A DNA stretch of 37,023 nucleotides from Rubrivivax sp. (GTDB taxonomy: Bacteria; Pseudomonadota; Gammaproteobacteria; Burkholderiales; Burkholderiaceae_C), in assembly GCA_016789955.1 (NCBI GenBank), contig JAEUPB010000055.1:1-37023 (forward strand), given 5' to 3'. A program made the position numbers and the translations under genes. Below are positions 1 through 37,023 of this stretch, one piece after another. The notes below the pieces were generated by a model. The model ran no database searches and was not told the DNA's origin. It saw only the letters and a list, made by a program, of their open reading frames with translations. Positions within the stretch are counted from its first letter, which is position 1. Every line of letters starts with the position of its first letter.

Positions 1-491
1 ATGGTGAAGCCGTGCATGCCGGCCTTGGCGGCCGAGTAGTTGGTCTGGCCGGCCTGGCCCTTCTCGCCGTTGACCGAACTGATCTGGATGATGCGGCCCC
101 AGCCCCGCTCGACCATGCCCGGCACCACCTGCTTGGTGACATTGAACATGCTGTTCAGGTTGGTGTCGATGACGGCCTTCCAGTCGTCGGGCGTCATCTT
201 CAGGAACATCCGGTCGCGCGTGATGCCCGCGTTGTTCACGAGGATGTCGATCGGGCCGTGCTCGGCCACCGCCTTCTGGAACGCGGCCACCGTGCTCTCC
301 CAGTCGGCGACGTTGCCCACCGAGGCGTAGAAGGTGTGGCCGAGTGCCTTCTGCTCGTCGAGCCACTTGGCGTGGTCGCGGCTCGGGCCGCAGCCGGCGA
401 TGACCTTGTAGCCTTCCTTGGCCAGCCGCTGGCAGATCGCGGTGCCGATGCCGCCCATGCCGCCGGTGACGTACGCAACTTTCTGTGCCAT
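1..491 (-). CDS. phaB: Acetoacetyl-CoA reductase PhaB (3' end missing)
   Basis: NADPH-dependent reduction of acetoacetyl-CoA to (R)-3-hydroxybutyryl-CoA, the second step of polyhydroxybutyrate synthesis. The visible N-terminal 163 codons show a short-chain dehydrogenase: the glycine-rich TGGMGGIG cofactor motif near residue 10, the NNAG motif near 87-90, and the YSAAK catalytic Tyr/Lys pair close to the window edge. PhaB is usually about 246 residues, so roughly a third is outside the window. The ATG at 491 is preceded by AAGGAGAG, a good ribosome binding site. It is the last visible gene of phaC-phaA-phaB, 32 nt after phaA, and is probably cotranscribed with it. Some paralogues (FabG) look alike, but the phaA/phaC neighbours make PhaB the best call. 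Confidence 0.95.
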   Translation of the reverse strand, partial: MAQKVAYVTGGMGGIGTAICQRLAKEGYKVIAGCGPSRDHAKWLDEQKALGHTFYASVGNVADWESTVAAFQKAVAEHGPIDILVNNAGITRDRMFLKMTPDDWKAVIDTNLNSMFNVTKQVVPGMVERGWGRIIQISSVNGEKGQAGQTNYSAAKAGMHGFT

Positions 492-523
492 GTCTCTCTC
501 CTTGAGGGTGGTTGACGAAATAC

Positions 524-1702
524 TCAGCGTTCGACGGTGAGGGCCACGCCCATGCCGCCGCCGATGCACAGGCTGGCGATGCCCTTGCGGGCGCCGCGCT
601 TGCCCATCTCGTGCAGCAGCGTCACCAGGATGCGCGCGCCCGATGCGCCGATCGGGTGGCCGATGGCGATCGCGCCGCCGTTGACGTTGACCTTGCTGGT
701 GTCCCAGCCCATCTCCTGGTGCACCGCGCAGGCCTGCGCGGCGAAGGCCTCGTTGATCTCGAGCAGATCCAGGTCGGCCGGCTTCCAGCCCGCACGCTCG
801 AGCGCCTTGCGTGCGGCCGGCACCGGCCCCATGCCCATGATCGACGGGTCCAGGCCCGCGCTGGCGTAGCTGGCGATGCGCGCCAGCGGCGTGAGGCCCA
901 GCGCGGCGGCCTTCTTCGCGCTCATCACCACCACGCCGGCGGCGCCGTCGTTCAGGCCCGAGGCGTTGCCCGCGGTGACCGAGCCGGCCTTGTCGAAGGC
1001 CGGGCGCAGGCCCGCCAGCGCCTCGGCGCTGGTCTTGCGGTTGATGAACTCGTCGGCGGCGAAGACCACCGGGTCGCCCTTCTTCTGCGGGATCGAGACC
1101 GGCACGATCTCGTCCTTGAAGCGGCCGGCTTCCTGCGCCGCGGCGGCCTTCATCTGCGAGGCCAGCGCCAGCGCGTCCTGTGCCTCGCGCGTGACGCCGT
1201 ACTTCTTGGCCACGTTCTCGGCGGTGATGCCCATGTGGTACTGGTTGTAGACGTCCCACAGGCCGTCGACGATCATCGAGTCGACCATCTTCCAGTCGCC
1301 CATGCGCTGGCCGTCACGCGAGCCATGCAGCACGTGCGGCGCCAGGCTCATGTTCTCCTGGCCGCCCGCGATCACGATCTCGGAGTCGCCGTCGCGGATG
1401 GCCTGGGCGGCCAGCATCACGGCCTTCAGGCCCGAGCCGCAGACCTTGTTGATGGTCATCGCCGGCACCGCCATGGGCAGCCCCGACTTGATGACCGACT
1501 GGCGCGCCGGATTCTGGCCGGACCCCGCCTGCAGCACCTGCCCGAGGATCACCTCGCCGACCTGGCCGCCCTCGAGGCGGGCGCGCTCGAGCAGCGCCTT
1601 GATGACGGTGGCGCCGAGTTCGGGCGCCGGGGTCTTGGCGAGCGTGCCGCCGAACTTGCCGACCGCGGTGCGGGCGGCGGCGACGATGACGATGTCGGTC
1701 AT
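524..1702 (-). CDS. phaA: Acetyl-CoA C-acetyltransferase (beta-ketothiolase) PhaA
   Basis: Condenses two acetyl-CoA into acetoacetyl-CoA, the first step of polyhydroxybutyrate synthesis. The 392-residue product has the usual thiolase length. It shows the acyl-accepting Cys88 in NKVCGSG, the GHPIGASG histidine motif in the C-terminal third, and the second catalytic Cys in CIGGGMG near the end. The start at 1702 ([19 protein letters not shown]) fits family N-termini and has AGGAGT about 7 nt upstream. An in-frame ATG at 1741 would add 13 residues with no family support. It lies between phaC, 98 nt upstream, and phaB. The phaC-phaA spacer holds two hairpin-forming repeats described separately. 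Confidence 0.96.
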
Positions 1703-1734
1703 GGGTGGACTCCTGGGGAACGGGATGCAGAAAC

Positions 1735-1778
1735 GGATCATGCGCCGGTGGCGCGTGGATCATGCGCCGATGGCGCGC
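1735..1778. repeat. Two tandem 22-bp hairpin-forming repeats between phaC and phaA
   Basis: Two head-to-tail 22-bp copies, 1735-1756 and 1757-1778, differ at two positions. Both begin GGATCATGCGCC. Each copy contains a 5-bp inverted repeat with a 3-nt loop (GCGCC-GGT-GGCGC and GCGCC-GAT-GGCGC on the plus strand), so the phaC-phaA transcript, read from the minus strand, would carry two small GC-rich hairpins in a row before phaA. There is no U-tract, so a classical terminator is unlikely. An mRNA-processing or stability role is inference. Confidence 0.75.
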
Positions 1779-1800
1779 GGGACGGGTGGGTGAATGCCGA

Positions 1801-3480
1801 TCAGGCCTTGGCCTGCACGTAGCGGCCCGGTGCGGGCTCGATGACCTTGAACCCCTTGCCGCCCGGGGTCTTGGGCGCGGGGACCTGCTTGCCGGCATGG
1901 GACTTCAGCCAGCCGGCCCACTCGGGCCACCAGCTGCCGGGCTTCTCGGTGGCGCCGGCGAGCCAGGCGTCTGACGTGGCCGGCAGTTGCCGGTTGATCC
2001 AGTGAGACCGCTTCCCCGCGGCCGGCGGGTTGATGACGCCGGCGATGTGTCCCGAGGCGCCGAGCACGAAGCGGCGGTCGCCCTTGAACAGCGGCACCGA
2101 GCGGTACGCGGCCGTCCACGGCACGATGTGGTCCTCGCGCGAGGCGTAGACGAACACCGGCGCCTTGATCTTGCCGAGGTCGAGCTTCTCGCCGCACACC
2201 GTGAGCCGGCCCGGCACCTTCAGCTCGTTCTGCAGGTACGTGTGGCGCAGGTACCAGCAGTACATCGGCCCGGGCAGGTTCGTGGAGTCGCCGTTCCAGT
2301 ACAGCAGGTCGAACGGCGGCGGCGTCTCGCCCTTCAGGTAGTTGCCGACGACGTAGTTCCACACCAGGTCGTTCGGGCGCAGGAAGCTGAAGGTAGTGGC
2401 GAGCTCCTTGCCCTTCAGCAGGCCGGGGCCTTGCGGTGCCTGGTCGCCGATGGTCACCTCGCGCACCTGCACCGAGGCCTCGTCGACGAAGATGTCCAGC
2501 ACGCCGGTGTCCTCGAAGTCCAGCAGCGTGGTCAGCAGCGTCACCGACTGCGCCGGGTGTTCGCCCCGCGCGGCCAGCACGGCCAGCGCCGTGGACAGGA
2601 TCGTGCCGCCGACGCAGAAGCCCAGCGTGTTGATCGCCTTCGCGCCGGTGATCGCCTGCACCGTGCGGATGGCGCGGATCGGGCCTTCGTCGATGTAGTC
2701 GTCCCAGGTCTTGGCGACCATCGACTCGTCGGGGTTGCGCCAGCTCACGACGAACGTGCGGTGGCCCTGCTCCACCGTGTAGCGGATCACCGAGTTGGTG
2801 GGCTGCAGGTCGAGGATGTAGTACTTGTTGATGCACGGCGGCACGAACAGCATCGGCCGCTCGTGCACCTGCGCCGTCAGCGGCTTGTACTCGATGAGCT
2901 GGAACAGCTCGTTCTCGAAGACCACCGAGCCTTCGGTGGTGGCGATGTTGCGGCCGACCTCGAACACGCTCTCGTCGGTCTGCGAGACATGGCCCTTCTG
3001 CACGTCCTGCAGCAGGTTGCGCAGGCCCGCCGCGATGCTCTCGCCCTGCGTGTCGACGGCCTTCTTCAGCGCGTCGGGGTTGAAGGCGAGGAAGTTGCTC
3101 GGCGCGCTGGCGTCGATCCACTGCTGCACCGCGAAGCGGATGCGGGCGCGCGTCTTCTCGTCGCCCTGGACGTTCTCCGCCATCTGCAGCAGCGCGCGGG
3201 CGTTCAGCAGGTACATCTGCGCCGCGTACGCGGAGGCCGGGTTGGCGGCCCACTCGGTGCCGAAGCGGCGGTCGCCGATCTTCGGCTCGGCGGCGTCACC
3301 CGTGGTGAGCTTCTGCAGCGACTGGTTCCAGATCTGCGAGACGCCCTGCAGGTACTCGGCCTGCACCTGCTGCAGCGCCTGCGGCGCCAGCGACAGGCCG
3401 GCGAGCTGCTGCCACATCTGGCCCACGGTCTTGCCGAAGGCCTGCGCGGGGTCGTCGGTCGACAATCCACCTGGGGTCAT
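1801..3480 (-). CDS. phaC: Class I poly(3-hydroxyalkanoate) synthase PhaC
   Basis: Polymerises (R)-3-hydroxyacyl-CoA, chiefly 3-hydroxybutyryl-CoA, at the surface of storage granules. The 559-residue product fits class I synthases. The N-terminal 200 residues are the PhaC N domain, followed by an alpha/beta hydrolase core. The lipase-like box is GFCVGGT with nucleophile Cys289. The catalytic Asp is in SREDHIVPW and the His in GASGHIAGV. The start at 3480 (MTPGGLS) has AGGAG 7 nt upstream. A longer in-frame reading to 3585 lacks a ribosome binding site and gives an unlikely Arg/Pro-rich extension. It is the first gene of phaC-phaA-phaB. The 99-bp divergent gap to the small membrane protein gene holds no promoter I can name with confidence. 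Confidence 0.96.
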   Translation of the reverse strand: MTPGGLSTDDPAQAFGKTVGQMWQQLAGLSLAPQALQQVQAEYLQGVSQIWNQSLQKLTTGDAAEPKIGDRRFGTEWAANPASAYAAQMYLLNARALLQMAENVQGDEKTRARIRFAVQQWIDASAPSNFLAFNPDALKKAVDTQGESIAAGLRNLLQDVQKGHVSQTDESVFEVGRNIATTEGSVVFENELFQLIEYKPLTAQVHERPMLFVPPCINKYYILDLQPTNSVIRYTVEQGHRTFVVSWRNPDESMVAKTWDDYIDEGPIRAIRTVQAITGAKAINTLGFCVGGTILSTALAVLAARGEHPAQSVTLLTTLLDFEDTGVLDIFVDEASVQVREVTIGDQAPQGPGLLKGKELATTFSFLRPNDLVWNYVVGNYLKGETPPPFDLLYWNGDSTNLPGPMYCWYLRHTYLQNELKVPGRLTVCGEKLDLGKIKAPVFVYASREDHIVPWTAAYRSVPLFKGDRRFVLGASGHIAGVINPPAAGKRSHWINRQLPATSDAWLAGATEKPGSWWPEWAGWLKSHAGKQVPAPKTPGGKGFKVIEPAPGRYVQAKA

Positions 3481-3579
3481 GCGGGGCTCCTGTGGGTGCG
3501 GGTGCGGGACGGGGTTGTAGGCTGCCGCGCTGACAGCGCCTTGACGACCGACGGCGCGGGCCCGCGGGGAATCTTCTCG

Positions 3580-3855
3580 ATGCACATCATCCTGGTTGCG
3601 ATTGCGTGGATCTATGTCGTGGTGATGGTGGCCGCCGCGGAGGCCGTTGCACCCAACGGCACGCTGCTCGGAGCCGCAGTCACCATCGTGCTGTGGGGAG
3701 TGCTGCCGCTGACGGTGGTGCTGTACATCCTGACGACGCCGGCACGGCGGCGCGCACGCCTGCAGCGCGAGTCGCTGCGGGGCTCATCGGGCGCTCCGGA
3801 TGGCGGCGACCATGCGGCCGGTGACCCGGTCCCGCCGGTGGGAAAAGAACCGTGA
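3580..3855 (+). CDS. Small two-helix membrane protein, function unknown
   Basis: A 91-residue protein with two hydrophobic segments, about residues 2-21 (IILVAIAWIYVVVMVAAAEA) and 28-50 (LLGAAVTIVLWGVLPLTVVL), then a basic stretch (ARRRARLQRES) and a Gly/Asp/Pro-rich tail. I recognise no named family. The arrangement suggests an inner-membrane hairpin with the basic segment in the cytoplasm. It is divergent from phaC. Its last 72 nt overlap the 3' end of pgeF on the other strand, so its tail is read antisense to the PgeF C-terminus. The codon pattern in the membrane part looks coding, and the ATG at 3580 is the first one before the hydrophobic stretch. No strong ribosome binding site is visible. 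Confidence 0.7.
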   Translation: MHIILVAIAWIYVVVMVAAAEAVAPNGTLLGAAVTIVLWGVLPLTVVLYILTTPARRRARLQRESLRGSSGAPDGGDHAAGDPVPPVGKEP

Positions 3856-4578
3856 CGCGTCGCTGGCCGTGCACCAGGTGCCTCCGGTGATCTGCTGCAC
3901 CCCCACGGCCTGCAGGCGCACCCGCGCCAGCAGCGGCAAGTCGGCCCGCCAGCGCGGGCAGCCGTCCGGCCCGGATGCCGCCGCGCGGAATCCCGGCCCC
4001 GGAGCGGCGGCGCTGCCGCCGAACGCGGCCACCACATCCTTGCCCACCTCGTAGGCCGCAGGCCCGATGCACGGGCCGAGCCACGCGCGCAGCGTCGCGG
4101 GTGCCACGCCCGCGCCCTGGCGCAGGGCCTCGACAGTGGCTTCCAGCACGCCGGCGGCCAGCCCGCGCCAGCCGGCATGCGCCGCGGCCACCACGGCGCC
4201 GTCGGCCGAGCTGAACAGCACCGGCAGGCAGTCGGCGGCGGTCACCGCGCAGGCGACGCCCGGGCGGTCAGTCCAGGCGGCATCGGCGCGCGGCCGCGGC
4301 TCAGGGGACGGCTCGGTGACGCAGACCACGTCGGCCCCATGCACCAGGTTCAGCCAGGCGATCGGCGCGCCGATCGCACGCTCGACGCGGCGGCGGTTCT
4401 CGGCCACCGCTGCGTCATCGTCCCCGACCGAACGGCTGACGTTCAGGCCCGCGTAGGGCCCCTGACTCACGCCGCCATGGCGCGTCGTCATCAGCGCCGG
4501 CGCAGGCGCGTCCCAGTCCGGCCGCAGCCAGCCCAGGGCCGCGACGTCCGGCGCATCGAGAACGGCCTCAGGCGGCAT
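3784..4578 (-). CDS. pgeF: Peptidoglycan editing factor / laccase-domain protein PgeF (YfiH)
   Basis: A 264-residue Cu-oxidase_4 (YfiH/DUF152) family protein. Members have been described as multi-copper-like polyphenol oxidases, as purine nucleoside phosphorylases/adenosine deaminases, and as the factor that corrects misincorporated residues in peptidoglycan precursors. Signature motifs are present: NLVHGADV near residue 77, HAGWRGLAAG near 134, GPCIGPAAYEVG near 166, and the terminal WCTASDASRFFSHRRD, which hold the conserved His/Cys metal-site residues. The start overlaps the 3' end of the isomerase gene by 11 nt, so the two are probably translationally coupled. The 3' end overlaps the convergent small membrane protein gene by 72 nt. 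Which activity dominates here cannot be read from sequence. Confidence 0.9.
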   Translation of the reverse strand: MPPEAVLDAPDVAALGWLRPDWDAPAPALMTTRHGGVSQGPYAGLNVSRSVGDDDAAVAENRRRVERAIGAPIAWLNLVHGADVVCVTEPSPEPRPRADAAWTDRPGVACAVTAADCLPVLFSSADGAVVAAAHAGWRGLAAGVLEATVEALRQGAGVAPATLRAWLGPCIGPAAYEVGKDVVAAFGGSAAAPGPGFRAAASGPDGCPRWRADLPLLARVRLQAVGVQQITGGTWCTASDASRFFSHRRDRVTGRMVAAIRSAR

Positions 4579-5200
4579 CCGGGCACTTCTCCGGCCGCGT
4601 CTGCTCGAACGCGTCGAGCTTCATGCAGGCATCGAACACGCGCATCACCTGCGGCACATGGTCGAGCCGGCAGTTGAAACGCTGCGCATTGAAGATCTGC
4701 GGGACGAGCACGCAGTCGGCCATCGTCGGCGTGTCGCCGTGACAGTAGGTCGATGGCGCGGCCTGCAGCCGCCGCTCGACGACCTGCAGGCCGGTCTCCA
4801 CCCAGTGCCGGTACCAACGGTCCTTGTCCTCTTCCGAGACCTTCATGTCGCGCACCAGGTAGCGCAGCACGCGCAGGTTGTTCAGCGGGTGGATCTCGCA
4901 GGCGATGTCCTGCGACAGCGCACGCACCCTCGCCCGGCCCAGCGCATCGCGCGGCAGCAAAGGCGGCTCGGGGTGCGTTTCGTCGAGGTACTCGATGATC
5001 GCCATCGACTGCGACAACCCGACGTCGCCGTCGTGCAGCAGCGGCACCAGGCGCGACGCCTGCACCGCCGAGAACGACTCGGACAGCTGCTCGTTCTTCT
5101 GCAGGTGCACCGACTTGTAGTCGTAATCCAGCCGCTTCAAGGCCAGCGCGATCCGCACGCGGTACGACGCGGACGAGCGGAAGTAGTTGTACAGCTCCAT
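4568..5200 (-). CDS. maiA: Maleylacetoacetate (or maleylpyruvate) isomerase, zeta-class GST
   Basis: A glutathione-dependent cis-trans isomerase of aromatic ring-cleavage products. The 210-residue protein starts MELYNYFRSSASYRVRIAL, the zeta-class GST motif with the catalytic Ser cluster at residues 9-12. The thioredoxin-like GSH site continues with QSMAIIEYLDE near residue 65, and the rest is an all-helical C-terminal domain. It sits 11 nt after an FAH-family hydrolase in the same direction, as expected for the last two steps of either tyrosine/homogentisate or gentisate breakdown. The dioxygenase that would decide the substrate is not in the window, so maleylacetoacetate versus maleylpyruvate is open. 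Confidence 0.88.
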   Translation of the reverse strand: MELYNYFRSSASYRVRIALALKRLDYDYKSVHLQKNEQLSESFSAVQASRLVPLLHDGDVGLSQSMAIIEYLDETHPEPPLLPRDALGRARVRALSQDIACEIHPLNNLRVLRYLVRDMKVSEEDKDRWYRHWVETGLQVVERRLQAAPSTYCHGDTPTMADCVLVPQIFNAQRFNCRLDHVPQVMRVFDACMKLDAFEQTRPEKCPDAA

Positions 5201-5211
5201 CGCGGGTTCCT

Positions 5212-5904
5212 TCAGCGCACGGCCACCTTCAGCGTGCCCAGGCCATCGATGCGCCCTTCCATCACGTCACCGGCCACCACGGCGCCGACGCCGGCCGGGG
5301 TGCCGCTGTAGATCAGGTCGCCCGGCGCCAGTTCCCATGCGGCGCTCAGGTGCTCGATCGTCTCGGCGACGTTCCAGATCAGGTCCTTCAGGTCGGCCTT
5401 CTGGCGCGGCTGCCCGTTCACCGTGAGGCTGATCGCGCCGGTCGTCAGCTCGCCGGTCTTCGTGATCGGCGTGATCGGGGATATCGGTGCGCTCTGGTCG
5501 AAGCCCTTGCCGATGCACCACGGCCGGCCCTGCTTCTTCATGTCGTTCTGCAGGTCGCGCCGCGTCATGTCCAGGCCCACCGCGTAGCCCCAGATGTGCT
5601 TCGCGGCGTCGGCCGCGGCGATGTTGCGGCCGCCGGTGCCGATGGCCACGACGAGTTCGATCTCGTGGTGCAAGTTCTTCGTCAACGACGGGTAGTCGAT
5701 GGTGCCGGTCTCGCCGTCGGGCACGACGACGATCGCATCGGCAGGCTTCAGGAAGAAGAACGGCGGCTCGCGGCCGCTGAAGCCCATCTCCTGCGCGTGC
5801 TCGACATAGTTGCGGCCGACGCAGTAGATGCGGCGCACGGGAAACCGCCCACCGCCGGTGATCGGCACGGTGACGGGGACAGGTGCGGGGATCACGAGAC
5901 TCAT
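5212..5904 (-). CDS. FAH-family hydrolase, probably fumarylpyruvate hydrolase
   Basis: A 230-residue fumarylacetoacetate hydrolase-fold enzyme. It shows the YCVGRNYVEHAQEMG opening motif, the metal site around HHEIELVVAIG with its acidic ligands, GYAVGLDMTRRDLQ, and the GDLIYSGTPAGVG signature near the C-terminus. It is much shorter than true fumarylacetoacetases (about 420 residues) and close in size and motifs to fumarylpyruvate hydrolases such as NagK of the gentisate pathway. It would cleave the trans product made by the isomerase encoded 11 nt downstream. 2-hydroxyhepta-diene-dioate isomerase or oxaloacetate tautomerase activity is possible in this family. The gene is divergent from the Nudix gene across only 46 bp. 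Confidence 0.82.
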   Translation of the reverse strand: MSLVIPAPVPVTVPITGGGRFPVRRIYCVGRNYVEHAQEMGFSGREPPFFFLKPADAIVVVPDGETGTIDYPSLTKNLHHEIELVVAIGTGGRNIAAADAAKHIWGYAVGLDMTRRDLQNDMKKQGRPWCIGKGFDQSAPISPITPITKTGELTTGAISLTVNGQPRQKADLKDLIWNVAETIEHLSAAWELAPGDLIYSGTPAGVGAVVAGDVMEGRIDGLGTLKVAVR

Positions 5905-5950
5905 ACTCAGCTCCGGGGTTGCCGAACGATCATGCCACTACACTGATTCG

Positions 5951-6496
5951 ATGCACCTGCCGCGCCGCATCCAGCATTGCCGCCTCTGCGGGGCCCGCGC
6001 CGAGTACCGCGTGCCGGCCGACGACAACCGCGAACGCGCCACCTGCACCGCCTGCGGCGAAATCCACTACGAGAACCCGATCAACGTCGTCGGCACCGTG
6101 CCGGTGTGGGGCGACCAGGTGCTGCTGTGCCGCCGCGCGATCGAGCCCCGCTACGGGTTGTGGACGCTGCCCGCGGGCTTCCTCGAACTCGGCGAGAGCA
6201 CCGATGCCGGCGCGGTGCGCGAGACGGTCGAGGAGGCCGGCGCGCGGATCGAGCTCGAAGGCCTCTACACGATCCTGAACGTCGTGCGCGTCGGCCAGGT
6301 CCACTTCTTCTACCGCGCCCGCATGCTCGACACGACACTGGACCCCGGCCCCGAGACGCTCGAGGCGCAGCTGTTCCGCGAGCACGAGGTGCCATGGGAC
6401 CAGATCGCCTTCCGCACGGTGCGCCAGACGCTCGAGCATTTCTTCGAAGACCGGCGGCGCGGGCGGTTCGAGCTGCATACGGGCGAGATCGGCTGA
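5951..6496 (+). CDS. Nudix hydrolase with N-terminal zinc ribbon
   Basis: A 181-residue pyrophosphohydrolase. Residues about 9-40 form a small zinc ribbon with two CxxC pairs (CRLC and CTAC), like the NudC-type or ADP-ribose family Nudix proteins. The Nudix box follows: GFLELGE, then RETVEEAG, matching G(x5)E(x7)REUxEExGU. The substrate cannot be told; NADH, ADP-ribose or FAD are typical of zinc-ribbon Nudix enzymes. The ATG at 5951 puts the zinc ribbon at the N-terminus. An in-frame extension upstream would read into the divergent gene. No ribosome binding site is visible, and a -10-like TACACT (5939-5944) ends 6 nt before the ATG, so the mRNA may be leaderless. Confidence 0.88.
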   Translation: MHLPRRIQHCRLCGARAEYRVPADDNRERATCTACGEIHYENPINVVGTVPVWGDQVLLCRRAIEPRYGLWTLPAGFLELGESTDAGAVRETVEEAGARIELEGLYTILNVVRVGQVHFFYRARMLDTTLDPGPETLEAQLFREHEVPWDQIAFRTVRQTLEHFFEDRRRGRFELHTGEIG

Positions 6497-6525
6497 GCGC
6501 GGCGGGCTGAACGCGGCCGCTCAGC
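6492..6525. terminator. Inverted repeat spanning two convergent stop codons
   Basis: The 8-bp perfect arms GCTGAGCG (6492-6499) and CGCTCAGC (6518-6525) include the stop codons of the convergent Nudix and lpdA genes. The loop is 18 nt and there is no T-tract on either side, so termination would be weak or bidirectional at best. The position is suggestive but the call is tentative. Confidence 0.35.
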
Positions 6526-8269
6526 GCCGCTGCGGCGGCAGGTCGGTGCACGAGCCGTGCGCCACCTCGGCGGCCATGCCGATGCTCTCGCCCAGCGTCG
6601 GGTGCGGGTGGATGGTCTTGCCGATGTCGACCTCGTCGGCCCCCATCTCGATGGCCAACGCCACCTCGCCGATCATGTCGCCGGCATGCGTGCCGACGAT
6701 GCCGCCACCGAGGATGCGATGCGTCTCGGCATCGAACAGCAGCTTGGTCTGGCCCTCGTCACGGCCGTTGGCGATGGCGCGGCCGGACGCCGTCCACGGG
6801 AACAGGCCCTTCTTGACCTTCACGCCCTTGGCCTTGGCCTCGTCTTCGGTGAGGCCGACCCAGGCCACCTCGGGGTCCGTGTAGGCCACGCTCGGGATCA
6901 CGCGGGCGTCGAACTGCGCCTTCGTGTCGCCGCTGGCCACCTCGGCGGCCACGTGCGCCTCGTGCACCGCCTTGTGCGCGAGCATCGGCTGGCCGACGAT
7001 GTCGCCGATGGCGTAGATGTGCGGCACGTTGGTGCGCATCTGCACGTCGACCTTGATGAAGCCACGATCGCCGACGACCACGCCGGCCTTCTCGGCGCCG
7101 ATCTTCTTGCCGTTCGGGGTGCGGCCCACGGCCTGCAGCACCAGGTCGTAGAGGCCCTCGCTCTTCGTGCCGTCGAGCCCCTCGAACTGCACGCGGATGC
7201 CGTCCGCCGTGGCCTCGGCGCCCACCGTCTTGGTCTTCAGCATCACGCGCTCGAAGCGGTGGGCGTTCATCTTCTGCCAGACCTTCACGAGGTCGCGGTC
7301 GGCACCCTGCATCAGGCCGTCGAGCATCTCGACGACATCGAGCTTCGCACCCAGCGTGGAATAGACCGTGCCCATCTCGAGGCCGATGATGCCGCCGCCG
7401 ACCACCAGCATCCTTTCAGGACGCTGTCGGAGCTGCAACGCGCCGGTGGAGGTGACGATGCGCGGGTCGTCGGGGAGGAACGGCAGCTTCACCGCCTCCG
7501 AACCTGCGGCGATGATGGCCTGCTTGAAACGCACGACGACCCGCCTGCCATCGGCTCCCGTCACCGCGAGGTGGTGCGGGTCGGTGAACTCGCCGGTGCC
7601 TTGCACCACGGTGACCTTGCGCATCTTGGCCATCGCCGCCAGGCCGCCGGTGAGCTTGCCCACCACCTTGTTCTTGTGGGCCAGCAGCTTGCCGAGATCG
7701 ACCTCGGGCTTGGCGAAGGTCACGCCGAGGTCGGCGAAGTGGGTCACCTCGTCCATCACCGCGGCCACGTGCAGCAAGGCCTTGCTCGGGATGCAGCCGA
7801 CGTTCAGGCACACGCCGCCGAGCGTCGGATAGCGCTCGACGAGCAGCGTCTTCATGCCGAGGTCGGCGGCACGGAACGCAGCGGAATAGCCGCCGGGACC
7901 GGCGCCGAGCACGAGCATGTCGCACTCGTGGTCGACGGTGCCGGCATGGGCCGGCGCGGCGGCGGGCGCTGGAGCAGGCGCTGCTGCCGCCGGTGCGGGT
8001 GCCGGTGCGGCAGCCGCCGGCGCAGCCGCGCCGGCCGCCTCGACGATCGCCAGGACCACGCCTTCGTTGATCTTGTCGCCGAGCTTCACCTTCAGCTCGC
8101 GGATCACGCCGGCGGCCGACGACGGGATCTCCATCGAGGCCTTGTCGCTCTCCACCGTGATCAGGCTCTGCTCGACCTTCACGGTGTCGCCGGGCTTGAC
8201 CAGCACCTCGATCACCGCGACGTCCTTGAAATCGCCGATGTCCGGCACCTTCACTTCGATCAGCGCCAT
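6521..8269 (-). CDS. lpdA: Dihydrolipoyl dehydrogenase (E3) with N-terminal lipoyl domain
   Basis: The flavoprotein that reoxidises dihydrolipoyl groups of the pyruvate dehydrogenase complex with NAD+. It has 582 residues: a lipoyl domain (1-78, lipoyl-lysine Lys43 in ESDKAS), an Ala/Pro linker (79-110), the FAD motif GAGPGGYSA from residue 122, the redox disulfide Cys154/Cys159 in CLNVGC, an NAD motif [10 protein letters not shown], and the C-terminal [11 protein letters not shown] His/Glu pair. An in-frame ATG at 8278 overlaps the upstream stop as ATGA, but the only ribosome binding site (GAGGGG) touches that ATG. It lies 9 nt before the ATG at 8269, which also gives the family N-terminus [12 protein letters not shown]. 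It is the last gene of aceE-aceF-BPH-lpdA. Confidence 0.95.
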
Positions 8270-8274
8270 CGCCG

Positions 8275-8847
8275 TCATCCCCTCAGCTTGAATGTGTGGC
8301 TGCGCACCGGCGCAGCAGAACTGGTGTCGAACTCGCAGCCGGCGCGCACGCCGGTCTCGGCAATCTCGGCCGCGGTGCGGGCGCGGTCGTAGACCGCGTG
8401 CATCGCGCCCAGCGCGAAGCGGCGTCCCGAGCCGATCGCCCAGAAACGCTCGAACTCGAACACCTCGCGGTACGACTCGACACCGAAGATGCCGCTCCCA
8501 TTGGCGATCAGCAACGAGTACTGGCTGCTCTCGTACGGGTCCGTGTCATGCTCCTTGGTGTTGAGGAAGTAGGTCTCCTTCAACTTCGGATGCAGCCGCC
8601 GGAACGTCTCGAACAGGCCGTCCCGATCCTCGAGCCGCAGCTCCTCGGGCGGCAGCGCGTTCAGCGCCTGCCGCAGCACCGGCACGTGCGCGGTCGAGCC
8701 GACCATGCCGACGATCGAGCTGCCCACCTCGAACATCTTGGTGTTCAGCTCGTAGCCGTGCGGCAGCCGCGTCTCGCCGAAGGTCACCAGCGAGTCCGAC
8801 GCGATCGCCAGCGTGCGGCCCTTGCGGGCCACCACGACGGTGCTCAT
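8275..8847 (-). CDS. Betaproteobacterial proteasome homologue (BPH), HslV-like Ntn hydrolase
   Basis: A 190-residue self-compartmentalising peptidase subunit of the proteasome fold. The start [19 protein letters not shown] aligns with the HslV opening MTTIVSVRR...GDG. After Met removal the N-terminal residue, the expected nucleophile, is Ser rather than Thr. An Asp follows in ASDS (residue 18), a conserved Lys in NTKMFEV, and the late GSGRR motif in [14 protein letters not shown] corresponds to the family's active-site Ser-Gly loop. BPH proteins are known to form tetradecameric double rings with no identified unfoldase, and Ser-type members exist. The gene starts 2 nt after the aceF stop and its TGA precedes lpdA, so it is co-expressed with pyruvate dehydrogenase. 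No ATPase gene is nearby. HslV and Anbu are less likely: there is no hslU and the N-terminus is not Anbu-like. Confidence 0.85.
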
Positions 8848-8849
8848 GT

Positions 8850-10508
8850 CTACAGCAACACGCGGCGGAAGTCGGCGAGCAGGCTCGCGAAATACGCGTT
8901 GAAGCGCGCCGCCGCGGCACCGTCGATGACGCGGTGGTCCCACGACAGCGACAGCGGCAGGATCAGCCGCGGCTGGAAGGCCTTGCCGTCCCACACCGGG
9001 CGCGTCGAGCTGCGGCACACGCCGAGGATGGAGACCTCGGGCGCGTTGATGATCGGCGTGAAGTACGTGCCGCCGATGCCGCCCAGCGAGCTGATCGAGA
9101 AGCAGCCGCCGCTCATGTCCGCCGGGCCGAGCTTGCCGTCGCGCGCCTTCTTGGCGAGTTCGCCCATCTCCTGGCTGATCGCCAGCACGCCCTTCTTGTC
9201 GGCGTCCTTGATGACCGGCACCACGAGGCCGTTGGGCGTGTCGGCCGCGAAGCCGATGTGGAAGTAGTTCTTCAGCACCAGCTGCTCGCCGTCGAGCGAG
9301 GCGTTGAACTCGGGGAACTTCTTCAGCGCGTAGACCGCCGCCTTGATCAGGAACGCGAGCATCGTCACCTTGACGCCGCTCTTCTCGTTCTCCTTGTTCA
9401 GCAGCAGCCGGAACTCCTCCAGCTCGGTGATGTCGGCATCGTCGTGGTTGGTGACGTGCGGGATCATCACCCAGTTGCGGTGCAGGTTGGCGCCGCTGAT
9501 CTTCTTGATGCGCGACAGGTCGCGCCGCTCGACCGGGCCGAACTTCGAGAAGTCGACCTGCGGCCACGGCAGCAACCCGGGCAGCGAGCCACCCGTGGCG
9601 GCCGGCGCGGCGGGGGCCTTGGCCTTCTGCGCCGCGGTCTGCGTGCTGCCGGCCATCACGGCCTTCACGAAGCCCTGCAGGTCGTCCTGCGTGATGCGGC
9701 CCTTGGGCCCGGTGCCCTGCACCTCGGCCAGCGGCACGCCGAGTTCGCGCGCCAGACGTCGGATCGACGGGCTGGCGTGCGGCAGCGTCGCGGTGGGGGC
9801 GGCGCCGGGCTGGTGAGTGGCCGCGGGGGCCGACGGGGAAGACGCCGATGCCGCGGCGGGAACGGCTGCGGGCGCGGCAGCCGTTGCGGGCGCCGGCGCA
9901 GGCACCGCCGCGGCCGGGGCGGCAGCACCCGCCGCGCCCTTCAGCGTGGCGATCGGCGTGCCCTTGTTGATCTTGTCGCCCACCTTCACGAGCAGGGTCT
10001 CGACGACCCCGGCGTGCGACGACGGGATCTCCATCGACGCCTTGTCGCTCTCCACGGTGATCAGGCTCTGCTCGAGCTTCACGGCGTCGCCGGCCTTGAC
10101 GAAGATCTCGATCACCGCGACGTCGGCGAAATCACCGATGTCGGGCACCACCACGGTGACCGGGCCGGACGCAGCCACCGGTGCATCCGCAGCGGCGGCC
10201 GCAGGCGCCGGAGCCGGAGCTGCGGCCGACGGCGCAGGTGCGGGCGCCACGGCGGATGCCGATGCCGCGCCTTCCGCCTCGACCAGCGCCACCAGCGTGC
10301 CTTGGCTGACCTTGTCGCCGAGCGAGACCTTCAGTTCCTTCACCACGCCCGCCACCGACGACGGGATCTCCATCGAGGCCTTGTCGCTCTCCACGGTGAG
10401 CAGCGACTGCTCGAGCTTGATCGTGTCGCCGGGCTTCACCAGCAGCTCGATCACGGCCACGCTCTCGAAGTCCCCGATGTCGGGGACCTTCACTTCGACC
10501 AACGCCAT
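8850..10508 (-). CDS. aceF: Pyruvate dehydrogenase E2, dihydrolipoamide acetyltransferase
   Basis: The core of the pyruvate dehydrogenase complex, which moves acetyl groups from lipoamide to CoA. Domains over 552 residues: lipoyl 1 (1-78, Lys43), an Ala/Pro linker, lipoyl 2 (about 115-190, Lys156), a long Ala/Pro linker, the peripheral subunit-binding domain (about 243-280, SPSIRRLARELGV), and the catalytic acyltransferase domain ending in the DHRVIDG motif with His525 and Asp529. The start [14 protein letters not shown] is typical. It follows aceE by 27 nt and is followed 2 nt later by the BPH gene. The two lipoyl segments are close copies of each other and of the one in lpdA. Confidence 0.96.
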   Translation of the reverse strand: MALVEVKVPDIGDFESVAVIELLVKPGDTIKLEQSLLTVESDKASMEIPSSVAGVVKELKVSLGDKVSQGTLVALVEAEGAASASAVAPAPAPSAAAPAPAPAAAAADAPVAASGPVTVVVPDIGDFADVAVIEIFVKAGDAVKLEQSLITVESDKASMEIPSSHAGVVETLLVKVGDKINKGTPIATLKGAAGAAAPAAAVPAPAPATAAAPAAVPAAASASSPSAPAATHQPGAAPTATLPHASPSIRRLARELGVPLAEVQGTGPKGRITQDDLQGFVKAVMAGSTQTAAQKAKAPAAPAATGGSLPGLLPWPQVDFSKFGPVERRDLSRIKKISGANLHRNWVMIPHVTNHDDADITELEEFRLLLNKENEKSGVKVTMLAFLIKAAVYALKKFPEFNASLDGEQLVLKNYFHIGFAADTPNGLVVPVIKDADKKGVLAISQEMGELAKKARDGKLGPADMSGGCFSISSLGGIGGTYFTPIINAPEVSILGVCRSSTRPVWDGKAFQPRLILPLSLSWDHRVIDGAAAARFNAYFASLLADFRRVLL

Positions 10509-10535
10509 GTTTGATGTCTCCGTCGTTCTCGTCGT

Positions 10536-13247
<2,712 letters not shown>

Positions 13248-13287
13248 CGTTTGTCTCCTGATGGGTGGTTGGTTCGGATCGGCGCGC

Positions 13288-13315
13288 AGTGTATCGACTT
13301 CTGCGCGATTTTCAA
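13288..13315 (-). promoter_or_regulatory. Sigma70-type promoter of the aceE operon
   Basis: On the minus strand, -35 TTGAAA (13315-13310), a 16-bp spacer, and -10 TACACT (13293-13288). Each hexamer matches the consensus at 4-5 of 6 positions. The expected start near 13282 gives a leader of about 35 nt that contains the AGGAG of aceE. The region is noticeably AT-richer than its surroundings and also lies upstream of the divergent kinase gene. Confidence 0.7.
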
Positions 13316-13372
13316 ATAGTGCTTTGTGATTTCATAATGCGAATTCAAAGAGCGCCCGCGATAATCCGGCCC

Positions 13373-15949
13373 ATGAGTCCCCCCGGACCCAATATCAGCC
13401 ACGCCCGCCGCCTCTTCGGATCCTGGTGGCGCAGGCAATCGCCCGCGCGCCAGGATCGCTTCGCCACGCTCGCGCCGCTGATGTCGGTGCTGCTGTTCCT
13501 CGCGGCGATCATTTCGGCGTTCTGGTACTTGCGCAACGAGGAAATCGAGCGGGAGACCGAGTCGGTCAAGCGCGACACCGAGATCGCCCAGCAGCAGCTC
13601 GGGCTGCGGCTGCTCGAGAACCAGGAAGCCTCGATCCGCCTGGCGCGCGAACTGGTGGCGCGCGACGTCTCGCGCACCGACTTCCTGTCGCTGTCGACCG
13701 CCTTCACGCGGGAGCGGCCCGAAGTCACGCAGCTCACGTGGGTCAACCTCAAGCGCAATGGCCGCCAGGGCCTCGCCTGGAACCACTCGGAGTTCACCAA
13801 CGGGGCGACGCTTCCCCTGCTGCCCGGCGACGACAAGCGAGCCGACCCGGCGACGGCCGCCGCCGAGGAAGCCTGGCGCTCTCTGCGGGACGGACGCACG
13901 CCGGTGTACTCGCGCGCTTTCCGTGACGCCAACCACGTGCCGGTGTTCCAGATGCAGGTGCCGCTGCAGGACCGCAGTGGCTTCAGCGGCGCGCTGATCG
14001 TCGAGTACGCGATCGATGCGCTGGTGCGCTACTACGTGCCCGCCGACGTGTCGCGCCGGCACATGGTCGCCCTGCTCGACGGCCAGGGCAAGGTGCTGTC
14101 GAGCACCGTCACACCGCTGCCCGGGCAGGCGACGCGGCGCGCGCCGATCACCAGCGACGCGCCGCTCACCCCCACGGCCAACGGCCTGCTGATCCGTGCG
14201 CAGGGCTACCGCACCTCGATCGGCCTGATCAGCAACACGCTGTTCTGGATGGTGGTGGCACTGTCCGTGCTCACGGTGTGGATGCTGCTGGGCACGTGGC
14301 GCCACATGCGGCGGCGCTCGCAGATCCAGGCGGCGCTCGTGCAGGAGACCAACTTCCGCCGGGCGATGGAGAACTCCATGCCCACCGGCATGCGCGCGAT
14401 GGACCTCGAAGGCCGCATCACCTACGTGAATGCGGCGTTCTCGCAGATGACGGGGTTCGCCGACACCGAACTGGTCGGCCGCCTGCCGCCCTTCCCCTAC
14501 TGGCCGCCCGACCGCATCGAGGAGAACAGCCGGCTGCTGCAGCAGGAGCTGCTCGGCCGCAGCCCATCCGGCGGCATCGAGGTCAAGGTGATGCGCAAGG
14601 ACGGTTCGCTGTTCGATGCGCGCATGTACGTCAGCCCGCTGATCGACCCCAAGGGTCAGCAGACCGGCTGGATGACGAGCATGACCAACATCACCGAGGC
14701 CAAGCGCGTGCGCGACCAGCTCTCGGCGTCGCACGAGCGCTTCACCACGGTGCTGGAGGGTCTGGACGCCGCGGTGTCGGTGCTCTCGGTGCACCAGGGC
14801 GAGCTGCTGTTCGCCAACCGCTCGTACCGCCTGTGGTTCGGCGGCGATGCCAAGGGTCACACGCTGATGGCCGAAGGCACCGCGCCGGGCCCGTTCATCC
14901 CCGACACCGGCGACGACTCCGACCCGCTGGGCGGCCTGCCGACGCGCGAGCTCACCGAGGGCGGCACCGCGCCGCGCGAGGTGTTCGTGGGCTCGCTGCA
15001 GAAGTGGTTCGACGTGCGCTCGCGCTACCTGCAGTGGACCGACGGGCGACTCGCGCAGATGCTGATCGCCACCGACATCACGGCCCGCCTGCGCGCCGAG
15101 GAGCAGGCCGCCGCGCAGGCCGAGAAGGCGCAGGTGGCGAGCCGGCTCGTGACGATGGGCGAGATGGCCTCGTCGGTGGCGCACGAGCTGAACCAGCCGC
15201 TGACGGCGATCAACAACTACTGCAACGGCATGGTCTCGCGCGTGAAGGCCGAGTCCATCGACAAGGACGACCTCATCGCCGCGCTGCAGAAGACCGCGCG
15301 CCAAGCCGAGCGGGCCGGCCAGATCATCCACCGCATCCGCGCCTTCGTGAAGCGCAGCGAGCCGCAGCGGCAGCCGGCGCAGGCCCGGCAGATCGTCGAG
15401 GACGCGGTCGAGCTGGCCGGCATCGAGCTGCGGCGGCGCAACGTCTCGCTGCACAGCTACGTTGCGCAGCGGCTGCCCACGCTGCACGTGGACCCGATCC
15501 TCATCGAGCAGGTGGTGCTGAACCTCGTGAAGAACGCTGCCGAGGCGATCGACAGCGCGCGGCTGCCGGCCTCGCGCCGCCACATCGAGCTGCGCGTGGT
15601 ACCGCGGCACACCGCCGAGGAAGGCGGCGTCATCGAGTTCAGCGTCACCGACATGGGCCCGGGCCTGAAGGAAGAGGTGATCGCACGCCTGTACGAGGCG
15701 TTCTTCTCCACCAAGGCCGAAGGCCTGGGCATCGGGCTGTCGCTGTGCCGCTCGATCGTCGAGTCGCACCGCGGCCGGATGCGGGGACAGAACATCTACA
15801 ATGGGACGCAGGTCGTCGGCTGCCGATTCGCCTTCACGCTGCCGGTGGATCTGCCTCCGCGAAGCGAGGCAGGCACCCCGAAGGACGACGCCTCCGAACC
15901 GACTCCCGCCGCCGGCGCGGCATCCCTCCCGAGCGTGGTTTCCGAATGA
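13373..15949 (+). CDS. PAS-domain membrane sensor histidine kinase (FixL/DctB-like)
   Basis: An 858-residue inner-membrane kinase. Helix 1 is near residues 34-54 (LAPLMSVLLFLAAIISAFWY) and helix 2 near 285-308 (FWMVVALSVLTVWMLLG). Between them is a periplasmic sensor of about 230 residues with no recognisable ligand motif. Two PAS-like regions follow (about 325-450 and 455-570). The kinase core has the phospho-accepting His604 in SSVAHELNQPLT, the N box NLVKNAAEAID, and G boxes DMGPGL and GLGIGLSL. It overlaps the response regulator gene by ATGA, so the pair is translationally coupled. The start at 13373 follows a GATAAT box by 7 nt with no ribosome binding site; an in-frame ATG at 13337 is the alternative. 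The signal and target genes are unknown. Confidence 0.9.
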   Translation: MSPPGPNISHARRLFGSWWRRQSPARQDRFATLAPLMSVLLFLAAIISAFWYLRNEEIERETESVKRDTEIAQQQLGLRLLENQEASIRLARELVARDVSRTDFLSLSTAFTRERPEVTQLTWVNLKRNGRQGLAWNHSEFTNGATLPLLPGDDKRADPATAAAEEAWRSLRDGRTPVYSRAFRDANHVPVFQMQVPLQDRSGFSGALIVEYAIDALVRYYVPADVSRRHMVALLDGQGKVLSSTVTPLPGQATRRAPITSDAPLTPTANGLLIRAQGYRTSIGLISNTLFWMVVALSVLTVWMLLGTWRHMRRRSQIQAALVQETNFRRAMENSMPTGMRAMDLEGRITYVNAAFSQMTGFADTELVGRLPPFPYWPPDRIEENSRLLQQELLGRSPSGGIEVKVMRKDGSLFDARMYVSPLIDPKGQQTGWMTSMTNITEAKRVRDQLSASHERFTTVLEGLDAAVSVLSVHQGELLFANRSYRLWFGGDAKGHTLMAEGTAPGPFIPDTGDDSDPLGGLPTRELTEGGTAPREVFVGSLQKWFDVRSRYLQWTDGRLAQMLIATDITARLRAEEQAAAQAEKAQVASRLVTMGEMASSVAHELNQPLTAINNYCNGMVSRVKAESIDKDDLIAALQKTARQAERAGQIIHRIRAFVKRSEPQRQPAQARQIVEDAVELAGIELRRRNVSLHSYVAQRLPTLHVDPILIEQVVLNLVKNAAEAIDSARLPASRRHIELRVVPRHTAEEGGVIEFSVTDMGPGLKEEVIARLYEAFFSTKAEGLGIGLSLCRSIVESHRGRMRGQNIYNGTQVVGCRFAFTLPVDLPPRSEAGTPKDDASEPTPAAGAASLPSVVSE

Positions 15950-16569
15950 GCCTGATTCCCAAGAAGGGCACCGTCTACGTGGTCGACGACGACGAGGCGG
16001 TGCGCGATTCGCTGCAGTGGCTGCTCGAAGGCAAGGACTACCGCGTCAAGTGCTTCGACTCGTCGGAGTCGTTCCTCTCGCGCTTCGACCCGCGCGAAGT
16101 GGCCTGCCTGATCGCCGACATCCGCATGGACGGCATGAGCGGCCTCGAACTGCAGGACCGGCTGCTCGAACGCAAGAGCCCGCTGCCGATCGTCTTCATC
16201 ACCGGCCACGGCGATGTGCCGATGGCGGTGACGACGATGAAGAAGGGCGCGATGGACTTCATCGAGAAGCCGTTCAAGGAAGAGGAACTGCTGGGCCTCG
16301 TCGAGCGCATGCTCGAGCAGGCGCGCAGCGCCTTCAGCCAGCACCAGGAGCAGGCCAGCCGCGACGCGCTGCTGAGCCGCCTCACCACGCGCGAGGCGCA
16401 GGTGCTCGAGCGCATCGTTGCCGGCCGGCTGAACAAGCAGATCGCCGACGACCTGGGCATCAGCATCAAGACGGTCGAGGCGCACCGCGCCAACATCATG
16501 GAGAAGCTCAACGCGAACACCGTGGCCGATCTGCTGAAGATCGCCCTGGGCGCGCAGAGCAAGAGCTGA
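15946..16569 (+). CDS. FixJ/NarL-type response regulator
   Basis: A 207-residue two-domain regulator. The receiver domain has the acidic pair Asp14/Asp15 in VVDDDE, phospho-acceptor Asp58 in IADIRMDG, the switch Thr in FITGHGD, and the Lys in EKPFKEEEL. The C-terminal LuxR/FixJ helix-turn-helix (about 140-200) reads [12 protein letters not shown] and [16 protein letters not shown]. It is the partner of the kinase encoded just upstream, with which it shares an ATGA overlap. FixJ-type proteins activate transcription when phosphorylated. Its targets are not evident. The divergent aceE operon is the obvious neighbour to test, but that is inference only. Confidence 0.92.
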
Positions 16570-16576
16570 CCGCGCG

Positions 16577-17431
16577 ATGACGGCCCAGCTGATCGACGGC
16601 GTCGCGCTGTCGCGCCAGTTGCGCGCGCGCATCGGCGAGCAGACGCAGGCGCTGCTGCAGCGCATCGGGCGGCGGCCGGGGCTGGCGGTGATCCTCGTCG
16701 GCGACGACCCGGCCAGCGCGGTCTACGTGCGGCACAAGGTCGCCGCGTGCGAGGAGTTCGGCCTGCACTCGGTGTTCGAAAAGTACGAGGCCGCGACGGC
16801 CGAAGCCCTCGTGCTCGACCGCGTGGCCGCGCTGAACGCCGACCCCACGATCCACGGCATCCTCGTGCAGATGCCGCTGCCGAAGCACATCGATCCGCAG
16901 AAGGTCATCGCCGCGATCGACCCGCGCAAGGACGTCGACGGCTACTCGGTGCTCGCCGCGGGCCAGCTCACCACCGGGCTGCCGGGCCTGCGCCCTTGCA
17001 CACCGCTGGGCTGCATGAAGCTGATCGAGAGCACCGGCCAGTCGCTGCGCGGCAAGCACGCGGTGGTGATCGGTCGCAGCAACACCGTGGGCAAGCCGAT
17101 GGCGCTGCTGCTGCTGCAGGCCAATGCCACGGTGACCGTGTGCCACAGCGCAACGCCCGACCTCGGCGTGCACACGCGGCAGGCCGACGTGATCGTGGCC
17201 GCCGTCGGCCGCCGCAGCACGGTGACGGCCGACATGGTGAAGCCCGGCGCGATCGTCATCGACGTCGGCATGAACCGCAACGAGCAGGGCAAGCTGTGTG
17301 GCGACGTCGACTACGCCGGCGTGCGCGATGTGGCGGGCTGGATCACGCGGGTGCCGGGTGGCGTCGGCCCGATGACGATCACGATGCTGCTGGCCAACAC
17401 GCTGCAGGCCGCCGAGGCGCTGCTCGGATGA
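16577..17431 (+). CDS. folD: Bifunctional methylenetetrahydrofolate dehydrogenase/cyclohydrolase FolD
   Basis: Interconverts methylene-, methenyl- and 10-formyl-tetrahydrofolate for purine, formyl-methionine and one-carbon supply. The 284-residue length is standard. Signatures are the catalytic Lys in [13 protein letters not shown] (near residue 56), the VQMPLP substrate loop, [10 protein letters not shown], the NADP site [16 protein letters not shown], and the terminal [16 protein letters not shown]. It begins 7 nt after the response regulator and ends in an ATGA overlap with the oligopeptidase gene, so the four genes from the kinase onward are probably one transcript. Confidence 0.96.
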
Positions 17432-19443
17432 ACCCGCTGTTGGCGGCGGACGCCAAGCCCGACTTCCCGTCGATCCGGCCCGAGCACGTCACGCCGGCGC
17501 TGGACGTGCTGCTGGCCGATGCCGAGGCGGCGCTGGCCGCCGTCACCGGCGGTTCGGTGCCCGCCGACTACCATGCCGTCTCCAAGGCGCTGGACGTGCC
17601 GCTCGAACGGCTGCGGCGCGCCTGGACGCTGGTGTCGCACCTGCAGGCCGTGGCCGACACGCTGGAGCAGCGCGCGGCCTACACCGGGAACCAACCGCGC
17701 GTCACCGCCTTCTACACACGGCTGGGCGCTGATGAGCGGCTGTACACGATCTACAAGGCCATTGCGGCGAACGACAGGGCGCTCAACGACGAGCAGCGCC
17801 AGGCGCTGCGCCACGCACTGCGAGACTTCGTCCTCGGCGGCGCCGAGCTGAAGGGTGCCGCGCGGCAGCGCCATGCCGAGATCCAGGAGCGCGCCGCGAC
17901 GCTGTCGCGAGAATTCGGCGAACACGTGCTCGATGCCACCGACGCCTACGCCTGGTATGCCACCGAGGCCGAGATGGCCGGCGTGCCCGACGACGTTCGG
18001 GCCGTCGCGCGCGAGGCCGCTGCGGCGGACGGCCGCAACGACTTGTACAAGCTGACGCTGCAGGAAGCCTGCCTGCGCCCGCTGCTGCGCTACGCCGAAG
18101 ACCGCTCGGTGCGCGAGCGGCTGTACCGCGCCTATGCCACCCGCGCCAGCGAGGCCGGCCCGCCGGAGCTGGACAACGGGCCGCTGATGCGCGAGCTGGT
18201 CGCACTGCGCAACGAAGAGGCGCGGCTGCTCGGCTACCGCGACTACGCTGCACTGGCCCTGGTGCCGAAGATGGCGCGCACGCCCGATCGCGTGCTCGAC
18301 TTCGTGCGCGATGCCGCGCGGCGTTCGCGCCCGCATGCCGAACGCGACCTCGCAGCGCTGCGCGAGTTCGCCACCCGCGAGCTCGGGCTGCAGTCACTCG
18401 AAGCCTGGGACCTGCCCTACGCCAGCGAGAAGCTGAGCCAGTCGCTCTACGCCTTCAGCAGCGACGAGGTCAAGCGCTACTTCCGCACGCCCGAGGTGCT
18501 GACAGGCCTCTTCGGGTTGATCGAGTCGCTGTTCGGCGTGACCTTCCGCCCGGATACGGCCCCGGTGTGGCACGGCGACGTGCGCTTCCTCGAACTGTTC
18601 CGCGGCGAGCGGTATCTCGGAGCGCTGTATCTCGACCTCTACGCCCGCCCCGGCAAGCAGTCCGGCGCCTGGCTCGACGACGGCATCCGGCGCTGGCTGC
18701 GCCCCGACACCGGGCAGCTGCAGGCGCCAGTGGGCTTCCTCGTCTGCAACTTCGTGCCGCCGGCTGATGGCCGCCCGTCGCTGTTGTCGCACGACGACCT
18801 GATCACGCTGTTCCACGAGTTCGGGCACGCGCTGCACCACCTGCTGACGCGGGTCGACGACCTCGCGGTGTCGGGCATCGCGGGCGTCGAGTGGGATGCC
18901 GTCGAACTGCCCAGCCAGTTCATGGAGAACTACTGCTGGGAGTACGACGTGCTGCAGCGCCTGTCGTCGCACGTCGACACCGGCCAGCGGCTGCCGCGCG
19001 ACCTGTACGAGCGCATGCGCGCCGCGCGCAACTTCCAGAGCGGCTGGACGATGCTGCGCTCGTGCGAGCACGGCCTGTTCGACCTGCGACTGCACCACGA
19101 GCCCGGCGCCGGCGACGACATCGAGCGCCTGATGGCCTCGGTGCGCGACGAGGCGTCGGTGCTGCCGCCACCTCCGTGGCAGCGCTTCGCCAACACGTTC
19201 ACACACATCTTCGACGGCGGTTACGCGGCCGGCTACTACGGCTACGCCTGGGCCGAGGTGCTCTCGGCCGACGCCTATGAGGCCTTCGAGGAAGCCGGCA
19301 TCCTCGACCCCGAAACCGGCCGGCGCTTCCGCGAGCAGGTGCTCGAGGTAGGCGGCAGCCGCGACGCGATGGCCAGCTTCGTGGCCTTCCGCGGGCGCGA
19401 GCCGCGGCTGGATGCATGGCTGCGTCACCAGGGTCTGAACTGA
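17428..19443 (+). CDS. prlC: M3-family metallo-oligopeptidase (oligopeptidase A, PrlC-like)
   Basis: A cytoplasmic zinc oligopeptidase that degrades short peptides, including signal-peptide fragments. At 671 residues it matches oligopeptidase A (about 680). The zinc motif HEFGH spans residues 463-467 in [11 protein letters not shown], and the third ligand Glu is in the following [16 protein letters not shown] segment. The C-terminal [15 protein letters not shown] motif, typical of M3 enzymes, is present. The N-terminus ([15 protein letters not shown]) also fits the family. The ATG overlaps the folD stop. Dipeptidyl carboxypeptidase Dcp is the nearest alternative, but the start and length favour PrlC. 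Confidence 0.92.
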
Positions 19444-19453
19444 TCGCGCGGCC

Positions 19454-19482
19454 TTGAGCCCGAGCCCCGCCCGCGCTAGATT
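19454..19482 (+). promoter_or_regulatory. Promoter placing a leaderless start on the DUF4124/glutaredoxin gene
   Basis: -35 TTGAGC (19454-19459), a 17-bp spacer and -10 TAGATT (19477-19482). The ATG at 19490 begins 7 nt after the -10 box, where transcription itself would be expected to start. There is no ribosome binding site. This is one of several such arrangements in the window. Confidence 0.6.
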
Positions 19483-19489
19483 GGGTGAC

Positions 19490-20149
19490 ATGAAGCCTGC
19501 CGTCCTCCGCACCCCGCTGCTGCTCGCGGTCCTCCCTGCCCTGCTGCCGGGCGCCGCCCTCGCGCAGTACAAGGTCGTGGGCCCGGACGGCAGCGTCACC
19601 TACACCGACCGCCCGCCGGTCACGTCGAACGTCAAGGTCACACCGATGTCGCGTCGGGATGGCGCCGGCGCGGCGGCGGCCAACCCCTCGTCGTCCGACG
19701 CGCCCCTGCAGTCTTTGCCGGCCGACCTGCGCGGCGTGGCTGCACGTTACCCGGTGCTGCTGTACACCACCAGCGACTGCCCGGCCTGCGAGGGCGGGCG
19801 CAAGCTGCTGCAACAGCGAGGCGTGCCCTACGTGGAGAGGCAGGTCCTGACCGAGCCCGACGCGGCGGCGCTGGAGAAGGCGGTGGGCTGGCGCACCGTG
19901 CCCAGCGTCACCATCGGCACGCAGGCACTGCGCGGGCTGAACTCCGTCGAATGGGCCGCCTACCTCGACGCCGCGGGCTACCCGAAGGAATCACGGCTGC
20001 CACGCGGCTGGCAGCCGCCGGCCGCCACTCCGCTGGTGGAGCGCGCACGCGCCCCTGCGCCCGTGGCCGAAGCGGCGCCACCTCCCCCGCCCCCGCCGCC
20101 ACCTCCGCCGGAACCCGCGGACGGCGACCGGCCCAACATCCGGTTTTGA
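19490..20149 (+). CDS. Exported DUF4124 and glutaredoxin-like protein with polyproline tail
   Basis: A 219-residue protein with three parts. A signal peptide occupies residues 1-24 (hydrophobic PLLLAVLPALLPGAALA, cleavage after ALA expected). A DUF4124 segment follows (YKVVGPDGSVTYTDRPP). A glutaredoxin-like domain runs from about 85 to 165 with a CPAC dithiol motif and a cis-Pro in TVPSVTIG. The C-terminal tail holds eleven consecutive prolines (residues 197-207) and ends in DRPNIRF. It is presumably periplasmic, acting as a thiol-disulfide protein of unknown substrate. The start at 19490 is chosen because it begins the signal peptide; an in-frame start at 19454 would add a charged extension. 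It is convergent with the MFS gene. Confidence 0.85.
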   Translation: MKPAVLRTPLLLAVLPALLPGAALAQYKVVGPDGSVTYTDRPPVTSNVKVTPMSRRDGAGAAAANPSSSDAPLQSLPADLRGVAARYPVLLYTTSDCPACEGGRKLLQQRGVPYVERQVLTEPDAAALEKAVGWRTVPSVTIGTQALRGLNSVEWAAYLDAAGYPKESRLPRGWQPPAATPLVERARAPAPVAEAAPPPPPPPPPPPEPADGDRPNIRF

Positions 20150-20175
20150 TCCGCCGAGAGGGCTGCGGCTGGAGG

Positions 20176-21387
20176 TCAGCGCGCCGACCCGGCCGCTTCC
20201 GCGGTGCGCAACCGCCGCGCCACCCACGACCCGGCGCCCACGCCCGCGCCGACGATCCAGAACAGCAGCGCGGCGCCCACCACCGAGCCGGCCGCGCCGA
20301 ACACGATCGGCATCAGCGTGCTCGAGAGGTTCATCGCCATCGAGCGCACCGCCAGCGTCTCGCCGTGCCTGTTGTCGGGCGTCAGGTGGTGCAGCGTGGA
20401 CATGATCATCGGCTGCACCACGCCCAGCGTGATGCCCAGCAGCACGGCGCACGACCCCATCGCCCAGGGCGACGTGGCCAGCGGGTAGCCCGCGAACACC
20501 ACGGCCGTGCCCAGCATCGCGCCGCGGATCACCGTGCGCTCGCGCAACCGGTGCGCCAGCGCCGGCAGCACCAGCCGCACGGCGCTGACCGACAACGTGA
20601 AGGTGCCGAGCACCAGGCCGATCGTGGTGGCCGAGAAGCCGCGCTCGTGGCCGAGGATGGGCACGGCGAACGAGTGCACGTCCCAGCACATCGCCAGCAT
20701 CCAGTTCACGAACAGCAGCCGCTTCAGCCCCGGGGCCCGCAGCAGGTCGCGCGTGCCGTTGCTCCGGGTCTCGACGGCCCGCGCGGCCAGCGCCACGTGC
20801 GGCACGCTGCGCGCCGACACGAGCGTGGCCAGCGGCATCAGCAACAGCAGCAGATAGGCCCAGCGGAAGCCCGCGGCATCGATGACGAACCCGGCGCTCA
20901 CCGGCCCGATCACGTTGGAGAACGACGGCGCCACGCCCAGCCAGCTGAACAGCCGCACGCGTTCGGCGTTGTCGCGTGCCGCCAGCCCCGCGGTGCGCTG
21001 GATGGTGAGCATGCCGAGGTTGGCGCCCGTACCGGTGGCCATGCCTGCGATGGCCAGCGCCGCGAAGCGCAGCGGCCCGGCCACGAAGGTGGATGCGACG
21101 GCCATCACCATGCCGCCGGCGCTGATCAGCACGGCCAGCCGCACCGGCCGGTGGTAGCCGTGGCGGTCGGCCATGCGGCCGGCGTGCATCGCCATCACCA
21201 CCGGCGCGGCGGCGAACAGCGCCAGCAGCAGCCCCACGTTCCATTCGCTGTAGCCCTCGCGCAGCAACTGCAGCGGCGAGGCCATGCGCAGCCCGGCCAT
21301 CGCCGAGTGCAGGCCGAGCTGCCCGATCACCAGCGCGATCAGCACGCGGGCGCTGGTGTCGGGCCGGTGATGCTCGCCTTCAGCCAA
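20176..21387 (-). CDS. Major facilitator superfamily transporter
   Basis: A 403-residue inner-membrane permease with about 12 predicted hydrophobic helices. The MFS loop motif GRMADRHGYHRPVR falls after helix 2, and a related motif is in the second half. The substrate is unknown; the closest general type is the multidrug/efflux or DHA-like group. The reading frame has no usable ATG before helix 1. A TTG at 21387 has GAGGAG 6 nt upstream and gives an N-terminus (LAEGEHHRPDTSARV, with initiator Met) that keeps helix 1 whole. It overlaps the rmuC stop by 8 nt, so translation is probably coupled to rmuC. An ATG start inside helix 1 is unlikely. Confidence 0.87.
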   Translation of the reverse strand: MAEGEHHRPDTSARVLIALVIGQLGLHSAMAGLRMASPLQLLREGYSEWNVGLLLALFAAAPVVMAMHAGRMADRHGYHRPVRLAVLISAGGMVMAVASTFVAGPLRFAALAIAGMATGTGANLGMLTIQRTAGLAARDNAERVRLFSWLGVAPSFSNVIGPVSAGFVIDAAGFRWAYLLLLLMPLATLVSARSVPHVALAARAVETRSNGTRDLLRAPGLKRLLFVNWMLAMCWDVHSFAVPILGHERGFSATTIGLVLGTFTLSVSAVRLVLPALAHRLRERTVIRGAMLGTAVVFAGYPLATSPWAMGSCAVLLGITLGVVQPMIMSTLHHLTPDNRHGETLAVRSMAMNLSSTLMPIVFGAAGSVVGAALLFWIVGAGVGAGSWVARRLRTAEAAGSAR

Positions 21388-22672
21388 GCGGGCGCTCCTC
21401 GGCCCGGCCCGCCGCTGCTGCCGGCGCGTCGTCGGGGCCGCCGGCCAGGCCCGGCAGCAGCAACTGCGCATGGGCGTCCGGCAGCGCCTCCACCTGCTTC
21501 AGGCTGCGCTCCATCGCCCGCGTGCGCTGTTGCGCGCTGTCGATGGTCTGCGTGGCCTCCTCGAGCTTGCGGCGGGTGCGCGTCAGCACGTCACCGAACT
21601 TGCCGAACTCGGTCTTCACGGCGCCCAGCACCTCCCAGACCTCGGCCGAACGGCGCTCCAGCGCCAGCGTGCGGAAGCCCATCTGCAGGCTCGACAGCGT
21701 CGCCAGCAGCGTCGTCGGCCCGGTGAGCACGATCTTGTGCTCGCGCTGCATTCCTTCGACCAGCCCGGGCCGCCGCAGCGCCTCCGCGTACAGCCCTTCG
21801 GTGGGCACGAACAGGATCGCGAAGTCGGTGGTGTGCGGGGCGCCGACGTACTTCTCGCGGATCCTGCGCGCCTCCAGCCGCAACCGCTGCTCGAGCGCCT
21901 TGCCCGCGGCCTCGACGGCCGCCACGTCGGCGCGCTCCTGGGCATCGACGAGCCGCTCGTAGTCCTCGCGCGGGAACTTCGCATCGACCGGCAGCCAGAT
22001 CGGTGGCCCGTCGGCCCGCGGCCCCGGCAGCCGGACCGCGAACTCCACGCGCTCGGAGGAGCCCGGCAGCGTGGCCACGTTGCGCGCGTACTGCTCCGGC
22101 GCCAGCACCTCCTCGATCAGCGCGGCCAGCTGCGTCTCGCCGAACACGCCGCGCGCCTTCACGTTCGAGAGCACGCGCTGCAGCGCACCGACGTCGCGCG
22201 CCAGCGTCTGCATCTCGCCCAGGCCGCGGTGCACCTGCTCCAGCCGCTCGGCCACCTGGCGGAAGCTCTCCGACAAGCGCTGCTCGAGCGTGGCGTGCAG
22301 CTTCTCGTCGACCGTCGCGCGCATCTGCTCGAGCTTGCGCTCGTTGCCTTCCTGCAGCGTGGCCAGGCGCGCCTCGATCGTCTCCTGCAGCCGGCCGAGC
22401 TGCACGCGGAACGAGTCGATCTGCTCGTTCTGCGTGCGGGCCACGTCACCGCCCTGCGCCAGCAGCAGCTGCTGCAAGTGGGCCATGTCGCCGCGCGTGG
22501 CCTGCGCGGTGCGGGCCAGCTCGTCGCGCAGCGCGCGTTCGAGGTCCCGCAGCGGGGCGTGGATCGCCTGCTCGGCGTCGATCGCGGCCGGGCGGCGCAT
22601 CCACAACGCGATCAGCAGCACCCCCTGGAGCACCAGCAGCGCCAGTGCCCCCCACCCCATCCACGTCGGCAT
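21380..22672 (-). CDS. rmuC: DNA recombination protein RmuC
   Basis: A 430-residue RmuC-family protein. It has one N-terminal membrane segment (about residues 6-25, GWGALALLVLQGVLLIALWM), a long coiled coil (about 40-190, rich in Glu, Gln and Arg), then the conserved RmuC nuclease-like domain with LPVDAKFPREDYERL near residue 227, TTDFAILFVPTEGLYAEAL near 280, and LTGPTTLLATL near 315. RmuC limits inversions at short inverted repeats. It lies 12 nt after the hydroxyacid dehydrogenase in the opposite reading order on the same strand: the dehydrogenase is the upstream gene. Confidence 0.94.
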   Translation of the reverse strand: MPTWMGWGALALLVLQGVLLIALWMRRPAAIDAEQAIHAPLRDLERALRDELARTAQATRGDMAHLQQLLLAQGGDVARTQNEQIDSFRVQLGRLQETIEARLATLQEGNERKLEQMRATVDEKLHATLEQRLSESFRQVAERLEQVHRGLGEMQTLARDVGALQRVLSNVKARGVFGETQLAALIEEVLAPEQYARNVATLPGSSERVEFAVRLPGPRADGPPIWLPVDAKFPREDYERLVDAQERADVAAVEAAGKALEQRLRLEARRIREKYVGAPHTTDFAILFVPTEGLYAEALRRPGLVEGMQREHKIVLTGPTTLLATLSSLQMGFRTLALERRSAEVWEVLGAVKTEFGKFGDVLTRTRRKLEEATQTIDSAQQRTRAMERSLKQVEALPDAHAQLLLPGLAGGPDDAPAAAAGRAEERPLG

Positions 22673-22684
22673 GCGGCGATTGTC

Positions 22685-23665
22685 TCAGCCGCGTGGCTGC
22701 AGGCCCTCGGCGTTGATCGGCGTCGGCGGCGTCCCGCCGGTGAGCGCCGCCAGCAGGTTGTCGGCCGCGAGATCGGCCATCGCCCGGCGCGTGGCCACCG
22801 TGGCGCTGGCGATGTGCGGCGTCAGCACGACGTTGGGCACGGTGAGCAGGTCCGGATGCACGGCGGGCTCGCCCTCGAACACGTCCAGGCCGGCCGCCGC
22901 GATGCGGCGCTCGCGCAGCGCGGCCGCCAGCGCAGCGTCGTCGACGATGCCGCCGCGCGCGATGTTGGTGAGCGTCGCCGTCGGCTTCATCAGCGCCAGC
23001 TCGGCCGCGCCGATCGCATGGTGGCTCCCGGCGCTGTACGGCAGCACGAGCACCAGGTGATCGGCCTCGCGCAGCAGCGTGGCCTTGTCGACCCAGGTCG
23101 CGCGCAGCGCCGCCTCCTGCGCCGCGGGCAGGCGCGAGCGGTTGTGATAGATCACGCGCATGCCGAAGCCGTGGGCGCCACGGCGCGCGATGGCGCCCCC
23201 GATGCGTCCCATGCCGAGGATGCCGAGCGTCGCGCCGTGCACGTCGCTGCCGATGAACATGTCGTACGACCACTTCTGCCAGCGCCCGGCCCGCAAGTAG
23301 TGCTCGCTCTCGGCGATGCGGCGTGCGGTGGCCATCATCAGGGCGAAGCCGAAGTCGGCGGTGGTCTCGGTCAGCACCTCGGGCGTGTTGGTCAGCAGCA
23401 CGCCCCGGGCGCTGGCGGCCGGCACGTCGAAGTTGTTGTAGCCCACCGCCATGTTGGCCACCACGCGCAGCCGCGGGCAGGCGTCGAGCAGCGCGCCGTC
23501 GATGCGCTCGCTGCCGGTTGTGATCGCGCCGTCCTTGTCGCTCAGTCGTTCCCGCAGTTCCTCGGCCGAGTAGACGCGGTCGTCCTGGTTGGCCTCGACT
23601 TCGACGTGGCGTCGCAGCCGCTCGAGGACCTCGGGGAACACCGCCCTTGCAACGAGCACCTTCAT
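22685..23665 (-). CDS. D-2-hydroxyacid dehydrogenase (glyoxylate/hydroxypyruvate reductase type)
   Basis: A 326-residue NAD(P)-dependent dehydrogenase. It has the substrate-side VANMAVGYNNFD motif, the Rossmann motif GILGMGRIGGAIA near residue 153, the catalytic Arg in NIARGGIVDD, the Glu in FEGEP, and the His in LTPHIASAT. The pattern is that of D-glycerate dehydrogenase/glyoxylate reductase (GhrB/GyaR-like) rather than SerA or lactate dehydrogenase. The codons before MKVLVAR are GTG-ATG-ATG. The ATG at 23665 sits 5 nt after GAGG and gives the family start; 23668 is also possible. Its neighbours give no pathway context. Confidence 0.88.
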   Translation of the reverse strand: MKVLVARAVFPEVLERLRRHVEVEANQDDRVYSAEELRERLSDKDGAITTGSERIDGALLDACPRLRVVANMAVGYNNFDVPAASARGVLLTNTPEVLTETTADFGFALMMATARRIAESEHYLRAGRWQKWSYDMFIGSDVHGATLGILGMGRIGGAIARRGAHGFGMRVIYHNRSRLPAAQEAALRATWVDKATLLREADHLVLVLPYSAGSHHAIGAAELALMKPTATLTNIARGGIVDDAALAAALRERRIAAAGLDVFEGEPAVHPDLLTVPNVVLTPHIASATVATRRAMADLAADNLLAALTGGTPPTPINAEGLQPRG

Positions 23666-23681
23666 CATCACCTCGAATCGA

Positions 23682-24998
23682 TCAGCGCAGCGCGGCGCCA
23701 GGGTGGAAACCGATGAGCGCGAGCATCACGAGGTAGCCGACGACGTAGGCCAGCGCCACGTGCCAGCCATGCCGCAGCCACTGCCCCACCGAACGCGCCT
23801 GCGGGTACATGTTGGACAGCGCCACGCCAGCCGACGAGCCGAACCAGATCATCGAGCCGCCGAAACCCACCGCATACGCCAGGAAGCCCCAGTCGTAGCC
23901 GCCCTGCTTGAGCGCCAGCGCCGTCAGCGGGATGTTGTCGAATACCGCCGAGACGAAGCCCAGGCCCATCGCCGTCTGCCACGACGCAGCAGGCAACTGC
24001 TCCACCGGCATCATCGATGCGCACAGCACCAGCGACAGCAGGAACACCGAGCCCTTCAGCGCGCCCGGCAGCAGGCTCCAGGTCGGCGCCCGCAACGCCG
24101 CGCAGGCCAGGATGGCCACCCACACCGCGGCACCGAGGAAGGGGAAGTGATCGGCGATGTCGCTGTAGCGCGTGTTGATCATCACGTTGACGAAGATCGC
24201 CGCCGCCAGGATCACGATCACGATGCCGACGCGCACCCAGTCCACATGCACACGTGCATCGGCATCCTTCTGGATCGGTGAATAGGCCTGCTGCTGCAGC
24301 GAAGCCGGAATGCCGAACACCACCATCGCCACGCCCGACGCGATGAAGGCCTCGAGCACATCGATCGGATGCACGCCGGCGATCCACATCATCGTGGTAG
24401 TGGTGTCGCCCACCACGCTGCCGGCCCCGCCGGCGTTGGACGCCGCGACGATCGCCGCGAGGTAGCCGATGTGCACCTTGCCGCGGAACACCGTGTGGGC
24501 CACGGCGCCGCCGATCATCGCGGCGGCGATGTTGTCGAGGAAGCTCGACAGCACGAACACCAGCACCAGCAGCACGAAGCAGCCCTTCCAGTCGTCGGGC
24601 AGGAAGCGCGGCAGCACGGCCGGCACCTCGCTCTTCTCGAACAGGTCGGCCAGCAGCGAGAAGCCCAGCAGCAGCAGCAGGAGGTTCGACAGGATCACCC
24701 ACTCGTGCCCGAGGTGGGCCGCAAAGCCGCCGACGCCCGCCCCGGTCTTGAACGGAGACACCAGGATCTTGTAGAGCGAGATCAACGCCGCGCCGCCCAG
24801 CGCGATGCGCAGGGTGTGGGCATGGAACAGCGCCACACCGGCCAGCACCGTCGCGAACAGGATGAACTCGACCGGCACCGGGCCGATCGACGGGCCCTGG
24901 AAGGCTGCGGACGCCGTGGCCGCCTGAACCGCCGCCGGCCCGGCCAGCAGCACGGCAAACAGCAGGGCCGCAGCCACGATCCTCGTTGTTGTCGTCAT
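23682..24998 (-). CDS. NhaD/ArsB-type (ion transporter superfamily) membrane permease
   Basis: A 438-residue integral membrane protein with about 11-12 hydrophobic helices and a cleavable-looking N-terminus (AAALLFAVLLAGPAAVQAA). Two repeated half-site signatures of the ion transporter superfamily are visible: SSFLDNIAAAMIGGAVA followed by SNAGGAGSVVGDTTTTM in the first half, and SAVFDNIPLTALAL followed by GFGGSMIWFGSSAGVAL in the second. These Asp-Asn and Ser/Thr-Gly motifs line the transport path in NhaD Na+/H+ antiporters and related SLC13/ArsB carriers. The transported ion or carboxylate cannot be told. It precedes the hydroxyacid dehydrogenase gene by 16 nt. Confidence 0.85.
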   Translation of the reverse strand: MTTTTRIVAAALLFAVLLAGPAAVQAATASAAFQGPSIGPVPVEFILFATVLAGVALFHAHTLRIALGGAALISLYKILVSPFKTGAGVGGFAAHLGHEWVILSNLLLLLLGFSLLADLFEKSEVPAVLPRFLPDDWKGCFVLLVLVFVLSSFLDNIAAAMIGGAVAHTVFRGKVHIGYLAAIVAASNAGGAGSVVGDTTTTMMWIAGVHPIDVLEAFIASGVAMVVFGIPASLQQQAYSPIQKDADARVHVDWVRVGIVIVILAAAIFVNVMINTRYSDIADHFPFLGAAVWVAILACAALRAPTWSLLPGALKGSVFLLSLVLCASMMPVEQLPAASWQTAMGLGFVSAVFDNIPLTALALKQGGYDWGFLAYAVGFGGSMIWFGSSAGVALSNMYPQARSVGQWLRHGWHVALAYVVGYLVMLALIGFHPGAALR

Positions 24999-25040
24999 CC
25001 GATCCGCCTCACTCCCACCCCCACGGGCGGAAGGTGCATT

Positions 25041-25979
25041 CTAGGAAGCCACCCAGGCCGACCACGACGCGCAAGCTTGCGCCAGGGTGCGCTCGTGGAT
25101 GGCCACGGTGACGTCCAGGTCGCGCCCGTAGCCGCCGGCCATCGACACCGCCACCGGAATGCGTCGCGCCCGCAAGACCTCGAACACGCGCCGGTCGCGC
25201 TCGGCCAGGCCCGATTGCGTCAGCTTCAGGCGGCCGAGCCGGTCGTTCTCGTGGGCGTCGGCGCCGGCGAGGTAGAAGGCCAGGCCGAACGGCGCATCGG
25301 CGTGGGCGATCCAGGCCTGTGCCAGCGCCGCATCCAGCGCCGACAGGTACTCGCCATCGCCGCAGCCGTCTGGGAGTTCCACGTCGAGGCTGCTGCGCTC
25401 CTTGCGGAAGGGGAAGTTCTTCGCCCCGTGCAGCGACAGCGTGTAGACCGTCGGGTCGCCGGCGAAGATGGCGGCGGTGCCGTTGCCCTGGTGCACGTCG
25501 AGGTCGATCACCAGCACCCGCAGCAGCTGCCGTGCACGGCGGTGCCACTCGGCCTGCATCAGGCGCGCCGCCACGGCGGTGTCGTTGAACACGCAGTAGC
25601 CCGATCCCTTGTGCGCGTAGGCGTGGTGCGTGCCGCCCGCCAGGTTCGCCGCCACGCCTTCGCCGCCGGCCAGCGCGGCGCGCGCCGCGCAGATCGTCGC
25701 CCCCACCGAGCGCCGAGCGCGTTCGACCATGCGCTCCGACCACGGAAAGCCGATCTCGCGCTGCTGGGCCGCGCTGGTGGTGCCCTGCACCACGGCATCG
25801 ATCCACGCCGGGTCGTGCGCCAGCGCCAGTTCGCCATCGGTGGCCGGATCGGCCTCGACCACCCGCAGCGGCGGCAGGCTCGCCTGCACGCGCTCGCGCA
25901 GCAGCCGGTACTTGGTCATCGGGAAGGTGTGCCCCGCCGGCAGCGGCAGCACGAAGGTGTCCGAGTGGAAGGCCTGCAC
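25041..25979 (-). CDS. Histone deacetylase-family amidohydrolase, GTG start
   Basis: A 312-residue zinc amidohydrolase of the HDAC/acetoin utilisation/acetylpolyamine superfamily. It shows the GGTHHAYAHKGSGYC active-site His pair near residue 117, zinc ligands in DLDVHQGNGTAAIF and GADAHENDRLG, and the C-terminal MAGGYG with its loop glycines. Bacterial members deacetylate acetylpolyamines, acetyl-lysine or other amides; the substrate here is unknown. The start codon is GTG at 25979. The opening SDTFVLPLPAGHTFPMTKYR fits the family start. A -10-like TAGAAT lies 9 nt before the GTG with no ribosome binding site. Its promoter region overlaps the first candidate PhaR operator of phaP. Confidence 0.88.
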   Translation of the reverse strand: MQAFHSDTFVLPLPAGHTFPMTKYRLLRERVQASLPPLRVVEADPATDGELALAHDPAWIDAVVQGTTSAAQQREIGFPWSERMVERARRSVGATICAARAALAGGEGVAANLAGGTHHAYAHKGSGYCVFNDTAVAARLMQAEWHRRARQLLRVLVIDLDVHQGNGTAAIFAGDPTVYTLSLHGAKNFPFRKERSSLDVELPDGCGDGEYLSALDAALAQAWIAHADAPFGLAFYLAGADAHENDRLGRLKLTQSGLAERDRRVFEVLRARRIPVAVSMAGGYGRDLDVTVAIHERTLAQACASWSAWVAS

Positions 25980-26013
25980 GGGGGCGGGATTCTAGAAAGG
26001 CATCCCTAGAATG

Positions 26014-26027
26014 TTGCAGCGCAGCAA
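26014..26027. promoter_or_regulatory. Candidate PhaR operator 1
   Basis: TTGCAGCGCAGCAA, an interrupted inverted repeat (TTGC-N6-GCAA). A copy with one difference lies 59 bp downstream. PhaR is the known repressor of phasin genes in PHA producers and binds TGC/GCA-rich sites. This copy lies upstream of the phaP -35 box and within the -35 zone of the divergent deacetylase gene. Confidence 0.6.
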
Positions 26028-26034
26028 AAACCGC

Positions 26035-26062
26035 TTGCAAGCCCTGGGGGGAACCCTATACT
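26035..26062 (+). promoter_or_regulatory. phaP promoter
   Basis: -35 TTGCAA (26035-26040), a 16-bp spacer, and -10 TATACT (26057-26062). Transcription would begin near 26069, giving a leader of about 65 nt before the phasin ATG. The promoter is bracketed by the two candidate PhaR operators. Confidence 0.7.
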
Positions 26063-26072
26063 TGAGTCCATG

Positions 26073-26086
26073 TTGCAGTGCAGCAA
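26073..26086. promoter_or_regulatory. Candidate PhaR operator 2
   Basis: TTGCAGTGCAGCAA, differing from operator 1 at one base. It lies immediately downstream of the expected phaP transcription start, where a bound repressor would block RNA polymerase. Confidence 0.65.
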
Positions 26087-26134
26087 ACCTGCAAGGCGAC
26101 GTAGACAGATCCCCCCACGACTTTGGAGATTCAC

Positions 26135-26689
26135 ATGAGCTACACCGCTGACCAACTGCTGGCTGCCCACAAGGCCAACCTCGAAACCTTCTTCGGCCTG
26201 TCCCACAAGGCGTTCGAAGGCGTCGAGAAGATCGTCGAACTGAACCTGCAGACGGCCAAGACCACGCTGAACGAGGTCGCCGAGACCGCCCAGGCCGCCC
26301 TGTCGGTCAAGGACCCGCAGGAACTGTTCGCCCTGCAGGCCAGCCTGCTGCAGCCCAGCGCCGAGAAGGCCGCTGCCTACGGTCGCCACCTGTACGACAT
26401 CGTTGCCGGCACCAACGCCGAAGTGACCAAGGTCGCTGAAGCCACCGTCGCCGACTCGCAGAAGAAGGTCCTGTCGCTGGTCGACAACGCCGTCAAGAAC
26501 GCGCCGGCCGGCACCGAGAACGCAGTGGCGATGGTCAAGTCGGCCATCACCGCGGCGAACAACGCCTTCGAAAGCGCCCAGAAGGCCGCCAAGCAAGCCG
26601 CCGAAGTGGCCGAAGCGAACTTCCAGGCTGTGACCAACACCGCCGTCAAGGCCAGCCAGGCCCCGGCGAAGAGCAAGCGCGCCGCCTGA
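26135..26689 (+). CDS. phaP: Phasin PhaP (granule-associated protein)
   Basis: A 184-residue amphipathic helical protein that coats polyhydroxybutyrate granules and controls their number and size. The phasin_2 domain covers about residues 5-115, with the typical [19 protein letters not shown] segment at 15-33 and long Ala/Lys/Glu helices after it. The C-terminus is Lys/Arg-rich (SKRAA). ATG 26135 has GGAG 6 nt upstream; an in-frame ATG at 26123 lacks a ribosome binding site. Codon use is strongly biased to AAG, CTG and GCC, as expected of a highly expressed gene. It is followed by a strong terminator. Two candidate PhaR sites around the promoter suggest that PHA synthesis relieves repression. 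Confidence 0.95.
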
Positions 26690-26828
26690 TCAGGCGCCCT
26701 GCCGAGGACTCCCGCGCCATCCGGAGGTTGAACTTTCGGGTGTGCGACGCATCTGAGTAAGGCCCCGACGCCCTTCGGTCGGGGTTCTCTCTGGAAGGTT
26801 GTCTCCTCGGTACCACTCAGGTACCTTC

Positions 26829-26857
26829 CGGCCCGGTGGCGACACCGGGCCGTTTTT
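26829..26857 (+). terminator. Rho-independent terminator after phaP
   Basis: A perfect 10-bp stem, CGGCCCGGTG (26829-26838) with CACCGGGCCG (26843-26852), closed by a GCGA (GNRA) tetraloop and followed by TTTTT (26853-26857). It separates phaP from the cysI operon. Confidence 0.93.
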
Positions 26858-26912
26858 CTTTTGGATGGCGGTGACAAGTTTCGCTTCATGCCTCGGACGG
26901 CATAAGCAATCG

Positions 26913-26953
26913 ACTACTTTGTAGTTCTCATTCATAAGAGGCATTCCTAGAGT
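26913..26953 (+). promoter_or_regulatory. Candidate cysI operon promoter and operator
   Basis: -35 TTCTCA (26925-26930), a 17-bp spacer, and -10 TAGAGT (26948-26953). Just upstream is an inverted repeat ACTAC-TTT-GTAGT (26913-26925) that touches the -35 box and could be a regulator site; CysB or another regulator cannot be assigned by eye. Downstream an imperfect inverted repeat (GGCTC 26957-26961 with GAGCC 26983-26987, and GCCGGC 26962-26967 with 26975-26980, allowing a CC bulge) ends at the base before the cysI ATG. Confidence 0.5.
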
Positions 26954-26987
26954 TCGGGCTCGCCGGCATGAACCGCCGGCCCGAGCC

Positions 26988-28706
26988 ATGTACGCCTACA
27001 CCGACTTCGACCGCCGTTTCGTCCACCAGCGCGCCGCGCAGTACCGCGACCAGCTGGAACGCCACCTGGCCGGCCAGCTGCCCGACGACGAATTTCGCCC
27101 GCTGAGGCTGCAGAACGGCTGGTACGTGCAGCGCCACGCGCCAATGCTGCGGGTGGCGGTGCCTTACGGGGAGGTTTCCAGCCGGCAGCTCCGCGCGCTG
27201 GCCCACATCGCCCGCGAACACGACCGCCAGGACCGCGGCCTGCCCACCGAGCGCGGTGGCTTCGGCCACTTCACCACGCGGCAGAACCTGCAGTTCAACT
27301 GGATCCCGCTGCACCGCTCGGCCGACGTGATGGACCTGCTCGCGTCGGTCGACATGCACGGCATCCAGACCAGCGGCAACTGCATGCGCAACATCACCAC
27401 CGACGCGCTGGCCGGCATCGCGCCCGACGAGGCGGTCGACCCGCGGCCCTACTGCGAGGTGCTGCGGCAGTGGAGCACCCTGCACCCCGAGTTCGCGTTC
27501 CTGCCTCGCAAGTTCAAGATCGCCGTCACCGGCGCCACCGAAGACCGCGCCGCCATCGCCTGGCACGACATCGGTCTGCAGCTGAAGCGAGACGCCACCG
27601 GCGCCGTGGGCTTCCGCGTGCTGGTGGGCGGCGGCATGGGCCGCACGCCCGTCATCGCCACCGAGTTCCACGCCTTCGTGCCGTGGCAGCAGATCCTCGT
27701 CTACATCGAGGCCATCGTGCGCGTCTACAACCTGCACGGCCGCCGCGACAACCTCTACAAGGCGCGCATCAAGATCCTGGTCAAGGCCGAGGGGCAGCGC
27801 TTCGTCGACGATGTCAATGCCGAGTTCGCCGCGCTGCTCGCCGACGATGGACTGGGCGCGTCGCAGCTCATCCCGCAGCACGAGCTCGACCGCGTCGCTG
27901 CCCACTTCCGCGCCCCGGTGCGCAGCGCCGGCGTGCAGGAACTGCCGCCGGAAGACGACGCCCCGCCCGCCTACGTGCGCTGGCTCGAGCGCAACGTGCA
28001 GCCGCACAAGCTGCCGGGCTATCGCGCGGTGACGCTGTCGCTCAAGCGTGCCGGGCAGCCCCCCGGTGACGTGACGGCCGAGCAGATGGAACGCGCCGCC
28101 GATCTCGCCGACCGCTACAGCCACGGCGAGCTGCGCGTCACGCACGACCAGAACCTGCTGCTGCCCTGGGTCGAGGCCCCGGCGCTGCGCGCGCTGTGGC
28201 AGGAAGCCCGCGCGCTCGGCTTCGCCACGCCCAACATCGGCTTCCTCACCGACATGATCGCCTGCCCCGGCGGTGACCTCTGCGCGCTGGCCAACGCGCG
28301 CTCGCTACCGATCGCCGCAGCCCTCACCGAACGCTATCAAGACCTCGACGAGCTCTACGACATCGGCGACATCGACCTGCACATCAGCGGCTGCATCAAT
28401 TCCTGCGGCCACCACCACAGCGGGCACATCGGCATCCTCGGCGTCGACAAGGACGGCGCCGAGTGGTACCAGGTGACGCTCGGCGGCTCCGACGGCAGCA
28501 CGCTCTCGGGCGGTGCCACGCCCGGCAAGGTGATCGGCCCGTCGTTCGCGGCCGACGAGGTGCCCGACGTCATCGAGGCCGTGCTCGAGACCTACCGCCG
28601 CGAGCGACGCGAGTCCGAGCGCTTCATCGACACCGTGCAGCGCATCGGCACGCCGCCGTTCCGCGCGGCCGCCGACGCGGTGCGCCGCGCCACCGCCGCG
28701 GCCTGA
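26988..28706 (+). CDS. cysI: Sulfite reductase hemoprotein (nitrite/sulfite reductase family) CysI
   Basis: Six-electron reduction of sulfite to sulfide in cysteine synthesis, using siroheme and a [4Fe-4S] cluster. The 572 residues match CysI. The cluster/siroheme ligands are Cys426 and Cys432 (CPGGDLC) and Cys469 and Cys473 (CINSC). The two ferredoxin-like half domains are seen around VPYGEVSSRQLRAL and GERGGFGHFTTRQN-like segments. The start MYAYTDFDRRFVHQRA fits Burkholderiales homologues. No clear ribosome binding site is present; an inverted repeat abuts the ATG. First gene of the cysI-DUF934-cysH-cysD-cysN-cobA operon. No cysJ is present in the window, so a ferredoxin donor is plausible. 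Nitrite reduction is a less likely role given the neighbours. Confidence 0.93.
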   Translation: MYAYTDFDRRFVHQRAAQYRDQLERHLAGQLPDDEFRPLRLQNGWYVQRHAPMLRVAVPYGEVSSRQLRALAHIAREHDRQDRGLPTERGGFGHFTTRQNLQFNWIPLHRSADVMDLLASVDMHGIQTSGNCMRNITTDALAGIAPDEAVDPRPYCEVLRQWSTLHPEFAFLPRKFKIAVTGATEDRAAIAWHDIGLQLKRDATGAVGFRVLVGGGMGRTPVIATEFHAFVPWQQILVYIEAIVRVYNLHGRRDNLYKARIKILVKAEGQRFVDDVNAEFAALLADDGLGASQLIPQHELDRVAAHFRAPVRSAGVQELPPEDDAPPAYVRWLERNVQPHKLPGYRAVTLSLKRAGQPPGDVTAEQMERAADLADRYSHGELRVTHDQNLLLPWVEAPALRALWQEARALGFATPNIGFLTDMIACPGGDLCALANARSLPIAAALTERYQDLDELYDIGDIDLHISGCINSCGHHHSGHIGILGVDKDGAEWYQVTLGGSDGSTLSGGATPGKVIGPSFAADEVPDVIEAVLETYRRERRESERFIDTVQRIGTPPFRAAADAVRRATAAA

Positions 28707-28716
28707 GGAGACCGAC

Positions 28717-29088
28717 ATGCAGTTCATCGACGCCTCCCACGCCATCGACGCGCTGGCCCTGGACAACACCGCCGACGTCACGCAGCACGCCGACGCCGTG
28801 CGTGCCACGCGCCGCATCGCGCTGCGCTTCCCGAAGTGGACCGACGGCCGCGCCTACTCGCAGGCCCGCCTGCTGCGCAGCCGGCTGCGCTACGACGGCG
28901 AGCTCGTGGCCACCGGCGAGGTGCTTGTCGACATGCTGCCGCTGCTGCAGCGCAGCGGCTTCGACGCCGTGCAGCTGCGCTCCGACCAGGACCGCGCCGC
29001 CGCCGAGCGTGCACTGGGCTTCTTCGACGGCCACTACCAAGCCGACCTGGTCAGCAAGCTGCCGCTGTACGGGCGCCCCGCGAGCTGA
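28717..29088 (+). CDS. DUF934 protein of the sulfate assimilation operon
   Basis: A 123-residue DUF934 protein. It has no membrane segment and no cysteine. Conserved-looking stretches are LRFPKWTDGRAYSQARLLRSR and GEVLVDMLPLLQRSGFDAV. Members occur almost always next to cysI or cysH in proteobacteria, so a role in sulfite reduction is inferred from context, possibly as an electron-transfer or assembly partner of CysI. The catalytic activity is unknown. It begins 10 nt after cysI with GAGGAGA as ribosome binding site, and ends 1 nt before cysH. Confidence 0.88.
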   Translation: MQFIDASHAIDALALDNTADVTQHADAVRATRRIALRFPKWTDGRAYSQARLLRSRLRYDGELVATGEVLVDMLPLLQRSGFDAVQLRSDQDRAAAERALGFFDGHYQADLVSKLPLYGRPAS

Positions 29089-29089
29089 C

Positions 29090-29815
29090 ATGGGCGCAAT
29101 CGACCTCTATGCACGCGCCACGGCCGGCTTCGACGAGCGGCTGGCCGAGGCCGTCGGGCTGCTGCACGATGCGGCGGCACGCCATCCGGGCGCCGTGGTG
29201 CAGGCGTCCAGCCTCGGCGCCGAGGACATGGTCGTCACCGACCTGATCGCCACGCTCGGCCTGCCGGTGGCCGTGGCCACCCTCGACACCGGCAAGCTGC
29301 ACGACGAGACGCTGGCCCTGCTGCCAGCCATTGCGGAGCGCTACGGCATCACCGTCGAGCGCCACGCGCCGCGGGCGGAGGCCGTCGTGCAGTTCGTCGG
29401 CCGCCACGGCGAGCGCGCGATGTACCAAACCCTCGAGCTGCGCAAGGCCTGCTGCGCGCTGCGCAAGCTCGAGCCGCTGGAGCGGCTGCTGGCGGGCCGC
29501 AGCGCGTGGATCACCGGGCTGCGCCGCGAACAGTCCGGCGCGCGCGCCGACGTGCCATTCGTCGACACCGACGCGCAAGTCCGCACCAAGTTCAACGTGC
29601 TCGCCGCTTGGAGTTGGGCCGACGTGTGGCACTACATCGCCACGCGTGGCGTGCCCTACAACGCGCTGCACGACCAGTTCTTTCCCAGCATCGGCTGCGC
29701 GCCGTGCACGCGAGCGATCGCCGTCGGCGAGGACTTCCGCGCCGGCCGCTGGTGGTGGGAAGACACCAGCAAGGAATGCGGCCTGCATGTCGCCGAGGCC
29801 GCCGCACAGCCATGA
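29090..29815 (+). CDS. cysH: Assimilatory APS reductase CysH ([4Fe-4S] type)
   Basis: Reduces adenylylsulfate (APS) to sulfite and AMP. The 241-residue protein has the ATP-pyrophosphatase fold (SSLGAEDMV near residue 41, LDTGKLHDET near 65) and four cluster cysteines: Cys121-Cys122 in KACCALRK, and Cys203 and Cys206 in GCAPCTR. That pattern marks APS reductases; PAPS reductases lack it. The catalytic Cys is in the C-terminal KECGLH. The R-R-E-Q-S segment (TGLRREQSGAR) is present. It begins 1 nt after the DUF934 gene and overlaps cysD by ATGA. The absence of a cysC kinase in the operon agrees with direct APS reduction. Confidence 0.95.
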   Translation: MGAIDLYARATAGFDERLAEAVGLLHDAAARHPGAVVQASSLGAEDMVVTDLIATLGLPVAVATLDTGKLHDETLALLPAIAERYGITVERHAPRAEAVVQFVGRHGERAMYQTLELRKACCALRKLEPLERLLAGRSAWITGLRREQSGARADVPFVDTDAQVRTKFNVLAAWSWADVWHYIATRGVPYNALHDQFFPSIGCAPCTRAIAVGEDFRAGRWWWEDTSKECGLHVAEAAAQP

Positions 29816-30780
29816 ACGCCCCCACGTCCCTTCAGCACCTGTTGCCCGACCTCGACCACCCGCACCTCGACGGCCTGGAGGAAGAGGCCATCTACATCCT
29901 GCGCGAGGTCGCAGCCAGCTTCGAGCGCCCGGCGCTGCTGTTCTCCGGCGGCAAGGACTCGTGCGTGGTGCTGCGGCTGGCCGAGAAGGCCTTCAAGCAC
30001 CACCTGCCCGGCGGCGGCCCCGGCGACTACGCTGGCCGGCTGCCGTTCCCACTGCTGCACGTGGACACGGGGCACAACTTCCCCGAGGTCATCGAGTTCC
30101 GTGACCGCCGCGTGCGCGAGATGGGCGAGCAGCTCGTGGTGGCGCACCTCGACGACTCGATCGCGCGCGGCACCGTGCGCCTGGCGCACCCGCTGGAGTC
30201 GCGCAACCCGCACCAGACGGTGACGCTGCTCGAGGCCATCGAGGAAGACCGCTACGACGCGCTGATCGGCGGCGCCCGCCGCGACGAGGAGAAGGCACGC
30301 GCCAAGGAGCGCATCTTCAGCCACCGCGACGGCTTCGGCCAGTGGCAGCCGAAGGAGCAGCGCCCCGAGCTGTGGACCCTGTTCAACACCCGCATCCGCC
30401 CCGGCGAGCACTTCCGCACCTTCCCGATCAGCAACTGGACCGAGCTCGACGTGTGGCAGTACATCGCCCGCGAGCAGATCCCGCTGCCGTCGCTGTACTA
30501 CAGCCACCCGCGCGAGGTCGTGCGGCGCAAGGGGCTGCTGGTGCCGGTGACCGGTGTGACGCCGGTGCAGCCTGGCGAGCACGGCGAGACTGTCGATGTG
30601 CGCTTCCGCACCGTCGGCGACATGACCTGCACCTGCCCGGTCGAGAGCCTTGCGGCCGATGCCGACGACGTCGTGGCCGAGACGCTCTCGGTCACCGTCA
30701 GCGAGCGCGGCGCCACGCGCATGGACGACCGCAGCTCCGACACCGCAATGGAGCGGCGCAAGAAGGAAGGATACTTCTGA
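29812..30780 (+). CDS. cysD: Sulfate adenylyltransferase subunit 2 CysD
   Basis: The ATP-sulfurylase catalytic subunit; makes APS from sulfate and ATP, driven by GTP hydrolysis on CysN. At 322 residues it is slightly longer than the E. coli protein. The PP-loop SGGKDS is at residues 45-50. Family segments HVDTGHNFPEVIEFRD, GGARRDEEKARAKERIFSHRD and the C-terminal RMDDRSSDTAMERRKKEGYF are intact. It starts within the cysH stop (ATGA) and its own stop overlaps the cysN start by one base, so cysH, cysD and cysN form a tightly coupled block. Confidence 0.97.
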   Translation: MNAPTSLQHLLPDLDHPHLDGLEEEAIYILREVAASFERPALLFSGGKDSCVVLRLAEKAFKHHLPGGGPGDYAGRLPFPLLHVDTGHNFPEVIEFRDRRVREMGEQLVVAHLDDSIARGTVRLAHPLESRNPHQTVTLLEAIEEDRYDALIGGARRDEEKARAKERIFSHRDGFGQWQPKEQRPELWTLFNTRIRPGEHFRTFPISNWTELDVWQYIAREQIPLPSLYYSHPREVVRRKGLLVPVTGVTPVQPGEHGETVDVRFRTVGDMTCTCPVESLAADADDVVAETLSVTVSERGATRMDDRSSDTAMERRKKEGYF

Positions 30781-32186
30781 TGAGCCTCTCGGCCCCCCTC
30801 TCGGCCCCCCGCTCCGCCCCTCATCCGGCCGACGCGCGGCCCGCATCGCCGGACGATGCCGGGGACGCCGGCATCGGCGCCACCGGCGCCGCGCTGCGCA
30901 TCCTCACCGCAGGCAGCGTCGACGACGGCAAGAGCACGCTGATCGGCCGCCTGCTCTTCGACAGCCGCGCGATCCTGGCCGACCAGATCGAGGCGCTGGA
31001 GCGCCGCGAGACCGGCCGCGCACGTGCCGACGGCGGCCCGACGTTCGACCTCTCGCTGCTCACCGACGGCCTGGAGGCCGAGCGCGAGCAGGGCATCACC
31101 ATCGACGTGGCCTACCGCTACTTCGCCACGCCCACGCGCAAGTTCATCATTGCCGACGCGCCCGGCCACGAGCAGTACACGCGCAACATGGTCACCGCCG
31201 CCGCCGGCAGCGATGCCGCGGTGGTGCTGGTGGACCTGACCAAGATCGACTGGGCCGCCCCCACCGTGACGCTGCTGCCGCAGACGCGCCGCCACGCGCT
31301 GCTGGCGCAGCTGCTGCGGGTGCCGAGCATCGTCTTCGCGATCAACAAGCTCGACGCCGTCGCCGAGCCGCAGCGCGCCTATGAGGCCGTGGCCGCGGCG
31401 CTCGCCGCGTTCGCGCGCGAGGCCGGCTTCGAGCCGGCAGGCATCGTGCCGGTGTCGGCGCTGCGCGGCGACAACGTCACGCGGCCGCTGCAGGCGGCGT
31501 GGTACCGCGGCCCGTCGCTGCTGGCGCTGCTCGAGAGCCTGCCCACTACCGACCACGACACCACGCCCGACAGCCCGCTGATGCTGCCGGTGCAGTACGT
31601 CGCGCGCGAAGGAGGCGGCGTCGGCGAGCAGCCGCGCACGTTTTGGGGCCGCATCGCGCAGGGCGAGGTGCACCCGGGCGACGAGGTGCAGGTGTCGTCG
31701 TCGGGCGAGCGCGCCCGCGTGGTGGCGATCCGCCGCGCCGGGCGTGGGGTGCCTTCGGCGCACACGGGTCAGTCGGCGGGCCTCGTGCTCGACCGCCAGC
31801 TGGACGTCTCGCGCGGCGACTGGATCGGCGCACCCGGCGCGCTGGCGCTGCGGCCGTCGTTCACCGCCACGCTGGCGTGGCTGGACACCGAACCGGCCGT
31901 CGTCGGCCGCAAGTACTGGCTGCGCCACGGCAACCGCTGGGTGCACGGGCGCCTGGCGGCCATCGACGAGCGGCTGGACATCCACACGCTGGTGCCCGAG
32001 TCGGCCGATCGGCTGGCCGTCAACGACATCGGCCGCGTGCGCTTCGAGCTGCAGCAGCCGCTGCCGCTGGCTCCCTACGCCGCCAACCGCGTGGCCGGCG
32101 CGCTGATCGTCGTCGACCCCGCCAGCCATCGCACCAGCGGCGCGCTGCTGGTGGCGGCCGAGCCCGCCGCATACGCGTTCGCATGA
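30780..32186 (+). CDS. cysN: Sulfate adenylyltransferase subunit 1 (GTPase) CysN
   Basis: The GTPase that powers APS formation by CysD. It has 468 residues. After a Pro/Ala-rich N-terminal 38 residues comes the EF-Tu-like G domain: P-loop GSVDDGKST (45-53), the switch I region [15 protein letters not shown], switch [13 protein letters not shown], and NKLD. Two beta-barrel domains follow. There is no C-terminal CysC (APS kinase) domain, in line with the APS-type CysH. The start is the ATG at 30780, overlapping the cysD TGA. It ends in ATGA with cobA. Confidence 0.96.
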
Positions 32187-32971
32187 CACCCGGCACCGTC
32201 GCCTTCGTCGGTGCCGGCCCGGGCTCGGCCGACCTGATCACGCTGCGCGGCGCCCGACGGCTCGCCGAGGCCGACGTCGTGCTGCACGACGCCCTCACCG
32301 ACCCAGCGCTGCGCGAACTCGCGCCCGATGCGCGCTGGATCGACGTGGGCAAGCGCGGGTTCTGCGATTCCACCGGGCAGGCCACCATCGACGCGCTGCT
32401 CGTGCGCCATGCGCTGGGCGGCGCCCGCGTCGTTCGCCTGAAGGGCGGCGACCCCAGCGTGTTCGGCCGCCTCGAGGAAGAGCTGCAGGCGCTGGCCGCG
32501 CACGGCATCGCCTGCGAGGTGATCCCCGGCGTCACCGCCGCGCTGGCCGCCGCGGCCGACACCCAGCGGCCGCTGACGCGCCGCGGCCGCGGCCGCAGCG
32601 TGACGCTGGCCACCGCGATGACGCGCGATGGCGACGTGCGCGCGCAGCGCTCCGCCGACACCGAGGTCTGCTACATGGCCGGGCGGCAGCTCGGCAAGCT
32701 GGCCCGCGCGCTCGGCCGTGCGGGCTGGCAGGCCGAGACGCCGGTGCTCGTGGTCTCGCACGCCGGCCGCCCCGATCGCCTCTCCAGCGAGCACACGGTG
32801 GCCACGCTTGCCGAGGCCGCGCTGCTGCACGCCGGCCGGCCCACGGTGGTGACGGTGGGCGCCGGCGCCACGCGCGTCGGGGACCCCAAGCACGGCAAGG
32901 CGCTCGCCGCAAGCGGGTTCGATCAAGGGCAAGCCCGCGCCGGCTCCGGGGCGGCACTGCACGACAACTAG
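32183..32971 (+). CDS. cobA: Uroporphyrinogen-III C-methyltransferase (SUMT)
   Basis: S-adenosylmethionine-dependent double methylation of uroporphyrinogen III to precorrin-2, the branch to siroheme (and cobalamin). The 262-residue protein has the SAM-site [15 protein letters not shown] at the N-terminus, [20 protein letters not shown] near residue 90, and [11 protein letters not shown] near 115. It lacks the CysG N-terminal dehydrogenase/ferrochelatase domain, so precorrin-2 oxidation and iron insertion must be supplied elsewhere. Its place after cysN indicates service to siroheme for CysI. A -10-like TAGAAT (32969-32974) overlaps its stop codon and may serve the ferredoxin gene. Confidence 0.94.
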
Positions 32972-33009
32972 AATCCCGGGCTCACACTGGAGCCTTCCCG
33001 AGAGCCCGA

Positions 33010-33333
33010 ATGACTCACGTCGTCCTCGAATCCTGCATCCGCTGCAAGTACACCGATTGCGTCGACGTCTGCCCCGTGGACTGCTTCCGCGAGGGCCCCA
33101 ACATGCTCGTCATCGACCCCGACGAGTGCATCGATTGCGCGGTCTGCATCCCCGAGTGCCCGGTCAACGCCATCCTGCCCGAGGAAGACGTGCCCAGCGA
33201 CCAGCTCGCGTTCATCAAGCTCAATGCCGAGCTGTCGCCGAAGTGGAAGAGCATCACCAAGCGCAAGCCGGCGCTGCCCGATGCCGACGAGTGGAAAGAC
33301 CGCAAGGGCAAGCTCTCCGAACTGATCCGCTAG
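33010..33333 (+). CDS. fdxA: Seven-iron ferredoxin FdxA
   Basis: A 107-residue [3Fe-4S][4Fe-4S] ferredoxin of the Azotobacter FdI type. Cysteines are at 9, 12, 17, 21, 25 ([17 protein letters not shown]) and 40, 43, 46, 50 ([11 protein letters not shown]). The long C-terminal tail ([24 protein letters not shown]) is characteristic of FdxA. It lies 38 nt after cobA, with a -10-like TAGAAT at 32969-32974 that could give it its own promoter. It is followed by a ferredoxin-NADP reductase gene 25 nt later, its probable redox partner. Supply of electrons to CysI is inference from position. Confidence 0.94.
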
Positions 33334-33358
33334 TCGGCGCTGCCGGCTTCCCCGCCTG

Positions 33359-34459
33359 ATGGACCACACTCCCTCGGCCGCCGCGGCCGATTCCGCGCGC
33401 GCACACCCTGCCCCCATCGAGACCGACGCCGTGATCGTCGGCGCCGGCCCGGTCGGCCTGTTCCAGGTCTTCGAACTCGGGCTGCTCGAGATCAAGGCGC
33501 ACATCATCGATTCGCTCGCCTACCCCGGCGGCCAGTGCATCGAGCTGTACCCCGACAAGCCGATCTACGACATCCCCGCCGTGCCCGTGTGCACCGGCAA
33601 GGAACTCACCGACAACCTGCTCAAGCAGATCGAGCCTTTCGGCGCCACGTTCCACTACGGGCAGGAGGTCTCGGTGGTGCGCAAGCGCGACGACGGGCGC
33701 TTCGACGTGGAGACGAGCAAGGGCACGCGCTTCATCGCCAGGACCATCTTCATCGCCGGCGGCGTGGGCTCGTTCCAGCCGCGCACGCTGAAGGTCGACG
33801 GCATCGACAGGTTCGACGGCACGCAGCTCCAGTACCGCGTTCGCAACCCGGCGCAGTTCGCGGGCAAGAACATCGTCATCGTCGGCGGCGGCGACTCGGC
33901 GCTCGACTGGGCGCTGAACTTCGCACAGGAAGGCCCCAACCGCGCCGAGAGCGTGATCCTGATGCACCGCCGCGACGGCTTCCGCGCCGCCCCGGCCAGC
34001 GTGGCCAAGATGAAGGCGCTGTGCGACGCCTACGAGATGCAGTTCATGGTCGGCCAGGTCAGCGGATTCGAGGAGCGTGACGGCCGCCTCGAGCAGATCA
34101 AGGTCACCGGTGGCGATGGCGTCACACGCACCGTGCCGCTGGACATGCTGCTCGTGTTCTTCGGCTTGAGCCCCAAGCTCGGCCCCATCGCCGAGTGGGG
34201 GCTCGATCTCGAGCGCAAGCAGATCGTGGTCGACACCGAGAAGTTCCAGACCTCCGTGCCCGGCATCTTCGCCGTGGGCGACATCAACACCTACCCGGGC
34301 AAGAAGAAGTTGATCCTGTCGGGCTTCCACGAAGCCGCGCTGGCCGCGTTCGGCGCTTCGCCGATCATCTTCCCCGAGAAGCGCGTGCTGCTGCAGTACA
34401 CCACCACCAGCCCGAAGCTGCACAAGGTGCTGGGCGTGGAGTCGCCCGTCTTCGACTAA
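33359..34459 (+). CDS. Ferredoxin-NADP+ reductase, thioredoxin-reductase-like type
   Basis: A 366-residue FAD/NADPH oxidoreductase. It carries the FAD motif [12 protein letters not shown] near residue 24, [20 protein letters not shown] near 58, the NADPH motif [14 protein letters not shown] near 178, and [11 protein letters not shown] near 303. The redox CxxC of thioredoxin reductase is absent, which marks the YumC/type-2 ferredoxin reductases. It would pass electrons between NADPH and the ferredoxin encoded just upstream. The first 20 residues are an Ala/Pro-rich extension, so a later start is possible, but ATG 33359 is the only good in-frame ATG before the FAD motif. Confidence 0.92.
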
Positions 34460-34470
34460 CATCGCCACCG

Positions 34471-34560
34471 TTTTCCGCTAGGGGTGTTGGCCTGCAGTCC
34501 CGCAGGCCGACTGAGACAGTCCCTTCGAACCTGACCGGGGTAATCCCCGCGTAGGGAAGC
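34471..34560 (+). ncRNA. Thiamin pyrophosphate (TPP) riboswitch
   Basis: The THI-box aptamer is complete. GGGGTG lies at 34481-34486. The P3 stem is GGCCTGC/GCAGGCC (34489-34495 with 34501-34507). CTGAGA is at 34511-34516. ACCTGACC is at 34529-34536. P5 is CGGGG-TAAT-CCCCG. The 3' strand GCGTAGGGAAG ends the aptamer. P1 can form from TTTCC (34472-34476) with GGGAA (34554-34558). The GGGAAG that closes P1 lies 4-9 nt before the ATG of the receptor gene and is its only ribosome binding site, so TPP binding should block translation directly. No separate expression platform is visible. Confidence 0.95.
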
Positions 34561-34562
34561 AC

Positions 34563-36662
34563 ATGAGCCACCGACCTCTCCTGTCGCTGGCTGCGCTCGC
34601 CGCAGCCCTCCCCGCCACCGCGCAGGTGGCCTCCACCGTCACCATCACCGGCCGCTCGCCGGCGCTGGCCGTGGGCGGGTTCGTCGACGAGCCGCTGGCG
34701 CGCACGCCGCTGGCCGCGAACGTGATCGGCCGCGAGACGCTCGCCGACATCGCCGCGGCCAACCTCTCGGCGCTGACGCGGCTCGACGCCAGCGTCTCCG
34801 ACGCCTACAACGCCGACGGCTACTGGAGCTTCCTCACGGTACGCGGCTTCGTGCTGGACAACCGTTCCAACTACCGCCGCGACGGCCTGCCCATCAACGG
34901 CGAGACCTGGCTGCCGCTGGCGAACAAGGAGCGCGTGGAACTGCTCAAGGGCACCAGCGGCATCCAGGCCGGCACCAGCGCCCCGGGCGGCCTCGTGAAC
35001 CTCGTCGTCAAGCGCCCCACCGGGCACGTGGCGCAAGGCACACTCGAATGGCAGCAGGCCGGCACGGTGAGCGGCGCCGTCGATCTCTCCGACCGCTACG
35101 GCACTGACGCCCGCTACGGTCTGCGCATCAACGCCCAGGCCGCGCGGCTGGACCCACGCACGGAGGCCGCCGACGGCCGCAGCCGCGCGTTCGCGCTGGC
35201 CGGCGACGTGCGGCTCACGCCCGACAGCGTGGTGGAGGTGGAGGTGGAACGTAGCCACCGCGCGCAGCCCAGCACGCCGGGCTTCAGCCTGCTGGGCAAC
35301 AGCGTGCCCGATGCGCGCGGCATCGACCCGCGCACCAACCTCAACAACCAGCCGTGGAGCCTCCCCGTGGTGCTCGACGGCACCACCGCCTCGGTGCGCT
35401 GGCGCCAGCGCCTGCCGCGCGACTGGCAGTTCACCGCACACGCCGCAACGCAGCGCCTGCGCAGCGACGACCGCATCGCATTCCCGTTCGGCTGCTACGA
35501 CGCCGGCGCCGACACCTACTGGGCCGATCGCTACTGCCCCGACGGCAGCGTGGACCTCTACGACTTCCGCAGCGAAGGCGAGCGCCGCCGCATCGATGCG
35601 CTGGACCTGCACGCCGACGGCGCCGCGGTGCTCGGCGGCACCGCCCACCGCCTCGTGCTCGGCGTGCTCTCCACCCGCACGCGCGACCGCTACAACCGCC
35701 AGGCCTTCAACTACGCCGGCACCGGCACGATCCGCGGCGGCGTCATCGTGCCGGCCGCCCCCGATCTCACCGACGAGAACACGAACCGCGACGAACGCAG
35801 CACCGAGCTCTACGTGCGCGATGCGGTGAGCCTCGCCCCCGACTGGCGCCTGTGGCTCGGCCTTCGCCACAGCCGGCTCGACCGCGAGAGCGTGCGCACC
35901 GACGGCTCGCGCCCCACGCAATACCGGCAGTCGTTCACCACGCCGTGGCTGGCGCTGAGCTGGCAGGCCGCGCCGCGCACCACCGTGTACGCAAGCGCGG
36001 GCCAGGGCGTCGAGTCGGAGGTGGTGCCCAACCGCGCGCGTTACACCAACCGCGGCCAGGCGCTGCCGGCGCTGAAGAGCCGGCAGCTAGAGGCCGGCAT
36101 CAAGCACGACGGCGAACGCACTGACTGGTCGCTGGTCGCCTTCGACATCCGCCGCCCGCTGGCACAGGACCGCTGCACCGGCGACGGCGACACGCTGATC
36201 TGCACCCGCGTGGCCGACGACGACGCGCGCCACAGCGGCCTGGAAGCGAGCGCCGCGCATCGCGCCGGCGCGTGGACCGTGCAAGGCAGCGCCACGTGGC
36301 TGCAAGCACGGCTTGCACGCAGCGGCCTCGTGCCCACCAACGTGCCCGAACGCTCGGCGCGGGTGCAGCTGATGCACGACGTGGCGCAGTGGCCGGGGCT
36401 GCAGCTGCAGGCGGCGGTAATCGCGGAGGGCCCGCGCGTGGCCACGCCTGACGACACCGTGGCGATCCCCGGCTGGAGCCGCATCGACCTCGGCGCACGC
36501 TGGCGGCAGACGCTGCAGGGCACCATGCTGACCTGGCGCGCCGGCCTCGACAACGCCACCGACCGCCGCGCGTGGCGCGAGTCACCCTACCAGTTCGGCC
36601 ACGCCTACCTGTTCCCGCTGGCCCCGCGCACGTGGCGCATGTCGGTGCAGGCGGACCTGTGA
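34563..36662 (+). CDS. TonB-dependent outer-membrane receptor under TPP control
   Basis: A 699-residue outer-membrane gated channel. Residues 1-21 form a signal peptide (LLSLAALAAALPATAQ). The plug domain lies at about 40-165 (TPLAANVIGRETLADI, VRGFVLDNRSNYRRDGLPI, RVELLKGTSGIQAGTSAPGG). A 22-strand-type barrel follows, ending YLFPLAPRTWRMSVQADL. No clear TonB box is visible; VTITGRSP near residue 27 is the best candidate. The barrel resembles siderophore-type receptors. The start is fixed by the riboswitch and the ATG at 34563. TPP control implies uptake of thiamin, its phosphates or a precursor; that substrate is inferred from regulation, not from the barrel sequence. Confidence 0.92.
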   Translation: MSHRPLLSLAALAAALPATAQVASTVTITGRSPALAVGGFVDEPLARTPLAANVIGRETLADIAAANLSALTRLDASVSDAYNADGYWSFLTVRGFVLDNRSNYRRDGLPINGETWLPLANKERVELLKGTSGIQAGTSAPGGLVNLVVKRPTGHVAQGTLEWQQAGTVSGAVDLSDRYGTDARYGLRINAQAARLDPRTEAADGRSRAFALAGDVRLTPDSVVEVEVERSHRAQPSTPGFSLLGNSVPDARGIDPRTNLNNQPWSLPVVLDGTTASVRWRQRLPRDWQFTAHAATQRLRSDDRIAFPFGCYDAGADTYWADRYCPDGSVDLYDFRSEGERRRIDALDLHADGAAVLGGTAHRLVLGVLSTRTRDRYNRQAFNYAGTGTIRGGVIVPAAPDLTDENTNRDERSTELYVRDAVSLAPDWRLWLGLRHSRLDRESVRTDGSRPTQYRQSFTTPWLALSWQAAPRTTVYASAGQGVESEVVPNRARYTNRGQALPALKSRQLEAGIKHDGERTDWSLVAFDIRRPLAQDRCTGDGDTLICTRVADDDARHSGLEASAAHRAGAWTVQGSATWLQARLARSGLVPTNVPERSARVQLMHDVAQWPGLQLQAAVIAEGPRVATPDDTVAIPGWSRIDLGARWRQTLQGTMLTWRAGLDNATDRRAWRESPYQFGHAYLFPLAPRTWRMSVQADL

Positions 36663-36699
36663 CTCGGGGGAGGCCGCCGGGAAGGATGCCGTTTCGGGC

Positions 36700-36705
36700 T
36701 ATACT
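36700..36705 (+). promoter_or_regulatory. -10 element of tRNA-Asn promoter
   Basis: TATACT, 12 nt before the tRNA 5' end, the spacing expected for a short-leader stable RNA promoter. A GC-rich stretch (ggccgccggg) lies where the -35 box should be, so the -35 is weak. Confidence 0.5.
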
Positions 36706-36717
36706 CGCGGGCTGTTT

Positions 36718-36793
36718 TCCCCGATAGCTCAGTCGGTAGAGCGCCGGACTGTTAATCCGTAGGTCCCTGGTTCGAGCCCAGGTCGGGGAGCCA
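36718..36793 (+). tRNA. tRNA-Asn(GTT)
   Basis: A 76-nt cloverleaf. The acceptor stem is TCCCCGA/TCGGGGA with discriminator G and encoded CCA (36791-36793). The D loop is AGCTCAGTCGGTAGAGC, the anticodon GTT is at 36751-36753 in loop CTGTTAA, and the T arm is CCTGG-TTCGAGC-CCAGG. It is intact and followed by a terminator. Confidence 0.97.
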
Positions 36794-36803
36794 AGAAGTG
36801 GTC

Positions 36804-36840
36804 AAGGCCTTAGCTGTGTGAGCGGCTAAGGCCTTTGTCT
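36804..36840 (+). terminator. Terminator after tRNA-Asn
   Basis: Perfect 11-bp arms, AAGGCCTTAGC (36804-36814) and GCTAAGGCCTT (36825-36835), with a 10-nt loop and a short T-rich tail (TGTCTTTG). It is 10 nt after the tRNA CCA end. Confidence 0.8.
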
Positions 36841-36884
36841 TTGCATCGGCGATTCGCTGGGCCAAGTCGAAAGTAGCAAATGGC

Positions 36885-37023
36885 GAGCCTGTCCTGAATT
36901 TTGTGTGTGAGGCATACCATGACCCACAGGAGCATGTATGCCGAGCAAGGAACCGAGCAGAACGAAGCTGAGGAATGCCAGGATTGCCGCTGAGTCGGCG
37001 GCGTTGCCGAAGATCCCGAAGGA
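36885..37023 (+). mobile_element. Left end of a probable IS256-family insertion sequence (partial)
   Basis: Beginning near GAGCCTGTCCTGAATTTTGT (36885-36904), the sequence resembles the terminal region of IS256-family elements that I recall from Burkholderiales: a GCCTGTCC...AATTTTGTG end followed closely by a transposase start. Codon use falls away from the strong G/C third-position bias of the genes upstream. The right end and the target duplication are outside the window, so the boundary and family are provisional. Confidence 0.5.
36938..37023 (+). CDS. Transposase N-terminus, probable IS256 family (cut by window edge)
   Basis: 28 codons before the edge: MPSKEPSRTKLRNARIAAES, then a segment ending ALPKIPKE. 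The ATG at 36938 has AGGAG 5 nt upstream, better placed than for the ATG at 36934, whose frame stops after 19 codons. The IPKE stretch recalls the LIPKELLDQF opening of IS256-type transposases. Too little is visible for a firm call. Confidence 0.5.
   Translation, partial: MPSKEPSRTKLRNARIAAESAALPKIPK

Follow-up and report, generated by a model that had tools for sequence, protein, structure and literature searches.

The window, i.e. the whole stretch of 37,023 nucleotides of Rubrivivax sp. DNA that was analysed, carries on its minus strand a pyruvate dehydrogenase (PDH) operon, in which equivalogs of aceE, aceF and lpdA follow each other in this order, all above the NCBIfam cut-offs (Table 1). 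Between aceF and lpdA lies a gene for a proteasome homologue of the BPH family, read from 8847 to 8275 and ending with a TGA stop codon at 8277-8275. The TAG stop codon of aceF (8852-8850) is followed by 2 nt and then by the ATG of the BPH gene, and the start codon of lpdA (MALIEV...) is found 5 nt past the BPH stop, at 8269; an alternative in-frame ATG at 8278 overlaps the BPH stop codon. A consensus scan of the minus strand between 6300 and 13700 found no terminator-like site, and one minus-strand sigma-70-like site was detected, upstream of aceE. As far as consensus matches can tell, this suits a single transcript. Divergently from aceE, the plus strand (13265-19443) encodes a PAS histidine kinase (13265-15949), folD (16577-17431) and, within 16747-19443, an M3-family oligopeptidase (PF01432, 1.7e-134); the location of a peptide degrader near BPH may be due to chance.

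Table 1. Features of the BPH gene and of the surrounding PDH operon
Feature	Position	Strand	Basis
aceE, PDH E1	10536..13247	-	TIGR00759, 1432 bits (cut-off 859.9)
aceF, PDH E2, two lipoyl domains	8850..10508	-	TIGR01348, 729 bits (cut-off 552); two Biotin_lipoyl stretches
BPH gene, Ser-1 type	8275..8847	-	190 aa, MSTVVVARK...; matches to solved BPHs, AlphaFold/Foldseek
AGC codon of the predicted nucleophile Ser-1	8842..8844	-	alignment to solved BPHs
GTC codon of Val48, preceding oxyanion Gly49, equivalent to the proteasome Ala46 position	8701..8703	-	sequence
Section of the pore loop (residues 94-103, Met=0) with lower acidity than in Thr-1 BPHs	8536..8565	-	low model confidence
lpdA, E3, N-terminal lipoyl domain	6521..8269 (alternative start 8278)	-	TIGR01350, 484.5 bits (cut-off 408.8)
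Sigma-70-like promoter match upstream of aceE	13288..13315	-	consensus match only
GAGGGG, possible ribosome site for lpdA, within the 3' end of the BPH gene	8279..8284	-	read from sequence

In a phmmer search of solved chains the best match of the protein was the BPH of Cupriavidus metallidurans (5ovu, Rmet_1198; E 6.9e-68), followed by the BPH of Thiobacillus denitrificans (5ovs; E 6.7e-30). Relatives were found in named genomes, the best 80 of 88 being 49-81% identical. The AlphaFold model of the monomer (65 sequences) had a mean pLDDT of 88, with values below 50 at residues 99-107 (Met=1) in the pore loop, and Foldseek ranks 1-6 for this model were BPH chains. The matches to solved BPHs, the 80 relatives and the Foldseek result together show that the ORF is not due to chance, and by its sequence and modelled fold, which are those of the solved subunits, the window gene is a BPH. 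No Pfam match was obtained at E 0.001. According to the study describing the family, BPH descended from HslV, as judged by cluster analysis, and forms a double ring of seven-membered rings (PMC5777263). The window protein did match HslV profiles weakly, but remained far under the curated cut-offs (28.9 vs. 157.75 bits for TIGR03692, 29.3 vs. 137 bits for NF003964), and whereas HslV pairs with HslU, the neighbours of the window BPH are aceF and lpdA.

A previous sequence-only reading had proposed a 190-residue BPH in this junction, starting 2 nt after aceF and ending 5 nt before lpdA, with Ser rather than Thr as the expected nucleophile. These claims were borne out, the gene being on the minus strand. 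Thr-2 of the query pairs with residue 2 of both solved chains (5ovu and 5ovs), which places the predicted nucleophile Ser at residue 1 after removal of Met. There is no propeptide, the nucleophile directly follows Met, and the catalytic network (S1, D17, K36, G49, S139 and D173) as well as the long pore loop of the family are present. The C. metallidurans BPH is similar in sequence and fold, in its location in the operon of the pyruvate dehydrogenase complex (PDC) and in lacking a propeptide, but it has Thr-1 and five consecutive acidic residues in the pore loop, and the Thr-1 proteins related to it have an Ala48-type active site, unlike the Val48 of the window protein. The T. denitrificans BPH (5ovs, 5ovt), whose own N-terminal residue is epoxomicin-reactive, shares the fold and the catalytic network; it differs by its Thr-1, its location in an arginine-synthesis operon and its lower similarity (38% identity in the Foldseek alignment).

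The published study states that BPHs have Thr-1 in Betaproteobacteria and Ser-1 only outside this group (PMC5777263). Our sequences do not follow this rule. The locus sets overlapped, and 202 loci yielded 162 distinct proteins; in the BPH tree (161 rows, residues 0 and 1 omitted, the truncated L232 dropped beforehand) 25 distinct betaproteobacterial proteins with Ser-1 formed a clade nested among the Thr-1 BPHs of PDH operons (SH-aLRT 100). Among the best 80 of 88 named relatives, those falling inside the clade were mostly labelled Rubrivivax. Conversely, and again at odds with the rule, Thr-1 was found beyond the order of the window in three BPH-like genes, L313 and, in the phylum of L056, L338 and L339; all three may represent contamination or a different subfamily, and the match in L338 contains one TAG. 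We treat the mismatch as a fault of the published rule and not as an argument against BPH membership.

In the clade, Ser-1 is encoded by AGC in 41 and by AGT in 2 of the 43 loci, i.e. by AGY throughout, in contrast to the other Ser-1 BPHs found (L056, L312, L334-L337, L363 and L364), all eight of which use TCN codons. The non-betaproteobacterial proteins, whose Ser-1 type is also on record in PMC5777263, share with the clade Ser-1 and, in five of eight cases, Val48, but occupy a separate place in the tree, and neither aceF nor lpdA was found beside those whose neighbourhood was checked (L056, L312, L334-L337). Uniting all Ser-1 rows in a single clade cost 88.3 log-likelihood units and was rejected (p-AU 3.9e-58; 41 rows, residues 0, 1 and 48 removed); because of the long branches among the non-betaproteobacterial rows the exact p-AU value is not to be leaned on, the codon split, however, agrees with the rejection. 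Judged from these sequences, Thr-1 changed to Ser once in the clade of this genus.

The search was extended to two further genome sets, in which only matches with E <1e-40 were called BPH: 12 in the first set (261 of 398 genomes with matches) and 7 in the second (232 of 396). The next best values, 1.6e-9 and 2.7e-8, were taken to represent HslV or other kin. A search of plasmids gave no BPH match, and IMG/VR yielded four weak BPH-like matches on viral contigs (L365-L368, 27-44% identity), which are possibly members of another proteasome-like family. In the part of the open-licence PMC literature covered by our search we found no description of a betaproteobacterial Ser-1 BPH clade. This nucleophile clade is what is new here; the location of BPH in the PDH operon is already in print, having been published in 2017 for C. 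metallidurans (PMC5777263).

The change of the nucleophile is not isolated. When the 25 Ser-1 proteins were compared with 110 Thr-1 proteins from PDH operons, six columns (1, 48, 99, 123, 142 and 174) had no residue in common between the two groups, whereas, of 26 clades of 8-40 rows tested, those outside the Ser group had at most one such column each. D17, K36, G49, S139, D173 and S176 are conserved in all 25 proteins of the clade. Among Thr-1 BPHs, position 139 is Thr throughout the clade of L018, L020 and L025 (13 rows), and the relay Ser elsewhere. Residue 48 precedes the oxyanion Gly49 as Ala46 precedes Gly47 in the proteasome; the counterpart of this glycine in the T. denitrificans enzyme is Gly-50 (PMC5777263). 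In a total of 176 BPHs Val48 was present in 28 of 31 Ser-1 and in none of 145 Thr-1 proteins; with L363 and L364 added the former number becomes 30 of 33. The exceptions are three of the eight non-betaproteobacterial proteins, L335 (Ala) and L336 and L337 (Thr). It must be noted that Val48 changed three times on the tree, and with so few pairs a paired sign test (p at least 0.5) could not have reached significance. At position 47, which we take by homology to be the S1-floor position, 18 of the 25 clade proteins carry Ala, 5 carry Thr, and Met and Cys are found once each; the window BPH itself retains Met47. The pore loop is less acidic, the mean net negative charge of residues 88-112 being 2.2 in the Ser clade vs. 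4.0 in Thr-1 proteins, and a crude NG86 estimate of dN/dS was 0.38 in the Ser clade vs. 0.25 in near Thr-1 proteins, an indication that constraint is weaker or has changed.

The survey of gene order confirmed that the aceF-BPH-lpdA arrangement extends beyond the window genome. A BPH match was obtained in 100 of 399 genomes of the window's family; in five of the 100 (G045, G101, G237, G250 and G334) the match was partial or weak and the locus was left unread. Of the 93 family loci with readable flanks, 92 have BPH placed between aceF and lpdA and the remaining one (L088) shows aceF only; in the genus, all 26 loci with readable flanks have the same order. All 94 family loci read besides the window have Thr-1, and the 27 loci of the genus divide into 23 with Ser-1 and 4 with Thr-1. 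Among the best 80 of 88 named relatives, 79 had both flanks readable, and BPH was between aceF and lpdA in 53 of these and outside the PDH operon in 26.

The sequence-only reading had gone further and suggested a link of BPH to PDH, through turnover or quality control of the subunits or the lipoyl machinery or through a peptide-clearing role tied to carbon flux. Its identification of the protein, the Ser nucleophile, the packing and the conserved order stood; a physical or quality-control link was not supported. The constancy of the position in the family and in the genus would be expected of a protease dedicated to the PDH complex or its lipoyl components, for quality control or processing, but we consider such a role very improbable. 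According to PMC5777263, pull-downs with the C. metallidurans BPH found no PDC subunits, and in other lineages BPH is located in arginine or hsp33 operons, to which the 26 named loci outside the PDH operon can be added. Moreover, a BPH match was missing from 54 of the 81 genus genomes, some of which are incomplete, and 26 of the 45 aceF-lpdA junctions that could be read are free of BPH. With so many PDH operons of the genus lacking BPH, co-location is a poor ground for assigning a quality-control role. Probably the PDH operon supplies BPH with steady expression rather than with a substrate.

Of the 81 genus genomes, 27 thus had a BPH match, or 17 of 53 when only the good ones are counted; in a control genus (that of G096) BPH was matched in five of five genomes, in one of them over 45 residues only. 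The junctions were read from lpdA, which was matched in 59 of 60 genus genomes searched; 50 loci were taken, five junctions were unreadable, and BPH was present in 19 of the remaining 45. The gap between aceF and lpdA is 10-16 nt in 20 of the 26 junctions without BPH and 36-110 nt in the other six, and in 15 of the 20 short ones TAA is directly followed by GGAG or GGGG. Nearly identical junctions of this kind (TAA, GGAG, 10 nt, ATG) occur on separate branches (e.g. L142, L144, L167 and L275); either a ribosome site may have evolved there convergently, or a single allele may have spread. The LpdA tree implies at least seven changes of BPH presence on its starred branches and nine on the best tree. 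A codon tree of rpoB from 40 genomes, for which 10 of the 50 loci were left out and absence was based on genomes at least 90% complete and not always on the junction, implies at least six, and eight on the best tree. On both trees Ser and Thr switch only once.

Given the presence of BPH in a third of the genus and the closure of 20 of 26 readable BPH-less operons to 10-16 nt, the gene appears to be inherited vertically, to have been lost repeatedly and not to be required for PDH. It is less likely that operon alleles with and without BPH were exchanged by recombination in place of repeated deletion, and we regard this as an unlikely source of the patchy pattern. The similarity of the short BPH-less junctions would fit exchange, and so would the decrease to 7 presence changes when the final 150 nt of aceF are used, but 11-13 changes were counted on other segments of aceF and lpdA, Ser and Thr switch only once on each tree, and well-supported BPH groups recur. 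The group G411/G412/G413/G436/G443 has high support on the BPH and LpdA trees and, without G443, on the rpoB tree, and the pair G435/G448 on the BPH and LpdA trees. G447 and G462 form a pair in the BPH tree (support 85), and in the LpdA tree they fall into one clade (100/99) with two BPH-less genomes. Apart from the 7 changes on the end of aceF, there was no clear signal that recombination of short tracts had caused the absence of BPH. The patchy presence is most simply explained by vertical inheritance and repeated losses.

We also considered BPH as a substitute for HslV. This was not supported: HslV scored above the cut-off in 72 of 81 genus genomes, and most genomes of the genus have it alongside BPH. 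In the window genome (79.59% complete, with no rpoB match either) BPH is the sole, weak HslV match, and no HslV match was obtained in G469 (L115), which is 99% complete and has a Ser-1 BPH. G414 (75% complete, 5% contamination) has two Ser-1 BPH genes, L116 and L137, each in a PDH context, from duplication or a mixed assembly.

What the Ser-1 clade does with its altered active site can be approached through the yeast proteasome. In PMC4792962 the methyl group of Thr-1 is described as held by Ala46 and Thr3, together with the side chain of Lys33. When Thr-1 of beta5 is mutated to Ser (beta5-T1S), the hydroxyl of Ser is found where the methyl group was, rotated by 60 degrees, and the strain does not grow at 37 C. 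The published explanation is that Ser-1 turns away because there is no methyl group for residues 46 and 3 to hold. The natural clade resembles this mutant in having Ser in place of Thr-1 in the same active-site frame; the mutant, however, is engineered, less active and retains Ala46, whereas the clade pairs Ser-1 with Val.

We propose that removal of Met exposes Ser-1 and that the subunits most likely assemble into a closed double ring that encloses the active sites, made along with the PDH operon without serving PDH. Thr-1 changed to Ser once in the genus, and on the same stem Ala/Ser48 became Val, the acidic residue at 99 in the pore loop was lost and residues 123, 142 and 174 were replaced. 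Since Ala46 holds the Thr-1 methyl in the proteasome, Val48 may take up the room that the missing methyl group leaves and keep the hydroxyl of Ser-1 facing the substrate. About three independent gains of Val48 lie behind this proposed compensation. The result would be an active Ser-type BPH whose pore loop is less acidic and whose substrate range may have changed, most likely an unfoldase-independent peptidase acting on unstructured or damaged polypeptides (no unfoldase is known to interact with BPH according to PMC8665760). Being useful but dispensable, it would be repeatedly lost. We put the probability of this account as a whole at roughly one half. More tentatively, and as something possible rather than probable, we suggest that Ser-type enzymes of the proteasome family arose more than once, that Val at the Ala46 position fills the methyl pocket and holds the productive rotamer, and that the betaproteobacterial clade is one independent solution, remodelled also at 99, 123, 142 and 174. 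In the part of the open-licence PMC literature covered, no residue-46 compensation for Ser-1 was found described.

Several observations count against this explanation. Three of eight non-betaproteobacterial Ser-1 BPHs have Ala or Thr at position 48, the activity loss published for beta5-T1S is moderate (40-45%) on one substrate and undetectable on another (PMC4792962), and the C. metallidurans and T. denitrificans BPHs showed no activity in vitro (PMC5777263). Two rival explanations stand out, a relaxation of constraint that preceded loss and a change of specificity without repair. It is conceivable, but rather unlikely, that BPH is on its way out in the genus, Ser-1 and the other changes being drift in a gene that is hardly required, followed by deletion in most lineages: the patchy presence and the number of forced presence changes on both trees agree with this, and the higher dN/dS of the Ser clade fits it as well. 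Drift alone, however, would not be expected to keep six columns fixed apart, the catalytic-network residues are conserved in all 25 proteins, and the reading frames are open in all 43 clade loci as read. The other possibility is that Ser-1, Val48 and the replacement of Met by Ala or Thr at position 47 reshape the S1 pocket, with no repairing role for Val48. The residues found at position 47, if this position does form the S1 floor, and the reduced charge of the pore loop point in this direction. We consider it rather unlikely as well, because the window protein retains Met47 and because Val48 is also seen where residue 47 is Val or Ile, in non-betaproteobacterial Ser-1 proteins, but in no Thr-1 protein.

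With the Ser-1 clade, the published restriction of Ser-1 BPHs to lineages other than Betaproteobacteria has to be corrected, and the many PDH operons lacking the gene advise caution against inferring a role in PDH quality control from co-location. It is a long-standing question why proteasomes retain threonine. A natural clade, in which Ser and a change at the residue-46 position fall on one branch, makes the printed explanation testable by single-residue swaps.
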